DNA from: Chloroflexota bacterium
GTDB lineage: Bacteria; Chloroflexota; UBA11872; VXOZ01
Reading direction: 5' to 3'
DNA: 64,000 nucleotides
Assembly (NCBI GenBank): GCA_026710945.1
Contig: JAPOQA010000014.1
Coordinates: 62,001-126,000, forward strand
The position numbers were made by a program, and so were the translations under genes. The notes under the pieces were generated by a model. The model worked only from the letters and a program-made list of their open reading frames with translations. It ran no database searches and was not told the origin of the DNA. Each line of letters begins with the position of its first letter. Position 1 is the stretch's first letter. Below, piece after piece: positions 1-64,000 of this stretch.

Positions 1-593
1 CCGTCTCGGGTGAACGCAGATGAAATCGGATTTGCAGAGGGGAACTCGTCTGCCCGTTCCTTCACGAGCGGGTCTTCCGCAATTATGAGCCTACGGCCAA
101 TGGAGAACGTCTCCGCAGCGTGGTCCGATACGATCTCCACCAACTCTCCGGTCTTGATCACGGAGACAAGCACGCCGCTATCATCCGGATAAATGTCTGC
201 GGCATGGCTCGCAGGCCCCGTATCGAATGTGGCGATTACCTGCCGGTCCTCCGCTCTAACGACAGCGGTGTTGCCGGAGACTGTGCTGGCGATCCACGCG
301 TACTTGGAGTCACTTGTAAAATTGATCCAGTGTGTCCGCTCCAACCCCGCCCCAGAGAGATCAACTGTCTCCACCACCTCAAGCTGCGGGTTGATGATGT
401 GGATGATGTTGTTGGTCTGGTCCATGGCCCAGACTTCGTACTTGGCCGTGGAAATGGGTATCTCCGGCTGAATGACGTACGTGCCGCAAGCTGAAGCCAG
501 CAAGCTTACGGCAAGGATTGCAAGCAATGGCGCAAACATCCGGCGCCAACTTGCCGACGCGGTTGATGCGGAGTGCCTAATCAAACTCAACAT
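1..593 (-). CDS. Beta-propeller lipoprotein, 3' end outside window
   Basis: About 197 codons are visible and the gene runs off the left edge. The chosen ATG (591-593) follows an AGAGGA ribosome site. The N-terminus is basic, then hydrophobic, and ends in a lipobox (LLASAC, Cys at residue 36), so the product is probably a membrane-anchored lipoprotein outside the cytoplasm. The mature part reads as repeated short beta segments such as YEVWAMDQTNN, LEVVETVDL, YAWIAS and RQVIATFDTG, which resemble YVTN/cytochrome-cd1-type propeller blades. Substrate and role cannot be told. It lies downstream of the sulfurtransferase and the respiratory operon on the same strand, but with its own 100-bp gap. Propeller call is moderate; lipoprotein call is good. 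Confidence 0.7.
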   Translation of the reverse strand, partial: MLSLIRHSASTASASWRRMFAPLLAILAVSLLASACGTYVIQPEIPISTAKYEVWAMDQTNNIIHIINPQLEVVETVDLSGAGLERTHWINFTSDSKYAWIASTVSGNTAVVRAEDRQVIATFDTGPASHAADIYPDDSGVLVSVIKTGELVEIVSDHAAETFSIGRRLIIAEDPLVKERADEFPSANPISSAFTRD

Positions 594-694
594 TTCGTTA
601 TCCTCTTGCTTCCTTAAGAGACTTCCCTGGGAAACTTTCTTGTAACCCAATATTGTGTGTCCTACACTCACTCAATCCAGTGGGACGGTGTCTG

Positions 695-1534
695 CTACTT
701 TTCGATGGGTACCCCGATCATGCTGCCCCATTCCGTCCAGGAGCCGTCATAGTTGCGCACATCCGGGTAACCAAGCAGATACTTGAGCACGAACCAGGTG
801 TGAGACGAGCGCTCGCCGATCCGGCAATACGTCACGATTTCTTTGTCGGGAACGATGCCTTTTCCGGCGTAAATCTCGTACAATTCATCGGCAGACTTAA
901 ATGTACCGTCTTCCGCCACGGCCGATGCCCACGGGACATTGGCAGCGCCGGGAATGTGACCGCCCCGCTGGGCAGTCTCCGGAAGGCCCGGCGGCGCCAG
1001 GATTTCGCCAGTGAACTCTTGCGGCGAGCGCACATCGACAAGGCCGACATTTGGGTTGCCCAGGCGATCCTGCACACCGCCCTGGAAGACGCGGAGGGCG
1101 GCATCCGGGTCTTGGGCCGCGTAGGCGGTGGCCGCAATGTGAGGAATGTCGGAGGTAATCGAGCGGCCCTCGTCCAGCCACTTCACACGGCCGCCATTCA
1201 TCAGGCGCGCGTCCTTGTGACCATAGATCTTGAGAATCCAGTGGGCGAACGCAGCGAACCAGTTGTTGTTGTCACCATAGAGGACCACAGTGGTGTCCGG
1301 AGTAATGCCGCATTGGCCCAAGAGTTGCTCCAGCTCTTCTTTGCCAATGAGGTCGCGGCGCACCGGGTCGTTGAGGTCGGACTGCCAGCCCCAGTCCACG
1401 GCACCGGCAATGTGTCCCGTCTCGTAGGCGGTAGTATCCACGTCTACCTCTACAAGCCGGACGTTGTCGTCGCCACCGTGCTGGGCTACCCAGTCTGTGG
1501 AAACGAGGACGCCTGAGTCGGCGTATTCACTCAT
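695..1534 (-). CDS. Thiosulfate sulfurtransferase (two-domain rhodanese)
   Basis: 279 residues, the usual length of tandem-rhodanese enzymes that move sulfane sulfur from thiosulfate to cyanide or another thiol acceptor. Two rhodanese domains are visible (about 10-125 and 160-275). The catalytic loop in the C-terminal domain is CRIGERS with Cys at about 237, followed by SSHTWF and a conserved YDGSWTEWG stretch. This is the loop type of the mycobacterial CysA2/CysA3 and SseA-like group. The N-terminal domain has GDNNNW in place of the catalytic loop, so it is non-catalytic as in other family members. The start has AAGGAGAAGG seven bases upstream and a consensus-like promoter before it. It lies just beyond the terminator of the complex III operon. 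Cytoplasmic; no signal peptide. Confidence 0.9.
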   Translation of the reverse strand: MSEYADSGVLVSTDWVAQHGGDDNVRLVEVDVDTTAYETGHIAGAVDWGWQSDLNDPVRRDLIGKEELEQLLGQCGITPDTTVVLYGDNNNWFAAFAHWILKIYGHKDARLMNGGRVKWLDEGRSITSDIPHIAATAYAAQDPDAALRVFQGGVQDRLGNPNVGLVDVRSPQEFTGEILAPPGLPETAQRGGHIPGAANVPWASAVAEDGTFKSADELYEIYAGKGIVPDKEIVTYCRIGERSSHTWFVLKYLLGYPDVRNYDGSWTEWGSMIGVPIEK

Positions 1535-1586
1535 GAATCCTTCTCCTTACCAAGCGAAATTACTTAAGTTGACCAAGTTGCTCTAC

Positions 1587-1616
1587 ATAGTAGCAAAAGC
1601 ACAAAATTTTTGTCAA
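1587..1616 (-). promoter_or_regulatory. Sigma70-type promoter of the sulfurtransferase gene
   Basis: On the minus strand a perfect -35 TTGACA (1616-1611) is followed after 18 bases by TACTAT (1592-1587). It gives a leader of about 45 bases ending in a strong ribosome site before the sulfurtransferase ATG. This supports transcription separate from the upstream respiratory operon. Confidence 0.6.
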
Positions 1617-1711
1617 GGAATGTAGCAGTCGAGATTAGCAGCCCTGGCGACATCAGGTGTCGAGCGGCGCGCTCGCGAGAGTCGAAATAGGCTGAACGTC
1701 TGTTAAATGCA

Positions 1712-1743
1712 AAAGCGAGGACCCTCTGAGGATACCTCGCTTT
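1712..1743 (-). terminator. Terminator of the complex III operon
   Basis: A perfect 9-bp inverted repeat, AAAGCGAGG/CCTCGCTTT with a 14-base loop, lies about 75 bases after the last gene of the operon. On the minus strand it ends in CTTTTGCATTT, a short U-rich tail, so it is a plausible factor-independent terminator. Confidence 0.6.
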
Positions 1744-1817
1744 GTTGCCTATCGCTAGATTCCGGTTGGCGCTTCCCCGTGCCGCTCTAACGCAATTGCC
1801 AGACCCCCAATTGGGAG

Positions 1818-2105
1818 CTAGATCCACTTTCGCGGGAAGATTTCTAAGTAAACGGAAACCGTTTCCCACGTTATGTAGTAAAGGAACAGGGCAAGGAGCA
1901 GCGCAACGATGGTGGCGCCATAGAATACGGGGCGTAGTCTGGCAAATCCCTCCGGTAGGTCGCGCGTGCCGACCAGAGACGGGATGATGGCGTGAGCCAT
2001 CAAAAAGGAAACAGCCGTGGCAACCATCATGAAGAGTGCCAGCCAAAAGAATATGAACCCCGTATGTAACTCGTCCCAGATTGGTAGTGCTAGTGCATGG
2101 TCCAT
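1818..2105 (-). CDS. Small two-helix membrane protein of the complex III operon
   Basis: 95 residues with two clear membrane segments, about 16-42 and 60-85, joined by a charged loop (VGTRDLPEGFARLRP). It begins 13 bases after actE ends and is followed by the operon terminator, so it is most likely cotranscribed with the complex. I do not recognise the family with confidence. By position and topology it could be an accessory subunit comparable to the small extra membrane subunit reported in some Chloroflexus-type complexes, or an assembly factor. The overlapping longer frame on the same strand (1564-2046) lacks such composition and is rejected. Confidence 0.7.
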   Translation of the reverse strand: MDHALALPIWDELHTGFIFFWLALFMMVATAVSFLMAHAIIPSLVGTRDLPEGFARLRPVFYGATIVALLLALFLYYITWETVSVYLEIFPRKWI

Positions 2106-2118
2106 GGATTGCTATCTC

Positions 2119-2688
2119 CTACCCCGCGTCGCTTTCCTGCAGTGAACGTATGAAAAGTATGAGTTCCCAGCGTTCTTCGGGGGTTAGTAAATTGCCAAAC
2201 GAGGGCATGTTGCCCAGGCTATTGGTTAAAATCCAGTAAATCTCGCCATCTGTACGCTCATTGGTAATCCGGTCTCCCTGCATTGCTTGCGGCAGTGGGT
2301 CAAAATAGAGCCCCACCGGTCCTTCACCTCGACCATCCGCGCCGTGGCAGTGTTTGCAGTTGGTCATGAAGAGTTGCTCGCCGGATTCAATGCGTGCGGG
2401 CGTGCTGGAGAGGGGATTGGCTATCTCCACCGCTTCCGCGAAACTGTATTCGCGCGCTTTTCCGGTCACCGGCACAGAGTCGGCAGGAGGCAAGCGCCGA
2501 GGCGGTTCCTGCTGACGGTAGGACTGCTGATAGTGCATCTCCGGAAAGACGTCCCAAACATACCCATAACACGACGTCAATAGACCGGCAAGCAGCGTGC
2601 CGAATATGATGGTCAGCACCACCCAACGCGGGGGCGCCACATCTCCTATCGAGCGGAACAGGCCATGAAAGTGTAGCCGGTCTCGCAT
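2119..2688 (-). CDS. actE: Alternative complex III subunit ActE, monoheme cytochrome c
   Basis: 189 residues. One hydrophobic segment (about 23-40) ends in LLTSC, a possible lipid-attachment Cys at 40. A class-I cytochrome c domain follows, with heme motif CKHCH (Cys 111, Cys 114, His 115) and a probable axial Met at about 161 in GNMPSF. It would carry electrons from the complex to periplasmic acceptors or directly to an oxidase. The ATG is preceded by CGGAG lying inside the end of actD, so the two are translationally close (five bases between genes). Family, order and heme motif agree with ActE of alternative complex III. Confidence 0.85.
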   Translation of the reverse strand: MRDRLHFHGLFRSIGDVAPPRWVVLTIIFGTLLAGLLTSCYGYVWDVFPEMHYQQSYRQQEPPRRLPPADSVPVTGKAREYSFAEAVEIANPLSSTPARIESGEQLFMTNCKHCHGADGRGEGPVGLYFDPLPQAMQGDRITNERTDGEIYWILTNSLGNMPSFGNLLTPEERWELILFIRSLQESDAG

Positions 2689-2693
2689 TCCGG

Positions 2694-3206
2694 TTAGCTC
2701 CGTCCTTGCTGCTTCACTTCTTCAGCGCCGGCTTCCGTAAGCGTCGTCTGAGCCGTATCTGCCTGCGCATCATCGTCACAGCGCACCACCAACCCTACAT
2801 AGCCTTCAGTTATGCGCGAGTCGTAGAGATCATTGGAGAGATTTGGCAGCCGAGACTCGAAAATCACGCCCATGATGGTAAAGATGAGCGCCCCGAGCAT
2901 CGTGCCTTCATACATGATGATAAACATGGGAGGAATGCCCAAAATGGGCTTGCCTGCCGTTACGAGCGGGAAGGAAAGTTGTGTACCGGCCGTCACCATG
3001 AGACCCACGGCGAAACCGATTATGGCCCCGCCAAGGGGGAAGATGAACAGTCGATGGTCTCCGGAGTCTTCGCCGAAAGCCCCTTCCGGGTAAGGCGCGC
3101 CGGTGAGCACCTCGTAGTCGGTCGGGCCGAACCCCGAAGCCTGCAGGCGGTCCGCAGCCGCGGCCGCGGTGTCTGCCGTTTGGAATAATCCCAGAACACT
3201 GGGCAT
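2694..3206 (-). CDS. actD: Alternative complex III subunit ActD (DUF3341 family)
   Basis: 170 residues. A soluble N-terminal part (about 1-50, with ADRLQASGF and the YEVLTG region) is followed by two membrane helices (about 52-77 and 88-118) and a soluble C-terminus. This is the layout of the DUF3341/ActD subunit, a structural membrane component with no cofactor. It sits between actF and actE in a tight series with gaps of ten and five bases. The C-terminal 40 residues are acidic and carry no metal motif. Confidence 0.85.
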   Translation of the reverse strand: MPSVLGLFQTADTAAAAADRLQASGFGPTDYEVLTGAPYPEGAFGEDSGDHRLFIFPLGGAIIGFAVGLMVTAGTQLSFPLVTAGKPILGIPPMFIIMYEGTMLGALIFTIMGVIFESRLPNLSNDLYDSRITEGYVGLVVRCDDDAQADTAQTTLTEAGAEEVKQQGRS

Positions 3207-3216
3207 GGTTGCCTCC

Positions 3217-4584
3217 CTATTCTCTCACTATTGCGGGCAAGCGTAACTTGCCGATGCGGAATTCGCGCTTCCAGATATGACCCTCTTTTTCCTCCCAGAT
3301 AGGGATGACGGGGAATATCTTCGAAAACAGTAACAACAGCAATCCGACATTGGCGAACGAGAAGATCACCAAGGCTATTTCAACGAGGCTGGCAGAGTAG
3401 TCTCCCCAAGCAAATGCATCGGGATGCCGACGCTGTAGCGTGGGAACAATGATTAAGAAACGTTCCAGCCACATGCCGATGTTCACGACGAGGGATGTTA
3501 TGAGCATGATGCCGATGTTCCTGCGGAATTTCCTGAACATCCAAATTGGCACCGGCAGGAAAACGTTGCACGTAATCATCAGGAGGAATAGGTAGAGATA
3601 CGGCGGTGAAAGCCGCAGCTTCATTACCTCGTATTCCGCTTCTTCATTGCTCAATAGCGCGAAGACAACATCCAGGAAATAAAAGTACGCCCAGGCCAAT
3701 GCAACAACAATGAGAAGCCGGCCAATCATATCGAAGTGTTCAGGGCGAATGTAGTCGTGGAGTTGGAAGAGAGATCGCATGACTGCCATCAGGGCGATAA
3801 CTGCCGCCACACCGGAAAGCACAGCTCCTACAACAAAGTAAGGTGCGAAAATGTGCACGTGCCAACCGGGCACAAGCGACATGCCGAAGTCCCAAGACAC
3901 GATGCTGTGGACGGATACAAACACCGGCAAGATAAGCGCCGAAAGCAGTAAGCCGGTAGCATTGAGCAGTTTCCACTGCCGCGCATTGCCGCGCCAGCCC
4001 AGGCAGAGCAACCCATACACAAAGCGTCGCCAGCCGGTCGTCTTGTCTCTTGCCAAAGCGAGATCAGGGATCAGTGCGGCATAGACAAATAGAATACTCC
4101 CCGTCAAGTACGTAAAGATCGCGCTTGGGTCCCAAACGAGCGGGGACCGGACATCGGGCCAAATGCCGCGTACGAAGTCGTACGGAAACGCCCAGTAAAG
4201 CGTGCGCCACGGTCGTCCGGTGTGAAGTACGACAAAGAGCGCCGCGGTAAGAAGTGAAAACACCGTCATGACCTCAGCGGCCCGCACCACCGGACGGCGC
4301 CATTCTGCTGCCGATAGCCGCAAGATAGCGGAGATCATGGTGCCCGCGTGGCTAATTCCCACCCAGAACACGAAGTTGATGATGAAGAAGCCCCAAAAGA
4401 CCGGATGGTTGAGACCGGTCACGCCCAAGCCGTACGTTACCAACAACGTGGCGGCAACAACGCCGAGACCCACTAAGCCCATCAACAACAGCAACAGAAC
4501 ATAGAAAATCATCGGTGTCTCTAACACCGACCGCAGTAGGTCTCGATTAATCTGAATAGGCGTGAGCCGTGGGCGCTCATGCAT
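3217..4584 (-). CDS. actF: Alternative complex III NrfD-like subunit ActF
   Basis: 455 residues with about ten hydrophobic helices, of the NrfD/PsrC polytopic family. Members lack heme and form the quinol-binding and ion-conducting part of the complex. The family signature GISHAGTMISA lies near residue 117, and charged residues inside helices (for example YNDYIRPEHFD-like LHDYIRPEHFD) match other members. It is a paralogue of the adjacent actC, as expected for complexes with two NrfD subunits. I labelled the copy next to actB as ActC and this one as ActF from the usual order; the labels could be swapped without changing function. Confidence 0.85.
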   Translation of the reverse strand: MHERPRLTPIQINRDLLRSVLETPMIFYVLLLLLMGLVGLGVVAATLLVTYGLGVTGLNHPVFWGFFIINFVFWVGISHAGTMISAILRLSAAEWRRPVVRAAEVMTVFSLLTAALFVVLHTGRPWRTLYWAFPYDFVRGIWPDVRSPLVWDPSAIFTYLTGSILFVYAALIPDLALARDKTTGWRRFVYGLLCLGWRGNARQWKLLNATGLLLSALILPVFVSVHSIVSWDFGMSLVPGWHVHIFAPYFVVGAVLSGVAAVIALMAVMRSLFQLHDYIRPEHFDMIGRLLIVVALAWAYFYFLDVVFALLSNEEAEYEVMKLRLSPPYLYLFLLMITCNVFLPVPIWMFRKFRRNIGIMLITSLVVNIGMWLERFLIIVPTLQRRHPDAFAWGDYSASLVEIALVIFSFANVGLLLLLFSKIFPVIPIWEEKEGHIWKREFRIGKLRLPAIVRE

Positions 4585-4643
4585 TAGGTCTAAACTCCTT
4601 CATTGGGCGCGCACCGGTATGAAAGGGCAATGAGCTCGCTGTC

Positions 4644-6026
4644 TTACTGTGGCTTGATGACATACGGTACCTCAGCGTTCAAGAATTTTTCATTGCGGCG
4701 CAGTAATACGCCCTCCTGCATTTCCCAGTTAGACAGCGGTCCTAGAGACTTTACTGCCCACGTTACCAGGAAGATGGCTCCTGCTAATCCTCCGACGATA
4801 ATTAGTACATCAGCCAAGTCAGGCCAGGGGATAGCGATAGCCTCGTGCAACTCATGATCTAGAGGGTCCTGGGTCGAGAGATATGCGGGCACGAAGTCGA
4901 TAATGCGCTGAATGAAGATGCCAAAGAGGGAGAGGGCCGCCACAACTGTGGGACCGGCCACGCTCTTACGCCAGGGATTCCACATGAGGATGAGCAACGG
5001 CAACACAAAGCAGCAAATGAAGGCGGTGACGAAGAGCCAGGTGTTCTCGCCGAAGCTTCGCGTTCCGATCGTGACCACCGTTTCCCGGGGGACACGCCCG
5101 TACCACGTAGTGAGGAAGTCCGCCCACCAGTGGTACGCCCACGCCAGGTTGAGCGCGAGCATGATTTTGGCCACGTTCCAAAACTGGTCTACGGTGATGT
5201 AGCGCTGCAGACCATAGAACCGGCGAAGCAACGCCATGACAACAATGGTCGTAGCGGTTGCGGCAAGCAAGCCGTTGATGCTATAGAACGCCGGGAACAT
5301 AGAGCTCTTCCACCCGGGCACAAGCGTCATGACGTAGTCAAGACTGATCAAGGACTGAACAAAGATGAAATTCATCACATAGCAGCCACCAAGGACGGCC
5401 AAGCCAATGCGGTGTACTTTCCACTGCTTTGGCGTTCCAATAAAAGAACCTGAGAGCAGCCGAGCCAAGCGATGAGTGCCGCCGCTTTGTACGCGCAGGG
5501 AAGCAAGATCCGGTATTGCCTGCACCCAGAGAAACGCAAAGCCATTTGCTACGAGCATAAGTACGAATATCGTGTCATAGAAGTGCGGTGCGCCCCACGG
5601 CCAGTTGAACCACACGGTTATGCGTTCCGCACTTGAGGGCACCAACCAAAGCAGTGGGAGAAAGAGCAAGACGTTAAGGAGTCCGGCAACTGCCACGACT
5701 TGTGAAGCTCGTGTCAACGGGCCATGCCAACGCGCGCGGGCGAGCCGCGGGACAAATGACACCATCGGCGCTGCTTGGCCTACCGTGAAAAGAAACCCGA
5801 ACACGGCGGCGTAATAGCCCCACGGACCCCGATCTTCCAGACCGGACCCGAGTCGAATGACAAAGCCTGCAACTCCGCCCAGGAACAGCAGGAACAGGAT
5901 CAGCAGCGTGAGCCGGTAGGCGCCGCTGCTCCCTAGTGCCCGCTGAAAGATGTCACGCGCTATTTCTGCCGGAGCTGGCAGCGGTTCCAGCGTGTGCTGG
6001 TGCTGTCTCGCTTGCATGCGGATCAA
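4644..6026 (-). CDS. actC: Alternative complex III NrfD-like subunit ActC
   Basis: 460 residues with about ten membrane helices, NrfD/PsrC family, paralogous to the next gene. It would hold the quinol oxidation site facing ActB. The start overlaps the end of actB2 by 74 bases if the first ATG is used; a second ATG nine bases in is equally possible. The segments FTVGQAAPMVSFVPRLARAR (about 80-100) and YITVDQFWNVAK in the middle are similar to the corresponding parts of actF. No heme motif is present, as expected. Confidence 0.87.
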   Translation of the reverse strand: MIRMQARQHQHTLEPLPAPAEIARDIFQRALGSSGAYRLTLLILFLLFLGGVAGFVIRLGSGLEDRGPWGYYAAVFGFLFTVGQAAPMVSFVPRLARARWHGPLTRASQVVAVAGLLNVLLFLPLLWLVPSSAERITVWFNWPWGAPHFYDTIFVLMLVANGFAFLWVQAIPDLASLRVQSGGTHRLARLLSGSFIGTPKQWKVHRIGLAVLGGCYVMNFIFVQSLISLDYVMTLVPGWKSSMFPAFYSINGLLAATATTIVVMALLRRFYGLQRYITVDQFWNVAKIMLALNLAWAYHWWADFLTTWYGRVPRETVVTIGTRSFGENTWLFVTAFICCFVLPLLILMWNPWRKSVAGPTVVAALSLFGIFIQRIIDFVPAYLSTQDPLDHELHEAIAIPWPDLADVLIIVGGLAGAIFLVTWAVKSLGPLSNWEMQEGVLLRRNEKFLNAEVPYVIKPQ

Positions 6027-6759
6027 CCTTCTTCAAGTAGATCACATTGGTATCGGTGCCAAGGTTTTCCATTACGCGGTAGTGCCGCTTGTTCTTAGCT
6101 AACTGTGCGACCCGCGAGTCTTCATCTTCGAGGTTGCCGAATACGAGTGTATCGGTTGGGCACGCCTGCACGCATGCCGGCGCCACGTCGCCATCCTGCA
6201 ACTCTTCATCTGCCTGCCGGCGCTCCCACTCGCTCTTGCGAATGCGTTGCACGCAGAACGTGCACTTTTCCATGATGCCCTTGGTGCGGACCGTAACATT
6301 CGGATTCAGATACTCTCTGTGGGTGTCTTCAAGATCTCGTTCCCAAAAGTTGAAGAACCGCGCATGATACGGGCAATTGTTGGCGCAGTAGCGCGTTCCA
6401 ATGCAACGGTTATACACTTGAACGTTCAGGCCCTCTTGGTTGTGGTACGTGGCGTACACCGGGCACACAGGTTCACAGGGGGCATTGTTGCAGTGCTGGC
6501 AGAACATCGGCAGGAAGCGCGCCTTTACATTGGGATATTCCCCTTCCCAATAGCGCTCAATCCGAATCCAATTCATCGCGCGCTGCTGCAAGACGATGTC
6601 TTCCAGGTTGAGGGCGATGTTATTTTCCGCATGGCAAGCAACGACGCAAGCCTGGCAACCGGTGCAGCGGTCTAGGTCCACCACCATGCCCCAGCGTCGG
6701 CCAATGCTTGCCACCGGCTTGCTTGTGTCTTGTTCTTGTCCTTCAGCGTCCTGTCTCAA
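5953..6759 (-). CDS. actB: Alternative complex III iron-sulfur subunit ActB2
   Basis: 268 residues, ferredoxin-like of the NrfC/PsrB type, with four cysteine clusters: CTGCQACVVAC (from about 35), CQHCNNAPCEPVC, CIGTRYCANNC and CTFC...CVQAC. In the third group the second ligand is Thr (CIGT) instead of Cys. In characterised complexes of this kind such a replacement goes with one [3Fe-4S] beside three [4Fe-4S] clusters. In several bacteria this domain is fused to the C-terminus of ActB; here it is a separate gene 18 bases after actB1. The C-terminal 35 residues are Ala/Ser/His-rich and overlap actC. Electrons would pass from ActC-bound quinol through these clusters to the hemes of ActA/ActE. 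Confidence 0.88.
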   Translation of the reverse strand: MRQDAEGQEQDTSKPVASIGRRWGMVVDLDRCTGCQACVVACHAENNIALNLEDIVLQQRAMNWIRIERYWEGEYPNVKARFLPMFCQHCNNAPCEPVCPVYATYHNQEGLNVQVYNRCIGTRYCANNCPYHARFFNFWERDLEDTHREYLNPNVTVRTKGIMEKCTFCVQRIRKSEWERRQADEELQDGDVAPACVQACPTDTLVFGNLEDEDSRVAQLAKNKRHYRVMENLGTDTNVIYLKKVDPHASETAPAHAGTAASSGRNSA

Positions 6760-6777
6760 CGCCGTCTCTCCCCGCTT

Positions 6778-9039
6778 CTATTGAGTTTCGTTCGTGACTT
6801 GGAACGTCTTTTCATCGGGCATTTGCACTGGCGCCGTGATGCCTTCGATGCGCGGCAGGCGGGTCCGTCGCCCAGTAGGCGCAATCCGCACCCGTGTAGC
6901 CGACCACGCAAGAGCACCAGTCTGTTCCTGAATGACAGGCGCCAGCATACGCAGCGCATTTTCGCCGCGATTCTCGGCGTACCTTCCTAGTTCCTGGTGG
7001 CCTTGGCCAAGCGGCACACTTACCACACCCTCCCCGATGCCGGGATAGGGGTACGCTGGAGCCAAGAGTGACCCGGCCGTGGAGGTAATGCGCACAATGT
7101 CGTTTTCCTGTATGCTCAATGCTTCCATTGTCTTCGGGCTAAGCGCCACCCATGTTCCCCAAACTCCGGTGGTCATGGGATCAGCGGTGGACTGCAGCCA
7201 CGGTGACGCGGCGAGACTGCCGCTCCCATCCCCGAGCAGTACCGATGGCGTAACAATGAGATGATACGGATAGTCTTCTGCATCACTACTGAATTCCGGT
7301 TCCATTGCCGGAACTCCACTTAGATCGGGTGCCTCTGCCGTCACGGGTTCAGAAGCCACCCACCAACCCCCGCGTTGCAGGACCGACAACCAAAATACTT
7401 CGGGATCGTCGCTTGTAACTGAGCCGTCACCGCGAGCCTGAAGCTCATCAACGCTTGCTCGTATAGCATCTCTCATCGAATCCCACGGCAGTGCTTCGGC
7501 AAGCGGCCCACCCAGAGTTTGCGCCAACCCAAGCAACACGTCCGCGAACGCCCTCGTGCCGGCCGCGCCTTCGAATTCCTGATGGTATGGGCGGACGACA
7601 GGTTGTTGGACGCCAAGGGTAGAGTACTCTGCGCCCAACGGTGGCACGCTCGTGCCCCAGCTTTCCAAATAGTGATGATCAGGCAGGATCAAGTCCGCCA
7701 ATGCCGTGGTCTCGTCCAAGACATTTGAAAAGCTGACAATATAGGGTATTGCATCCAAGACACCGGCTGCATTCAGAACCCCAGGAAGCCCATAAACAGG
7801 ATTGGCGCCATGGATCAAGAGTACTTGCGGTACTTGGCCGCTTTCTATCTCGCTCAGGAAAGTCTCCCACTCTTCATACGAGGTCACCGGGGCTTCAGCG
7901 GGAATGTCCGGCAAGGGGGACGGGGCATTCAGCAGCACGCCGCCTTGCCGTCCCACGTTGCCTTTCAAAAGATTAAGGGCGAAAATGGCGGCCATGTTGG
8001 AGAGCCCATTCGTATGGCCGGCAGCGCTGCCACCGCCCATCGCCACCGCAGTTGGCGCCGCGGCAAAGTCATGGGCAACCCTCTCAATTACCTCAACCGG
8101 CACGCCGGTCACATCAGCGACCTGCTCGGCCGCGTAGGCATCCAAAGATCCTTCGCCGCCGGTTAGCGGCTGGAGCGCAGCGGGCACCGGCCTGCCATCC
8201 AATACTGCGTGGGCAATGCTCAGCGCCAGGATTCCCTCCGTGCCGGGGTTGACCGGATGCCATTCGTCAGCATTCGCCGCCGTCATCGTCAAATGCGTAT
8301 CGAAATGCGCGAACGTACCTCGAGAACGGTTTTCTCCCTGCCTGAATTCCCCATATGCCTGTCCGTAATGAACCGGAGAATCTCCGCCCTCCAGGAAGTT
8401 GCCGCCAATGGAGAGCACATAGGCAGTGTTTGCAATGTCAAATTGCGGCACGCGGGTAGTCCCAAACACCTGTGCACTGGCTTGCCGCACGGCGGCCTGC
8501 TCAAGGGGCTCGAACGTCAGCCAACGTGCGCCGATATTCTGGGTAAACCGTTCAAGGATCATGCCCAAGTGCCCGTTTACGGGCTCAGTAATCATGACTA
8601 TGCCGCCATTTTGGGCAGCGCTGAGCCTCTCCTGAAAATCCGGCAGCACATCATCCCAGCGCATGAATCTGTAGCGACCGGAGCCTCGGTTGCGTCGTGG
8701 GATCATCGGGTTGGGGATTCGATCGGGATTGTAGAGGGTTTGGAGGGCCGCCTGTGCCCGGGCGGAAGACTTACCGCGGTTCAAGGGGTAGTCGGGATTG
8801 CCTTCAATCTTGCGTGCGCGACCGCTTTTTACCCGCACAATCACGCCGCAGCCATCGCCGGAATCCTGACAGATACTGGCATACCAGGTATCCAGCCCAG
8901 TAATCGTATCCTCCGGAATCTCCACCGGGCTTTGAATGTGGAATTCACGATCCGGCGTGCCGCAACCCGCAAAGGCAACAGCAGCGCCCATCCCTAGGCC
9001 CGATGTACCAGCTAATTTCAGGACGTCGCGTCGACGCAT
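6778..9039 (-). CDS. actB: Alternative complex III large subunit ActB1, molybdopterin-oxidoreductase fold
   Basis: 753 residues. The N-terminus has a twin-arginine signal (MRRRDVLKLAG) with a lipobox-like AFAGC, Cys about 26, so it is probably exported folded and lipid-anchored. The body follows the molybdopterin oxidoreductase fold: CQDSGDGCGVIVRV near 57 is a remnant of the N-terminal Fe-S motif, and GNPDYPLNRG follows it. In studied complexes this subunit carries no molybdenum cofactor and is structural. The N-terminal half continues with a family-typical IGGNFLEGGDSP and the C-terminal beta-barrel domain starts near 580. AGAGGAGAG precedes the ATG and the gap to actA is nine bases. Split from its Fe-S domain (actB2). 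Confidence 0.88.
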   Translation of the reverse strand: MRRRDVLKLAGTSGLGMGAAVAFAGCGTPDREFHIQSPVEIPEDTITGLDTWYASICQDSGDGCGVIVRVKSGRARKIEGNPDYPLNRGKSSARAQAALQTLYNPDRIPNPMIPRRNRGSGRYRFMRWDDVLPDFQERLSAAQNGGIVMITEPVNGHLGMILERFTQNIGARWLTFEPLEQAAVRQASAQVFGTTRVPQFDIANTAYVLSIGGNFLEGGDSPVHYGQAYGEFRQGENRSRGTFAHFDTHLTMTAANADEWHPVNPGTEGILALSIAHAVLDGRPVPAALQPLTGGEGSLDAYAAEQVADVTGVPVEVIERVAHDFAAAPTAVAMGGGSAAGHTNGLSNMAAIFALNLLKGNVGRQGGVLLNAPSPLPDIPAEAPVTSYEEWETFLSEIESGQVPQVLLIHGANPVYGLPGVLNAAGVLDAIPYIVSFSNVLDETTALADLILPDHHYLESWGTSVPPLGAEYSTLGVQQPVVRPYHQEFEGAAGTRAFADVLLGLAQTLGGPLAEALPWDSMRDAIRASVDELQARGDGSVTSDDPEVFWLSVLQRGGWWVASEPVTAEAPDLSGVPAMEPEFSSDAEDYPYHLIVTPSVLLGDGSGSLAASPWLQSTADPMTTGVWGTWVALSPKTMEALSIQENDIVRITSTAGSLLAPAYPYPGIGEGVVSVPLGQGHQELGRYAENRGENALRMLAPVIQEQTGALAWSATRVRIAPTGRRTRLPRIEGITAPVQMPDEKTFQVTNETQ

Positions 9040-9048
9040 GACTCTCCT

Positions 9049-9588
9049 CTACCGGTGACAGATCGTGCAGTCTGTCGGCGCGTTATTCTCTCGATGACAC
9101 GCAAGGCAGTCGCCCATATTGAGGGAACGCACCTGCTTCACTCGCTCCATCGATCCGACATCACCGTGACACGTTGCGCATTCGAAGCCTGCTTTGATGT
9201 GCGGCGCGTGAACAAAGCGCACGTGGTCCGGCATGACGTGCACGCGCACCCAATCGATGGGCTGCTGGTTCTCCCAGTATGCTTGCAGTTTTTCGATCTC
9301 GGCAACGTGCAATGGGTTAGTTACCTTCGGATTCTCACCATTGATTACGCGATGGCACATCATGCACTGTTCAATTGCCGGAATTGTAGCCTCCGCGCCG
9401 GTCTCAACGTTGCGGTGACAAAATACACAGTCGATGTCATTTTGCTCAACGTGAACCGTATGCATGAATTCAATCGGCTGCTCTGGCCCGTCCGCAGCCT
9501 GCGTCAGCAATGTAACGCCGCCAATAGTGAGGAGTCCAATAATAACGACGAGGGCGCCTATCGTGATGCGCAACGTACGAGGGTTCAT
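9049..9588 (-). CDS. actA: Alternative complex III pentaheme cytochrome c ActA
   Basis: 179 residues. One N-terminal membrane anchor (about 9-30) is followed by five CxxCH heme motifs: CVFCH, CMMCH, CATCH, CLACH and CTICH, the last at the C-terminus. Additional His residues (HTVHVEQ, HVRFVHAPHIK) can serve as distal ligands. This matches the pentaheme ActA that collects electrons from the Fe-S subunit on the outer face of the membrane. It is the first gene of the operon, with GGAGACC upstream of the ATG and a leader of about 270 bases to the predicted promoter. Confidence 0.9.
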   Translation of the reverse strand: MNPRTLRITIGALVVIIGLLTIGGVTLLTQAADGPEQPIEFMHTVHVEQNDIDCVFCHRNVETGAEATIPAIEQCMMCHRVINGENPKVTNPLHVAEIEKLQAYWENQQPIDWVRVHVMPDHVRFVHAPHIKAGFECATCHGDVGSMERVKQVRSLNMGDCLACHRENNAPTDCTICHR

Positions 9589-9695
9589 GCCCGGTCTCCT
9601 CGGTGACGATGTAAGGCAGCTAGAATCCTATGCCCAATCTCTTTGGGGCAAGAGCACAGGGTAGCTGCTGACAAGCTTGGTTCCGGGGCGGTTAT

Positions 9696-9825
9696 GGACA
9701 CTAAACTCCCTGGCGAGGCGCCAGGGCGGTCAACATTTGGCCGTCTCTGATATGTCCGATCTGTCACGGATTGGTGCTTCCTTGAGGGTTTAGTCTGCGC
9801 CTGAAGCAACGGCACTTTGCTGTCC
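9696..9825 (-). promoter_or_regulatory. Possible structured leader RNA upstream of actA
   Basis: In the minus-strand transcript CTAAACCCTC (9793-9784) can pair with GGGAGTTTAG (9710-9701; one mismatch, one G-U). GGACA (9825-9821) can pair with TGTCC (9700-9696). Inside lies a perfect 8-bp hairpin CCCTGGCG/CGCCAGGG (9708-9726) that shares three bases with the long helix, so the two cannot both form fully. I match it to no known riboswitch class. There is no U-run, so it is not an evident attenuator. Confidence 0.3.
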
Positions 9826-9866
9826 GGTAAAGACACAATATTTCATGCTCGCTCGCGCCTCGATCT

Positions 9867-9895
9867 ATTATACTAATGCCCACCCAAGATGCAAA
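9867..9895 (-). promoter_or_regulatory. Predicted promoter of the complex III operon
   Basis: On the minus strand TTTGCA (9895-9890, four of six to the -35 consensus) is followed by exactly 17 bases and a perfect -10 TATAAT (9872-9867). Transcription would begin near 9860 and give a leader of about 270 bases before actA. Confidence 0.5.
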
Positions 9896-10221
9896 TAATC
9901 CGCCCGGCCTCATTGCAGGACCAGTTCTTTGCATGTGGTTTAGTTACAATAACACGTGCGGCGGTTCCCACTTGCGACCGAAAAAATCTATTCACGTCGC
10001 CAAAAAGCAACGAAAAGTAAGGTAGCATAATTTGGCATAGCCTGACAAATCATGCTCCTCGAAGAAGATCTGACGACGAGAAATAGCCGAAATCGTGGGG
10101 GCTTTGCCCGCCAATGTCGGCGGTAGCTCGGGCTGCCGCGTGTGGCCGCGACACTTGCAAGGGTTCACACACTCGCTCCTGGCCCTGCACCGTTGTAGCA
10201 ACCGAACATGGGAGATACTAA
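9896..10221. other. Divergent intergenic region between complex III and sulfatase genes
   Basis: 326 bases without a convincing gene. The part at 9940-10050 is comparatively A/T-rich. The short minus-strand frame across 9992-10201 has no ribosome site or recognisable composition. A plus-strand promoter for the sulfatase should lie here, but I see no clear -35/-10 pair. GGGAGATACTAA just before 10222 is the sulfatase ribosome site. Confidence 0.5.
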
Positions 10222-11769
10222 ATGTCTAATTCTCGACCAAATCTGTTGCTCATCATGTGCGACCAACTGCGCTTTGATGCACTGCGGGCTGCAGGGAACG
10301 AACTAATCCAGACCCCAAATCTCGATCGCCTCTGCGCCGAAGGTGTGCGATTTGCCTATGGCTACACGGAGTCACCGGTGTGCGTTTCGGCGCGCGCAAT
10401 CTGCATGACCGGCCAACTACCTCACCGCACGGGCATCTTCGATAACGGATATGCGCTGCCGGCCACCTATCCGACACTGATGACCCGACTACGTGCCGCT
10501 GGGTACACCACGCAAGCCGTCGGCAAGATGCATTTCACTCCCGTGCGCGAGCAGCACGGTTTTGATCGCATGTGGCTCAGCGAGGAAGTTCCCCGCAGCG
10601 TGGAGAATGATGAGTTCTTGCAAGATGTGCTTGCAGCCGGGTACAGCCACGTGGAAGAGCCGCACGGCATCAGGCATGAGCTTTACTACGTCCCCCAGAT
10701 TTCACAATTGCCTGAACGCCTCCACACCACGGCCTGGACAGCACAGAAGACTATCGATTTCATCGAAGAACGTACCAATGAAGACGCACCATTCTTCTGC
10801 TGGACATCTTTCATCAAGCCTCATCCTCCGTTCGACCCGCCGTCACCGTGGCACCGGCTCTACCGCAGCACTGACATGCCTCTCCCGGTGCGCAGTGAAC
10901 AAGAGATTTCGTGGCATACCTGGTTTCAGCGGAGCCAAAACCGCAGCAAGTGGATGGATCTCTTTCCGGACGACAACCTACTGCGCACAATGAAGGCGTA
11001 CTACTTCTCATGCGTTTCGTTTATCGATAGCTGGATTGGCGAAATTCTGGCAGCCTTGGAAGCCACCAATCAGCGAGAGAACACGTTGATCATGTTCGTT
11101 GCCGATCACGGTGAGTTTCTCGGTGACCACTACGCATTCGGCAAGCGCAACTACTACGAGCCCGCATGCCACATTCCGTTCATCGTCTCGTGGCCGGGCA
11201 CCCTGCCGGAGGGCGCCGTGCGCGAGCATCTCGTGGGTTTACAGGACGTAACGCCAACTCTCCTGGCCGCTGCGGGTCTGGAAGCGCAGGCGCCCGATCT
11301 CGATGGCATGTCTCTCTTAACCGCGGCCGGTCACGATGGCTTGGTGGGCAGGCCCTATCTCTTTGGGCAGATCAAAGAGAAGGATCTCGGCATGTACTGC
11401 GCGATGAATGATGAATGGAAATACGTCTATTGCGCGCCGGACCGCATGGAGTTGCTTCTCAATTACCGCGACGGCGGCAATGAGCTGATCAATTACGCCA
11501 ATGAACCCAGTCTCACCGGCACAAAACAGGAGCTGAAGGCGGCCCTTATTGCACACTTCCGAGCCGCGCGATACGAGGACCCGCTGGATGGCGACGACTG
11601 GGCGCTCTTCCCGCAACCGACGCACGCCTGGTTGCGCTTGGATGAAATGGAGAATAAAGAGCGCGTAGGTCGCGGCTGGCAATTTGCAAGGTGGACGAAA
11701 AGATACCCCGTAGATGGCCGGCAGCGCCCACAGCGGGAGAACTACCAATTCGTCGACGGGACGGAGTGA
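10222..11769 (+). CDS. Type I sulfatase (alkaline phosphatase superfamily)
   Basis: 515 residues. The N-terminal metal site begins with LLIMCDQLRFD (Asp 14). The formylglycine position is CVSAR (Cys 54 to Arg 58), which departs from the usual C-x-P/A-x-R by having Ser third. A second metal motif is VADHGEFLGDH (about 294-304), and the C-terminal subdomain has GTKQELKAALIAHF. These enzymes cleave sulfate or phosphonate/phosphate esters, after Cys is converted to formylglycine by a separate enzyme that is not in the window. No signal peptide is visible, suggesting a cytoplasmic protein. Its stop overlaps the start of the next gene (ATGA). Substrate unknown; carbohydrate sulfate is the common one in this group. 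Confidence 0.85.
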   Translation: MSNSRPNLLLIMCDQLRFDALRAAGNELIQTPNLDRLCAEGVRFAYGYTESPVCVSARAICMTGQLPHRTGIFDNGYALPATYPTLMTRLRAAGYTTQAVGKMHFTPVREQHGFDRMWLSEEVPRSVENDEFLQDVLAAGYSHVEEPHGIRHELYYVPQISQLPERLHTTAWTAQKTIDFIEERTNEDAPFFCWTSFIKPHPPFDPPSPWHRLYRSTDMPLPVRSEQEISWHTWFQRSQNRSKWMDLFPDDNLLRTMKAYYFSCVSFIDSWIGEILAALEATNQRENTLIMFVADHGEFLGDHYAFGKRNYYEPACHIPFIVSWPGTLPEGAVREHLVGLQDVTPTLLAAAGLEAQAPDLDGMSLLTAAGHDGLVGRPYLFGQIKEKDLGMYCAMNDEWKYVYCAPDRMELLLNYRDGGNELINYANEPSLTGTKQELKAALIAHFRAARYEDPLDGDDWALFPQPTHAWLRLDEMENKERVGRGWQFARWTKRYPVDGRQRPQRENYQFVDGTE

Positions 11770-12131
11770 TGGTAGGTGACATAATTCGCTATCGCGTGCT
11801 GCCCCTCGTCCTTGCCTTCACGCTCGTATTCCTCTTTATTTTCGTGCTCGTGCGCCTGGCGAGTTCCGGTGCGGACGTCGTTGAGGAACGGGAGCGCGCA
11901 ATTGGCCTCGCTCAAGACATCTACGCGCAGAAGAGAGCTGACGGTGTCGACTTTTCCAAAGGACCGTGCCTGTCGGAAGAGCTCATGAATGGATGGGCAG
12001 CGGACATCGTTCACTCGCCGCGCCAGCCGGTGGACGACCTGCCGGAGAATCAGTGCCAGTCATACCGGGCCGGGAAGGCGTTTCGATTAGTCGAATTGGA
12101 TCCGGACGGCAACGTCATTCGCGCTCAATGA
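11769..12131 (+). CDS. Conserved small membrane-anchored protein of unknown function
   Basis: 120 residues starting at an ATG that overlaps the sulfatase stop (ATGA), so it is translationally coupled. A single membrane segment (about 10-32) is followed by an extracytoplasmic-looking domain with two cysteines in GPCLSEELMNGW and DDLPENQC, around an ADIVHSPRQPVD core, and a C-terminal FRLVELDPDGN. The two Cys could form a disulfide or hold a cofactor. I recall similar two-Cys sequences as conserved hypotheticals but cannot name a function. A longer frame starting at 11691 lies inside the sulfatase and has no ribosome site. Confidence 0.65.
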   Translation: MVGDIIRYRVLPLVLAFTLVFLFIFVLVRLASSGADVVEERERAIGLAQDIYAQKRADGVDFSKGPCLSEELMNGWAADIVHSPRQPVDDLPENQCQSYRAGKAFRLVELDPDGNVIRAQ

Positions 12132-12177
12132 AGCGCCAGGCGAGCTGCGTCGGGTACTCAGGGAGGTCCAAAACTAA

Positions 12178-12229
12178 TGCCGCCCGTCAGGATACGTTCG
12201 CGCCCCTAAGACGTATCCTGCAGGCGGCA
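12178..12229. terminator. Large hairpin between convergent genes
   Basis: TGCCGCC (12178-12184) and AGGATACGT (12189-12197) are repeated inverted as ACGTATCCT (12211-12219) and GGCGGCA (12223-12229): 16 paired bases with small internal loops. It lies 46 bases after the preceding plus-strand stop in a convergent gap. There is no U-run on either strand, so termination is inferred from position. Confidence 0.45.
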
Positions 12230-12255
12230 TTCCGGTGTGAGTTGCACTTTGCACA

Positions 12256-12280
12256 CGAAAGCAAGGTGCTCCTGCTTTCG
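12256..12280. terminator. Second hairpin in the same convergent gap
   Basis: A perfect 8-bp inverted repeat, CGAAAGCA (12256-12263) and TGCTTTCG (12273-12280), with a nine-base loop. On the minus strand it follows the isomerase gene by about 65 bases. No clear U-run, so its role as a terminator is a guess. Confidence 0.35.
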
Positions 12281-12345
12281 GCGCACTATATTATGGGGGC
12301 CAGAGCCTAGTAAGTAAAGCCGCAGCTTAGGCTGACCGTACTTTC

Positions 12346-13164
12346 CTAGGCGCTCGCGATGATCGTATCCAGGCTGGTACTAATGTCCAAGAGGCTCTTT
12401 TCGGGAAATACATCGTGTAGCGGAATTTCGGCGGAGAGGTAGCTGTCGTACCCAATTGAGCGTAAGCAGCGGCGGACTGCCGTCCAGTCAACGTCGCCTT
12501 GCAAGAGGGTTACAAATCCGTGACGATTGCCAACGTCGACCTTGAAATCCTTCACGTGTACCTTCTTGATGCGGTCTGCGAGGATCTCGATCCAGTGCTG
12601 CGGGATCGCCCAACCGAGGAAGTTTCCAACATCAAAGTAACAACCCACATACGGGCTGTTCACTTCATCGATCAAGTTTCGCATCTCGACCGGCGAAAGC
12701 AGGAATTTATTCCACACGTTCTCTACGGCTACGTGAATCTGAAGGTCTTCCGCAATCGGCGCAACCTGCTTTAAGCCCTCCAGCGTGCCTTCATATGCGA
12801 TATCGTAGCGCACGTCCACGCTCACGGTGCCCGGCACGACCAGCAGGCTCGTGCCACCGAGAATCTTTACTACTCTCAAGGCTTTGGCGATGTTCTCAAC
12901 GCCTTTTCTAATCTGATCTTCGTCGAGGGTTGTGAGTGGCGCGCTCCGAATCGGTTGCCCTCCCATGAGGCCATGGATTGTGACAGTCTTCTCCGCGTGA
13001 TCGCGCAGCCGCTTGAGATCATCCTCCGAAGACTCCGTGGTGATCGCTCCGTCCATGGTGAGGCTCGGCTCGATGCCTTCAAATCCTGCCGCATGCGCCA
13101 TGCTCATCGCGTCGACAAGAGGAATGTCACTGCCGAAACAGTTGCCGCAGACCGCTTTCTTCAT
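12346..13164 (-). CDS. Sugar phosphate isomerase/epimerase, TIM barrel
   Basis: 272 residues of the xylose-isomerase-like/AP-endonuclease-2 superfamily. Likely divalent-metal ligands are Glu in VAVENVWNK (about 150), Asp in CYFDVGN (about 180), His in KKVHVKDF (about 206) and Glu in SAEIPL (about 246), in the order expected. Members isomerise or epimerise ketoses, inosose or related carbohydrates, or act as hydroxypyruvate-isomerase-like enzymes. The exact substrate is not readable. It is divergent from the following amidohydrolase genes, whose products belong to a similar carbohydrate or aromatic catabolic setting. The start has a GGTGAAAGAGA ribosome site. Confidence 0.8.
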   Translation of the reverse strand: MKKAVCGNCFGSDIPLVDAMSMAHAAGFEGIEPSLTMDGAITTESSEDDLKRLRDHAEKTVTIHGLMGGQPIRSAPLTTLDEDQIRKGVENIAKALRVVKILGGTSLLVVPGTVSVDVRYDIAYEGTLEGLKQVAPIAEDLQIHVAVENVWNKFLLSPVEMRNLIDEVNSPYVGCYFDVGNFLGWAIPQHWIEILADRIKKVHVKDFKVDVGNRHGFVTLLQGDVDWTAVRRCLRSIGYDSYLSAEIPLHDVFPEKSLLDISTSLDTIIASA

Positions 13165-13348
13165 GGCTCTCTTTCACCTTTGCTATGCAACGTCAGTCTT
13201 TGGAAGTACGTGTAAACAACACCGGCTGATGGAAACGGGTGCCTATCGCATGTAAGGCCTGCCATCTAGTATACCGGAACCGGCCGTTCAGAATTCTTGC
13301 GTTGCGGAAAGTGCTCTGGTAGCCTGTCTCCCCAAGAGGAGTACCGCC

Positions 13349-14086
13349 ATGATTATTGATGCACACGTGCACGTCGGCACTTCCACAGCGTACAACTTTG
13401 GCGCGACTGCGGACGATCTGCTCCGGCTTGCGGATGAGAACGGTATCGACAAGCTATTCGTGACCGACTTTACGGCGCTCGTGCACGATATGCGCGAGGG
13501 AAATGACGCTCTGGGCAACGCGATGCGTCAGCATCCGGACAGAATTCTGGGTTACGTCAGCATTCCAACCATGAATTTTGACAATGGCGCGCTCGAAGAA
13601 ATCGACCGCTGCGTGCACGAATACGGCATGCGCGGCATCAAGATCTACTCGTACGCGATGATCCCCCTGGTGCGCCCCTCTGTTTTTCCTGTGCTGGAAC
13701 GAGCGGCCTCGCATCGCATGCCGATCTTGGCGCATTCCACCGGCGAAGAGTGCGAGGTGATGGCCTCGCGCGTGCCGGAAGCAATGCTCATGATGGCGCA
13801 TTCTGGCAATACGGCGCTGGCCAGGGGAGACTGGATGCGCGCGGTGCAGGCTGCGGAGCGAAACCCTTCACTCCTGCTGGAGACCGCAAGTAGCTCGGTA
13901 AATAACGGCTCTCTGGAGTACACGATCGATCGAATTGGCCCGGAGCGCATAATCTTTGGTACGGACATGCCGCTGCTAGAGGTTAGTGTGCAGATGGCCC
14001 GCGTCAGTGGAGCCGAAATCAGCCAAGCCGACAAGGACTTGATATTCGGCGGCAATATGGCGCGTATGCTGGCGCTCAATGCCTAG
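13349..14086 (+). CDS. Amidohydrolase-2 family metal-dependent hydrolase
   Basis: 245 residues, a short TIM-barrel amidohydrolase (PF04909 type). Metal-site residues are present: HVH at 6-8, His 129 (LAHST), His 151 (AHSG) and Asp 206 (GTDMPL). Such enzymes hydrolyse lactones or amides or decarboxylate aromatic acids. AAGAGGAG precedes the ATG. The next gene, 15 bases downstream, is a homologue with a broken active site, so the two may act together. Cytoplasmic by sequence. Confidence 0.8.
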   Translation: MIIDAHVHVGTSTAYNFGATADDLLRLADENGIDKLFVTDFTALVHDMREGNDALGNAMRQHPDRILGYVSIPTMNFDNGALEEIDRCVHEYGMRGIKIYSYAMIPLVRPSVFPVLERAASHRMPILAHSTGEECEVMASRVPEAMLMMAHSGNTALARGDWMRAVQAAERNPSLLLETASSSVNNGSLEYTIDRIGPERIIFGTDMPLLEVSVQMARVSGAEISQADKDLIFGGNMARMLALNA

Positions 14087-14101
14087 CGGTGGAATGGGAC
14101 G

Positions 14102-14863
14102 GTGAAAAAAATGACGGTTTGGGACTTTTCCGGTTTTGTCGGGGCCTGGGGCTACTGGCCCCTCAAGCAGCGCACTGCGGCTGACGTCATCACGCTCATG
14201 GACTCCCACTCCATTGAGCGTGCGGTAGTGGGCTCGACGCGGGCCTTGCAGTCCGATTGGCGTCTTGGGAACGATGAGGTTCTCGCAGCGGCGGCAGCAT
14301 CCAATGGCCGCCTTATTCCTTTTGTTACCGTTGACAGCACTGAGGCCGATACGACCGAACTGATTGGAGAGTATGCTGCCGCCGGCGCAAAGGGAATACG
14401 CTGCTATCCCAGCCATCACCACAATACGCTGCCTGCACAGCTTGAGCCGCTGTGCGCTGCGGCGCAGGCAAATGGACTTGTCGTTACCTTAGTGATGCGC
14501 GCGATCATGGACTGGTCGTTCCCCGTTGCATCCATTGAGTCCTTTGAGCGGCTTTTCTCTCAGTTTCCTGGCGTACAATTCGTGATCCACGGTTTAAATT
14601 ACGGCGAAGAGTCTTGGAACGGTGTTCACCTCTTGAACACGTACGCCAACGTTTGGCTGGAGACGTCATGTTTGCAGGGCCTCGCTGCAATGGCGCAATT
14701 GGTTTCGCAGGCGGACGCAGATCGCGTGCTGCTCGGTATAGGCCTTCCGCTGCAATATCCTGCTTGCGGCATTGCAAAGCTGGAGAAAGCGAAGATTTCC
14801 AACTCCGACAAGGAAGCGATTGCGCATCTCAACGCGAAACGCCTACTCGGCAACTCTGCGTAG
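14102..14863 (+). CDS. Amidohydrolase-2 homologue with degenerate active site
   Basis: 253 residues from GTG (14102), or 250 from the in-frame ATG at 14111. The fold follows the preceding gene (VVGSTRALQ, FVTVDSTEAD, AAGAKGIRCYPS, then FVIHGLNYG). However, the HxH motif is replaced by DFSGF (Ser 10, Phe 12), the first barrel His by Leu/Val, and the catalytic Asp by Gly (LGIGLPL, 214). Only the His in VIHG (163) remains. Metal-dependent catalysis is therefore unlikely. It may be a regulatory or heterodimeric partner, or a sugar/lactone-binding relic. The frame is intact and codon use is similar to its neighbour, so it is not an obvious pseudogene. Confidence 0.75.
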   Translation: MKKMTVWDFSGFVGAWGYWPLKQRTAADVITLMDSHSIERAVVGSTRALQSDWRLGNDEVLAAAAASNGRLIPFVTVDSTEADTTELIGEYAAAGAKGIRCYPSHHHNTLPAQLEPLCAAAQANGLVVTLVMRAIMDWSFPVASIESFERLFSQFPGVQFVIHGLNYGEESWNGVHLLNTYANVWLETSCLQGLAAMAQLVSQADADRVLLGIGLPLQYPACGIAKLEKAKISNSDKEAIAHLNAKRLLGNSA

Positions 14864-15140
14864 GCGCACTTCAGGATGCTGCTATAAGAGGAAATCCCAA
14901 CTGCTCTTCTATTGCCGCAGTATTGCCCACGAAGCTTGAGTCTCGCGGAGGGGCGGGACGTTGCAGCTTGCAGTCTGACTTGACACTTTGCCTGGGTCGA
15001 AACTCGTAGCTTTGAGTCTTGGCGTGTCCGCCACCTGAGCTACACTTACCACCCCTCCGGTGTATCCTTGCTTTGCCAAGCCTTCCGCGCCCAATTCAAG
15101 CAGTACGCCTCGTTGCTTAGATTGTACGCAACTTGGTCGA

Positions 15141-18100
15141 TCATGGCAGCGACAGACTCTTTCCACGTGTGAGCGATTTAATTAGCAGGAAGTTGATTAC
15201 ATCCCGCGCGTATTGCTTGGCAACGCGGGGTGCATTCCAGTCCCGCAATGCATCCGCCAGTCTGGATTCATAGGTTCTTGCGGGAGCGACATAGTGGACG
15301 CGCAACTCCGGCACTGCATCGCGCCACTCGATGATGCCATAGAGCACAACAGGGCCGAGCGGGACTGCCCTTGTGTGGGGGTCGAGTCTGATGAAGCTGA
15401 CAATAGTGTCGTAAATAGGCTTTCCAGTGAAGTCACTCGTCTGCGATATGTTGCCTTTTGACCGCACCAGAGTTCCGGTTGGCGCACGTTTCATCAATGC
15501 TTGGGTGAAGGGAATTGAATGCGGTAGCGATCTACCTGACAGGTACTCGATACTGTTTCCAGGCGCAAGATAGAGATCGGTCCGAGTGTCGCTAAAGTAA
15601 GCAGAAACGGTGAGGCGAATGCGGCTTCCGGTTGGCGGAATTGAAGCTTCTATTGGCAAGTGGAGAATGGCACCGCCACAATTGTCAGCAATGAAGACGA
15701 GCGTCTCGTTCGGCAGCGGACGAATCTCGGTAACAATGCCTACGACTTCCACGCGCTGTGGCGATTGAGGACGGGGAATATCCGTAAGGCATTGCAGAAC
15801 TGTTGGCGTTGGAGTTGCGGTGGGTGGCGGCGTCGGTGTTGCCGTTGGAGCCGGTGTTGGCGTGGGCGAGGGCATCGCCGTGGCGCGTGGCACCGCGGTC
15901 GGTGGTATGGCGGTGGGCGTTGGTGAAGGTGAAGGTGATGGTGATGGTGATGGCGTGAGGACAGGCGTCGGCGATGGCGGCTTGGGGGTAGGCGACGGAA
16001 GCGGCGTGGGGGTCGGACTGGGCTTGGGTAGTGGCGATGGCACCGCTACCGGTGTGGGAGTGGGCGGTGGCGGGACAGCGCCCGGTGACGGTACGTCTAC
16101 ACGCAGGGCTGCCGGAGCGCTCGGAGAGGTAGCCTCGCCAACGACCCGGTGGAGCGATTTCCCACCTGAAGCTGACGGAAAGAGCCCGCGCAGTCCCAAG
16201 TATCCATCGGGATCATATCCATAGGCTACGACATTGATGACGTCGCCTTTATCGCTCAGCAGGGCTACCGTGGCGCCGGAGTTCGCCAACGCCCACGTAC
16301 GGCGAGAGACTCTCCGGTCGTGGACCAAGTTGGGCACGTCAGACGTGTTGCGGTATCCCGCTCCTGAAGCGCGCGCCTCGAAGTCCGGCTGTGTGCCAAA
16401 GTAGGCGGTGAATTGCTGGGCATTCTTCGCGATGACGATGATGTCCCCTGGCGCAAGCTTGGTTCCAGCGGGAAAGCCGTAGGCTACCGCACTGCGGGCC
16501 GTCGCGCTCTGGATCAAAATGCGCACGCGCACGAGATATGCCACTCTGTTGCCTTGGTTCTGGATCTCGATGAACTCATCGCCCTCCGTCCGGGGAATCT
16601 GCCCATCGTAGTAGATCCCCGTTATGCGAAGAGACTGTGGCACAGGCCGCGTTGGTCCTCGTGAGTCCGCGCCTTGCGTAGCTTCTCTTGCACTATTCGC
16701 ATCTGAGCTTGTTCTACGGGCCGGTCTTGGCGTGGGAGTTGGTGTCTCGTTCGACGTTTCTTTGGTGCGTATAGATACGTCCACCCAATCCCCGGTGCCG
16801 TCAGGAATTCGTGCTCTGCCGACGGCATCTTCTGCTATGGCGTAATCGACCTCGATGACAACCTCTCCGTAGCCGTCGAGGAGACGAAGGCTGCCGCTCT
16901 GCGGGAGGGGAAAGACTTCGACTATCTCTTCAACGACTAGGAAGGTCCCAGGATCAACTTGGGTGCCTATTGGGAACAAGTAAGGAGGATCGCTCACGTC
17001 GCTTCCGGTGTCGATGGACCAGCAGGTTAGCTTCACCGGAATAGAGTCAATACTGTATAGCTCTATGTAGCCTGTCGGTTCCAGACTTAGACTGGGAACT
17101 ATCTCATTGAACACGATGTTGCGGCTCTCGTTGCTCGGACACTCAGGAATCGTGGGCGTTGGCGTCGGCGTCGGGGTGTGAGTAGGGGTAGGTGTTGGCG
17201 ATGGCATCGGAGTAGAAGTAGGCATAGGCGTTGGTGAAGGTATGGGTGTTGTCGTAGGTAAAGGTGTAGGTGTCGGAGTTGGCGTGGGTGTAGGTAATGG
17301 CGTGGGCGTAGGCGTAGGCGTAGGCGTGGGAGTCGGCGTTGGCGTTGGCGTAGGCGTGGGAGTGGGCGTGGGTGTAGGCGTAGGCGTTGGTGTGGGTGTT
17401 GGGGTCGGATTCGCTGCGCCTTTGGTCGGCGTGGATACCGTTGCCCAGTCGGACGAGCCGTCCGGAACCCGCGCAAACGCCGCGCCATCTTCGCCGATAG
17501 TATAGTCGGCCTGATCCATTGCTTCGCCATCCGGATCAAGGAGACGGACGGTACCGCTCCTGGGGAACGGGAAGATTGTCTCTTCCTCTCCAATGACCAA
17601 GAAGCCGCCAGGCTCGATGTGCGTACCGTTCGGCAGGAGGTAAACATCGGGACTCGGCTCGCTGCCGGTAGCTACGGACCAACAGGTCAAATCCACGAGA
17701 GCGGAGCCTCGATTATAGAGCTCGGCCCAGCTTGACTGCTCGTTGGGAATACCGGGAAAGACCTCATTGATGACGGCGGAGGGGCTGGGATCGGTGGGGC
17801 ACTCAGGTGGTGTGGGCGTGGGGGATGGCGTCGGCGTAGGAGTAGCAGTAGGCGTCGGCGATGGCGTGGGTGTTGGGGTCGGATTCGCTGCGCCCTTGGT
17901 CGGCGTGGAGACCATTGCCCAGTTCGACGAGCCGTCCGGCACCCGCGCCATCGCCGCGCCGTCTTCAGTGATCTCATAGCCGACCTGGTCTATTACGCTG
18001 TATTCGAAGCTTTCAAGGTCGAACGCGCGGAGTCGGAGGGTTCCGCTCTGCGCAATTGGGCTAAGCGACATACCGTAATCAATGACAAAGTACCCGCCGG

Positions 18101-18371
18101 GCGGAATGGAAGTGTCGACCGGGATGTCGTAAACGTAACCTGTAGATTCACTGCCGGCGTCAAGCTGCCAGTATTCCTCCAAGTTGACGGTATTCGTGGC
18201 GCTTGTGTTGTACAACTCAATCCAGCTTGTGGTACCGTCGGCGTAATCCGGATAGATCTCGTTGATTACGACGGTGCCGTCGGCGTGAGCGCTTTGAGGG
18301 GAGACGAGGCAAGCGAGCAACGCCGCAAGAACAAACCTTGTCCAAAGAGACAGCCTACATCGCCGCGCCAC
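15141..18371 (-). CDS. Giant secreted protein with four lamin-tail domains and Thr-Pro linkers
   Basis: 1076 residues if the GTG at 18371 is used; an upstream GTG at 18452 adds 27 residues without a ribosome site. A signal peptide is clear ([11 protein letters not shown], hydrophobic core, AHA before Asp 31). Three similar lamin-tail domains follow (about 31-163, 190-320, 408-530), recognisable by INEIYP / INEVFP / FNEIVP, a WIELYN-type motif and PDGSSDW ends; a fourth is more diverged (about 576-735, [17 protein letters not shown]). The linkers are long (Thr-Pro)n tracts, and residues 866-985 look like an OB-type fold ([24 protein letters not shown]). Such proteins are exported and surface-located; ligand unknown. 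No LPXTG-like anchor or C-terminal membrane segment is seen. Confidence 0.8.
15797..16075 (-). repeat. Thr/Pro/Ser-coding low-complexity tract in the lamin-tail protein
   Basis: Codes roughly residues 766-859, a Pro-rich linker mixing TPTP, SPSP and ATP units. On the plus strand it reads as degenerate GGCGTTGG/GGTGATGG-like hexamers. The repeats are imperfect and stay in frame. Confidence 0.8.
17154..17407 (-). repeat. Thr-Pro hexanucleotide minisatellite
   Basis: About 250 bases of six-base units (plus strand GGCGTN/GGTGTN-type) coding an almost unbroken Thr-Pro dipeptide run, residues about 322-406 of the lamin-tail protein. Unit variation is only at synonymous positions in most places. 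Length polymorphism by slippage in six-base steps would keep the reading frame. Confidence 0.85.
17813..17880 (-). repeat. Short Thr-Pro repeat between lamin-tail domains 1 and 2
   Basis: Codes residues about 164-187, the same Pro-Thr/Ser/Ala linker type as the longer tract. Confidence 0.75.
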
Positions 18372-18736
18372 GGTGGAAGGAATCCCTCGCCGACATCGCT
18401 CTTCCTTCTTTTCGCACACGAGGAATGCAGACTGTATCTCCGAAGCCGGCACACGTAAGTCAGCGTGCGCTCATGGGGAGCAAGGGTTTCACGGGTACGT
18501 CTCTGCTCGGGCGCGGCTGCCTCACCATGTATTCTCAGACCGGCCCGATGCGGCCGTTTGACACCGGACTCCTCGAAGTGCATGTGTGTAACCGCTATAG
18601 TAGCGAACCACCGTGCGCCGCGCAACGGGAGGATCATCGTTGGTTACGTGGGGTCTCGTTGCAGGGTGTGCTAACAGACTAGGCGGCAAGAGCTGGCTCC
18701 GTTCACCCTAGCCGATTTCCGCGTGTCGCAACCCGG
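18372..18736. other. Intergenic region upstream of the lamin-tail protein
   Basis: 365 bases. The plus-strand frames here have no ribosome sites or family features. A minus-strand extension of the lamin-tail gene to 18452 is possible. A TTGACA occurs on the plus strand at about 18558, but no -10 follows at the right distance. No hairpin with a U-run is seen after the partner gene that ends at 18737. Confidence 0.4.
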
Positions 18737-19825
18737 TTACATCAGCCATTCCAGCTCGGAGATGGGGATACGGCTGCGTTGCTCCTCGGCGTCGATAGTC
18801 TCCACGGCGGGGAGCCGCAGACCGGACGACACGGCTACGGGAAACGGCAGAAAAGCGTCCAAACGCACTTCGCCCGGTTCCACCGACATACCGGCGCGTT
18901 TGAGCCGCGAGCCGGGGCCGAAGCGCGTCCAGGCATCTTTCGGCGCCAGCGAGCGAATGGGCAGAATGAGCAGGAAGACATGCAGGTCGGGCCGGGCAAC
19001 GACGGTCGCCCAGGGCACGGGTTGCGCAGTTAGGAGCTCCCAGAGCGTCTCGGTCATAGTTTGCTCCCCGAATCCTTCCGTAAGCAAGAGCGGCGGGCCC
19101 TTCCACGTATGAGAGGTCGGGCGAGCCAAGGGGTCCATGCCAAGGACCGCCATATCCTGCCGCGAGGCAGATGGCGCCACCACGGCGGCTGCTTGAAGCT
19201 GGGTAGCACGCCGCATGGTATCCACGCCTGCCGGTTCTCGTGTCACGAGAATGAGGCGTTCTTCGTTCTCGGGGGTTTGGGATAGCACTGTGCTCAGATT
19301 GCCGGATGCCTCGCCGCCTACGGCATAGGCGCCGCGCACGACCACAGCCTCCGCCTCAATCACGACTTCTCGCGGCGGAATGACATCAATGACACTGCCG
19401 TAAAGTCCGGCAGGCAAGTTGACGTCACGGCTTGCACCTTCAAACCAGGCAAGGCCGCTCCGTGAAGAGACGTCACCGATGCGGCCAGCGAACGGGGCAA
19501 CTGCTGTGCGGGTGCGCAGGCCAAGAAAGCGACGATGGGCGGCAAGCAGCACACCTTCCGCGCAATTCTCGCCAGGAGAAACGAGGAGCGACTCTTCTAC
19601 GCGCTCAGGAGAGACGCCAAGCGCGCTCGCCAGGTCTAACACCGTCCTTTGGGGCGTAAGTGAGCACGAACCGACGATGGTGTGGGGCTCTACCTTGTCA
19701 CCGGGCTGAACCGAGAGAGTACCGTCGGCAGGCAACACCCGGCGCAACTGCAAGAGGTAGCGGCCGATTTGCGGGGTTGGCGTAGGCGGGTTCGCGGTGC
19801 CGCGAAGTGCAAGCATAGTCGCCAT
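18737..19825 (-). CDS. Unnamed partner protein of the MutL-like ATPase
   Basis: 362 residues, starting two bases after the MutL-like gene stops, so the two are almost certainly coexpressed. The N-terminal part (about 24-60) reads LPADGTLSVQPGDKVEPHTIVG, and a second similar unit around 105-130 contains VAPFAGRIGDVSSRSG. Both resemble half-barrel biotinyl/lipoyl-like or RnfC-like hairpins. The middle (about 160-300) is an alpha/beta segment (VVVRGAYAVGGEASG, ILVTREPAG, GPPLLLTEGFG), and the end has a KOW-like FGPGSRLKRAG followed by beta strands. No catalytic motif is recognisable. Function unknown; it probably binds or scaffolds the MutL-like partner. Confidence 0.7.
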   Translation of the reverse strand: MATMLALRGTANPPTPTPQIGRYLLQLRRVLPADGTLSVQPGDKVEPHTIVGSCSLTPQRTVLDLASALGVSPERVEESLLVSPGENCAEGVLLAAHRRFLGLRTRTAVAPFAGRIGDVSSRSGLAWFEGASRDVNLPAGLYGSVIDVIPPREVVIEAEAVVVRGAYAVGGEASGNLSTVLSQTPENEERLILVTREPAGVDTMRRATQLQAAAVVAPSASRQDMAVLGMDPLARPTSHTWKGPPLLLTEGFGEQTMTETLWELLTAQPVPWATVVARPDLHVFLLILPIRSLAPKDAWTRFGPGSRLKRAGMSVEPGEVRLDAFLPFPVAVSSGLRLPAVETIDAEEQRSRIPISELEWLM

Positions 19826-19827
19826 GA

Positions 19828-21564
19828 TTAGCTAGATCTCCCAGAGAAAGACAGCGTGGGATAGGCCCCAGTTGTCTGCATCCACTCAAGGATCTTGGCT
19901 TGACGTTTGTCCCTATGGGAATCGAGGTCCATGGGTCGTCCGCGCGCGTCAACGACCAGCCCCAAAGAACCGCCAAAGAGGCTGGCACGCGGCTCGGCTC
20001 CTCGACCCCGCCCCACGCCGAGGTTGAGTCTCGTTGCGGGCCACACTTCGAGGGTAGAGCCGGCTCCGCCCTCCCAAGGCACTACCTCCACGGCACCAAA
20101 ATTCACCGAAATCTCTTCGGGGGAACGAGATGGCATGCCGGCGCGCAGTCTCAAGGCGGGGCGATTCTCGGCCATGCGGCCGGTGGGAGATATGCTCACA
20201 CCTAGGCTTAGCAAGACATCCTGTTCAATGAATGGATTGCCTTCCTCGATGGCCTTGTCGAGCAGTAACACGGGGAGAGCGCCCGCGCGATCCAATGCAA
20301 ATTGCGTAAAGCCCGTGGGCAAGACGGAGTCGAGCATCATCATTACGGCCTGTATCAGCCGAGGCGCGCCGCCCAGTGTCGCGCCACAGCCGATTATGAC
20401 GTCCGCAGCGGCACACGGCGAGGCAGTCTGCCCATCAACGGTTTGATCATCTATGAGTTCAACCACACTTCGCAGGGCTTCTCGCGCGAACGCATGTTCT
20501 AGGACGAGGCCTTCTACGGTGGTGGGTAAGGAGGCGGGATGTGCAAGGCGGTGGAGGAGAAAGTCATCCAGGCGACTCTCGTCCAAGTCGTACGGCAGCC
20601 AGCGTTCAACGGCCTCGCGGCCCGCCTCTATCAGGACATTCTGCGGGCTGCGCAGCGTGCCAAAACCATCCAGGGAGGCCTTTCGCACGTTTCCATTTGG
20701 CAGGCTGGCAATCGCAGCCGCGTGGCTCGCTCCAAGGTCCAGGGAAAGCACATTAATGCTGTAGCGTTGCGCTAACTGTTGCGTGACGTGAGCGAGTGCG
20801 TCTTGATAGTCAATCGGATTGGACCCCGCCCACTCGCTCAGTCCGGCGTAGTTCGGCAGGAGTTGCCGACGTCTCTCATTTGCAATCGTCTGAACCAAGG
20901 ATTCGAGGGTGGCAAGGGTGGCGCTCGACGATTGGTCGGGGTCGAGGGTCATATGGTGTAGCGGGGCCCGCTCGCCGAGGAATGTCCGCAAGAATTGTGC
21001 GTGAGTATTGGAACCAATGAAGACTACGGCCAGATTCCAGGCATTTCGGTGAGTGCTGAGCACGTTCCGGATAATTTCGCCTATTCTCGCGACTTCTGTC
21101 TCCCAGTCATTGTCAGATTCGCTGCCAAGTATGATCAGAGCATCCAAGGGTGACTCTATAAGTCGCTGGTAGACAAATTGATATGCATCGGGCGGACGGT
21201 TGTTGAGATCGAAGATATCAATGGGGGTGATTGGCGTCGCTTGCAATGTTTCAAGCAATGCGTTCAAAGTCCGGGTGCTGCCCAAACTAAGAAGGCTCGT
21301 CACTGCAGTGAGGCCTATGCTGGTAACTGCGAGTCTGTTTACCGCGTCTTGTCGGGCGTGCCAGCCGGTAGTGCGCTCAAGTTCTGACAAAGCGCGGGAA
21401 ACACCGAGCATTACGTCGGAAGCTGGAGGGCCAATCGTGCTCGGCACACGCGCTGCTCCAGCCAATCGAAACTCGCCTTCAATGCGCTCCAAGAGCGAAA
21501 CACGCGTGCTAAACGTGCCAACGTCTGCAATGAGCGTCGAGGAGGATTCCGCAATCTCAGACAT
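19828..21564 (-). CDS. MutL (GlmL)-family ASKHA ATPase-like protein
   Basis: 578 residues. A phosphate-1 type motif is at the N-terminus (LIADVGTFSTRVSLLE, about 12-27). A second Asp-Gly motif is near 280 (LSLDLGASHAAAIA), and a glycine-rich adenosine-site motif near 390 (VIIGCGATLGGAPRL). This is the pattern of the MutL/GlmL group related to actin/Hsp70, whose founding member is encoded between the subunits of glutamate mutase and is thought to reactivate or assemble that B12 enzyme. No mutase subunit or B12-binding motif is in the window, so this copy is an orphan with a different partner. Family assignment is moderate; biological role unknown. Confidence 0.7.
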   Translation of the reverse strand: MSEIAESSSTLIADVGTFSTRVSLLERIEGEFRLAGAARVPSTIGPPASDVMLGVSRALSELERTTGWHARQDAVNRLAVTSIGLTAVTSLLSLGSTRTLNALLETLQATPITPIDIFDLNNRPPDAYQFVYQRLIESPLDALIILGSESDNDWETEVARIGEIIRNVLSTHRNAWNLAVVFIGSNTHAQFLRTFLGERAPLHHMTLDPDQSSSATLATLESLVQTIANERRRQLLPNYAGLSEWAGSNPIDYQDALAHVTQQLAQRYSINVLSLDLGASHAAAIASLPNGNVRKASLDGFGTLRSPQNVLIEAGREAVERWLPYDLDESRLDDFLLHRLAHPASLPTTVEGLVLEHAFAREALRSVVELIDDQTVDGQTASPCAAADVIIGCGATLGGAPRLIQAVMMMLDSVLPTGFTQFALDRAGALPVLLLDKAIEEGNPFIEQDVLLSLGVSISPTGRMAENRPALRLRAGMPSRSPEEISVNFGAVEVVPWEGGAGSTLEVWPATRLNLGVGRGRGAEPRASLFGGSLGLVVDARGRPMDLDSHRDKRQAKILEWMQTTGAYPTLSFSGRSS

Positions 21565-21611
21565 GCAATTGGTTATGAACGTGAGGGACTACTTGCTTGC
21601 GGTGTCATTGT

Positions 21612-21648
21612 ACCTGCCATGGTAGGTTTGCGTGGAGCCGTCTGTCAA
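21612..21648 (-). promoter_or_regulatory. Promoter of the MutL-like operon with overlapping palindrome
   Basis: On the minus strand a perfect TTGACA (21648-21643) is followed after 18 bases by TACCAT (21624-21619), about 55 bases before the start codon. A 16-base imperfect palindrome ACCTGCCATGGTAGGT (21612-21627, one mismatched pair) covers the -10 and could be a repressor site. Confidence 0.5.
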
Positions 21649-21867
21649 CTATGCGGAATCGGGCAAGGACTGCGTGAGGTTGACAAGCGAACGGCTTTTC
21701 ACGTTCCTTGCTTGGGCTTTGACGCTGGCGTTACGGCGCTGCTAGACTCAGTGCATGTACAACTCTTGCGAAGGCTTGCGTTCTCGCTGTGACGATTTCA
21801 AGCGGCACGAGTGCAAGGACTAAGGCAAAGACAGGTCCGCGACTAGGTGATTGTACGTTCGCGGTGT
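21649..21867. other. Divergent gap between the MutL-like operon and tRNA-Ser
   Basis: Non-coding by all signs. A plus-strand promoter for the tRNA is expected here, but I find no convincing -35/-10 pair. Confidence 0.4.
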
Positions 21868-21958
21868 GGAGAGGTAGCCAAGTGGTCGAAGGCGCTCGCC
21901 TGGAGAGCGAGTAGGCGCCACAAGCGCCTCGTGGGTTCGAATCCCACCCTCTCCGCCA
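21868..21958 (+). tRNA. tRNA-Ser (anticodon GGA)
   Basis: A 91-base gene. The acceptor stem GGAGAGG pairs with CCTCTCC, discriminator G, and CCA is encoded. The anticodon stem CTCGC/GCGAG encloses a loop with anticodon GGA (21902-21904). A long variable arm (TAGGCGCCACAAGCGCCT) marks class II tRNA-Ser, and the T arm has GTTCGAATC. It reads codons UCC and UCU. gltX follows on the same strand about 250 bases downstream. Confidence 0.95.
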
Positions 21959-22206
21959 CAGTTCTCGGTCTAAGGCTTTTTGGGCAATGCAAGAGGCACC
22001 TATTCGCCTAGGGCGATGTTGCCTCAGCGCAAAGTCAGACCTTGGCGGCAAGTTAGAGTTTCTTTGCCGTCGCTGAGTTTAGTCTCGTTCCTTCAGGCAG
22101 TTTCAGTTGCCGACTTTGGTCAATCGACAGAACTTGAGCCGGTTCTTGGCCGGCGCGTACATGGCATGTGCCTTTCCGCAACGCAGTGAGGAGAAGATCG
22201 CAGAGA

Positions 22207-23688
22207 ATGGGAAATTCAGTCCGCTTACGCATCGCGCCCAGTCCTACCGGTAATCTCCATGTTGGCAATGCCCGCACGGCACTGTTTAACTACCTTTACG
22301 CCCGCCAAACCGGTGGGGTCTTTATACTCCGCATCGATGACACCGATGCCAAGCGCTCCACGGAAGCGGATATCGAGGGCGTGCTGTCTAGTTTCCGCTG
22401 GTTGGGCCTTGACTGGGACGAAGGATTTGCCGCGGGCGGTGAATTTGGGCCTTACCGCCAGAGTGAGCGACTCCCACTCTACCAAGGCTTTACTGAAAAG
22501 CTCTTGGAAAACGGCAAGGCATACCGTTGCTGGTGCACTCCGGAAGAGCTTGACAGTCTGCGCAAACAGGCGCAACGGGAGCGCCGCCCATTTCGATACC
22601 CCCAGACGTGCCTTCACCTTTCGGCTGCGGAGCGGGCGGCCCGGGAACGCTCTGGAGACTCGTCCGTCGTGCGGTTTCATTCTCCCCATGAGGGTACGGT
22701 CGAGTTTGTGGACCTTGTTCGCGGCGAAATGAAGGTTGCTGCCGAAGAGCTCGACGACCTGGTGATCGTGCGCGCCGACGGTATGCCGACGTACAATTTT
22801 GCGTCGGTTATTGACGACAGCCTTATGCACATTTCCCACGTTATCCGCGGGGCCGACCATCTTTACAATACGCATCGCCAGATTCCAATTGCCCGTGCCC
22901 TCGGATTTGATTTGCCGGCGTACGCGCACCTTCCTCTATTGACCAATCCCGACCGCACGAAACTGGGGAAGCGCTCCGGGGCAGTGCTTGTAGGCGACTA
23001 CGCGAAACTAGGGTACCTGCCCGAGGCAGTATTAAATTTCTTGGCGTTGCTGGGCTGGAACCCAGGCGATACTCAGGAAGTGTTTAGTCTGAGCGAGCTT
23101 GCTGCAGCCTTTAGCCTGGAGCGGGTGAATAAAGCTAACGCAGTATTTGAACTCCAAAAGCTCATTTGGCTCAATGGCGTCTATATCCGAAGTCTGGCGA
23201 TACAAGATCTGACTGAACGCAGTGTCCCGTTCTTGGCGGATGCGGGGTTAATCGAACCGGATAACGTCGATATGGACTATCTCCGCGAGGCTGTCGGACT
23301 TGAGCAAGAGCGCTTGAAGAATCTGGCGGAAGCACCTTCAATCCTTGATTTCTTCTTCGCGGAAAACGTGGCCCCGGATCCAAAATCTCTCATCGCCAAG
23401 AAGCAGACACCCACGGCCTCGCTTGGTGCGTTGAAGCGCGTACTTGAAGGGCTTGAGTTACTTGAGAAATGGGACCATGAGCCAATTGAATCGTGCTTGC
23501 GCGGCCTGGCAACCGAGTTGGGATGGAAGGCGGGTCAGCTCTTCATGCCAATTCGTGTGGCAATTACGGGCAAGACCGCCACGCCTCCGCTATTCGAGAC
23601 GATGGTTGTGCTTGGTCGCCAAAGAACGCTTAAGAGGATAGACTCTGCAATCGGCACTCTTGCTGCGACCATTGGAGAGTGCGCGTGA
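22207..23688 (+). CDS. gltX: Glutamyl-tRNA synthetase
   Basis: 493 residues from the ATG at 22207, which has GAGGAG upstream (14 bases). An ATG at 22168 would add 13 residues without a ribosome site. It is a class I synthetase: the HIGH-type motif is PSPTGNLHVGNAR (about 9-21), the KMSKS-type loop is KLGKRSGA (about 245), and the catalytic domain has LRIDDTDAKRST, typical of bacterial GluRS. The C-terminal half is the all-helical anticodon-binding part. The enzyme charges tRNA-Glu for protein and, in many bacteria, tetrapyrrole synthesis. I cannot tell from sequence whether it also charges tRNA-Gln. Confidence 0.95.
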   Translation: MGNSVRLRIAPSPTGNLHVGNARTALFNYLYARQTGGVFILRIDDTDAKRSTEADIEGVLSSFRWLGLDWDEGFAAGGEFGPYRQSERLPLYQGFTEKLLENGKAYRCWCTPEELDSLRKQAQRERRPFRYPQTCLHLSAAERAARERSGDSSVVRFHSPHEGTVEFVDLVRGEMKVAAEELDDLVIVRADGMPTYNFASVIDDSLMHISHVIRGADHLYNTHRQIPIARALGFDLPAYAHLPLLTNPDRTKLGKRSGAVLVGDYAKLGYLPEAVLNFLALLGWNPGDTQEVFSLSELAAAFSLERVNKANAVFELQKLIWLNGVYIRSLAIQDLTERSVPFLADAGLIEPDNVDMDYLREAVGLEQERLKNLAEAPSILDFFFAENVAPDPKSLIAKKQTPTASLGALKRVLEGLELLEKWDHEPIESCLRGLATELGWKAGQLFMPIRVAITGKTATPPLFETMVVLGRQRTLKRIDSAIGTLAATIGECA

Positions 23689-23981
23689 GCGGTCTTATGG
23701 CGTCTGGGTGCAATCCAATTGGTCCACACGAAGCACCAAATTCGGCAAGGGGTTGAGTGAGAGTTTCAGTCGTTTCTGGTCTGTGTCTGAGGGTGGGTCA
23801 GTTTCCTTGTAGCGCGATGCGACACTCAAGTGCGCTCAGGAGGAAACTTGGCGAAGGCGCTAGTTACCCTAACCCATGCGAACCGTCCATTGTTAAGTCG
23901 GTCCGATACGGGCTACGCCGCTGTCTGCGAGCCGGTACCGCGATTTCTGTGGTTCGTTAGCGGGCAGCGAGAGAGTGTAGG

Positions 23982-24821
23982 ATGTTCTCGTCAATCAAGG
24001 TGGCAGCAATATCACTGCGGCCGAAGAAGTGGGATAAGCCCGCCAACGCCGCAAAGATGGAACGGCTGATTCGCACAGCGGCCGCAGAGAGTCCTGATGT
24101 CATCGTGACGATCGAGGGAGCCTTCGAGGGTTACGTTGTCTATGACGTCATTGAAGGCAGGAAATCGGCCGACGAGATGTTGGAGATTGCTGAACCATTG
24201 GATGGTCAGTATGTTGCGCGTTTTCGGCAGTTGGCGGGATTACTTCGTGTGTGTCTCTGCTTTGGCTTCGCCGAACGAGTAGGCAACGAGATTTACAACA
24301 CGGTGGTATTCATCGATCATACGGGGGAGATTTGCGGTTCCTACCATAAGAGCCAGTTCGCGGAGGGCACGCATTCCTCGTGGAATTTCAACCGGATAGG
24401 CAAGAGGCTGCGCGCGTTCGATACACCGTTTGGCCGCGCTGGAGTGCTCATATGCAACGATCGGTGGAATCCCTTGATTGCGCGCGCAATCGTTCTCGAC
24501 GGAGCGCAAATCCTTTACATTCCTACCTATGGGAACACTAGCAAGGCGCAAAACCAGGCGGTTCTGGCTCGGGCGCGCGAGAACGGCGTGCCCATCGTTC
24601 AGGCCAACGTAGGGCAGAATCTCGCAGTCAACAAAGGGGAGATGGTCGCGTATCAGCGCGGGTTCGATAAGATCACGCACGCGACGGTGGATATACCGGC
24701 TGCCCCGTCGACTACAGCGGCCCGGTCCCTCGAGCAAGAATATCTCACGCTCCAAGGTCCTGAAATGCAACGGCGGTACCGGGAAACGATGGCAAAACTC
24801 AAGGAAGCCAGAGTGGAATAG
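23982..24821 (+). CDS. Carbon-nitrogen hydrolase, nitrilase superfamily
   Basis: 279 residues, the usual length. The Glu-Lys-Cys triad is complete: Glu 45 (TIEGAFEGY), Lys 123 (YHKSQF) and Cys 158 (LICNDRWNP). The family hydrolyses nitriles, amides, carbamoyl or N-acyl groups; most members with this spacing are amidases. The substrate is not readable. GAGAGTGTAGG precedes the ATG. The gene stands alone and converges on ridA. It is worth noting with the nitrile-hydratase-like gene at 43897, although 19 kb separates them. Confidence 0.85.
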   Translation: MFSSIKVAAISLRPKKWDKPANAAKMERLIRTAAAESPDVIVTIEGAFEGYVVYDVIEGRKSADEMLEIAEPLDGQYVARFRQLAGLLRVCLCFGFAERVGNEIYNTVVFIDHTGEICGSYHKSQFAEGTHSSWNFNRIGKRLRAFDTPFGRAGVLICNDRWNPLIARAIVLDGAQILYIPTYGNTSKAQNQAVLARARENGVPIVQANVGQNLAVNKGEMVAYQRGFDKITHATVDIPAAPSTTAARSLEQEYLTLQGPEMQRRYRETMAKLKEARVE

Positions 24822-24836
24822 GCACGCTATTGCCGG

Positions 24837-25217
24837 CTAATCATCGAGGACTGCAGTGGCTTCCACCTCTATCAGGATATCGTTCATTTGCACGCCCACG
24901 GTCGTGCGGGCAGGAGGATACTCGCCGAAAAAGGTCTTGTAAACGCTATCCATCTCCGCGAAGCCATCCATATCAGCAAGATAGACGTTGACCTTGACCA
25001 CGTTGCGAATGTCACCGCCGTGACCCTCTACGATATTCTTGATGTTCTGCAAGGTGATTTGACACTGCTCGGCAAGAGTCTCGCCCTCGATTTCCCCGCT
25101 TTGAGGATCGAGTGGCCCCTGGCCTGCTATGAAAAGCAAATTGCCCGCGCGCACTGCTTGTGAGTATGTGCCGGCAGGTCGCGGCCCTTTCGGGCTATAC
25201 AATCGATCGACACGCAT
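24837..25217 (-). CDS. ridA: RidA/YjgF-family enamine/imine deaminase
   Basis: 126 residues when started at the ATG at 25217, which has GGGGAG eight bases upstream. A longer frame up to 25406 adds 63 unlikely residues. Features of the family are PAGTYSQAVRAGN, FIAGQGPLDP, the Arg of ARTTVGV (the residue that binds the substrate carboxylate) and the C-terminal VEATAVLDD. RidA proteins speed release of ammonia from reactive enamines made by PLP enzymes such as threonine dehydratase, and work as trimers in the cytosol. Confidence 0.92.
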   Translation of the reverse strand: MRVDRLYSPKGPRPAGTYSQAVRAGNLLFIAGQGPLDPQSGEIEGETLAEQCQITLQNIKNIVEGHGGDIRNVVKVNVYLADMDGFAEMDSVYKTFFGEYPPARTTVGVQMNDILIEVEATAVLDD

Positions 25218-25416
25218 GGGTAATCTCCCCTCTGCTGTGCAGTTTGGCATAATTTGTCGGTGCGAGGAATTGCGCGAAGAACAGTGTACCATAGGGTGGG
25301 AAGCTGCTAAATAGTGACCCTGTAGGTCGCTACGGGCCATGAAGACTTGTACAGTGGGATGCATTGTCAAGTTTGAAAGTGTCTTGATCGCTGGACGTGC
25401 TGGCAAGCTGTTAGTG
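25218..25416. other. Divergent gap between ridA and mreB
   Basis: Together with the mreB leader this is a 323-base non-coding stretch. A possible extended -10 for ridA, TGGTACACT on the minus strand near 25285, lacks a good -35. Nothing else stands out. Confidence 0.35.
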
Positions 25417-25467
25417 TGCTAGAATGTATTGGATTGAGAGTGATTAGGTAGGATGAAGTTCTACCTA
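25417..25467 (+). promoter_or_regulatory. Putative mreB promoter and leader hairpin
   Basis: TGCTAGAAT (25417-25425) is an extended -10-like element without a matching -35. Just downstream, TAGGTAG (25445-25451) and CTACCTA (25461-25467) form a perfect 7-bp hairpin that would lie in the first 40 bases of the mre message. Both are weak evidence by themselves. Confidence 0.3.
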
Positions 25468-25540
25468 TGGGCTGTTCGTTCGGTTCCCCCTTTGTGATAC
25501 TTTGGCTCCCCCAAGAGCATTTGTGGATGTGAGATAGGCT

Positions 25541-26638
25541 ATGCCGCTCTCTTCTTGGCGTTCAAGCATACTAGGTCCCTTTAGTTCGTTCCTTGGTCTA
25601 TTTTCTCAAGACCTGGGAATCGATTTGGGCACGGCAAACATGCTGGTGTATGCCAAGGATAGGGGTGTCATCGTTTCCGAGCCCTCAGTGGTTGCGATGG
25701 ACATGCGGACGAAGCGAGTGCTCGCCGTCGGCGCGGAAGCGAAACGGATGGTTGGGCGTACGCCGGCAAGCATCGTTGCGGTACGTCCTCTCAAGGACGG
25801 GGTCATTGCTGACTTCGAAACTGTTGAGACAATGCTCCGATACTTCATCGACCGCGTGCATACTAGCTTTCAATTGGTCCCCCGACCTCGCGTAATTGTT
25901 GGCATACCAAGTGGTGTGACCGAGGTGGAAAAGCGCGCTGTCCAGGATGCCGCTATCAACGCGGGTGCGCGCGAGGCCTATTTGATCGAGGAACCAATGG
26001 CTGCGGCTATTGGCGCGGGCCTGCCGGTAGATGAACCGGCCGGCAACATGATTGTCGACATAGGTGGAGGAACCACTGAAGTGGCGGTCGTATCCTTGGG
26101 CGGTATCGTGGTGAGCCGCTCTGTGCGCGTCGCTGGTGATGAAGTGGACCAGACTATAATCGACTATGCCCGTCAGGCCTACGATCTTCTCATTGGTGAA
26201 CGCACTGCAGAGGAGACCAAGATTGCTGTGGGGTCAGCCTATCCGTTGCCGGATGAACAGGACAAGGTGTACGAGATGCGGGGCCGAGACATGCTGTCGG
26301 GCCTCCCGAAGACGGTCACGGTGACGCAAGCGGAAATGCGTGAAGCGATCGCGGGCCCAGTGAGCGATATTATCGAAGCAGTGAAAGTATCGGTTGAGGA
26401 AACTCCCCCTGAGCTTCTTGGCGATGTCGTGGATCGGGGAATTGTGCTCACTGGCGGTGGAGCGCTTTTAGGCGGGATAGACAGCCGGATCTCTGAAGAA
26501 ACGCTTGTTCCGGTGGTCATTGCGGAAAACGCCCTTACCTGCGTAGCGCTGGGAACGGGAGCGTGCCTCGACGATATCGAGTCTTACCAGAAGCTCTTCG
26601 TTTCCGATTCACGTGAGTACGCGCATGTAACCTCTTGA
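25541..26638 (+). CDS. mreB: Rod-shape determining actin homologue MreB
   Basis: 365 residues. An actin-like ATPase with phosphate-1 loop DLGIDLGTANMLVY (about 25-38), phosphate-2 MIVDIGGGTTEVAVV (about 169) and adenosine motif VLTGGGALLGGI (about 305). It polymerises on the inner membrane face and directs the elongation machinery encoded by the following genes. The N-terminus has about 20 extra, partly hydrophobic residues before the family start; MreB commonly uses such a segment for membrane contact. It is the first gene of an operon in the standard order. Confidence 0.95.
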   Translation: MPLSSWRSSILGPFSSFLGLFSQDLGIDLGTANMLVYAKDRGVIVSEPSVVAMDMRTKRVLAVGAEAKRMVGRTPASIVAVRPLKDGVIADFETVETMLRYFIDRVHTSFQLVPRPRVIVGIPSGVTEVEKRAVQDAAINAGAREAYLIEEPMAAAIGAGLPVDEPAGNMIVDIGGGTTEVAVVSLGGIVVSRSVRVAGDEVDQTIIDYARQAYDLLIGERTAEETKIAVGSAYPLPDEQDKVYEMRGRDMLSGLPKTVTVTQAEMREAIAGPVSDIIEAVKVSVEETPPELLGDVVDRGIVLTGGGALLGGIDSRISEETLVPVVIAENALTCVALGTGACLDDIESYQKLFVSDSREYAHVTS

Positions 26639-26662
26639 CCTTGGCTTGGTACCTGAGACATA

Positions 26663-27526
26663 ATGCGTGACTTCAACGTTCAGCCGCAAGCACTGGCTCT
26701 ACGGCTTGCGCTCCTAGTCATTGCCGCGGTATTGCTCGTCTTCCTTTCCCGACAGGGCTGGCTTCGCCCTGTGGAAAATGCCGTATCATTCGTTGCTGTG
26801 CCAGTTCAGCGTGCCCTCGACAGCACTACCGGCGCGGCTGCCTATGTCTTAGGTTCGTTCCAAGAGACGCGTAACCTCCGTGAGGAGAATGCCGCACTCC
26901 GTCGTGATGTGGAGAACCTCTTTCAGGAAGTCGTAAGTCTCCGCGGTGCAAAGATTGAAAACCGCACATTGCGCGAGCAACTGGGATATGTGCAAACGAC
27001 TTCTGAGTGGGACTTGCTACCTGCCCAGGTCGTTGGGAGAGACCCGACCAACCTATTGGATTCCATCATTATCGATCGCGGAAGCAATGGTGGGCTGGAG
27101 AGAGGTATGGTCGTGGTGACCCATCTCGGAGTCGTGGGCAAAGTCACCAGTGTCACATCGCATTGGTCAAAGGTTCAGCTCATTACAAGCCCTTCAATGG
27201 CGGTGAATGCTGTTGTTCAGGGCGGCCCTCGCCGAGCCTTCGGCATTGTTTACGGCACACCCGACGGACTGCAAATGCGATATATCTTGCAGACCGAGGA
27301 GCTTAGCGAGCACGATCTTATCGTGACAAGTGGTGTGGGCGGTGGCTATCCGAAAGACTTTGTATTGGGCAAAGTCGTAAACGTGCAGCAAGAGGACTAT
27401 GAAGTCTTCCAAACTGCAGTAATCGAACCGTATGTGGATTTCTCGCAGTTGGAATATGTGATGGTGGTAGCGAATTTCGTGCCGCTGCCGCTGGAGGAGA
27501 GAGACATCACGGGGCCCAATTTATGA
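26663..27526 (+). CDS. mreC: Rod-shape determining protein MreC
   Basis: 287 residues. A single membrane anchor (about 12-30) is followed by a coiled-coil (REENAALRRDVENLFQEV, about 74-91) and beta-domains with VVGRDPTNLLDSIIIDRGS, the family's hallmark. MreC sits outside the membrane and activates the PBP2/RodA synthase pair. The stop overlaps the start of mreD by four bases (ATGA). Confidence 0.93.
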   Translation: MRDFNVQPQALALRLALLVIAAVLLVFLSRQGWLRPVENAVSFVAVPVQRALDSTTGAAAYVLGSFQETRNLREENAALRRDVENLFQEVVSLRGAKIENRTLREQLGYVQTTSEWDLLPAQVVGRDPTNLLDSIIIDRGSNGGLERGMVVVTHLGVVGKVTSVTSHWSKVQLITSPSMAVNAVVQGGPRRAFGIVYGTPDGLQMRYILQTEELSEHDLIVTSGVGGGYPKDFVLGKVVNVQQEDYEVFQTAVIEPYVDFSQLEYVMVVANFVPLPLEERDITGPNL

Positions 27527-28038
27527 ATGACGTTTCACGTCCTGCCATCGTTATTTTGATGCTGGTGGCTGCCGTGGTGCAAACAAGCGTCGTGTGGCAT
27601 TTTCCGCTGTTTGGCATTGTTTGGCTGCCCATGCTGCAAATTGTGACCTTCTTAGCACTTTGGTATGGCCCGGCAGGCGGCGCTGGTTGGGGTTTCGTAG
27701 GAGGGTTGCTCCTGGATGTCTTTTCCGATGCGCATTGGGGATTGAGTGCCCTTGCACTGACAATTGCGGGCTTCGTGGGAGGATTCGCGATCAGCGTCGT
27801 TCAACCAAACCGAGCAGTGCTGGCGGCAGTCACGGCAATTTGGGTAATTGCGGTCTATTTTGTCCTACTTGGCGCTCTGTTAATTACATTCGACCATAGA
27901 TTTTCGTTTCGCGATATGCTCTTGGAGATGGCGTTGCCAACGGCGATACTCAACGCGCTCTTTGCTCCATTGGTAGTCTTCGTTGGATTTCGCTTTCTCG
28001 AAGTGGCCTCAGGGAGTCCGGGTATCAGGAGGCGATAG
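27523..28038 (+). CDS. mreD: Rod-shape determining membrane protein MreD
   Basis: 171 residues with five or six membrane helices and the family pattern GPAGGAGWGFVGGLLLD (about 49-65). Overlaps mreC by ATGA; its TAG stop shares a G with the GTG start of mrdA, so translation is coupled across the operon. MreD links the cytoskeleton to the synthase complex. Confidence 0.88.
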   Translation: MNDVSRPAIVILMLVAAVVQTSVVWHFPLFGIVWLPMLQIVTFLALWYGPAGGAGWGFVGGLLLDVFSDAHWGLSALALTIAGFVGGFAISVVQPNRAVLAAVTAIWVIAVYFVLLGALLITFDHRFSFRDMLLEMALPTAILNALFAPLVVFVGFRFLEVASGSPGIRRR

Positions 28039-29891
28039 TGGCCGAGGAGAAGAGATTACTGACACGGCGAGAGGCAATACGCTTCTATCTGCTCCGCATC
28101 GTTCTGTTGGGGTCATTTCTCGCGCTCGTCGCTCGGTTGTGGTACATCCAAATCGTTCGAGGGCCGGAGTATCGCAACCAGGCGGAGAACAACAGGCTAC
28201 GTGTGCTCTCTGTCAAGCCATTTCGCGGCGTCATTTATGATTGGAACGGACAACGGGTAGCCATCAATGCGCCCAGCTTTAGCGTAGAGGCGCGTATGAT
28301 CGACTTGCCGCGGGACGAGACGGAGAACGTGGCGAGACGTCTTGCAAGGCTTCTCGACATGCCGGCGCCTACAATCTTGGAATTGATGGCTGAAGGCTCA
28401 TCGAATCCGTATCAGCAAACCGTCTTGAAACGTGACGTACCACGTCATGTTGCCCTCGTAATCGAGGAGGAGAACCCGTATCTTCCGGGCATCTCTGCCG
28501 TGAGCCGACCAATTCGCAAGTATGCTGATGGGGATAGCGTAGGTCACGTTCTCGGGTATGTCGGTCCAATTCCCCACGAGCGAAGAGAGTTTTACCTGAA
28601 TCGGGGGTATGAGCGGGATGACCAGGTAGGCATTGCCGGGATAGAATCCATCTATGAGACAGAACTCAATGGTGAGAAGGGCCAGCGAAACGTTGAGGTG
28701 AATGCGTATGGCCGCACCGTACGCGTACTGCGTGAATCTCCTTCCCAACCCGGGAACAACATTGTGTTGGGAATGGACTTGGATCTCCAAGAAGCCGTCA
28801 CTGAAATGCTCCATGAAGGGCTTGTCGAGTCAGGAGCGCCATCCGGCGCGGTTGTAGCCTTGGATGTCGCAAGTGGGGCAGTTCGGGCCCTGGTTAGCTT
28901 GCCGGGATTCGATAACAATCTGTTTGCCCGGTCAATATCACAAGATGACTACCAACGACTTGCCAACGATCCGTCGCGGCCTTTAGTCAATCAGACCATT
29001 GCCGGACTTTACCCGCCAGCCTCCACCTTTAAGCTTGTTAGTCTCGCGCATTGGCTGGAAAACTACAATCTAGACTTGGAAATGCGATTTGAGTGTCGGG
29101 GTGGGCTAACGCTTCCTGGCGGATGGGAATTTGGCTGCTGGAAACGCAGCGGACATGGCTTTGTCAACGCATATGAAGCCTTAGTCCGCTCTTGCGACGT
29201 TTTCTTCTACACCTTGGTCGGCGGGAGCCCCTATACGGAATTTGGAGGGATTGGGCCTGAGGCGCTCGCGCAAGCCGCCACCTCCTGTGGCTTTGGGCAA
29301 GTTACGGGCATTGATCTCCCAGGCGAGCTGGAAGGTCTCATGCCCACACCAGAGCGCAAACAGCGCATAAAGAATGAGCCTTGGTTCCAAGGCGACTCCT
29401 ACAATTCCGCCATTGGACAGGGCGATGTCCTCAGCACGCCGCTGCAACTTGCGAATTTTACTGCGGCTATTGCAAATGGCGGCAAGTTGATGTACCCTAG
29501 AATGGCTGCTGAGATTCAGGACGCCAATGGCGAGCAGGTGCAGCCAATCACACGGCGGTTGGCTCACAATCTGCCTTATTCTGCAGAGGTGCTAGCCCTA
29601 ATCCGAAATGCAATGCGTGACGTGGTGGTTCGCGGTACTGCAATCCGGATAGCTTCAAACCCGTACGGAATTGCCGGAAAGACCGGCACCGCAGAGTACC
29701 CCGGCCCCCGTGATGAGAACGGATACTTGCCGACACACGCACTTTTCACGGGATTTGCGCCATTTGACGTACCAGAGATTGCTTTTGCCGTGGTGCTTTA
29801 CGGCGCAGGTGAGGGCTCTGAGTTCGCAGCCCCAATCGCAGATAAGTTGACCCGCTTCTACTTCGAGTCTGCCGGGAAGGCTCAGCAATAG
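28038..29891 (+). CDS. mrdA: Penicillin-binding protein 2, elongation transpeptidase
   Basis: 617 residues from a GTG overlapping the mreD stop. One N-terminal membrane helix (about 15-35) is followed by the PBP dimerisation region and a transpeptidase domain. The active-site Ser-x-x-Lys is PASTFKLVS (about 330), the second motif is SCD in VRSCDVFFYT, and the third is KTGTAEYPG (about 549). It cross-links peptidoglycan during lateral wall growth together with RodA, and is a beta-lactam target. Confidence 0.94.
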   Translation: MAEEKRLLTRREAIRFYLLRIVLLGSFLALVARLWYIQIVRGPEYRNQAENNRLRVLSVKPFRGVIYDWNGQRVAINAPSFSVEARMIDLPRDETENVARRLARLLDMPAPTILELMAEGSSNPYQQTVLKRDVPRHVALVIEEENPYLPGISAVSRPIRKYADGDSVGHVLGYVGPIPHERREFYLNRGYERDDQVGIAGIESIYETELNGEKGQRNVEVNAYGRTVRVLRESPSQPGNNIVLGMDLDLQEAVTEMLHEGLVESGAPSGAVVALDVASGAVRALVSLPGFDNNLFARSISQDDYQRLANDPSRPLVNQTIAGLYPPASTFKLVSLAHWLENYNLDLEMRFECRGGLTLPGGWEFGCWKRSGHGFVNAYEALVRSCDVFFYTLVGGSPYTEFGGIGPEALAQAATSCGFGQVTGIDLPGELEGLMPTPERKQRIKNEPWFQGDSYNSAIGQGDVLSTPLQLANFTAAIANGGKLMYPRMAAEIQDANGEQVQPITRRLAHNLPYSAEVLALIRNAMRDVVVRGTAIRIASNPYGIAGKTGTAEYPGPRDENGYLPTHALFTGFAPFDVPEIAFAVVLYGAGEGSEFAAPIADKLTRFYFESAGKAQQ

Positions 29892-29892
29892 C

Positions 29893-31080
29893 ATGATTGC
29901 TGTACGCAAGTGGAAACTATACGACTACTGGCTGACAATTGCTGCAATTGTCCTAGGCGCTGTCGGCATAGTGCTCATTCGCAGCGCGACACTCATTGAG
30001 TCCGGGATGTCCGTGGACGTCATCAAGCAGACGGCGTTCTTGGGCATGGGCATCGTGATCTTAGTCATTTCCCCCAGGCTGAATTACCGCTGGCTCGGCA
30101 GCTTAGCTTGGATAGGCTATGGCGCATCCGTGCTAATGCTTGCCGCGGTGCTTGTTGCCGGTGTGTCCATTGGGGGTTCCCAGCGGTGGTTCATAATTGG
30201 ACCCTTCTCCCTGCAGCCTTCCGAACTTGCAAAGATTGCCTTGATTGTGGTGCTTGCCCACTACTTTAGCGCTGGGCCGCACCGGGTTGAAGACATTCGC
30301 TATTTCTTCGGTTCTATAGTTATCACTGCTATTCCGGCTTTCTTGGTGTATAGAGAACCGGACCTTGGTACCACGCTGATGTTCCTCGGCATATGGGGGG
30401 CGATGGTATTTATGGCAGGGGTGCCGTTCCGGTACATCATCGCTATGTCCGTTGGTTTGCTGTGCGCAGTTTTCTTGCAGCTCATTCGCGTAAAAGAGTA
30501 CATGTGGGAGCGCGTAACGACGTTCCTTGATCCTTCAGCGGACCCTTTTGGCGCCGGCTACAATGTGCTCCAAGCGCGCATAAGTGTTGGCGCCGGTGAG
30601 CTTTGGGGCCGGGGTCTGTTTCAGGGCTCGCAGACCCAGTTGGAGTACCTGCGCGTGCAACATAAGGACTTCGTTTTCGCTGTCCTGGCAGAAGAACTTG
30701 GATTCGTGGGCAGCATGCTCGTGCTTGGACTGTTTGTAGTGATTCTCATGCGCGCTTCGCTGATTGCCACAAGCTCACGCGACCACTTCGGCCAGAATAT
30801 CGCCGTGGGAGTTACAACGTTTTTATTCCTACAGACGTTTGTCAACGTGGGAATGATAATTGGATTGCTGCCTGTTACCGGAATTCCGTTGCCTTTCCTC
30901 TCATACGGCGGCAGCGCCTTGTTAGCTACCTTCTTAGGCATTGGCTTATTGCAGAGCATCGCCGTCCACAGTCAGGTGAAGACGTACGCCATGCCCCCGG
31001 TCTTCCAGGTTCCGGCGCGGGCAAGGCTGCGGTTGCTGCCTTGGAAGACGCAGCCTGCTGAGGAGTCTCGGGGCTCCTAG
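29893..31080 (+). CDS. rodA: Peptidoglycan polymerase RodA (SEDS family)
   Basis: 395 residues with about ten membrane helices and the FtsW/RodA/SpoVE signature near the C-terminus (GLLPVTGIPLPFLSYGGSALLA, given here as GLLPVTGIPLPFLSYGG). The catalytic Asp region EPDLGT is present (about 155). It polymerises glycan strands from lipid II with PBP2. Its ATG follows the mrdA stop directly, closing the five-gene elongation operon. Confidence 0.94.
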   Translation: MIAVRKWKLYDYWLTIAAIVLGAVGIVLIRSATLIESGMSVDVIKQTAFLGMGIVILVISPRLNYRWLGSLAWIGYGASVLMLAAVLVAGVSIGGSQRWFIIGPFSLQPSELAKIALIVVLAHYFSAGPHRVEDIRYFFGSIVITAIPAFLVYREPDLGTTLMFLGIWGAMVFMAGVPFRYIIAMSVGLLCAVFLQLIRVKEYMWERVTTFLDPSADPFGAGYNVLQARISVGAGELWGRGLFQGSQTQLEYLRVQHKDFVFAVLAEELGFVGSMLVLGLFVVILMRASLIATSSRDHFGQNIAVGVTTFLFLQTFVNVGMIIGLLPVTGIPLPFLSYGGSALLATFLGIGLLQSIAVHSQVKTYAMPPVFQVPARARLRLLPWKTQPAEESRGS

Positions 31081-31104
31081 CGAATCCACACGATTCGCGT
31101 GTGG
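31080..31104 (+). terminator. Possible terminator after rodA
   Basis: Two alternative short hairpins overlap here: GCGAATC/GATTCGC from 31080 and CCACACG/CGTGTGG (31086-31104). Neither has a U-run, so assignment rests on position in a convergent gap. Confidence 0.3.
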
Positions 31105-31202
31105 AACTTACCTTCACCGTCTAGTCACTCGTCGCCCCGGCGTGCCAAGCGCCTGCTGGCTGTTTCAAGGCCCAAGCAAGCCACCTGCGCGGCGCAAGCG
31201 GT

Positions 31203-32183
31203 TTAGGAATTCTCTATCACCTCAGGATTGAGGATGGTGGGAGGACGATCGCCGGCAATTGCGGCCAAGATGTTGTTCGCTGCCAGTTCAGACATATCGC
31301 TACGGGTATTGAAGCTGGCACTCGCAATATGCGGCGCGATCAGGCAATTGTCCAGCGTGAGAAGCGGATCGTCCATAGGAATTGGCTCAGGATCCGTAAC
31401 GTCGAGCCCGGCCGCCCATATCTCGCCTGACTTCAGTGCGGTGTACAGAGCCTGCGGATCAACAATGGGACCGCGGGCAGTATTGATGAGCACCGCTGAT
31501 TGTTTCATCTTCGCAAGCTGTTCCGTGCTGATAAGATGATGCGTCGCAGGTAGGTACGGGACATGCAGACTTACAAAATCGGATTCCTCTAACACCGTGT
31601 CAAATTCGGCGTATTCCAGACCAAGTTCCTGCTCAAGATCCTCTCGTCGAACGACGTCGTTGTAAAGCACGCGCATCGAGAATCCCTGACCGCGTCGGGC
31701 CATCTCGGTCCCGATCCGTCCCAATCCAATCAAGCCAAGCGTGGCGTGGTGGATGTCTTGCCCCATGAGCAAGAGCGGTCCCCACGTTTCCCATTTTCCG
31801 GCCTGAACGAACTCGTGGCTCTCGCGAATGCGTCGCGCTGCGGACATGAGCAACGTGAAGGCAAAGTCTGCCGTCGTGTCGGTGAGCACGCCGGGAGTAT
31901 TGCTCGCCATGATGCCGCGTTTCGTGCACTCCGCGACATCGATGTTGTCAAAGCCCACGGCCATGTTGGCGAAAATCTTCGCGTTCTTCGCCACATCCAA
32001 AGTTTCAGCATCCACTTTCTCGGTCAGCAAGCATAGCACGGCGTCTTTGTCGGCAACTGCCTTCAAGAAGACATCGCGCGGCACGACGTCATCGCTATCC
32101 CAGATCTCCACGTCGCACGACTGCTGGAGGAGCTTGACTCCTGATTCCGGTATCCGGCGCGTGACATAGACTTTCGGCTGCAT
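31203..32183 (-). CDS. D-2-hydroxyacid dehydrogenase (glyoxylate/hydroxypyruvate reductase type)
   Basis: 326 residues. NAD(P)-binding motif GLIGLGRIGTEMARR (about 150), and the catalytic Arg (NTARG, about 238), Glu (TDPEP, about 266) and His (APHIAS, about 286) are all present in family order. The similarity pattern fits glyoxylate/hydroxypyruvate reductase (D-glycerate dehydrogenase). It would reduce glyoxylate or hydroxypyruvate in the cytosol. The neighbouring gene is a TIM-barrel isomerase on the same strand 34 bases upstream, and hydroxypyruvate-type isomerases often pair with such reductases; that link is inference. Confidence 0.88.
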   Translation of the reverse strand: MQPKVYVTRRIPESGVKLLQQSCDVEIWDSDDVVPRDVFLKAVADKDAVLCLLTEKVDAETLDVAKNAKIFANMAVGFDNIDVAECTKRGIMASNTPGVLTDTTADFAFTLLMSAARRIRESHEFVQAGKWETWGPLLLMGQDIHHATLGLIGLGRIGTEMARRGQGFSMRVLYNDVVRREDLEQELGLEYAEFDTVLEESDFVSLHVPYLPATHHLISTEQLAKMKQSAVLINTARGPIVDPQALYTALKSGEIWAAGLDVTDPEPIPMDDPLLTLDNCLIAPHIASASFNTRSDMSELAANNILAAIAGDRPPTILNPEVIENS

Positions 32184-32217
32184 GGTATGTCTACTCTTTC
32201 TTGTTGCTCAGTCGAGT

Positions 32218-33153
32218 TTACAGTTGCGCCCAGGCGGCCTGGAAGGTCCGCTTGGCATTGGCCATGAGAGAGAGTGAATCCTCGCCGGGCGCGGGCTTCA
32301 GTTCGAACGTGCAGAGCGGTTTATCCGTTGGGACATCACTGTCAAAGTACCCAATCTCGAACAGAATGCGGAGGAATTCAGTGAGTTCAGCGGTGTCGTT
32401 CTCACCGTCCTCGTGGCCGAAACGGGGGTGCTGATCACCGTAGAGCGCGTGCCCCGGCTGCTTGATGCAGCTGCCAAGGTGAATGTGTCCCAAGTACTCC
32501 CGGGCAGCTGAGAGCGTAGCATGTGGCGTCTCACCAAGCAGAGGCAGGTGCCCCTGGTCTACGAGCAGGCCGAAGTTTCCGCACTGAGCGCGTACGGCTT
32601 GGCAGAGTGGCAGCGTGTCCTCTATAGGCCCGACGAGACTCTTCTTGTCCACGTCCCGGTCGAACTGTTCGAGGGATACCCAGAGCGTGTAGTCAGTCCG
32701 CTGTTGCTCAGCGTAAGCGCAAATCTCCTTGAGAGATTCGGCAAATGCGCTGAGAGCTTGGTCTTTATACTCTTCGCCAGGAAACGACGAGGGGCCGTCA
32801 AAGAGCCCAAGGACACGGGTACCCATTGCATAGGCTTCGTCTACGGCTTGCTTGACCCGTACTACGACAGCTTGCCGGTGTGACTCATCGATGCTGGCCA
32901 GATTCAGTTGATTGCGCAAGAGGATCGGCTGGACGCCATAGCCGAGGTTGAGCTTCGTAGACTCGCTCAAGGCCTTCGCTTGCTTAGCGACAGCAGGGTC
33001 AGCAATATGAGTGATCTCAGCTACTTGCAAGAAGTCATCTGCTGTCAGGTGGCGCAGCGATTCGAGAATTGGCCCATCGCCACCCATTACCTCGGGAAAG
33101 AGCATAAAATGCACGAATCCGAGGTGCATGTAGTGGCTCCAGTGTCTCTCCAT
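32218..33153 (-). CDS. Sugar phosphate isomerase/epimerase-like TIM barrel protein
   Basis: 311 residues from the ATG at 33153, which has GGAGG 12 bases upstream. A TTG at 33231 would extend it, but that TTG is the first part of a TTGACA promoter element. The sequence follows the xylose-isomerase-like fold: WVSLEQFDRDVDK, GLLVDQGHLPLLGE, GHIHLGSCIKQPG with GDQHPRFGHEDGE, and a final TFELKPAPGED. Conserved acidic and His residues suggest a metal site. Substrate unknown. Probably cotranscribed with the hydroxyacid dehydrogenase downstream. Confidence 0.75.
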   Translation of the reverse strand: MERHWSHYMHLGFVHFMLFPEVMGGDGPILESLRHLTADDFLQVAEITHIADPAVAKQAKALSESTKLNLGYGVQPILLRNQLNLASIDESHRQAVVVRVKQAVDEAYAMGTRVLGLFDGPSSFPGEEYKDQALSAFAESLKEICAYAEQQRTDYTLWVSLEQFDRDVDKKSLVGPIEDTLPLCQAVRAQCGNFGLLVDQGHLPLLGETPHATLSAAREYLGHIHLGSCIKQPGHALYGDQHPRFGHEDGENDTAELTEFLRILFEIGYFDSDVPTDKPLCTFELKPAPGEDSLSLMANAKRTFQAAWAQL

Positions 33154-33202
33154 GTTGGCTAGATTCCTCCGTCCGGCTAACAGATTGTCTTGGCTCGTGG
33201 CA

Positions 33203-33231
33203 AGTGTATCAATGGATTCTGCGACTGTCAA
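33203..33231 (-). promoter_or_regulatory. Promoter of the TIM-barrel isomerase/hydroxyacid dehydrogenase pair
   Basis: Minus strand TTGACA (33231-33226), 17 bases, TACACT (33208-33203). The start would be near 33196, giving a leader of about 43 bases with GGAGG. This placement also decides the start codon of the downstream gene. Confidence 0.6.
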
Positions 33232-33276
33232 AGCTGGGAGTAATCGCGGCTGACACGAACGGAACTGTGGCGCAAC

Positions 33277-34344
33277 TCACATTGCGCTTGTCAGCTGCGA
33301 CTTTACGAATTCGATATTGGCAACCGGCGTTGGATCCACGTCATTGAGCAGCGCGAGATAGTAGCTTACATAATCGCCAAGTAAGGTGCCATACAGTTGC
33401 TGCGCCAAAGGCGTGGGGCCCTGCACAGTGATCGTCTCGCCGGCGATCGCTGAGGTCTTTAGTAGCTCCCTCGTCACTTCCATCCGAAAACGCGTCCGAT
33501 TGTGATAGAGGGACGACTGCAGCTGTACAACCTGCAGGACGGAGGTGTTTGCTGCAGGATGGCCGAACCCAACGACAGCATTGTGGTTCGCTTCCGGCAG
33601 GTGTTCAAACTCGGCCCACTGCTTGCTGTTTTCATTGATTTGAGTCTTCCAGCGTCGCGCTACTTCGCTCAGGAATTCGGCGCCGTAGATGCTGACAATG
33701 CGCCCATGTAGAGCGCGTGCCAACTGTTTGGCCGGATTCCTACGCTCAGGGACGGTGACGTCAAATTTCGGCGCCTGCTCTGCAACGAATTGAATTGCCT
33801 CCAGGACAGCGGCAGACGGGCAGAAGATAATTCCGAGCGCGGACAACGCATGAAGCACGGGCATGTAGAGATGGGGTAAAGCAGTGCGCGGCTGCTTGCG
33901 CACGTTTCGTATCGGGTAGTGGGGGATGCCGGAGCCCTGCGCACGTGCCTGGAGCGCTCCGCCGCCCGCGATGACTATCTGTTGCGTTGTCTTCTGAGCG
34001 GCGGCGTCGAATGCTACCAAAGTCTCTTCTGTGTCGCCCGAAAAGCTGATGGCGACTGCCAGTGTCTTGTTGTCGACATACCCCGGAACGTGGTAACCGC
34101 GAACTACCTCAATTGACACAGACGCCATGTTCGACCCAAGCGTGCGCGCAAGGTCTCCGCTAATTGCTGACCCTCCCATGCCAAAGACCACTACCGAGCT
34201 CACAGCACGATAGGCCGGGGGAAGGGACACCGATTGTGCTTGTTCCCACGCTGCGGCACAAGCATCTGGGAAACCCGCAATCTGGGCCGCCATATTGCCT
34301 GAGTCTAAGCTTGAAAACGATCGCTCGTCGTCGAGGTTGGTCAT
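33277..34344 (-). CDS. Bifunctional phosphoglucose/phosphomannose isomerase
   Basis: 355 residues, the length of the archaeal/bacterial PGI/PMI family. Two SIS domains are visible: VVVFGMGGSAISGDLAR (about 50-66) and the Ser/Thr-rich AISFSGDTEETL (about 97) in the first, and SIYGAEFLSEVARRWKTQ with ENSKQWAEFEHLPEANHN in the second. These hold the catalytic Glu and His. It interconverts glucose-6-P, mannose-6-P and fructose-6-P. No clear ribosome site precedes the ATG. Confidence 0.88.
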   Translation of the reverse strand: MTNLDDERSFSSLDSGNMAAQIAGFPDACAAAWEQAQSVSLPPAYRAVSSVVVFGMGGSAISGDLARTLGSNMASVSIEVVRGYHVPGYVDNKTLAVAISFSGDTEETLVAFDAAAQKTTQQIVIAGGGALQARAQGSGIPHYPIRNVRKQPRTALPHLYMPVLHALSALGIIFCPSAAVLEAIQFVAEQAPKFDVTVPERRNPAKQLARALHGRIVSIYGAEFLSEVARRWKTQINENSKQWAEFEHLPEANHNAVVGFGHPAANTSVLQVVQLQSSLYHNRTRFRMEVTRELLKTSAIAGETITVQGPTPLAQQLYGTLLGDYVSYYLALLNDVDPTPVANIEFVKSQLTSAM

Positions 34345-34355
34345 GTTGTTGGCAA

Positions 34356-36044
34356 TTACGGCTTGTGGATGCGTACCCAGCGGTTCGGTTCTTTGCCATA
34401 GCTGCGGGAGCCAAGCTGGAACTTTTGGGCAAGCTCGTGTTGAAGACGGCGAATGTAGGAGTTGGCTGGCGGCAAGTCAACCGGGTGCGAGGTGTGCAGG
34501 GTCTCCTGAACTGCTGCCTCGGCCAATCGGAGGTCTTCAACTTCACTGGTTGGATGACGGGCGTTGAGGTCGAAGATGCTCGCAAGGCTCTGGTTGATCT
34601 GAGACTGAGCATTGCTCCGCAGAACGAATATCGGGATTTGCTTCTGCTCAGCCAAGCGCAAGGGGCCCGTTCGCTGGCGGTAGTAACTCTTGAGCGTCAA
34701 GACGACGTCGGCGGTGTCAAGGTCTTCGCTTACCCATGCCGGCACGGCCAAGTGCTTTGCCGCATCCTCCAAACGCCTGCGACTTACGCCAAAAGGAAAG
34801 ATGGAAACCGGGTCGCGCGTTGGCTCTTTCTCGCGTGCTTCCTCCGACCAGTGATCGGGTGTGAATTGAGACTTGGCAACACGTGATCGGCCATTATCGT
34901 GTGAACCGGGGCGCTCGTAGCGTTCCCTGACTTCACCTACTTGCGGGTCCCACAGCTCTTGCGCGCGAAGTTCTTTTGGCGGCGCAATTGCGTGCTTTGT
35001 CGTTTCAATCCCATTGCTATCCCCACGCACCCGCTCCTCAACGGCAATCGGCCGTCCGCGCAGCAAGCTATCAATGGTCTCTGCAACATCCATGTGCACC
35101 ATCATGTGATGCCAGCCCTTGATTTCTACCAAGACTTGAAACGTGGGTGGGGCCTTACGTTCCAGAACCGACTTCTGCGATCGCCGTCGCCGCGCTTCTT
35201 CATCGCTGAGGGTCACAGATTGAATGCCGCCGATGAGATCGGAAAGGGTTGGATTTTGCATGAGATTAGTCAGAGTATTGCCGTGCGCCGTACCCACCAA
35301 TTGAACACCGCGCTCGGCGATGGTGCGTGCCGCGGCAGCTTCTAACTCAGTACCGATTTCATCGATGACGATGACCTCAGGCATGTGGTTCTCGATCGCT
35401 TCGATCATGACTTTATGCTGGTCTGTTGAGCTTGGCACTTGCATGCGCCTTGCCCGGCCAATACCGGCATGGGGAATGTCGCCGTCGCCGGCGATTTCGT
35501 TAGAGGTGTCAACCACAATGACCCGCTTGTTCGACTCGTCTGCCAGAACGCGGGCCACGTCTCGGAGAAGTGTTGTCTTTCCCACACCAGGGCTGCCAAG
35601 CAACAGCAGGCTCTTGCCGGACTCAACGAGATCGCGAATGATCTCAATCGTACCGAACACGGCCCGGCCAATGCGGCACGTCAGGCCGACAATGTCCCCC
35701 GTGCGGTTGCGGATGGCTGATATCCGGTGGAGGGTCCGGGGAATGCCAGCGCGATTGTCGTTTGTGAACGCACCCAGCCGAGAGACGACAAAGGCGATGT
35801 CGTCGGCCGTTAATTCCATGTCGTCCAGGAATGCTTCGCGCTTGAGAAAGCGTGCTTCCGGCTTTCGACCCAGATCGAGGACGATTTCGAGAAGGTCGGA
35901 AGTTCCTTCTATTGCTTCCAAAGAACCTCGGATCCGTGGCAGCATTACGCCAACGAGGGCTCCAATATCATCTGTAACTTGCATTTCGGTCTGAGTCAGT
36001 GGAGACCCCAGTGCTACCGGATCGTCCATTCGCATTTGCCCCAT
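34356..36044 (-). CDS. AAA ATPase with C-terminal R3H domain (SpoIIIAA/Ycf45-like)
   Basis: 562 residues. The N-terminal region (about 20-130) is followed by a P-loop ATPase domain with Walker [14 protein letters not shown] (about 149) and Walker [14 protein letters not shown] (about 222), then [13 protein letters not shown], as in SpoIIIAA and plastid/cyanobacterial Ycf45. The linker (360-480) is polar and unlike known domains. The C-terminus (about 525-562, [17 protein letters not shown]) is an R3H-type single-stranded nucleic-acid binding motif. Role in this organism unknown; no sporulation genes are nearby. The ATG at 36029 fits a GGGG site better than the first ATG. Confidence 0.8.
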
Positions 36045-36136
36045 GTACCGTCGATACGGCGCTACGCTATTCTACGCGTTCCTGTGGAAGGTGACCGTCG
36101 CCTCTTTCCTCGCGGAAGAATGCGGTATTCTCAGTG

Positions 36137-37078
36137 TCATGATACCACGCTCGGTTCCCCGAGTACTGCGCCCACAATGGTACCGTAGCCACGGAGGAAT
36201 TCAGCCGCAGGGAGGGCTCGTTTTCCTGCAATCTGCACTTCCTCCAAAATGACGAGACCCGCACCGGTGACCACCGCAAGTTCGCTCTGATGTTGTACCA
36301 CTCTGCCGGGCCCTTCTCCGGCCGTTGATGAAAGTGGCCGTGCACGAAGGATCTTAAGTTGGCGACCATCCCAGAACGTCACCGCACCCGGCCATGGTTG
36401 CATGGCCCGCACATGGCGACAAATAGCCTCTGCATCCTGGCCCCACCGTACCAAGCCGTCACTCTTCCTGAGTTGCGGAGCATACGTTGCATTGGAGGCA
36501 TCTTGGGCCCGTGGCTCGATGCGTCCGGCGGTCCAATCATCCAGTGTTGGAAGGAGAAGGTCGGCGCCGAGCCGGGACAACGCTTCAGTTAACGTTGCCG
36601 TCGTCTCATCATCTGCCAGCGGCATTGAGCGTTGCCGCAGAATAGGACCGGTGTCAAGCCCTTCGTCCATTTGCATGATCGTGACGCCCGTCATTGCATC
36701 TCCGGCGAGAATGGCGGCTGATACCGGCGCAGCTCCGCGGTGGCTCGGCAGCAGCGAGGCGTGCACGTTGAGGCACCCGAGCGGAGGGAGGTCGAGGATG
36801 CTTCGCGGCAGAATCTTGCCGTAGGCCGCAACCACGATCACGTCCGCAGCGGCGGCCGCGAGTTCTGCTGCCACGGCGCGCCTGCGCAGCGATGGCGGCT
36901 GGGTGACAGCCAAGTCAAGCTCAAGCGCCGCCTGTTTCACCGGCGACATCTGCTGTTTCCGGCCCCGTCCCGCCGGGCGGTCCTGCTGGGTCACAACGAG
37001 GACAACGTCGTGTTGCTTGTCCAGAGCGTGCAGACTGGGTACGGCAAAGTCGGCAGTACCGCAGAATATGACACGCAT
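36137..37078 (-). CDS. fmt: Methionyl-tRNA formyltransferase
   Basis: 313 residues. Formyltransferase domain with FCGTADFAVPSL at the N-terminus, catalytic Asn-His-Asp set in CLNVHASLLPSHRGAAPV (about 103) and MDEGLDTGPIL (about 138), and the C-terminal tRNA-contact domain from about 205. It formylates initiator Met-tRNA. It begins directly after the def stop, the usual pair, and def product removes the same formyl group. Confidence 0.95.
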   Translation of the reverse strand: MRVIFCGTADFAVPSLHALDKQHDVVLVVTQQDRPAGRGRKQQMSPVKQAALELDLAVTQPPSLRRRAVAAELAAAAADVIVVAAYGKILPRSILDLPPLGCLNVHASLLPSHRGAAPVSAAILAGDAMTGVTIMQMDEGLDTGPILRQRSMPLADDETTATLTEALSRLGADLLLPTLDDWTAGRIEPRAQDASNATYAPQLRKSDGLVRWGQDAEAICRHVRAMQPWPGAVTFWDGRQLKILRARPLSSTAGEGPGRVVQHQSELAVVTGAGLVILEEVQIAGKRALPAAEFLRGYGTIVGAVLGEPSVVS

Positions 37079-37591
37079 TCAGCTTATCCTGGACTCTTCT
37101 GCTGGATTATCCAGCTCAGTATCGGGTTCAACGCGGTAGAGTTGTTCCGGGTCTTCTAAATGGTCCAGAAAGAGCGTACCGTCCAGATGATCGATTTCAT
37201 GTTGAAATACGCGCGCAAGGAGATCGTTGGCACGAATGCGTATCTCTTTCCCTTCCAGCGAGCGTCCCTTGACAACGACACTTTGGTACCGATTCACAAG
37301 ACCGTAGTAAGTGGAATGAGAAAGACACCCCTCTTCGTCGAGAATGGTCTCTTCTGACGTCTTGACGATCTCCGGGTTAACTACAGCCATGCGCACATCT
37401 TCGGCGTTTACGACGATAACACGAAGCGATACGCCGATTTGCGGTGCGGCCAAGCCCACACCGGAGGCAGCGTCCATCGTGGCGAACATGCGATCGGTCA
37501 ATTTCCGCAACCCCCGCATTCCCACAGGGACACACTGCGCCTTCCGGCGCAGGATCTCATTGCCTAGTTGCAGGATTTCTTGTGCGGCCAC
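37079..37591 (-). CDS. def: Peptide deformylase
   Basis: 170 residues with all three motifs: GVGLAAPQIG (about 45), EGCLS (about 88) and QHEIDHLDG (about 131). The Cys and two His bind the metal, and Glu is catalytic. Removes formyl from nascent proteins. Upstream of fmt in the same transcript and 30 bases after priA. Confidence 0.95.
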   Translation of the reverse strand: MAAQEILQLGNEILRRKAQCVPVGMRGLRKLTDRMFATMDAASGVGLAAPQIGVSLRVIVVNAEDVRMAVVNPEIVKTSEETILDEEGCLSHSTYYGLVNRYQSVVVKGRSLEGKEIRIRANDLLARVFQHEIDHLDGTLFLDHLEDPEQLYRVEPDTELDNPAEESRIS

Positions 37592-37621
37592 GGCAGTTTC
37601 CCCACTCTCGAAACCGAACGT

Positions 37622-40045
37622 TTACAGTACGCTCACCGGGTCAACGTCGATCATCCATCCTGGCGGCACGTGAACTAAGAGATCGTGGATGCCCTGTCCG
37701 CGCACCATTACGTGCCAGCGGTAGAGCCCGCGTACCCGTTCAGGGAATGCAGGCGCGGGACCCAGAAGCTCAACTGCTAGCCGGTCACGTGCAATGGTCT
37801 TCTCTAGACATTGTACCAAAGCGATTGCCGATTCTGCGGCCCGTGCGAGGTTGCGGTCCTGATACTGCAGAACTGCCATTTCCAGGCTTGGAGGGAAGGC
37901 GCCTGTACGCTCTGCAATGCTCTTGCGGTAGAACCATAGGTAGCGACCAATCTCTAAGGCCCGCAGGGGGAGACTCGCCGGTGTGTACGTCTGGATGAGC
38001 ATCTCCGCCTGAGCCGTTTCGGCCAAGAAACCGATGCGACGCAGGAGTTGGTACGTCCGCTCGGAGGCGCGAAAGTCAGGCAAGTGGAGCGCTGTGTCTG
38101 CGGAAACCACGGCATACAGGCCCACAGGTAACGGCTCGAAGAGCACGGCTGCGGTACCGACAAGGATGTCCAGCTTGCCTTCACGCAGCGCCGTGAAAGG
38201 GCGTTCCTCCTCCTTGGCATTGATCACGTCACGGTCCCAGCGGGCGACGCGGGCGGCAGGGAAGATTCGCTGTGCTTCAAGTTCGACACTCTGCGAGCCG
38301 ACGCCACGGAAGCGCAGTTGTGTTTCGCATTGCGGACAGTGAGTCGGTATTGGCGATTCATCGCCGCAATGGTGGCACCGCATGACGCCACTCGCTCGGT
38401 GCTGCACAAGCGGCACGCTGCAGTGCTGGCACTCGATTACGTGTCCGCATTTGGGGCAGAGCGCATGGGTTGCGGCGCCGCGCCTATTCTGCAAGAGAAC
38501 TACCGGCCGGTGTTTTTCAAGCGAACTCGCAATGGCATCACGCAACTCGCGGCTGATGAGCTGTCGGGGCCCCACGTGCCGCGCGGCGCGCATGTCTATG
38601 ATTCTGGCGGTGGGAGTAACAGCAGCAGCCCGGGCGAAAAGCGCACGACCGCCCTCTACCTCTGCATAGGTGGTCACACGCGGCGTGTGGGAAAACAGCA
38701 GCATTGGCGCGCGGTGAGTCTCTGCTAGCCAACCGGCAACGGTAACCGCATGGAAACGCGGACTCTCCTGGTTCTTATAGGAGTCGTCATGCTCGCTGTC
38801 GACCAGAATCAGGCCGAGATTTTGAAAGGGCAGGAAGACCGCTGAGCGAGTCCCAACGACCATTACCGATTCGCCGCGCTGCACACGCTCCCACGCCGTC
38901 CGACGGCGGGCTGCGCCCAATGGCCCGTGCCAAGAGAGGACTCGATCAGGAAAGATGGGATTGAGCTTCTGTACGATCCGCTGCATTGCAAAGCTGTTGG
39001 GGGCAAGCAGCAGCACTTGGGTCCCGGATCCGAGCGCCCGCGCAGCGGCGTGCAGATGGAGTGCCCATGGCGTCGAATCTACTCCAGACGCCGTACCCTC
39101 CATCACCACCATGGTGTGAGTGTTGTCTGCCGGAAGGGAACTAGACATAAACTCGGATATCGCTGCCCAGGCGTGTTCTTGTTCAGGCGATTCCAACCCT
39201 GGCAGGTCGTGCGACTGCACCTCTCTTGCTTGGACTTCGTACGCTTCCCGAAAACTCACCAGTCCTCTTTCTTCCAGCGCACGTAGCGAGGCGACACCCG
39301 TCCCGGTCTCCTCCAGGAGGGTTCGAACCAAAACTCCTTGTCCATGCGACTCCAATGCTCGCAGCAGTTTCTTTTGCGAACGCGACCGTCGCAGGAGTGG
39401 CTCGGCTTCCCTGGTGGAAGACAGGCTTTCCACCCACAGGTCACGTAGGGACGGCGGCTTGAGGGGTTGCAATGCCGACCTCAGGTGCACCGCGCCGAGC
39501 TTCTCTAAGCGGCGCTGCATGCGTGTAAAGACGGACGGCCCAGCCACATGCGTCAGACGCTCATGCTCAACTTCCCCCTCGTTCTGCAATGTCTCGAGGA
39601 AGAGGCGCTCGTTGCGCGTCGTTGCCACATCCTCAGGCAGTGCGACGAGCGGGTCCAGTCTCGACCAACGCTTTACACGCCCACGTAGCCCGGGTGGGAG
39701 CATCGGCCCAATGACTTTCATCGGTGAAGCAAGGTAGTATCGCGCTATCTTGCGTGCAAGCGCGATCTGTGCCGGCGTGAGGAGCGAGCTGTCAGCGACA
39801 ACATCCATGATTTCACGGACATCTTCAACCGGGGAAGTTGCAGCGCCGGATACAACTAGCCCTTCAATAATGCGCTCGCCGAATCCAACTAACACCATGA
39901 CGCCGGGGGCAATACGATCTCTGAGATGGTCTGGAATGGCGTAGTGGTACGTCTTATCGGCAGGGACGTTGAGGACGTCCACAGCGATCTCGGCATACGG
40001 GGTGTCAAGGGGGGCGAGATTCACCCGCGCGGTGAGATTCGACAC
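37622..40045 (-). CDS. priA: Primosomal protein N' (PriA) without helicase active site
   Basis: 807 residues from GTG. The N-terminal DNA-binding domain (YAEIAVDVLNVPADKTYHYAIP) and the eight zinc-binding cysteines (530, 533, 539, 542, 557, 560, 570, 573) are complete, and the C-terminal domain is present. The P-loop is lost: where GxTGSGKT is expected the protein has MEGTASGVDSTPW (315-327), without the essential Lys. The DEEH box reads VDSEHD (415-420). ATP-driven unwinding is therefore unlikely; replication-restart loading by protein contact could remain, as suggested for actinobacterial PriA. Overlaps gmk by 25 bases. Confidence 0.9.
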   Translation of the reverse strand: MSNLTARVNLAPLDTPYAEIAVDVLNVPADKTYHYAIPDHLRDRIAPGVMVLVGFGERIIEGLVVSGAATSPVEDVREIMDVVADSSLLTPAQIALARKIARYYLASPMKVIGPMLPPGLRGRVKRWSRLDPLVALPEDVATTRNERLFLETLQNEGEVEHERLTHVAGPSVFTRMQRRLEKLGAVHLRSALQPLKPPSLRDLWVESLSSTREAEPLLRRSRSQKKLLRALESHGQGVLVRTLLEETGTGVASLRALEERGLVSFREAYEVQAREVQSHDLPGLESPEQEHAWAAISEFMSSSLPADNTHTMVVMEGTASGVDSTPWALHLHAAARALGSGTQVLLLAPNSFAMQRIVQKLNPIFPDRVLSWHGPLGAARRRTAWERVQRGESVMVVGTRSAVFLPFQNLGLILVDSEHDDSYKNQESPRFHAVTVAGWLAETHRAPMLLFSHTPRVTTYAEVEGGRALFARAAAVTPTARIIDMRAARHVGPRQLISRELRDAIASSLEKHRPVVLLQNRRGAATHALCPKCGHVIECQHCSVPLVQHRASGVMRCHHCGDESPIPTHCPQCETQLRFRGVGSQSVELEAQRIFPAARVARWDRDVINAKEEERPFTALREGKLDILVGTAAVLFEPLPVGLYAVVSADTALHLPDFRASERTYQLLRRIGFLAETAQAEMLIQTYTPASLPLRALEIGRYLWFYRKSIAERTGAFPPSLEMAVLQYQDRNLARAAESAIALVQCLEKTIARDRLAVELLGPAPAFPERVRGLYRWHVMVRGQGIHDLLVHVPPGWMIDVDPVSVL

Positions 40046-40662
40046 TTTTCCGCCGTAATTATTGCGCTCACTTGGTTTACGGCCTGGTCAATCTTGCCGG
40101 TGTGGTTAGTCACGAAATAATCGAAATTGGGAATCGAGGCAAGTTCGTGGCGCAGCACAGCGTCGCGCCTTGCTCGTTCAGCGGGGGACTCTACACCTCT
40201 TTGGTCTCTGCGCTCTTGAAGGGTCTCTAAGGATTGCTCCGGCACGCCGATGAATATGTGAATGCTCTCGGGCATGCGGCGGCGCACGGATGCGGCCCCT
40301 TGCACGTCCACCCGCAAGACAACGTCCTGGCCGCGGTCCAACGCCGTTATCACCTCATGGAGTGGTGTGCCGTAGCGGTGTCCGTAGACTACTGCGGTTT
40401 CCAAGAACTTCCCTTGGGCCTCCCACTGCGAGAACTCGTCGGACGAGAGATAATAGTGGTGTGTGCCGTGCACCTCGCCCGGTCGGGGGGCCCGCGTGAC
40501 AGCGGTAATGACGCGATAGAAGGCCACTCCCTTGTCTGCCAGGCCGTCGATAATCGAATCTTTTCCCGCGCCGGAGGGGCCGGAAAGCACGAAGAGATGC
40601 GGTCCTGAGTCTTCCGCGAAAGAAGAAACTGCTTCCGGTCTTTGCTGCTCTATCGCATCCAC
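40021..40662 (-). CDS. gmk: Guanylate kinase
   Basis: 213 residues when started at GTG 40662 with CCGGAG nine bases upstream; this is the family length. A TTG at 40773 would add 37 atypical basic residues. P-loop GPSGAGK (28-34) followed by the GMP-binding domain (VITAVTRAPRPGEVHGTHHYYLS in short pieces: TAVTRAPRPGE, HHYYLS) and the lid with ERRDQRGVES. It phosphorylates GMP to GDP. The 3' end overlaps the start of priA. Confidence 0.88.
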   Translation of the reverse strand: MDAIEQQRPEAVSSFAEDSGPHLFVLSGPSGAGKDSIIDGLADKGVAFYRVITAVTRAPRPGEVHGTHHYYLSSDEFSQWEAQGKFLETAVVYGHRYGTPLHEVITALDRGQDVVLRVDVQGAASVRRRMPESIHIFIGVPEQSLETLQERRDQRGVESPAERARRDAVLRHELASIPNFDYFVTNHTGKIDQAVNQVSAIITAEKCRISPRG

Positions 40663-40798
40663 TCTGGCAAACTCCGGCTTATTGGAAAACCGCTGTGGTG
40701 ACCAGACTACGTTACGCGATTGCTGCCGGTCAATTGCGACCGACTGCGGCCTAGTCCGCCTCCAACGGCGCAACTCCTCACGCCTGGAGAAGCATGGA

Positions 40799-41806
40799 TC
40801 ACGCCTGCTCCCATGGAGTCAGATTCTGCTCGGTGAATTCAAAGTGGAACAATACGTAGCTCTTGTACCGGCGCGGCGTCATCGTGCCGGTCTCTTGTGC
40901 CGAGCGCACAGCGCAGCCGGGCTCGTCGATGTGCACGCAGTCGCGAAAGCGACATTGACCCATCAACGCGCGTACTTCAGGAAAAAGATGGGGCAGGTCT
41001 TCAGGTTCAATACTCCACGACGACAGTTTGCGCAGCCCCGGCGTATCCAGGACGTGCGACTCATCGTCGAGCGCAATCGTCTCGGTGCGGGTCGTGATGT
41101 GACGGCCCTCGCCCTTAGCGCCCACTGCTCCCGTGGGCAACGCGGCGCTCGCAGCAAGGCAATTGATGAGGGATGACTTGCCAACTCCGGATACTCCAGT
41201 GAAGACAGACTGCTTACCCCGCAACTCCTCACGCAGCGACGCTATCCCGCTGCCGGTGGCAGCACTCGTTTGGAGGATCTTGTAGCCAATGCGCTCGTAG
41301 ACGGATAACTCTTCAGCTACCTCGCGAGAGATGCCTCGGTCGAACTTGTTGAGCACTAAGCATGCCGGGAGGGTGTGGTACTCGGCAATTACGAGGTAAC
41401 GATCCAGGAGCAAGAAATCGGGAGCGGGCTGAGAAGCTGCGAGCACGATAACGGCCTGATCGATGTTAGCCGCAAGGACATGGGCGCGTTTACTCTCGGG
41501 TGCCTGGCGCAGAAGTCCCCACGTCTCGTCATCATTCCGCAATATTTCTTCGATTACGGCGGTATTCGGGCTAAGTTCCCGAATGCGCACTCTGTCACCA
41601 ACGCTTACAGGTGAGCGCGTCTGGGTAGGCAAGACTCGTTGCACGCGCGGCGCTCTGCTCTTGCTCGTTGAATAGATGAGCTCTTTACGCAGTTTTCCCC
41701 TAAGCTTGCAACTAAACGTGCCGTTCTCTGTTCTCACTGCGTACTCTCCGCGCGAAACCCTAGTAACCGTGCCTTCCTGAGTCCGTGTGCGAGGAAAGGC
41801 GCTCAT
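40799..41806 (-). CDS. rsgA: Ribosome small subunit-dependent GTPase RsgA
   Basis: 335 residues from the ATG at 41806; a TTG at 41875 would add 23 residues. The circularly permuted GTPase order is clear: NKFD (G4) precedes GVSGVGKSSLIN (G1) and DTPGL (G3). An N-terminal OB-fold (TVTRVSRGEYAVRTENG) and a C-terminal zinc motif (CRFRDCVHIDEPGC) complete the protein. It checks 30S subunit maturation. The CDS lies between tig and gmk on the same strand. Confidence 0.92.
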   Translation of the reverse strand: MSAFPRTRTQEGTVTRVSRGEYAVRTENGTFSCKLRGKLRKELIYSTSKSRAPRVQRVLPTQTRSPVSVGDRVRIRELSPNTAVIEEILRNDDETWGLLRQAPESKRAHVLAANIDQAVIVLAASQPAPDFLLLDRYLVIAEYHTLPACLVLNKFDRGISREVAEELSVYERIGYKILQTSAATGSGIASLREELRGKQSVFTGVSGVGKSSLINCLAASAALPTGAVGAKGEGRHITTRTETIALDDESHVLDTPGLRKLSSWSIEPEDLPHLFPEVRALMGQCRFRDCVHIDEPGCAVRSAQETGTMTPRRYKSYVLFHFEFTEQNLTPWEQA

Positions 41807-41953
41807 GTCGTCACGCTGAGCGCGCTTTGAGTCGCACGCACTCTTGCAACGGTAGGTAAACACAGAGACCGACAACTAATCATAGCTGTCGGTCTTGGCG
41901 TAGCCATATTTCGCAGCATCCACATGCGGCCATCTCTCTCGGCAGCGATTGAG

Positions 41954-43399
41954 CTATGGGGAAGACGATGCAGCCGGGGCCTCCGATGGGCTTTCTTCTG
42001 CGGGCGCCTCTTCCGTGTTGGCTTCTACGGTGACTTCCTCGATGGTAACTGTGTCTTTCAAGAAGTCGATTGTCTTGCGCATGCGCAAGTTCATCGCGAT
42101 ATTGGTGCGAGATTCGTTGCTATTCAAGTGCTGCTGCATCTGCTGTAAGCGCGCCTGCACTTCATCCTTCGTAGGCTGTTTCGACGTTACGATCATCCCT
42201 GCCTGCTGCTGCTCTTGCTGAGCGATCTGCATCCGATAATTCGCCATGCTCTGCTCGATTTCGCCTTCAATCTCCTCTGCGGGAACCGCAATGTCTTCCT
42301 TACTTGCAACGGCGTCGAGCGCAATGAAATTTCGGACCATATTCTCTGCCCGATCTTGAATTCGCTGTTTCCAATCTTCCTCCGAGAGGTTGATCATCTG
42401 GAGGTAGTATTCCTTAGGTATGCCGCGCTGTGCGGCTTCGAAGGCTTCCCGCTGCTCCAGGCGCTGCGCCTGTTCTTCGATGAGGACGTCCGGCACCTCA
42501 AACGTGGCACTGGTGACGAGTTCCTGGACGAGCGTGTTCTCTGCCTGCTGTTCGGCATCTTGCTCCGCGCGTTCTTCCAGCCGCTTGCGCACATCCGCAC
42601 GCAGATCGTCGATGGATTCGAAATCCCCAGTGGCCTTTGCCAATTCATCGGAGAGACCCAGGAGACGTTTCTGGCTCGTACTTATCATCTTGATCTCGAA
42701 GTCGGCCGACCTGCCGCGTACAGCTTCCACGGCGTAGTCATCCGGCAACAAGAGGATGAAGGAGCGCTCTTGCTCGGCGACCATGCCGATGGCGGCTTCA
42801 TCGAATCCCTCCGGCATGTTGTTTTCGCCTATGATCATCGTGGAGCCGGGCGTGTTGGTGACAACACGGCCTTCGACGCTGATACGCAAGTCCAGGTTGA
42901 CCCGGTCGCCTCTTTCTACCGGTCGTTCCACGTCGTCCCATTGCACGAACTGCTGCTCAAGGCTCTGCAGCACGACTTCGATATCTTCATCGGTGACAAG
43001 CCGTTTTTCCTTGGTAATCTGGATAGCCCGGTAGTCACCCGTATCAACTGCGGGCTTCACCGGCACCGTGGCTGCGAAAGACACGGGTTGATCCTTCTCG
43101 GCCTGTAGCAGCTCAAGTTCCGGGTTGCCCACGGGCTGGATTTCCGTCTGGTTGATTGCTTCAGCGTATGCCTCCGGCACGAGGCGATCGAGCGCTTCGC
43201 GAAAGACCGATTCTGCGCCGGCATGACGCTCGACAAGGGCCTGGGGCGCGCGGCCGCGGCGGAAGCCGGGAATGTTGACTTTGTCGCTAACACGACGCAC
43301 GGCGCGCTTGTAGGCCGTCTCGACCTCTTCGAGCGGCACATCCACCGTAAGCTTCACCCGGCTCTTTTCGAGTTTTTCCGACGCTACCGTGATCATCAT
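41954..43399 (-). CDS. tig: Trigger factor chaperone
   Basis: 481 residues (480 if the second of two adjacent ATGs is used). The ribosome-binding motif is NIPGFRRGRAPQALVE (about 42-57). A FKBP-type prolyl isomerase domain follows (about 155-240, RGDRVNLDLRIS onward), then a long helical substrate-binding C-terminal domain ending in an acidic Glu/Ala/Pro-rich tail (VEANTEEAPAEESPSE). It binds nascent chains at the ribosome exit. The tail is longer and more acidic than in E. coli. Confidence 0.94.
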   Translation of the reverse strand: MMITVASEKLEKSRVKLTVDVPLEEVETAYKRAVRRVSDKVNIPGFRRGRAPQALVERHAGAESVFREALDRLVPEAYAEAINQTEIQPVGNPELELLQAEKDQPVSFAATVPVKPAVDTGDYRAIQITKEKRLVTDEDIEVVLQSLEQQFVQWDDVERPVERGDRVNLDLRISVEGRVVTNTPGSTMIIGENNMPEGFDEAAIGMVAEQERSFILLLPDDYAVEAVRGRSADFEIKMISTSQKRLLGLSDELAKATGDFESIDDLRADVRKRLEERAEQDAEQQAENTLVQELVTSATFEVPDVLIEEQAQRLEQREAFEAAQRGIPKEYYLQMINLSEEDWKQRIQDRAENMVRNFIALDAVASKEDIAVPAEEIEGEIEQSMANYRMQIAQQEQQQAGMIVTSKQPTKDEVQARLQQMQQHLNSNESRTNIAMNLRMRKTIDFLKDTVTIEEVTVEANTEEAPAEESPSEAPAASSSP

Positions 43400-43484
43400 T
43401 GCCGTGTATGCTCTCCCTTACCTCAACACCACTATTCGTGCAGATGTATTCCGCTACAGTATTCGCGAATGTCTATGACATAGC

Positions 43485-43519
43485 AAAAAAAGAGGCGCAG
43501 CCTTAGCAGCGCTCTTTTT
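43485..43519 (-). terminator. Bidirectional terminator between tRNA-Gly and tig
   Basis: AAAAAGAG(G)CGC is followed by the inverted GCGCTCTTTTT with one bulge and a ten-base loop. The minus strand reads into seven T. It ends the tRNA-Gly transcript just before tig, and the plus strand also ends in T5. Confidence 0.75.
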
Positions 43520-43551
43520 CTTCCACGTCGGCGTTCTCGTGACCTGCCGGG

Positions 43552-43623
43552 AGCGGAAGACGGGATTCGAACCCGTGACCCTCTCCTTGGCAAGGAGATG
43601 CTCTACCTCTGAGCCACTTCCGC
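43552..43623 (-). tRNA. tRNA-Gly (anticodon GCC)
   Basis: 72 bases. Acceptor stem GCGGAAG/CTTCCGC, discriminator U, T arm with GGTTCGAATCC, and an anticodon loop CTTGCCAA giving GCC, which reads GGC and GGU. CCA is not encoded (CCC follows the discriminator), so it must be added by CCA-adding enzyme, unlike the tRNA-Ser of this window. Standing alone with its own promoter and terminator. Confidence 0.95.
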
Positions 43624-43641
43624 AATGCTTGATTCGTCATT

Positions 43642-43670
43642 ATTATAGCGAGTTAGCGAGTTCTTGGCAA
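43642..43670 (-). promoter_or_regulatory. Promoter of tRNA-Gly
   Basis: Minus strand TTGCCA (43670-43665), exactly 17 bases, and a perfect TATAAT (43647-43642), with the tRNA starting about 19 bases after the -10. This is one of the best promoter matches in the window. Confidence 0.75.
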
Positions 43671-43896
43671 GATGCGGGGCAATGAAAGGACGGAGAGTAC
43701 ACTACGAGTGTGAGCGCCTTCCGAAGCAAGATAGCTGACGCATAATTGCGTAGTGTCCAAGGGTGCGTGGGTTTCCCCTCGCAGTCTTAATGCAAGAGTG
43801 GCTGTGTGTAGGCTGGCTACGGCCGGCAATGAAGCGATCAAGGGTAATTCACAAGGGATATGATATGCTAGTCAAATATACTGAAGGAGGCAAGAT

Positions 43897-44349
43897 ATGG
43901 CACAGGACGACAAAAGTGATGCACGTCGGGTAATAGCGCGCGCTTGGCAAGATGCGGGATTCAAGAGCTTATTGCTTCGCGATCCTCGTGCGGCGCTGGA
44001 GGACCTCAACATCGAAGTTCCAGACCACTTGTCCCTCTCGGTCTATGACAATTCCGGCTCCACCCACCACATGGTGATTTGCACGCCGTGCAGTTGCTAC
44101 CCCTCCTTCATTGGGGCGGCTCCCGGCTACTGGAAGGACCCAGATTACAAGACCGCCATCACACAGAATCCCGCTGCTTGGCTTGAGGGAATGGGCACGA
44201 AACTTGCCCAGGACGAGAATCTAAAGGTCGTAGACACTGACGTGAACAGCCGCGCATTCGTCATACCTAAGCAGCCGGAGGGCAAGATAACCGAGGAGGC
44301 TACGGCGCAAGCAGTCACTGCTACCAGTCTCGTCGGTCACACACGCTAG
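43897..44349 (+). CDS. Stand-alone nitrile hydratase alpha-like metalloprotein
   Basis: 150 residues, shorter than the about 200 of true nitrile hydratase alpha subunits. The N-terminal helices (ARRVIARAWQDAGFKSLLL, DPRAALEDLNIEVPD) match the family. The metal claw CTPCSC (Cys 62, 65, 67, Ser 66) replaces the usual CTLCSC or CTTCSC, and GYWKDPDYKTAI and RAFVIP follow as in the family C-terminal half. True enzymes hydrate nitriles (or thiocyanate) with Co or Fe held by two oxidised cysteines and the backbone. No beta or activator gene is adjacent. The N-terminal half also resembles leader peptides of nitrile-hydratase-type RiPPs, but the intact claw argues for a metal site. AAGGAGG precedes the ATG. 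Confidence 0.8.
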   Translation: MAQDDKSDARRVIARAWQDAGFKSLLLRDPRAALEDLNIEVPDHLSLSVYDNSGSTHHMVICTPCSCYPSFIGAAPGYWKDPDYKTAITQNPAAWLEGMGTKLAQDENLKVVDTDVNSRAFVIPKQPEGKITEEATAQAVTATSLVGHTR

Positions 44350-44406
44350 CAAGAAGCCCGGGTCAATTCTTGCCTTGAGTAGACACTATTCTGAGAGAAT
44401 CAAGAG

Positions 44407-45363
44407 ATGAACTTGTGCATCGTTGGGTACGGCAGTATTGCCGAAGTACATCGCCGGTCGTTTGCGCGGATTCCCGGCGTGCGCGTCGCGGCCGTCGTCG
44501 GTAGGCTCTTAGAACCGACGCGGGCTTTTGCCGAAAAGTGCGAAGCTTCACTTGCTACGGTTGAGTTGGAAGAGGCTCTGGCAAGAGATGACATTGACGC
44601 GGTCGTGGTCACGTCGCCCAGCGCTAAGCACGCGGCGCAGGCGCAGGCCGCCCTTGAGGCTGGCAAACACGTGCTGGTGGAGATTCCCCTTGCGCTTTCA
44701 CTTCGTGAATCAGAGATGCTCACCGCTCTGGCAGAGCAGCGCGGCCGCACCCTGATGGTGGCTCATACGATGCGCTTTTGGCCGACGTTGACTGCCGTGC
44801 GGCAACGCATCGCCGAAGGCGAGTTGCACGTACACAGCCTTTACATTCACTATGGGTTCCTACGTCGGGAGAACGTGAATTGGCAGGGGCGGCGGCGCTC
44901 GTGGACCGACAACTTGCTCTGGCACCATGGTTGCCATGCGGTGGATACGGCACTATGGCTGCTGGGAGAATCCGCCCAGGACGTTGCCGGCTTCATGGGC
45001 CCGCCGCACCAAGAGCTAGAAATCCCACTGGATCTGGCGGTGTCGCTCCGCACGCCGCGCGACCAAGTGGTGTCATGTGCGCTCTCCTACAACACGATGC
45101 GTTCTCTCCTTGAAATCTTGGTCATCGGTGAAGAGACGACGCTGATGGTGCGGGATAGCAAACTGGTAGATCCCCATGACCAGATAATAGCCGCGGGCGG
45201 CGAGAATGAGGAAGGCAGCGCGGTCTACCTGCAAAATATCGAGTTCATCAGCGCGCTTCGCCAAGAGCGGGAACCCATAGTCTCCGGTGAAGCTGTCCTG
45301 CCAACCATGCGCGCGCTGCAGGCGGTGCAGGATATGAATCCGCAGAATCCGCATCAGCAATAG
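44407..45363 (+). CDS. Gfo/Idh/MocA-family oxidoreductase
   Basis: 318 residues. The Rossmann N-terminus is MNLCIVGYGSIAEVHRRS (about 1-18); the dinucleotide-binding part contains ALEAGKHVLVEIPLAL. The common EKP catalytic motif reads EIP, so the usual Lys is Ile; some carboxymuconate semialdehyde dehydrogenases (LigC-like) carry such a change. The C-terminal part has WTDNLLWHHGCHAVDTALW, with the DxxH-like His. NAD(P) reduction of a sugar or ring aldehyde is likely, exact substrate unknown. Begins 57 bases after the nitrile-hydratase-like gene, so cotranscription is possible. Confidence 0.78.
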   Translation: MNLCIVGYGSIAEVHRRSFARIPGVRVAAVVGRLLEPTRAFAEKCEASLATVELEEALARDDIDAVVVTSPSAKHAAQAQAALEAGKHVLVEIPLALSLRESEMLTALAEQRGRTLMVAHTMRFWPTLTAVRQRIAEGELHVHSLYIHYGFLRRENVNWQGRRRSWTDNLLWHHGCHAVDTALWLLGESAQDVAGFMGPPHQELEIPLDLAVSLRTPRDQVVSCALSYNTMRSLLEILVIGEETTLMVRDSKLVDPHDQIIAAGGENEEGSAVYLQNIEFISALRQEREPIVSGEAVLPTMRALQAVQDMNPQNPHQQ

Positions 45364-45491
45364 GTTTCCCGCCCCGCAAGCGGGCTCGTGGTTGCTGCCG
45401 GGAATGTCATGGTATCGATCATCCACAGGCGCGCTTTCGATTCTGACCACCCCGTCTTTTCGTCCAGTACGGCCTGATGAGGAGGGCATTG

Positions 45492-47990
45492 ATGGTACAC
45501 GCAAAGCCTCTCGATCTGTCAGCAGTGCGGAATGCCGCGCGCCATGACGACGTATCGTCCTGGGACGGCCCCGTGGCACAGGACTTGGCAAAGCTGCCTG
45601 AGGGGGAGCAGGACTTCTGGGGGATTCCCTTCGCTCTAGGCTCTGTGGACGCAACGGAAAGTTGGATTTGCTTGAGTGAAGAGGGTGTCGCCGTTCCAGT
45701 CGGTCGCCGTGGCATCACGCACTTTGTCTTTGCGCACTTTTGCGACGCAGAACCGGGCGTGTCATCCCGGCCCGGCATGAGCGGCATGGTATTTAACCCT
45801 GGCGAGCAACTTGCCGCGTATACGCTCCGCTACGCCGACGGCGGAGAGCAGGTGCAATCAGTCCGGCGGCGGTTTGAAATCAACTCGACCGTCGCTTGGG
45901 GACAAATGGCATTCGCTGCCCGGCCGCAGGGAGGCACGGAACCGGCTGACATCAACGGGCCGTACCCGCGCGGATCTTGGGGACACTGGCAGACGGGCCT
46001 CAAAATGCAGCGGGCACGGTCGGCTTCAAACTACTGGATATACGCACTGCCAAACCCCAATCCCGATCGAACCGTTGAGTCGTTGCAGTTGGCGGCAACA
46101 AGCGGAGTCTACGTTGTGGTTGCCGGCATTACGCTTTATACGGGAAAGCACCATCCACTGCGCCACAATCAGTTGGAAAGTTTTCGCATTGTGCTTCCAG
46201 CGGAAGTGCAGGATGCGTCGCCGGAAGACACAGCGGTGACGGTAGACCTTGGCACCTTGGCGCGCAAGTATGCAGTCCCGGCGTTCGACCCGGAGACGTG
46301 GCTCGATGACGAGGCGCCCGGCTTGGGCGAGAAAGCCAGTAATGAAGCAGAGAAGACGCTAATCGTGGACGTAACCGCAAGCCCCGATGCCACGCTGGAT
46401 GTGGCCGGGCATGCCGTGCCCATGGAGTCCTTGTACAACGCCGGCGAGAGCAAGAGCGGGGACGGCAAGGTCCGGGTGGAGGTGCTTACGCCGGAGCGGA
46501 CGTGGGTCCACGTGCGTTTGGAAGAAGCAGCAAGCGGCAAGACAACCGCCGCCCGGGTCCACTTTCGTTCGCCGGACGGCCGCTATTTTCCACCTTACGG
46601 CCACCGGCATGAAGTAAACGACAACTGGTTTGAAGACTACGCTGGCGATCTCAAGTTGGGATCTACCCAGTACGCCTACGTGGATGGCACCTTTCAGATT
46701 GAACTGCCGGTAGGCGATGTCTATGTCGAGATATTCAAGGGCTTTGAATACCAGCCCTTACGCTCTCGTCTCAAGATTGCGCCGGGGCAACGGGAATTAA
46801 CTCTTAAGCTGGCACGTCCGCTCAATTGGCGCGAGCACGGTTGGGTGACCGCCGATACTCACGTGCACTTCATCTCACCGCAAACCGCCTGGCTGGAAGG
46901 TCAGGCCGAGGGTGTGAACCTGATTAATCTTCTCGCCTCTCAGTGGGGCGATTTGTACACCAACGTCGCTGACATTACCGGCGAGGTTTCCGGCGTCAGC
47001 AGAGACGACACCGTTGTGTACGTGGGCACCGAAAACCGGCAACACTTGATGGGTCACATCAGCCTGCTGGGCGTCAAAGGCGAACCGGTGTACCCCATGA
47101 CCACGGCCGGACCGGGTGAGAGCTACATTGGAGACCCAATACTCAGCAGCATGAGCGAATGGGCGGACCGGGCCCGCGAACGCGATGGCCTGGTGGTCAT
47201 CCCGCACTTCCCAAACCCCTATACTGAAGCAGTAGCGGAGATAGTGCTCGGCAAGGTAGACGCGGTTGAACTCAAGTACTTTACGCCCTCCATCGACGGA
47301 TTCGGCCTGCATGAATGGTACCGATTCCTCAACAACGGCTACCGGGTGGCGGCTGTGGGAGGCACGGACAAGATGAGCGCCGGAATTCCTGTCGGCGGTG
47401 TGCGCACCTACGCGCTGTTGGAGGACGATTTCTCGTTCGGCACATGGGCCCAGGCTGTGCGAGACGGGCGTACATTTACGACCAGCGGCCCGCTCCTGGA
47501 TGTGCGCGTTGAAGGGAAACGGCCCGGCGATGAGCTCAAGCTGCCGTCCGGCGGAGGCACATTGACGGTTGAGGCGTGGGCGGATTCAGTGTTGCCGTTC
47601 CACGAACTGCAAATTGTGTGCAACGGCGCCGTGGTCGCAACCAAGACAGTGCCCGATGGAGGCAAGACCTGCCGCATCAGCCAAGAGGTGAAGCTGGATG
47701 GAAGCGGTTGGATTGCGGCGCGTTGTGTCAGCTCGTTGGAAGTTCAACATTACTGGGTAGTGAACGTGGCGGCCCACACGTCCCCAGTGTATGTCGTAGC
47801 GGACCAGCAAGATCTCTTCAACCCCAGTGACGCAACGTACATGATGACTATCCTGGATGGCGGACTGACCTGGCTCGACACCTTAGCGACGCGGGCCGAC
47901 GCCGAACGCCACACGGGCGTGCGCCGGGGCTTTGAGCACGCAAAATCTCACCTCCAGGGGCGTCTGCACTCGCACGGACATGAGCACTAG
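45492..47990 (+). CDS. Large CehA/McbA-type metallohydrolase
   Basis: 832 residues from the ATG at 45492, chosen for the GAGGAGGG six bases upstream over an ATG 15 bases earlier. The N-terminal half is beta-rich and family-unknown (residues 1-440). From about 445 a PHP-like phosphoesterase fold begins: ADTHVHFISP with His 457 and His 459, then NRQHLMGH, VVIPHFPNPYTEAVAE and GGTDKMSAGIPVGGVRTY. This is the arrangement of CehA/McbA-type enzymes, which cleave esters, carbamates or phosphoesters. The C-terminus is His-rich (HSHGHEH). No signal peptide. Substrate unknown. Confidence 0.78.
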   Translation: MVHAKPLDLSAVRNAARHDDVSSWDGPVAQDLAKLPEGEQDFWGIPFALGSVDATESWICLSEEGVAVPVGRRGITHFVFAHFCDAEPGVSSRPGMSGMVFNPGEQLAAYTLRYADGGEQVQSVRRRFEINSTVAWGQMAFAARPQGGTEPADINGPYPRGSWGHWQTGLKMQRARSASNYWIYALPNPNPDRTVESLQLAATSGVYVVVAGITLYTGKHHPLRHNQLESFRIVLPAEVQDASPEDTAVTVDLGTLARKYAVPAFDPETWLDDEAPGLGEKASNEAEKTLIVDVTASPDATLDVAGHAVPMESLYNAGESKSGDGKVRVEVLTPERTWVHVRLEEAASGKTTAARVHFRSPDGRYFPPYGHRHEVNDNWFEDYAGDLKLGSTQYAYVDGTFQIELPVGDVYVEIFKGFEYQPLRSRLKIAPGQRELTLKLARPLNWREHGWVTADTHVHFISPQTAWLEGQAEGVNLINLLASQWGDLYTNVADITGEVSGVSRDDTVVYVGTENRQHLMGHISLLGVKGEPVYPMTTAGPGESYIGDPILSSMSEWADRARERDGLVVIPHFPNPYTEAVAEIVLGKVDAVELKYFTPSIDGFGLHEWYRFLNNGYRVAAVGGTDKMSAGIPVGGVRTYALLEDDFSFGTWAQAVRDGRTFTTSGPLLDVRVEGKRPGDELKLPSGGGTLTVEAWADSVLPFHELQIVCNGAVVATKTVPDGGKTCRISQEVKLDGSGWIAARCVSSLEVQHYWVVNVAAHTSPVYVVADQQDLFNPSDATYMMTILDGGLTWLDTLATRADAERHTGVRRGFEHAKSHLQGRLHSHGHEH

Positions 47991-48438
47991 AGGCCGCGTG
48001 CCGGCAGCGAGTGACACCGGTTTCGCATTCGTAGAGCATACGGCCGACATTGGTGTGAGGGCTTGGGGGCCCACTCCCGCCGCCGCTTTTGCCGCCACCG
48101 CCCATGGTATGTATGCCATTACACTTGGCAAGGAGCCGGCCGAAACGACGGGACCGACGATAGAGCGCACTGTTACCGTCAGTGGCGAAACGTGGCCTGA
48201 CCTCCTCGTGAACTGGCTTGCGGAACTGCTCTTCCAATTCAGTGTGGAGGGAGTGGTGGCTTATGAGTACGAGTTCTCGGCGTGCGCACCGCCGCGATGT
48301 TCCGCCACAATCACTGGTATAGCCATCGAAAGTGAAGATCAGGTAGCGGGCGGGGAAATCAAGGCAGTGACGTACCATAAACTGAAGATCGACGTGCAGC
48401 CGGAGTGCACGACGGTGCAAGTAATCTTCGACATCTGA
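47980..48438 (+). CDS. Archease, RtcB cofactor protein
   Basis: 152 residues from the ATG at 47980, which overlaps the upstream stop by 11 bases; GTG at 48001 is an alternative. Features are FVEHTADIGVRAWG (about 16-29), AAHGMYAITLG, WPDLLVNWLAELLFQF and the C-terminal AVTYHKLKIDVQ...VIFDI. The conserved Asp/Glu and His residues bind a metal. Archease raises multiple turnover of the RNA ligase RtcB, which is the next gene 14 bases downstream. Cytoplasmic. Confidence 0.88.
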   Translation: MSTRGRVPAASDTGFAFVEHTADIGVRAWGPTPAAAFAATAHGMYAITLGKEPAETTGPTIERTVTVSGETWPDLLVNWLAELLFQFSVEGVVAYEYEFSACAPPRCSATITGIAIESEDQVAGGEIKAVTYHKLKIDVQPECTTVQVIFDI

Positions 48439-48452
48439 GCAGGTAAGGTTTC

Positions 48453-49925
48453 ATGGGAAAGAGCGCGCCACAGAACTGGCGGTCGGTGCTGCGACAGCGG
48501 GATGCGGTCCGCTGGGAATTGCCAGTCGAATACATGCCCGGCATGCGTGTGCCGGGGCTGATCTATGCTGATGCGGCCATGATTGATTCGATGGCCGGTG
48601 ATATGGCGATTCAGCAAGTGGCAAACATGGCCACGCTGCCGGGAATTGTCCGGCATGCCCTTGCCATGCCGGACATCCACTGGGGGTATGGTTTTCCCAT
48701 TGGGGGCGTTGCGGCGACGCGGGTCGAGGACGGCGTTGTCTCTCCGGGCGGCGTCGGATTTGACATAAATTGCGGCGTGCGGCTCTTGCGCACCAATCTT
48801 CACGAGCGGGAAGTAAGGGGCCGTCTGCCGGAGATTATGAATCAACTCTTTCGTGACGTCCCTACCGGTCTGGGGCGCGGCAAGAGGAAGCGCGCCGCGA
48901 ACATTAACATGGAAGACGCTCTTGCCGCGGGGGCGGCGTGGGCAGTGGAGAACGGTCACGGTAGGCGGGAAGACCTCGCCGCTATCGAAGCGGGAGGGTG
49001 TCTGCCCGGCGCCGATCCGACGCAAGTGAGCCAGCGGGCGCGTCAAAGAGGGGCCCCTCAGCTGGGCTCGCTGGGTTCCGGCAATCACTTCTTGGAGATG
49101 CAAGTGGTGGAGACCATTGCGGACGCAGAAGCCGCCCACGCGTTCGGCATCACGGAACCTGGGCAGGTCATGCTTTCCATTCATACCGGCTCTCGCGGGC
49201 TAGGCCACCAGGTGTGCCAGGAATTTCTGGGCACAATGCAGCGCGCGATGGAGAAATACCGCATTACCCTACCAGACAGGCAGTTAGCGTGTGCGCCCAT
49301 TCAGTCCGAAGAGGGCCAGGCGTATCTCGGCGCGATGTCCGCTGCGGCAAATTTCGCTTTTGCCAATCGCCAGGCCATTACCGAACGCACACGGCGGGCA
49401 TTCCAGCACGTGCTTGGCAGCTCAGAATCTGGAATTGAGATTGGTGTGGTCTATGACGTTGCCCACAACATTGCAAAGATGGAACGTCATCGGGTCAATG
49501 GCAAGGAAGCGGACCTGTGCGTTCACCGCAAAGGCGCCACCCGCGCACTGCCGGCGGGGGATCCCGACGTGCCCGCGATGTACCGCTCTGTGGGTCAGCC
49601 GGTCCTCATCCCCGGTGACATGGGTCGCTACTCGTATATTCTCGTGGGGCAGGACCGGGCGCGGCACGAGACCTTTGCCTCAACCTGTCATGGCGCGGGA
49701 CGTGTGCTGAGCCGGGGTGCGGCCAAGAAGAAGCTGGCCGGTGTCGACCTAACACAGGTGCTCCGCAGCAAGGGCATTGTCGTGCGTGCCCAGAGCAAGG
49801 CCGGACTGGCGGAGGAGGCAAGCGACGCCTATAAGGACGTGCGAGAGGTGGTGAATGTGGTCGAGCAATCCGGCATTGCCCGTGTGGTGGCGCGCGTGCG
49901 GCCAATCGGTGTGATCAAGGGTTGA
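48453..49925 (+). CDS. rtcB: RNA-splicing ligase RtcB
   Basis: 490 residues. Mn-binding residues are Asp 104 and Cys 107 (FDINCGVRL), His 212 (GSGNHFLE), His 244 (HTGSRGLGH) and His 338 (VAHNIAK). The GMP-accepting His is at 413 in CHGAGR. It joins RNA 2',3'-cyclic phosphate and 5'-OH ends using GTP, with roles in tRNA splicing or RNA repair. A ribosome site AGGTAAGG precedes the ATG. Genes on both sides form a probable three-gene operon with archease and an AIR-synthase-like kinase. Confidence 0.94.
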   Translation: MGKSAPQNWRSVLRQRDAVRWELPVEYMPGMRVPGLIYADAAMIDSMAGDMAIQQVANMATLPGIVRHALAMPDIHWGYGFPIGGVAATRVEDGVVSPGGVGFDINCGVRLLRTNLHEREVRGRLPEIMNQLFRDVPTGLGRGKRKRAANINMEDALAAGAAWAVENGHGRREDLAAIEAGGCLPGADPTQVSQRARQRGAPQLGSLGSGNHFLEMQVVETIADAEAAHAFGITEPGQVMLSIHTGSRGLGHQVCQEFLGTMQRAMEKYRITLPDRQLACAPIQSEEGQAYLGAMSAAANFAFANRQAITERTRRAFQHVLGSSESGIEIGVVYDVAHNIAKMERHRVNGKEADLCVHRKGATRALPAGDPDVPAMYRSVGQPVLIPGDMGRYSYILVGQDRARHETFASTCHGAGRVLSRGAAKKKLAGVDLTQVLRSKGIVVRAQSKAGLAEEASDAYKDVREVVNVVEQSGIARVVARVRPIGVIKG

Positions 49926-49929
49926 CTCG

Positions 49930-50952
49930 ATGCTCCAAGGCAAACTACCCGCAGCCCTCTTGTCTCAGTTGCTCAAAGCTATACCAATCGATGACCCGGA
50001 CGTAATCGTGGGTCCCCGCTTGGGCGAGGATGCCGCCGTGTTGGACATTGGCAATCGGTACCTCATCGCAAAAAGCGATCCGATTACGTTCACCGCGCAT
50101 CGCATTGGCTGGTACGCTTTGCAGATCAATGCCAATGACGTGGCAACGATGGGTGCGCGTCCGCGCTGGTTCCTGGGCACCCTCTTGCTCCCACCCACGT
50201 GCAGCGAAGAGACAGTAAAGGAGATTTTCGCCGACATCAAGGAAGCGTGCCGGGTGCTGGGTGTCACGCTGGTTGGCGGGCATACGGAGGTGACCGACGG
50301 TGTCGTCCGACCCATCCTTGCCGGGACACTCTTGGGAGAGGTCGCCAAAGACCGGCTAGTCATGAATGCGGACGCGCGGCCCGGGGACGTAATCCTTCTC
50401 ACTGCAGGCATTGCGATTGAAGGCACTGCCATTCTTGCACAGGATGCGAGCGAGGAACTCGCGGCCCAAGGCGTGGCGCCGGTCACAATCGCGCGTGCGC
50501 GGGCATACCTTGACGACCCCGGCATCAGTGTGGTTCGTGCCGCGGAGGCGTTGTGCCGTGCAGTGCATCCACGCGCGATGCACGATCCCACGGAAGGCGG
50601 ACTGGCAACGGCTCTGGTTGAACTGGCGGCAGGGGCGGCATGTGGGCTCGCAATCGACCTTGCCACCGTGCCGGTCTTACCGGAGACCGCCGAAATTAGC
50701 ATGGCTCTAGCGCTTGACCCACTCGGCTTACTCGCGTCAGGCGCCTTGCTCGCGGTCGTAGCGCCGGATGACGTCGTCAAAGCCTTAACAGCACTGCAGG
50801 ATTGTGGCATAGAAGCTGCCGCCATTGGCCGCATGACCGAGCAGGTGGAAGGAGTGCGGATGCAGGTGGAAGGGGCTTGGCACCCAGTACCTACATTCCC
50901 GCGCGATGAATTGGCGCGCTTCTTTGCAGAAGCCGGCGGGAACGAAACGTAG
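49930..50952 (+). CDS. AIR synthase-related kinase (HypE/ThiL/SelD-like)
   Basis: 340 residues. The nucleotide-binding motifs of the superfamily are present: GPRLGEDAAVLDIG (about 28), KSDPITFT, INANDVATMGA (about 73), LVGGHTEVTDG (about 117) and MHDPTEGGLATAL (about 217). The protein looks most like HypE, but lacks the C-terminal Cys that HypE uses to form thiocyanate, so it is not a hydrogenase maturation enzyme. It starts four bases after rtcB and has AAGGG upstream, so it is coupled to RNA ligation in expression. Substrate unknown. Confidence 0.8.
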   Translation: MLQGKLPAALLSQLLKAIPIDDPDVIVGPRLGEDAAVLDIGNRYLIAKSDPITFTAHRIGWYALQINANDVATMGARPRWFLGTLLLPPTCSEETVKEIFADIKEACRVLGVTLVGGHTEVTDGVVRPILAGTLLGEVAKDRLVMNADARPGDVILLTAGIAIEGTAILAQDASEELAAQGVAPVTIARARAYLDDPGISVVRAAEALCRAVHPRAMHDPTEGGLATALVELAAGAACGLAIDLATVPVLPETAEISMALALDPLGLLASGALLAVVAPDDVVKALTALQDCGIEAAAIGRMTEQVEGVRMQVEGAWHPVPTFPRDELARFFAEAGGNET

Positions 50953-51185
50953 CTTTTCTGCACTGCCGCGACGGCGAGACTCTCCGGCTGCGACACATCC
51001 GGCCGATGTCGAACGTGCGCTAATTGGGCAGGGACTCTATACTTGAAAGAAGATGAATCCTGCTAAGTGTGAAGGTGGGTGCTGCCTAAGAGCGTGGTAC
51101 GGTTCATGCCGCTGGCATGTGCAGACCAGAGCAATCAAGAGAAGCCAACTAGCAAGACAAGGAAGTTCAGCAAGGGAGAGAACGG

Positions 51186-52247
51186 ATGCCTAAGGTTATT
51201 GACCTGCGCAGCGATACAGTAAGCATGCCGACCGCGGAAATGCGCGAGGCGATGAGGAATGCGGAAGTCGGTGACGACTGCTATCGAGAAGACCCTTCCG
51301 TTAATCGATTGGAGGCCATGGCGGCGGAAATCACGGGCAAAGAAGCAGCGCTCATGGTCACCAGCGGCACGCAAGGCAACCTCGTGTGCCTCCTCACCCA
51401 TTGCCGCAATGGTGACGAGTTCGTTGTAGCAGACGAAGCTCATATCATTACCACTGAGTCTGGCGATTTTGCCTGTGTGGCGGGGGCATCACCCCGCATC
51501 GCGCCGTCGGAGAGGGGCATCCTGACAGCCGACAATATCCGCAGTGTGTTGCGACGGTCCTATGACGCATTTTCTCCCACACGCCTGATCTGTCTTGAAA
51601 ACACTAACAACCGTGGCGGCGGGGCGATATATCCGCTGTCCACCCTTGCCGGCATCCGTGAACTGGCCGATGAGCAAGACATAAATGTGCACATGGATGG
51701 CGCGCGTGTGTTCAATGCAGCGGCGGGTTTGGGCGTGCCTGTATCTGAAGTGGTGCAGTACGTAGATTCGGTGACATTCTGCCTCTCCAAGGCATTGAGC
51801 GCACCAGTAGGGTCTATTATTTGCGGTACCGCAGAGTATATAGAAACGGCTCGACGCTTCCGGCGGATGCTCGGCGGCGGCTTGCGGCAGTCCGGCGTGC
51901 TAGCCGCGGCCGGCATTGTCGCGTTGGAGACTATTCCCCAGAAGCTTCCCCAAGATCATGCCAATGCCCGCCGCCTCGGCGAAGGACTTGGCGAGATCGA
52001 CGGCATTTCCGCCGATTCCGTGGAGACCAATATGATATACATCGATATTGACCCCTCGCTGGGGGAGGCGCAGCAGCTTGTGGATGAGTTGGCAGCGCGG
52101 TCAGTGAAGTGCAGCGCAGTCTCAGCCGATCGCATTCGCCTCGTAACCTACCACCAAGTCACTGCGGATGACATAGAATCGGCCATTGGGGCCGCGCGGG
52201 ATGCAGTTGAGGCGATGTCCGGTGTGCCGGCCGCTGCACAGGTCTGA
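51186..52247 (+). CDS. ltaE: Low-specificity L-threonine aldolase
   Basis: 353 residues, fold-type I PLP enzyme. The PLP Lys is in TFCLSKALSAPVGS (about 204). N-terminal IDLRSDTVSMPT and the PEG-like ALMVTSGTQGN are the family's hallmarks. It splits L-threonine or L-allo-threonine into glycine and acetaldehyde. AAGGGAGAGAACGG precedes the ATG. The 230-base gap upstream holds no gene; TATACT at about 51039 may be a -10 but lacks a -35. Confidence 0.9.
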   Translation: MPKVIDLRSDTVSMPTAEMREAMRNAEVGDDCYREDPSVNRLEAMAAEITGKEAALMVTSGTQGNLVCLLTHCRNGDEFVVADEAHIITTESGDFACVAGASPRIAPSERGILTADNIRSVLRRSYDAFSPTRLICLENTNNRGGGAIYPLSTLAGIRELADEQDINVHMDGARVFNAAAGLGVPVSEVVQYVDSVTFCLSKALSAPVGSIICGTAEYIETARRFRRMLGGGLRQSGVLAAAGIVALETIPQKLPQDHANARRLGEGLGEIDGISADSVETNMIYIDIDPSLGEAQQLVDELAARSVKCSAVSADRIRLVTYHQVTADDIESAIGAARDAVEAMSGVPAAAQV

Positions 52248-52350
52248 TACGGCTCTGAGTTTCAGCTTGGGTCAGGAGAGCTGCAGCAATTGCGCAGCGT
52301 AATTGGTACTGAAGCGGATTGCCGCACCTCGTGAGATGACGCGGATGTGT

Positions 52351-54051
52351 CTACTCTTCCTTGTCCTGAGGGGCCTGCAACCGCTGCCGCACTTCATCCG
52401 GCGTGAGTGAAGTCTCCAGAAGTGCGAGTTCAGTGCCCTCCGGCAGGGAGCTTTGCGCAATTTGGGCTTGCGCGGCTTTGAGGTTTCCGCCCGTAAGCGT
52501 AACTACGACGCTGTGCACTTCCGGTTCGGATGCCGCATCTCCGGCCGCTGAAGGCGCCTGACTCTCAGTGACCGTAGACTCTTCTTCTTCCCGTGGGGCC
52601 CGGTGCTCCAGACGCAGAAAGCGCACATGGTACGCCAACAACGTGATGGCGATCAGCGCCAAACTGACGTTAATGTTCAAAGCATCGATGAAGTCGTTGC
52701 CCGAGCCGATGCCGAGCACGGAACGCAACCCTTGGTAGAGCAGCGTCCCGACTGCAATCACGACGGCGATCACGCTAGCTGATGATACAAGGGAGAGGTA
52801 AATGCGGCGCACTAGCGACCCTCGTTCTTCACCGCTTTCGTCGGCCTCCAAATCGTGCTGGATTTGGCGCCAATACCACACCCAAGCGGCAAGGCCCACG
52901 AGCAGCAACGTCACGTAGAGGCTAAGCTGCTGCTGCAGGAATTTCTCAGGCAGATCGAGGGTGTCCGCCTGGCCGGTCAGAATTCCTATGATCAGGCGCA
53001 GGATGCCAAATGCCCCAAATGCCAACAATGAGATGCCTATCGCCGTTAACAGGTACGAGTAAACCCGGCGTATCGACGCCTGGCGCGGCAATTCGGAGAC
53101 GAGGGCGGCATCCCTCTGCAGATGATACCGGTGATAGAACCAGCCCGTGGCAGCTACGGCCGCAACTGGAATGATCCATGCCAAGTTATCAAGGAACGCA
53201 ATTTGATCGTCAACGGCATTCAGAATGTTCAAGAGAACCAAATAGAGAATTCGCCCTACTGCCAAGAGAGCGCCGGCTGCGGCAATGCCCACGGACAGAT
53301 AGAGATAGACCTTGCGCAGAGCCGATCGTAATTCCGGACTATCGGCAGTGGCGGTTTGGCGCTGGATCATGGCCCAGTGGAATGACCAGCCGACACTTCC
53401 GACAACGATCCATGCAACGCTGTTTACGATGGGCAATTCCCACCACGCAGCATCGGCTGAATCAGCGCCAAAGAATCGTTGAATAATCGTTGTGAGCAGT
53501 GGGATGAGTGATGTAACCACTATTCCCAAACTGCCGAAGGATGCGGCGTACCAGTACCAGCGCGTGATGGTTGCGGCCGCTCCGGTCTGAAGCTGCGCGG
53601 GTGGTCGCTGGCGGATATGGTACGTCCAGAACAAACCGTAGATTACCACCTCAGCGAGATGGTCCAGCAAATTGGCCGTTTCGAAGGGATTGCCCGCAAG
53701 GCGCGCAAGCGGAACGAATAGGACCTCCCCTGCTCCCTCGGCGGTCTCAATGAGGGTAACGCCCAGGACGCCTAGAAAAAATAGTGCACGGAGCGGGCTG
53801 GTTTCCTCGGCGCTGTTGCGCGCAAGTCGCTGTGCCCATATCCAATGTCCCAGCCAGAGTGGAGTTCCCACTGCGATCAGTGCGAGGTTTAGGCTCAGTT
53901 GTTCGCGCCACCAGTCACTGCCCAAACTGAACTCGGCGTCTGGCGAGAATGTCAGGAGAGCAAGCCGCAGCAGTTCGCTGCTGGCATGCATGAAAAGCAA
54001 GAGGCCGATAAAGGCAGCAGCAAGAATGTAGAGGCGCCGTACCGTAAGCAT
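52351..54051 (-). CDS. Multi-pass membrane protein with DUF5671-like repeats
   Basis: 566 residues from the ATG at 54051 with GGGGAA upstream; a longer frame starts at 54123. About 12 to 14 hydrophobic segments occur, in a repeated unit that starts with a VRR.Y.Y motif (for example IRRVYSYLLTAIGISLLAFG, LRKVYLYLSVGIAAAGALL and VRRIYLSLVSSASVIAVV) followed by two or three helices and WHY/W motifs. The C-terminal 90 residues are soluble, with an acidic stretch and VTLTGGNLKAAQAQIAQ. The repeat is like the DUF5671 family. Function unknown; the neighbouring gene, encoding an anchored NTF2-like protein, ends 44 bases upstream. Confidence 0.65.
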   Translation of the reverse strand: MLTVRRLYILAAAFIGLLLFMHASSELLRLALLTFSPDAEFSLGSDWWREQLSLNLALIAVGTPLWLGHWIWAQRLARNSAEETSPLRALFFLGVLGVTLIETAEGAGEVLFVPLARLAGNPFETANLLDHLAEVVIYGLFWTYHIRQRPPAQLQTGAAATITRWYWYAASFGSLGIVVTSLIPLLTTIIQRFFGADSADAAWWELPIVNSVAWIVVGSVGWSFHWAMIQRQTATADSPELRSALRKVYLYLSVGIAAAGALLAVGRILYLVLLNILNAVDDQIAFLDNLAWIIPVAAVAATGWFYHRYHLQRDAALVSELPRQASIRRVYSYLLTAIGISLLAFGAFGILRLIIGILTGQADTLDLPEKFLQQQLSLYVTLLLVGLAAWVWYWRQIQHDLEADESGEERGSLVRRIYLSLVSSASVIAVVIAVGTLLYQGLRSVLGIGSGNDFIDALNINVSLALIAITLLAYHVRFLRLEHRAPREEEESTVTESQAPSAAGDAASEPEVHSVVVTLTGGNLKAAQAQIAQSSLPEGTELALLETSLTPDEVRQRLQAPQDKEE

Positions 54052-54095
54052 TGCTTGTTCCCCGCTACGCGAATGGCTGATTGCAGTGACGTTTC

Positions 54096-54608
54096 CTACG
54101 CGACGATATTGTGCAGCATCCATACATCGAAGGGCTTAACGACCTTCCACTCGCCATCGATCTGCCGCAACCGCACTTCAACTTCACGCGAGTACCGGTT
54201 AGACTCAAAGACTCCAAGGAGACCCAAGGGCGTCGGACGGGAGTACCAGGTAGTAATGTTGACCCGCACGGTGGCCAGACCCTCCACGGTCTCCGCTTCT
54301 TCGACCACCAGGCGCACGCCGGTGTTCAACCCTGAGCGACGCGAAGGTAATAGTGAATAACCGCTATCTTTCTCCCGTTCTTCTATGTCCTCCAGGACTT
54401 CCGGCGAGAGATAGGACTTTGCCCGGTCATTGTCCCCGCGCGTTGCCGCAACCACAAGATTGTGCACGACGTCTTCGGGCGCGGCGCCGGCACTGTATTC
54501 AAGCTCAACCGAGGTAGGAGAGCGCCATACAAGAACGACGGCGAATACTATGATGAAGAATATGACGATAAGAATCGTCGCCAGAAATCGGTCAATTCCT
54601 TTTAGCAT
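54096..54608 (-). CDS. Membrane-anchored protein with NTF2-like extracytoplasmic domain
   Basis: 170 residues from ATG 54608. One membrane anchor (about 8-30) is followed by SAGAAPEDVVHNLVVAATRGDNDRAKSYLSPE and then beta strands (VRLVVEEAE, TVRVNITTW, REVEVRLRQIDGEWKVVKPF). This is the layout of anchored NTF2/lumazine-like 'DUF4878-type' domains found in many bacteria. No catalytic residues are evident. It is upstream of the multi-pass protein on the same strand and has an extended -10 promoter. Confidence 0.65.
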   Translation of the reverse strand: MLKGIDRFLATILIVIFFIIVFAVVLVWRSPTSVELEYSAGAAPEDVVHNLVVAATRGDNDRAKSYLSPEVLEDIEEREKDSGYSLLPSRRSGLNTGVRLVVEEAETVEGLATVRVNITTWYSRPTPLGLLGVFESNRYSREVEVRLRQIDGEWKVVKPFDVWMLHNIVA

Positions 54609-54659
54609 CGGACCTGCCTGCAATTCTCAGTAGCGTGCTGCAAGATCGACTATGAGTCT

Positions 54660-54668
54660 AGTATAGCA
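54660..54668 (-). promoter_or_regulatory. Extended -10 promoter for the anchored NTF2-like gene
   Basis: Minus strand TGCTATACT: TG, one base, then TATACT (54665-54660). No -35 match at the usual distance, which extended -10 promoters do not need. Leader about 45 bases. Confidence 0.4.
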
Positions 54669-54856
54669 AGACGGCATTGAAACTAGATAGAAACCTGCAA
54701 CATGGATTAGCTTTCAGAAGAGGCACCGGCGTACTACGTTGGAATAGTCGCTTGTGAAGGCTTCTGTAGTGACTCAGGGAGAGATCGCGTAGAATTTAAG
54801 GGCAGGAGTTGCTTCAGACCGGTGCGGCGCGGTACTTGCCGCGAGGAGGATTGTGG

Positions 54857-55561
54857 ATGAGCGTACTCTCAGGAAGGACTCTTGGCGGATTGTGCCTCAT
54901 TGTGGGCCCGATCCTGGCGCTCGTCTTCTTTGTCTTCCAGCCTGGCGGCGTCCTCTACAACAACGCCTTGATGGACAAGGCCGAAGCTACCATTGTCGCT
55001 CTGGAGCGCTACCATGCTCTGGCAAACCTCACGGGTATCGGTATTGCGCTGGGACTAACTCTCGCCCTCTACGGCCAATTCGCACTTCTGCGCAGCTTGC
55101 AGAGTGACACAGGCGATGAGGCTCTTTCTCAGTTGGGCCTGTTGTTTCTGGCGGTGGGCGCAATCGGTTGGGTAGTGATGCAGGGGCTGAACCTGGAAAT
55201 GGCCGATACGAACACGGAAAGTGCTGCCTCCTTCCAGTCAGCCGCAGCCGTTTTCAGGGTTGAATTCGGGATAAGCCTGATCGCGGGTCTTTGTGTCGCG
55301 CTGGGATTTTTGCTCTTTAGTTTGGGACTTGCAACCAGAAAGGGTTTCAACCGTATTGCCGCCGGGATCATTGCCGTTGTCTCGCTCATCGCGCTCGTGA
55401 GTCAGATCATCGGCATCAGCGTCACGTCTCTAACGAATTCCATGATCCAGATAGCACGGCTTTGCTTTGTCTTTTGGGCAGTCTGGAGCATATTACTTGG
55501 CGTGGGCTTGCTCCGACGGAAAAGTTTGAAGCCGGTTGAGGAAATCGGAGACCAGCCGTAG
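54857..55561 (+). CDS. DUF4386-like membrane protein of unknown function
   Basis: 234 residues from the ATG at 54857, preceded by GAGGAGG (nine bases). Six hydrophobic helices (about 5-27, 50-75, 90-112, 132-157, 163-185, 192-215) with few charged residues. The pattern and length resemble DUF4386 proteins, but I am not certain. It stands alone and diverges from the previous gene. Confidence 0.6.
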   Translation: MSVLSGRTLGGLCLIVGPILALVFFVFQPGGVLYNNALMDKAEATIVALERYHALANLTGIGIALGLTLALYGQFALLRSLQSDTGDEALSQLGLLFLAVGAIGWVVMQGLNLEMADTNTESAASFQSAAAVFRVEFGISLIAGLCVALGFLLFSLGLATRKGFNRIAAGIIAVVSLIALVSQIIGISVTSLTNSMIQIARLCFVFWAVWSILLGVGLLRRKSLKPVEEIGDQP

Positions 55562-55862
55562 GGTTTGATTCAGTCTTAGCTATGCCTCTACAGGCAAGGT
55601 GCGAACGCAAATACGCTTACAGAGTCTGGCGCCATCAATTGGCGTGCACTTCAACGTGTGGCAGACGTCGAGGCTCCGTAAGCTAGGGTGTACAACCGGC
55701 ATGGCCCTTCGACGCACAATAGCCGTGTGACGATAGCAAGAATTGGCAGGAAGGGCACTATTTCTTGTGCCTTTGGCTGCAGAGTCGTGCAGCCCAATGC
55801 CGAGACCGTATAATTGATCCGAGGATCGGCAAATCCTGACAGCAGTGGCGGAGGAATCTCTC
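55562..55862 (+). other. Intergenic stretch with promoter of the holin-like gene
   Basis: 301 bases. It contains a perfect TATAAT at 55809-55814 without a fitting -35, about 45 bases before the chosen start codon, and GGAGG at 55850-55854. No frame in this stretch is convincing. Confidence 0.35.
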
Positions 55863-56240
55863 GTGCGCGTCTTGTTACTCCGAAGTTTGGCAGTGCTGGT
55901 TGCCGTAGTGATTGCGAGCCGCTTTGCGCTTGTGGAATTCACCGACAGCGGCGATTGGCTTTCGCTCATTGTTTTTGCAGTAGGGGTGGCTTTGATCAAC
56001 GCGGTGATCGGGCCGGTACTCAAGGTCATTTCGTTTCCGGTGACAGTACTGACCTTAGGCATCTGGATTCTTGTTTTGAACGGCCTGCTGTTCTGGTTGG
56101 GTACCGCCCTCTTGCCAGGGGTTGAGCTGGCTGAGTCGGGCCGACCGACCTTACTCTCGGCCATGCTTGTTGCACTTATCATTAGTGTGGTCAGCTTTGC
56201 CGTCAATAGAGTTGTGAAAGAGGACGAAGACAAAGAATGA
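55863..56240 (+). CDS. Phage-holin-4-like (PF04020 type) four-helix membrane protein
   Basis: 125 residues from GTG 55863, chosen because GGAGG lies eight bases upstream; an in-frame GTG at 55845 overlaps the GGAGG. Four helices (about 7-22, 33-55, 62-84, 92-110) with VALINAVIGPVLKVISFPVTV, the family's N-terminal motif (NAVIGPVL). Despite the name, these proteins occur widely in bacterial chromosomes outside phage. The role is unknown. Confidence 0.75.
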   Translation: MRVLLLRSLAVLVAVVIASRFALVEFTDSGDWLSLIVFAVGVALINAVIGPVLKVISFPVTVLTLGIWILVLNGLLFWLGTALLPGVELAESGRPTLLSAMLVALIISVVSFAVNRVVKEDEDKE

Positions 56241-56283
56241 GTTTGCACGACCGTACCTCAAGCAATTAAAGGACTTAGGCGAA

Positions 56284-57312
56284 ATGCGAATCTTGGTGAC
56301 TGGCGCCGCAGGATTCATTGGAAGTAACTATGTGCGCTTCGTCCTTTCGGAGTATCCGGATGCCGATGTGGTGGCGGTGGATAAACTAACGTACGCCGGC
56401 AACCTGGACAATCTCGCCGCTCTTGAAGAAAACTCTCGGTTTCAATTCGTACATGCTGACATTTGTGATGCCGGTGCAATTGATGAAGCGATGGCGGGCT
56501 GTGACGCCCTCGTCAACATTGCCGCGGAGAGTCATGTGGACCGCTCGGTAATGGACCCGGCGGCGTTCGTACGGACGAATGTGGAGGGAATCCGCGTACT
56601 CTTGGAAGCGGCCCGCGCGCACGGCGTGGAGCGTATCGTGCAGGTGAGCACTGACGAGGTATACGGACATGTGCCTGTAGGCACCTCAACCGAGGATGCG
56701 CGCCTGGCGCCCCGCAACCCCTATTCGGCCAGCAAGGCCGGGGGTGAGTTGCTGGCCCTTGCATATTTCACCAGCTTTGGTCTGCCGGTGATGATTACGC
56801 GCGGCGCCAACACTATCGGCCCCCGCCAGTATCCGGAGAAGGTGGTACCGGTTTTTGTCACCAACGCCATCGACGACAAGCCATTGCCCATCTACGGAGA
56901 GGGTGAAGCCGTACGCAATTACATGTACGTTGCAGACCACTGCGCCGGTGTCGATCTCGTCTTGCGAAGGGGGGAACCTGGCGCAGTATACAATGTCGGC
57001 GTGGAGTTTGAGGTTAACACAGTAACGCTGGCGACGAGTATTTTAGATGCTCTCGGCAAGCCGCATGCATTGATGCGGTTAATTGAGGATCGCCCCGGCC
57101 ATGACTTCCGCTATAGTCTGGACTCATCCCGCCTTGCGGCGCTCGGCTGGCAGCCGCAGTACGCGTTCCAACAAGCATTGGTGGAGACGGTGAACTGGTA
57201 TGTCGACAATGAGGACTGGTGGCGACCCATCAAGTCCGGCGGGTATGGGGAGTATTACGAGCGGAACTATGCCGAACGGCTTGCCCGCTCGCGTCCCCTC
57301 GTCGCAGGATAG
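56284..57312 (+). CDS. rfbB: dTDP-glucose 4,6-dehydratase
   Basis: 342 residues. NAD-binding GAAGFIGSNYVR (about 7-18), the STDEVYG motif (about 122) that carries the catalytic Asp/Glu, and Tyr-x-x-x-Lys in NPYSASKAGGE (about 148) are all present. It converts dTDP-glucose to dTDP-4-keto-6-deoxyglucose, the first committed step towards dTDP-rhamnose. The usual neighbours (rfbA, rfbC, rfbD) are not here. Substrate could also be another NDP-glucose. AGGACTTAGG precedes the ATG. Confidence 0.88.
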   Translation: MRILVTGAAGFIGSNYVRFVLSEYPDADVVAVDKLTYAGNLDNLAALEENSRFQFVHADICDAGAIDEAMAGCDALVNIAAESHVDRSVMDPAAFVRTNVEGIRVLLEAARAHGVERIVQVSTDEVYGHVPVGTSTEDARLAPRNPYSASKAGGELLALAYFTSFGLPVMITRGANTIGPRQYPEKVVPVFVTNAIDDKPLPIYGEGEAVRNYMYVADHCAGVDLVLRRGEPGAVYNVGVEFEVNTVTLATSILDALGKPHALMRLIEDRPGHDFRYSLDSSRLAALGWQPQYAFQQALVETVNWYVDNEDWWRPIKSGGYGEYYERNYAERLARSRPLVAG

Positions 57313-57346
57313 GCTCCACTCCGCACACTAGTGGCGGCATTCAAGT

Positions 57347-57754
57347 CTACGGCTTGAGCTCCGCGCTGCCTGTAACCAGGTCATTGCCGTCTTCATCACG
57401 GCAGCCGACCGTGATCTGAAGGCTGCCCGTCTCGCTGTCTACCTTCTTGATAGTTCCCCAGGCGGTTACCGTGCTTCCCACGTAGGCCGGCTTGCGGAAC
57501 CTGACCTTCAACTGACCTGACGTGATCCATGCCTCTCCAAACGTGGTTGTTAGCATCTCCATGACATACGCGAGTAGCAGCATCCCGTGAGCGATCGGAC
57601 GTTCGAACGGTGTGGTGGCGGCAAATGCTGGATCAGTATGTATAGGGTTATGATCTCCGCTCGCCGCCGCATAACTCTGTAGCGATTCCAGCGTTATTGA
57701 TCGTGAGCGGGCAGGCAATTCAGCGCCAGGTCCCCAACGCTCGCTTGCACTCAT
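57347..57754 (-). CDS. MaoC-type (R)-enoyl-CoA hydratase-like protein, catalytic half
   Basis: 135 residues, single hot-dog domain. The hydratase-2 motif with Asp 34 and His 39 (AAASGDHNPIHTD) is complete, followed by PIAHGMLLLAY. Starts four bases before the stop of the preceding gene (ATGA overlap). It would hydrate 2-enoyl or related acyl-CoA or acyl-ACP, acting with the partner below. Confidence 0.82.
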   Translation of the reverse strand: MSASERWGPGAELPARSRSITLESLQSYAAASGDHNPIHTDPAFAATTPFERPIAHGMLLLAYVMEMLTTTFGEAWITSGQLKVRFRKPAYVGSTVTAWGTIKKVDSETGSLQITVGCRDEDGNDLVTGSAELKP

Positions 57755-58149
57755 TCCGCTTCCTCACTCCCGGGCATCATCAGCATAGAGCGGCCTGACA
57801 ATATCGGTCGATTTTGGTGAAAGGCCGTAATCTCAACCACAATCACGTCCATACCGGCCCGTGACGTGGCCTGGACGACTTCTGCGGTCGCGGTGAGCGT
57901 ACTGTCTACTGGGGCGATGTCTTGGAACGAGAACTCCTGGGTAGCGTGTACCGAACCGGGCGGTAGTCCAATGGCCTCTATAAGCCCCGCTAGGACCCAT
58001 GCCGCAATTGCCAGCGGTGGCGCAACGTTGCCGTCGCCGTGGTACAGCGGACTCTCACTGCCGACCGCGGCAAGATACTGCTGCACTCTGTCGGGGGAAA
58101 CGTGTACCGTTTGTTCAGGAAAGCGATAACCGACGGAAAACCGAGGCAT
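57751..58149 (-). CDS. MaoC-like hot-dog partner subunit
   Basis: 132 residues from ATG 58149 with AAAGAGAC upstream; an upstream extension to 58212 is less likely. The sequence has the hot-dog core (PPLAIAAWVLAGLIEAIG, HATQEFSFQDIAPVDSTLTATAEV) but lacks the Asp-His hydratase motif, as in the non-catalytic half of two-domain or heterodimeric hydratases (HadA/HadB style). Coupled to the catalytic half by the ATGA overlap. Substrate unknown. Confidence 0.75.
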   Translation of the reverse strand: MPRFSVGYRFPEQTVHVSPDRVQQYLAAVGSESPLYHGDGNVAPPLAIAAWVLAGLIEAIGLPPGSVHATQEFSFQDIAPVDSTLTATAEVVQATSRAGMDVIVVEITAFHQNRPILSGRSMLMMPGSEEAE

Positions 58150-58428
58150 GTCTCTTTGCTCGTTCAGCGCTAGGTATGGGTAACCGGGATGGCGCGACCC
58201 ACACACCTGCATTGAATTCCACTACAGCGACTCTGTCGGCTGCAATTCTACTCCTCATTCACGCCTGAAGGATGCAAGCCACTGCGGCCCATTATAGCCG
58301 CAAAGGCTGCGCCCATTCCAGATGCACGTACGCGCCCACCATATGCGTGAAGTTGGTGTACAATAACCAGCAAAACACCCATCACCTGACTCGGATTGCA
58401 CTGAAGTACGCGCAAGGTACCAACTGAA

Positions 58429-58450
58429 GATTCTTTGATAGCAAAGATTC
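58429..58450 (+). promoter_or_regulatory. Inverted repeat upstream of the CsoR-type regulator
   Basis: GATTCTTTG and CAAAGATTC (one mismatched pair) separated by ATAG, ending 16 bases before the start codon. It could be an operator for autoregulation or an mRNA hairpin near the AAGGGG ribosome site. The A/T-rich arms differ from the G/C-rich operators of known CsoR proteins. Confidence 0.4.
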
Positions 58451-58466
58451 CGAGCAAGGGGTCGAA

Positions 58467-58826
58467 TTGTCTGAAACGCCGAACGGACACCGCTATCAAA
58501 CCGAGCAGCAGGCCTTGCTCAATCGGCTGCGGCGCATCGAGGGCCAGGTGCGGGGCATTCAGCGCATGGTTGCGGAAGACCGCTATTGCGTGGAAATCCT
58601 CCAACAAATGGCGGCAATTACGTCCGGTTTACAGGAAGTCTCGCTGATTGTGTTGAGGAACCACATCGAGGGATGCGTATCGGAAGCGATTCGTTCCGGC
58701 GAAGAGGAAGAACTCATCGAGGAGTTGATGAACGCGATTCGAAACGGTGTCGGCCGTTGGGTGGTTCCCCCGCACACGGCGAGTACGACGGAGCCGGTAT
58801 CAAGAATATTTCAACAAGAGGAGTAA
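58467..58826 (+). CDS. CsoR-type metal-sensing repressor
   Basis: 119 residues from TTG, with AAGGGG upstream. An all-helical DUF156 protein with NRLRRIEGQVRGIQRM (about 19-34). The copper-site residues Cys 41, His 66 and Cys 70 are present with spacing 25 and 4, identical to mycobacterial CsoR, so Cu(I) sensing is the best reading; Ni/Co or persulfide sensing by relatives remains possible. The C-terminus has a 30-residue extension. The regulator is followed after three bases by an oxidoreductase, instead of the usual copper transporter. Confidence 0.85.
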   Translation: MSETPNGHRYQTEQQALLNRLRRIEGQVRGIQRMVAEDRYCVEILQQMAAITSGLQEVSLIVLRNHIEGCVSEAIRSGEEEELIEELMNAIRNGVGRWVVPPHTASTTEPVSRIFQQEE

Positions 58827-58829
58827 ACT

Positions 58830-59825
58830 ATGGCACGTGTTGGCTGGGGCATTATTGGATGCGGCGACATCGCGAACAAAGCCGTGGCGCCTGCCGTCAA
58901 CGAGGATCCAAATAGTAGCCTTGTTGCCTTCGCGAGTAGCAGCCAGGAGCGGGCGGAGGACTTCTCGACGAGGCATGGCGCGCAGCGGGCTTATAGCGAC
59001 ATTGAAGCGTTCCTCGCAGACCCGGAGATTGATGTAGTCTATGCCGCCAGTCGCGTGTATGAGCATCTGCCGCAGACAATTGCTTCCGCGGCGGTGGGCA
59101 AACACGTGCTCTGCGAAAAGCCGATGGCGCTCACGGATGCCGAGTGCCGTGAGATGATCTCTGCCTGTCAGCAGGCCGGTGTGAATTTGGCGATCGCCTA
59201 CTACCGGCGCTACTATCCCAAGAACATCAAGATCAAGGAGCTACTCGCTAGCGGGGCAATCGGCACACCGGTCTTGGTGCGCATGGTCTTGACCGGCAAC
59301 TACGACCCGACGCCGGATGACCCGAAGATCTGGCGCGTAGACCCGGCGAAAAGTGCCGGGGGTCCGATCGCAGACGTAGGCTCCCATCGACTCGATCTCC
59401 TTTGCCACTGGTTTGGCGATCCTGTTGCGGTGGCGGCCCGCAACGAGACGCTCGTGCACTCGTATCCCGCGGACGATGCGGATGTGCTATTGATCAAGAT
59501 GGCAAGCGGCGTTCAGGTGACCGCCTCCTTTCACTGGAGCATAGGCGTCGGTTACGACACGATTGAGATATTTGGAACGGAAGGAGCGCTGTTCAGCACA
59601 CCTACCGATGGGGCGAATCTGGTCCTGAAGCATGCCGCGGGTACCGAGGAATTTGACCTCCCGAATGCGGAGAATAAGCACTCACCGCTTGTCGAGGACT
59701 TTAGCGCGAGGGTCCTGGCAGGTGAACCGCCGCTCTACTCGGGTGAAGACGGAGCCAAAGCAACGCGCATCATAGAGACCTCTTTCGCAGCAAGCCGCGC
59801 CGAAAAGTGGGTGACAATCGAATGA
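58830..59825 (+). CDS. Gfo/Idh/MocA-family oxidoreductase
   Basis: 331 residues. Rossmann motif GIIGCGDIANK (about 7), catalytic EKPMAL (about 95) and DVGSHRLDLLCHW with the conserved His (about 180). Intact catalytic residues, unlike the copy at 44407. NAD(P)-dependent sugar or inositol dehydrogenase of unknown specificity. Coupled at both ends: three bases from the CsoR gene and a four-base overlap with the next start. Confidence 0.88.
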   Translation: MARVGWGIIGCGDIANKAVAPAVNEDPNSSLVAFASSSQERAEDFSTRHGAQRAYSDIEAFLADPEIDVVYAASRVYEHLPQTIASAAVGKHVLCEKPMALTDAECREMISACQQAGVNLAIAYYRRYYPKNIKIKELLASGAIGTPVLVRMVLTGNYDPTPDDPKIWRVDPAKSAGGPIADVGSHRLDLLCHWFGDPVAVAARNETLVHSYPADDADVLLIKMASGVQVTASFHWSIGVGYDTIEIFGTEGALFSTPTDGANLVLKHAAGTEEFDLPNAENKHSPLVEDFSARVLAGEPPLYSGEDGAKATRIIETSFAASRAEKWVTIE

Positions 59826-60919
59826 TGAACATAATTGGCCGACCGGCAGAAGACATCGACACGCCGGCACTGTTGGTCGATCTCGACATCTTGGATCGCA
59901 ACGTTGCTCACATGGCACGCGTCATCATCCATGATGCGGGCATCAATTGGCGTCCGCACACCAAAGGCATCAAGTCGCCTGCCATAGCGCACTTACTTGT
60001 GGATGCCGGCGCAATTGGGGTTACATGCGCCAAGCTCGGTGAAGCCGAGGTGATGGCCGCAGGCGGCATCCGCAGTATTCTCATCGCTAACCAGATCGTT
60101 GGACCCCAGAAGATTGAACGGCTGGTCAACCTCCGCAGGCATGCCGACGTGATTCCTGCCGTGGACAACGAGGACAATGTCCGCGAGATTGCCGAAGCGG
60201 CGGCACGCAAGGGCGTGCGGCAACGCGTAGTGGTTGAAATCAACGTAGGCATCGACCGGGCCGGGGTGCTTCCAGGCGAGCCGGTACTTAGCTTGGCAAA
60301 GAAGGTCGCATCTTACCCAAGTCTTGAGTTCGCGGGGGTCATGGCGTGGGAAGCGTTGGTTCTCGGCGCCAAGGATGATGCTGAGAAAGCGCGCATGGTC
60401 AAAACGGCTATCTCACAGCTCACCGAAAGTGCAGATCGTTGTCGCGATGCTGGGTTACCGGTGGAAATCGTGAGTTGCGGCGGCAGCGGGACGTATTGGC
60501 ACACCGCGTTCCAGCCGGGCGTAACTGAAATCCAGGGCGGAGGCGGCATTTTTTGCGACATTACGTACCGCGAGCGGTTCGGGGTAAAGCATGATTATGC
60601 GCTTACGGTTCTCTCAACCGTAACCAGTAGGCCCGCACCGACGCGCATCATCTGCGACGCGGGCAAGAAGACGATGAGTACGGATGCAAGCACCCCCAAG
60701 CCCTGTGGTCTGCCTGAAGTCGCCTCCGTAGGTTGTTCGGCAGAGCATGGGACAATTCACCTGGTAGAGGGGTCCGATATTCCCCGCGTCGGAGACAAGA
60801 TTTCGTTCATTGTGGGCTATGGGGATACGACCGTGTTCCTGCACGACAACTTCTACGGCATTCGCGACGGCCGCGTGGAGGTGGTGTGGCCGATACTCGG
60901 TCGCGGCAAACTGCAGTGA
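59822..60919 (+). CDS. PLP enzyme of the D-threonine aldolase/DSD1 family, altered metal site
   Basis: 365 residues from ATG 59822 (a second ATG is at 59825). Alanine-racemase-like barrel with the PLP Lys in WRPHTKGIKSP (about 47), then VGIDRAGVLPGE and CGGSGTYW. In D-threonine aldolases the C-terminal domain reads H-C-D-P-T followed by VNLHD, with His and Asp binding Mn; here the stretch is VGYGDTTVFLHD, so the His position is Tyr while Asp remains. SAEHG is retained. D-threonine or D-serine cleavage is likely but altered metal binding may change the reaction. Overlaps the oxidoreductase gene by four bases. Confidence 0.75.
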   Translation: MMNIIGRPAEDIDTPALLVDLDILDRNVAHMARVIIHDAGINWRPHTKGIKSPAIAHLLVDAGAIGVTCAKLGEAEVMAAGGIRSILIANQIVGPQKIERLVNLRRHADVIPAVDNEDNVREIAEAAARKGVRQRVVVEINVGIDRAGVLPGEPVLSLAKKVASYPSLEFAGVMAWEALVLGAKDDAEKARMVKTAISQLTESADRCRDAGLPVEIVSCGGSGTYWHTAFQPGVTEIQGGGGIFCDITYRERFGVKHDYALTVLSTVTSRPAPTRIICDAGKKTMSTDASTPKPCGLPEVASVGCSAEHGTIHLVEGSDIPRVGDKISFIVGYGDTTVFLHDNFYGIRDGRVEVVWPILGRGKLQ

Positions 60920-60926
60920 GAAAAAC

Positions 60927-60968
60927 GAATCGCTCTCAAGCCTCGCTTCGGCGGCAAGAGAGCGATTC
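60927..60968 (-). terminator. Terminator hairpin in convergent gap
   Basis: A perfect 11-bp inverted repeat GAATCGCTCTC/GAGAGCGATTC with a 20-base loop. On the minus strand it runs into CGTTTTTC, so it best serves the minus-strand gene that ends at 61046; it also follows the plus-strand gene by seven bases. Confidence 0.65.
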
Positions 60969-61045
60969 TGAATTTCGTACGCATGCCTTGAATTGCGCGT
61001 TTACGACAGGCGTCGCACCGTTCGTGCCCGTCTCTAAAGCGAGAT

Positions 61046-61297
61046 CTACCCTGTGGGAATGCCCATCTCGATCAACATTACCGGGATGTTCTCATCAATT
61101 CGGTAGATTGTGGCGCCGTCATCGGTAATCAGCCCTTCTTCCAGCGGCTTGTCGACCACGTTGCCGTCTTGATACGTGACCTCGTCGCTTTCAATGCGGG
61201 AATTAAGCTGGCTGATCTCATCACTTGAAAGAGGGCGCAACTGCGCCTTGGTAGCGGGGCACCGCAGGATTTCGAGTAGTTGTTCGCTTATGGGCAT
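61046..61297 (-). CDS. Trm112/UPF0434-like small protein
   Basis: 83 residues from ATG 61297 with CGGAG upstream. The N-terminus MPISEQLLEILRCPATKAQL is the Trm112-like start, and the C-terminal YRIDENIPVMLIEM matches the family. Only one of the usual zinc cysteines is seen. In eukaryotes Trm112 activates methyltransferases; the role of bacterial single-domain members is unclear. Confidence 0.78.
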   Translation of the reverse strand: MPISEQLLEILRCPATKAQLRPLSSDEISQLNSRIESDEVTYQDGNVVDKPLEEGLITDDGATIYRIDENIPVMLIEMGIPTG

Positions 61298-61535
61298 GGC
61301 ATCAAGTCTCCGGGGTAATGAGTGAGTTTTCGCACATTTCGTATTAGCGAGGACCGTTGCTGCTGACAATCAAATGTGACAAGGGCTTGCTTATGGTCCG
61401 AACACACGAGGCCTAAAACAGGCATGAACGTGTCAATCATATTCACATTTGTCAGTCTGCCTGTCCCCTGTTTCAAAGGTAGGAGCGCAATGTAAGCTCT
61501 ATTCATCCTCAGTCTAAGAACGGCGCAATGCACTG

Positions 61536-62168
61536 TCAACCAGACCGTGCCCTGACTACACGATACGGAATCTTGCCAAGTCGGGTGAGAACGGTAGGTC
61601 CTAAATTGAAGAGCGCAAGATCGGCAATGAAGTGGACGATTATGGGTGTAAGAATCGTGCCAGACACCAAGAAAAGGAGTCCGAACAAGACACCTCCTGC
61701 AGTAGCAAGCAGCAGGAACGGCAGCGGGAATCCGGCTATACGGTGAATGAAGCCGAATATTACGGCAACGCCGATGAAACCCACCGCCGCAGGCAAGAAT
61801 CCTATACTCATCGCCCACGACTGCAGCATGCCCCGAAAGAAGAGTTCCTCGGCAGGCGCATTAAAGAAGAGGAAGTATCCATCCTCGATGGCGTGGGCGC
61901 GGCGGGACGCCAAGCTGTGGATTGGCCAATAGCGCGCGCGGAACAGCGTACAGGCAGCAAATGCCGGAATGCCAGTGCCCAGGATGAGTGCGACGTCTAG
62001 GCCGGTAATGCGCCAGGAGAGCTTTAGCGTTTCGGCCCCACCTGCCAGGGCATAGGCCCAAACAAGAGCCACAATCGCGAATGGGAGGAGCCGACGAACA
62101 ACATCCCAGCCTATCCACCGCAGCGAGTCGCGCGCCGTACGGAAGGGAATAGCGGGCGTACGGTTCAT
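61536..62168 (-). CDS. CPBP-family (CAAX) intramembrane metalloprotease
   Basis: 210 residues with about six membrane helices. The EExxxR motif is PAEELFFRG (about 105-113), followed by FGFIHR (second motif) and the VHFIAD third motif near 180, all needed for the zinc-type active site. Members cleave peptides inside the membrane, often for maturation or immunity of bacteriocins, but many have no known partner. None is evident here. The gene is about 20 bases from ruvB on the same strand. Confidence 0.85.
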   Translation of the reverse strand: MNRTPAIPFRTARDSLRWIGWDVVRRLLPFAIVALVWAYALAGGAETLKLSWRITGLDVALILGTGIPAFAACTLFRARYWPIHSLASRRAHAIEDGYFLFFNAPAEELFFRGMLQSWAMSIGFLPAAVGFIGVAVIFGFIHRIAGFPLPFLLLATAGGVLFGLLFLVSGTILTPIIVHFIADLALFNLGPTVLTRLGKIPYRVVRARSG

Positions 62169-62186
62169 AAGTCGTGAATCCGTAAT

Positions 62187-63221
62187 CTAATCGAAGAGGC
62201 GGGGCTGATCTTTGTCAGCGGCTTCACCGGCGTCAAGCCCCAAGTGCTCGTATGCCGCGGAGAGCACCACTCGTCCACGTGGCGTTTTGGCCAGGAAGCC
62301 AAGTTGCATCAGATACGGTTCGTAGACATCCTCGATGGTCTGCGCTTCATCGCCAATTGCTGCCGCTAGAGTGTCGATACCGACCGGCCCGCCGCCAAAC
62401 TTCTCGAGAATTGTCATGAGAATCGTCCGATCCACCGCGTCCAGCCCTAGTCCATCGATCTCCAGGCTTTCCAAGCAGTCTTCAGCCAGGGAGGAGGTGA
62501 TACGTCCGTCGCCTTTCACCTGCGCCCAGTCTCGGATGCGACGCAGCAGTCGATTGGTTATGCGCGGCGTGCCGCGCGATCGCTGGGCGATTTCATTTAT
62601 TCCTGCTTTGTCAATTACCACACCCAAGATTCCGGCTGAACGGTGGACGATTTTTCGCATGGCGTCAATGTCATAGTACTCCATGTGGAAGTGTGCACCG
62701 AAGCGGTCCCGCAGAGGGGAACTGACCAGGGCAAGCCGGGTGGTTGCTCCTATGAGCGTGAATTGGGGTAGCGAGAGACGTATACTGCGCGCCGCCATGC
62801 CTTTGCCCATGACAATATCTAAAGCAAAGTCCTCCATCGCCGGATAGAGTATCTCTTCCACGGCACGATGGAGGCGATGCACTTCGTCAATGAAGAGGAT
62901 GTCATGCGAACGTACGTTAGAAAGGATTGCTGCCAGGTCTCCCGCACGCTCGATGGCCGGCCCGGCGGTGACTCTGATGTTGACGCCCATTTCGGTAGCC
63001 AACACGTTTGCAAACGTTGTCTTGCCCAGCCCAGGCGGGCCATGGAAAAGAGTATGATCAAGCGGCTCCTGCCGCTGTTTCGCGGCAGTGATGGCAATAC
63101 GCAAGTGCTCCCGCACTTTTTCCTGGCCGATGCACTCTTCCAGGGAGCGCGGACGCAGCGACTGCGCAACTTGGAGGTCTTCCGGCTCCTCTTGCGGCGC
63201 AACGACGCGTGTGTCGGTCAT
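62187..63221 (-). CDS. ruvB: Holliday junction helicase motor RuvB
   Basis: 344 residues from ATG 63221 (AAGGA ten bases upstream); a GTG at 63260 adds 13 residues. Walker [15 protein letters not shown] (about 60), Walker [11 protein letters not shown] (about 108), sensor GATTR, arginine finger LRDRFGAHF, and the C-terminal winged helix. It drives branch migration as a hexamer on RuvA-bound junctions. Confidence 0.95.
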
Positions 63222-63354
63222 GTGCTCATTCCTTGCAAATGAACTCGGATTCGCTCGCACTGTAAGTCGTGCACTTCAACGTCTGCGCTTGACCTCTCAA
63301 AGAGCTTGGTTCGATGGCATTGTAGGGTGCGAGAGGTACCTTGCCAATACTGAT

Positions 63355-63936
63355 TTAGGCCCCAAGATGGCGCAGCGCGGCTCCAACACGCAATTCGACC
63401 GACGCGGCTGCTTGCACCTCCGGTTGCGCGAGCGCATGAGCGATCTCTGCGGTCGAGTATCCCAGCGCCGCCAGCGCATCGGCGGTTTCATCGGGGGCGC
63501 CTGTGGTTTCATGTGACGCCGCCAACTTCCCGCGTAGTTCAAGGACGATACGACTGGCGGTCCGCTTGCCTAGACCGCTCACGAGTGTGAGCTGCCGCAG
63601 GTCCTCGCTTTCAATCGCAGTTACAAATTGCTCAGGAGCGAACGTCGAGAGGATGGCTAGCGCGAGTCTCGGCCCCACACCGTTCACGGTCTGTACTTGG
63701 TCGAAGAGAGCTGCTTGCTGTTCTGAGGTAAAGCCAAAGAGTTCTAGCCGGTCGTCGCGAACAAGCAGCCTCGTCGCAAGCTTGACGGTACTGCCAACTG
63801 CGCCGAGTTCTTGCACAACGTTGGCAGGCACGACGACGCGCAAGCCAATGCCGCCGACTGTGTCAGAACCGCCGACCTGAATAGTTACGGACTCCAGGTC
63901 GCTGCTTACGAGTTCTCCCCGGATAAAGGCAATCAT
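63355..63936 (-). CDS. ruvA: Holliday junction binding protein RuvA
   Basis: 193 residues. N-terminal OB-fold (MIAFIRGELVSSDL), two helix-hairpin-helix motifs (VNGVGPRLALAIL about 90 and LVSGLGKRTASRIVLEL about 126) and the C-terminal RuvB-contact domain. Start overlaps the end of ruvC by four bases. The 133 bases between ruvA and ruvB hold nothing recognisable. Confidence 0.94.
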   Translation of the reverse strand: MIAFIRGELVSSDLESVTIQVGGSDTVGGIGLRVVVPANVVQELGAVGSTVKLATRLLVRDDRLELFGFTSEQQAALFDQVQTVNGVGPRLALAILSTFAPEQFVTAIESEDLRQLTLVSGLGKRTASRIVLELRGKLAASHETTGAPDETADALAALGYSTAEIAHALAQPEVQAAASVELRVGAALRHLGA

Positions 63937-64000
63937 GTTTGTGCAAGGAGTTGCTGCGCGGAGCGCATGTGGGCGTGGCAGATTGCTACGGCAAGAGCGT
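63933..64000 (-). CDS. ruvC: Crossover junction endonuclease RuvC, 3' end only
   Basis: The last 21 codons are in the window: ALAVAICHAHMRSAQQLLAQ and a final Thr, matching the DALAVAICH C-terminal motif of RuvC, which holds the last catalytic Asp just outside the window. TGA overlaps the ruvA ATG. The gene continues beyond the right edge. Confidence 0.85.
   Translation of the reverse strand, partial: ALAVAICHAHMRSAQQLLAQT

Follow-up and report, generated by a model that had tools for sequence, protein, structure and literature searches.

A compact nitrile hydratase alpha-like protein encoded without a beta subunit in Chloroflexota: a candidate claw metalloprotein

Introduction

In nitrile hydratase all of the metal ligands are supplied by the alpha subunit, and a lone alpha can therefore in principle hold the metal centre. 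Reports differ on how much of the chemistry and maturation of the enzyme alpha alone accounts for. AnhA, an ordinary alpha, takes up cobalt without an activator and shows 0% activity on its own (Table 2 of PMC7329996), whereas ToyJ, the alpha of toyocamycin nitrile hydratase (Nelp et al. 2014), is described in the passage of PMC7329996 that cites it as active and fully modified alone, that is, as sufficient for both activity and cysteine modification. With respect to the beta subunit, betaArg56 mutants are dead, and betaR52 and betaR157 bind the oxidised cysteines in nitrile hydratase (PMC7193024).

Alpha genes without beta have been reported from eukaryotes, namely a Karenia brevis EST and, in an earlier report, Aureococcus (PMC3323583). 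We found no description of bacterial beta-less alphas in the openly accessible literature. Alpha-derived sequence is also present in NHLP leader peptides of RiPP precursors, in which a deletion of 63 residues has removed the claw region and whose end consists of Gly-Gly and a variable core (PMC2887384). The sponge enzyme for aeroplysinin-1 (PMC3766881) was considered as a further lead; no link to it is claimed.

Results

A compact alpha-like gene under purifying selection

The window, a 64,000-nucleotide stretch of a Chloroflexota genome (3.52 Mb, 98.4% complete), carries the only alpha gene of that genome (Table 1). The 150-residue open reading frame starts with ATG, and a GGAGG-type site lies 5' of the start in four relatives as well. 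Its product matches PF02979 (NHase_alpha) with 119.6 bits (E 1.4e-34, cut-off 27.2) over profile positions 38-183 of 184, which leaves about 38 N-terminal positions as the only missing part, and all of its best relatives of solved structure are nitrile hydratase alpha chains. The sequence-only reading had described a 150-residue nitrile hydratase alpha-like protein with a CTPCSC claw, and frame, Pfam match and claw residues all agree with that description.

Table 1. Features of the locus and of related loci. Unlabelled positions are those in the window.
Feature	Position	Strand	Basis or remark
Compact nitrile hydratase alpha-like protein	43897..44349	+	150 aa; PF02979, AlphaFold2, Foldseek, orthologues, dN/dS
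Metal claw C62-T-P-C65-S-C67	44080..44097	+	C-T-x-C-S-C invariant in relatives
Ribosome-binding site AAGGAGG	43884..43890	+	Read in sequence
Gfo/Idh/MocA-family oxidoreductase	44407..45363	+	PF01408/PF19858; possible functional partner
CehA/McbA-family metallohydrolase	45477..47990	+	NF038032 E 5.8e-48; syntenic within genus only
f5 acyl-CoA type run: CoA-transferase, SDR, thiolase, DUF35-type, acyl-CoA dehydrogenase, MaoC, then alpha	L036 8932-15512	-	
N-extended beta-less CT[TS]CSC alphas, three f2 genera	L040 7141-7749, L041 8876-9829, L042 15542-16192	-	

Four further genomes of the genus have orthologues 66-76% identical to the window protein. Across the five genomes, the window's included, the third codon position is the most variable, and dN/dS in the ten pairwise comparisons is 0.06-0.19. 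The gene is thus not a chance reading frame but a selected protein-coding gene. The C-T-x-C-S-C claw is invariant in all nine compact relatives described below and throughout the 36 aligned alpha domains, so that the claw passed the conservation test proposed in the sequence-only reading. Residues of the claw and its surroundings that are invariant family-wide are H57, C62, T63, C65, S66, C67, P76, K80, Y84, D113 and R119. The proline inside the claw is real; of the residues that had been given as usual there, Leu or Thr, it is Leu that all the beta-associated Chloroflexota alphas read carry (CTLCSC).

The AlphaFold2 model of the protein (30 rows; pLDDT 92.5, pTM 0.87) is predicted with high confidence, and the top 39 chains found with it by Foldseek are nitrile hydratase alpha or thiocyanate hydrolase gamma. 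The query TM-score is 0.85 for 1v29_A and ranges from 0.82 to 0.86 for Co- and Fe-type enzymes; the proteusin leader 8tb1 matched over only 46 columns (E 0.88). In the predicted structure the protein thus has the nitrile hydratase alpha fold, and what it lacks relative to canonical alphas is the N-terminal extension and the post-claw Trp-Pro that many of them carry.

No beta subunit or beta-like activator in the genome

Profile search of the whole genome gave zero matches to PF02211 and zero to PF21006; as PF21006 spans the N-domain of beta together with the beta-like activators, the genome contains neither a beta subunit nor a beta-like activator. The sequence-only reading had noted that both were missing beside the alpha and had named a beta gene elsewhere in the genome as the finding to look for; the absence holds genome-wide. 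This negative is informative because the same models detect beta in relatives, namely in two members of the same genus (G003 and G005) and in other members of the class, at E-values of 1e-14 to 1e-38. PF21006 is present, often in two or three copies, in four canonical controls and in G003, with two or three places each in G007, G013 and G029. In G003 and G005 the beta belongs to an ordinary alpha-beta pair, located at L043 (G003:C24) and L015 (G005:C9) respectively.

Both beta domains are missing from 11 of the 12 genomes with beta-less alphas. The twelfth, G003, has a compact alpha plus a separate canonical alpha-beta pair, which makes compact and canonical alphas distinct genes. A beta hidden by incomplete assembly is rejected as an explanation: the 11 genomes (77-98% complete) agree, and the profile does pick up beta where relatives have it, among them G003 in the window's own genus. 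A scan of 400 phylum genomes places a beta gene no more than 3 kb away from none of the 12 beta-less alphas and from 37 of the 38 other full-length alphas (Fisher p 1e-10, a value that ignores shared ancestry). In G052, the single exception, alpha and beta are on different contigs; this unlinked alpha (L044 10261-10740) is of the canonical CTLCSC type.

The compact alphas form a clade

Among the 61 relatives and 400 phylum genomes scanned for alpha, a sample of Chloroflexota supplemented by coarse scans elsewhere, we obtained nine compact alphas from three families: five in genus g1 of family f1, two in f5 and two in f4. All nine have a CT[PQ]CSC claw, lack the N-terminal extension, have one residue fewer after the claw, read [YF]WK where other alphas have WYK, and end in an invariant Arg within a C-terminal [HY][TSA]R. 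The change of claw Leu to Pro or Gln, that of WYK to [YF]WK and the post-claw deletion fall at positions fixed in the canonical set, as do two further clade-specific changes, Tyr to A120 and Ser to T114. A model of the compact clade gives its nine members more than 238 bits, a score that is high by construction as the model was built from the same nine, and the next alpha 153. Three other beta-less alphas, from family f2 (G022, G012 and G026), keep the N-terminal extension and have CT[TS]CSC; no common neighbour was found for these three.

In the alpha tree (36 rows, unrooted, with a long-branch warning from the tool) the nine compact alphas form a clade with support of 100/99, and the twelve beta-less alphas are separated from all other alphas with support of 97/100. 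On this phylogeny the beta-less compact alpha is a clade spanning several families and not an oddity of one genome. A scan of viral contigs gave no relative of the compact alpha. In plasmids 176 records matched; among the matches listed, identity is at most about 38%, and those with a named product are nitrile hydratase alphas. An exact-peptide-pattern scan of the genome collection matched the same genus only, but the f4 and f5 relatives escaped it, which shows its low sensitivity.

The gene neighborhood varies between families

The identified immediate neighbors in the window are tRNA-Gly, tig, the oxidoreductase, the metallohydrolase, archease and RtcB. The arrangement tig - (alpha - Gfo/Idh/MocA oxidoreductase - CehA/McbA metallohydrolase - archease - RtcB) is shared with four further members of the genus. 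The oxidoreductase does start 57 bases downstream of the alpha, as the sequence-only reading had it, but this spacing is not conserved and ranges from 57 to 350 bp within the genus. The oxidoreductase adjoins the alpha in f1 in the same direction and in genus g9 of f4 divergently, where it is an orthologue (45-47%). It is also present in 37 of the 41 genomes of the class, most of which have no compact alpha, so its link to the alpha is suggestive only. In both f5 genomes the alpha lies downstream of a MaoC hydratase and an acyl-CoA dehydrogenase, with a DUF35-type protein, thiolase, SDR and CoA-transferase further upstream in G016. Beside the alpha we saw neither an amidase nor a cobalt transporter nor any other nitrile-related gene, and neighbors vary between families.

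Elsewhere in the window, archease, RtcB RNA ligase and an AIR-synthase-like protein are encoded consecutively (47932-50952), an arrangement conserved in the genus, and a second Gfo/Idh/MocA oxidoreductase (58830-59825) is not orthologous to the one next to the alpha.

Discussion

Comparison with known systems

The compact protein has in common with nitrile hydratase alpha (PF02979; TIGR01323; 1v29_A, 1ire_A, 2ahj_A) the fold, the CxxCSC claw, the pre-claw His and the Asp and Arg of the second half. It differs in having no beta, activator or N-terminal helical extension, in Pro or Gln for the claw Leu, in the post-claw residue deletion and in the invariant terminal Arg. Against the equivalog model TIGR01323 it scores 108.5 bits, below the cut-off of 249.85, whereas three canonical-type Chloroflexota alphas score 283-303. 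Fold and claw are common to thiocyanate hydrolase gamma (TIGR03887; 2dd4_C) as well; there the score is 80.9 against a cut-off of 291.45 bits, and the genome has no beta-like partner subunits (no PF02211 or PF21006). ToyJ, likened here by description and not by sequence, naturally has two partner subunits, and the Karenia and Aureococcus alphas, likewise reported without beta, are eukaryotic-type CTLCSC sequences that come from incomplete data or were later found as a fusion (PMC3323583). NHLP leaders (TIGR03793) have N- and C-terminal alpha-derived segments in common with the compact alpha, and differ in lacking the claw region and in having Gly-Gly and a core. By sequence comparison, then, the compact alpha is a member of the nitrile hydratase alpha superfamily that falls outside the nitrile hydratase system on beta, beta-like activator and equivalog cut-off, and outside NHLP precursors on claw deletion, Gly-Gly and variable core.

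A candidate beta-independent metalloprotein and its alternatives

On balance we favour the view that the compact alpha is a claw metalloprotein independent of beta and activator, belonging to a beta-less offshoot of the nitrile hydratase alphas. The sequence-only reading had proposed a single-subunit metalloenzyme or an orphan binding protein; a single-subunit metalloprotein without beta, be it enzyme or binding protein, is supported by the genome-wide absence of beta and the conserved CxxCSC of the homologues. As partner subunit and helper protein are absent, the protein probably needs no partner for its chemistry or uses an unrelated one, and its probable role is that of a hydratase or hydrolase, as a homo-oligomer or with such a partner. 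In this view C62-TP-CSC67 would hold one low-spin Co(III) or Fe(III) ion through its three Cys thiolates and two backbone amides, oxidation would modify part of the claw cysteines, and the site, acting as a Lewis acid, would hydrate or hydrolyse its substrate, either a small nitrile-like compound (nitrile, isonitrile, cyanate, thiocyanate) or some other electrophile. Metal loading would dispense with the usual activator, and the pocket wall that beta normally provides, including the two claw-binding arginines of beta, would be replaced by another copy of alpha or by an unrelated partner. More tentatively, the group might be a family of single-subunit claw metalloenzymes that mature a Co/Fe centre with oxidised cysteines, need neither beta nor activator to do so, and use a substrate other than simple nitriles. 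The activity of ToyJ alone, as cited, and the activator-free uptake of cobalt by AnhA are precedents for a beta-independent enzyme. The inactivity of AnhA alone and the role of beta residues in nitrile hydratase chemistry count against it, as do the lack of amidase, cobalt transporter and other nitrile genes beside the alpha and the differing neighbors of the families.

Next in our ranking, and rather unlikely, is a protein whose claw binds metal without catalysis, as a metal store or chaperone or as a redox or NO/small-molecule sensor. Fe-type nitrile hydratase is a known NO binder and its structure 2ahj is among the Foldseek matches, which would suit a sensor. The beta-supplied pocket residues are missing, the post-claw Trp of many canonical alphas is gone and the claw Leu has become Pro or Gln, all of which would fit a non-enzyme, as would the inactivity of one isolated canonical alpha (PMC7329996); however, second-shell D113, R119, K80 and Y84 are invariant, beyond the needs of metal binding alone, and no regulator gene adjoins the alpha. 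We consider it quite unlikely, and place third, that the compact alpha functions as part of a heteromer with some unrelated protein, for which the oxidoreductase encoded next to it would be the simplest candidate. The adjacency in both f1 and genus g9 of f4, whose alphas are only about 40% identical, speaks for such a complex, while the wide occurrence of the oxidoreductase in the class weakens it as an exclusive partner; moreover, in f5 it is encoded on another contig than the alpha, and in the f4 genome G036 it stands beside DUF5069 without alpha. A decaying remnant of a lost two-subunit enzyme would account for the lost beta and N-terminal extension, but is highly improbable given dN/dS far below 1, a claw intact in all nine and a confidently predicted fold. 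Barely credible is a RiPP precursor with a nitrile hydratase-like leader, a possibility raised in the sequence-only reading that we reject. The protein does score 76.3 bits against TIGR03793 (cut-off 50.9), yet canonical beta-associated alphas also pass this model; the claw that NHLPs lack is retained (PMC2887384), Gly-Gly and variable core are absent, conservation of the C-terminus extends to the final residue in all nine, and no RiPP maturase or export gene is found among the neighboring genes examined.

Implications

A naturally beta-less and activator-less alpha of 150 residues, under purifying selection and present in several families, offers a clean natural test of a minimal claw enzyme beyond the contrast between ToyJ, as cited, and AnhA, and the compact alpha is a small scaffold for biocatalysis. 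The relatives too score above the TIGR03793 cut-off and below that of TIGR01323. Since the nitrile hydratase equivalog fails where the RiPP-leader model passes, automatic annotation could label compact alphas as RiPP precursors, and the group may be misnamed in databases. Separately, four claw-less NHLP-like alpha fragments in the same class (L048, L050, L051 and L052, in G040 and G025), at about 28-32 bits to the model, are candidate RiPP precursors.
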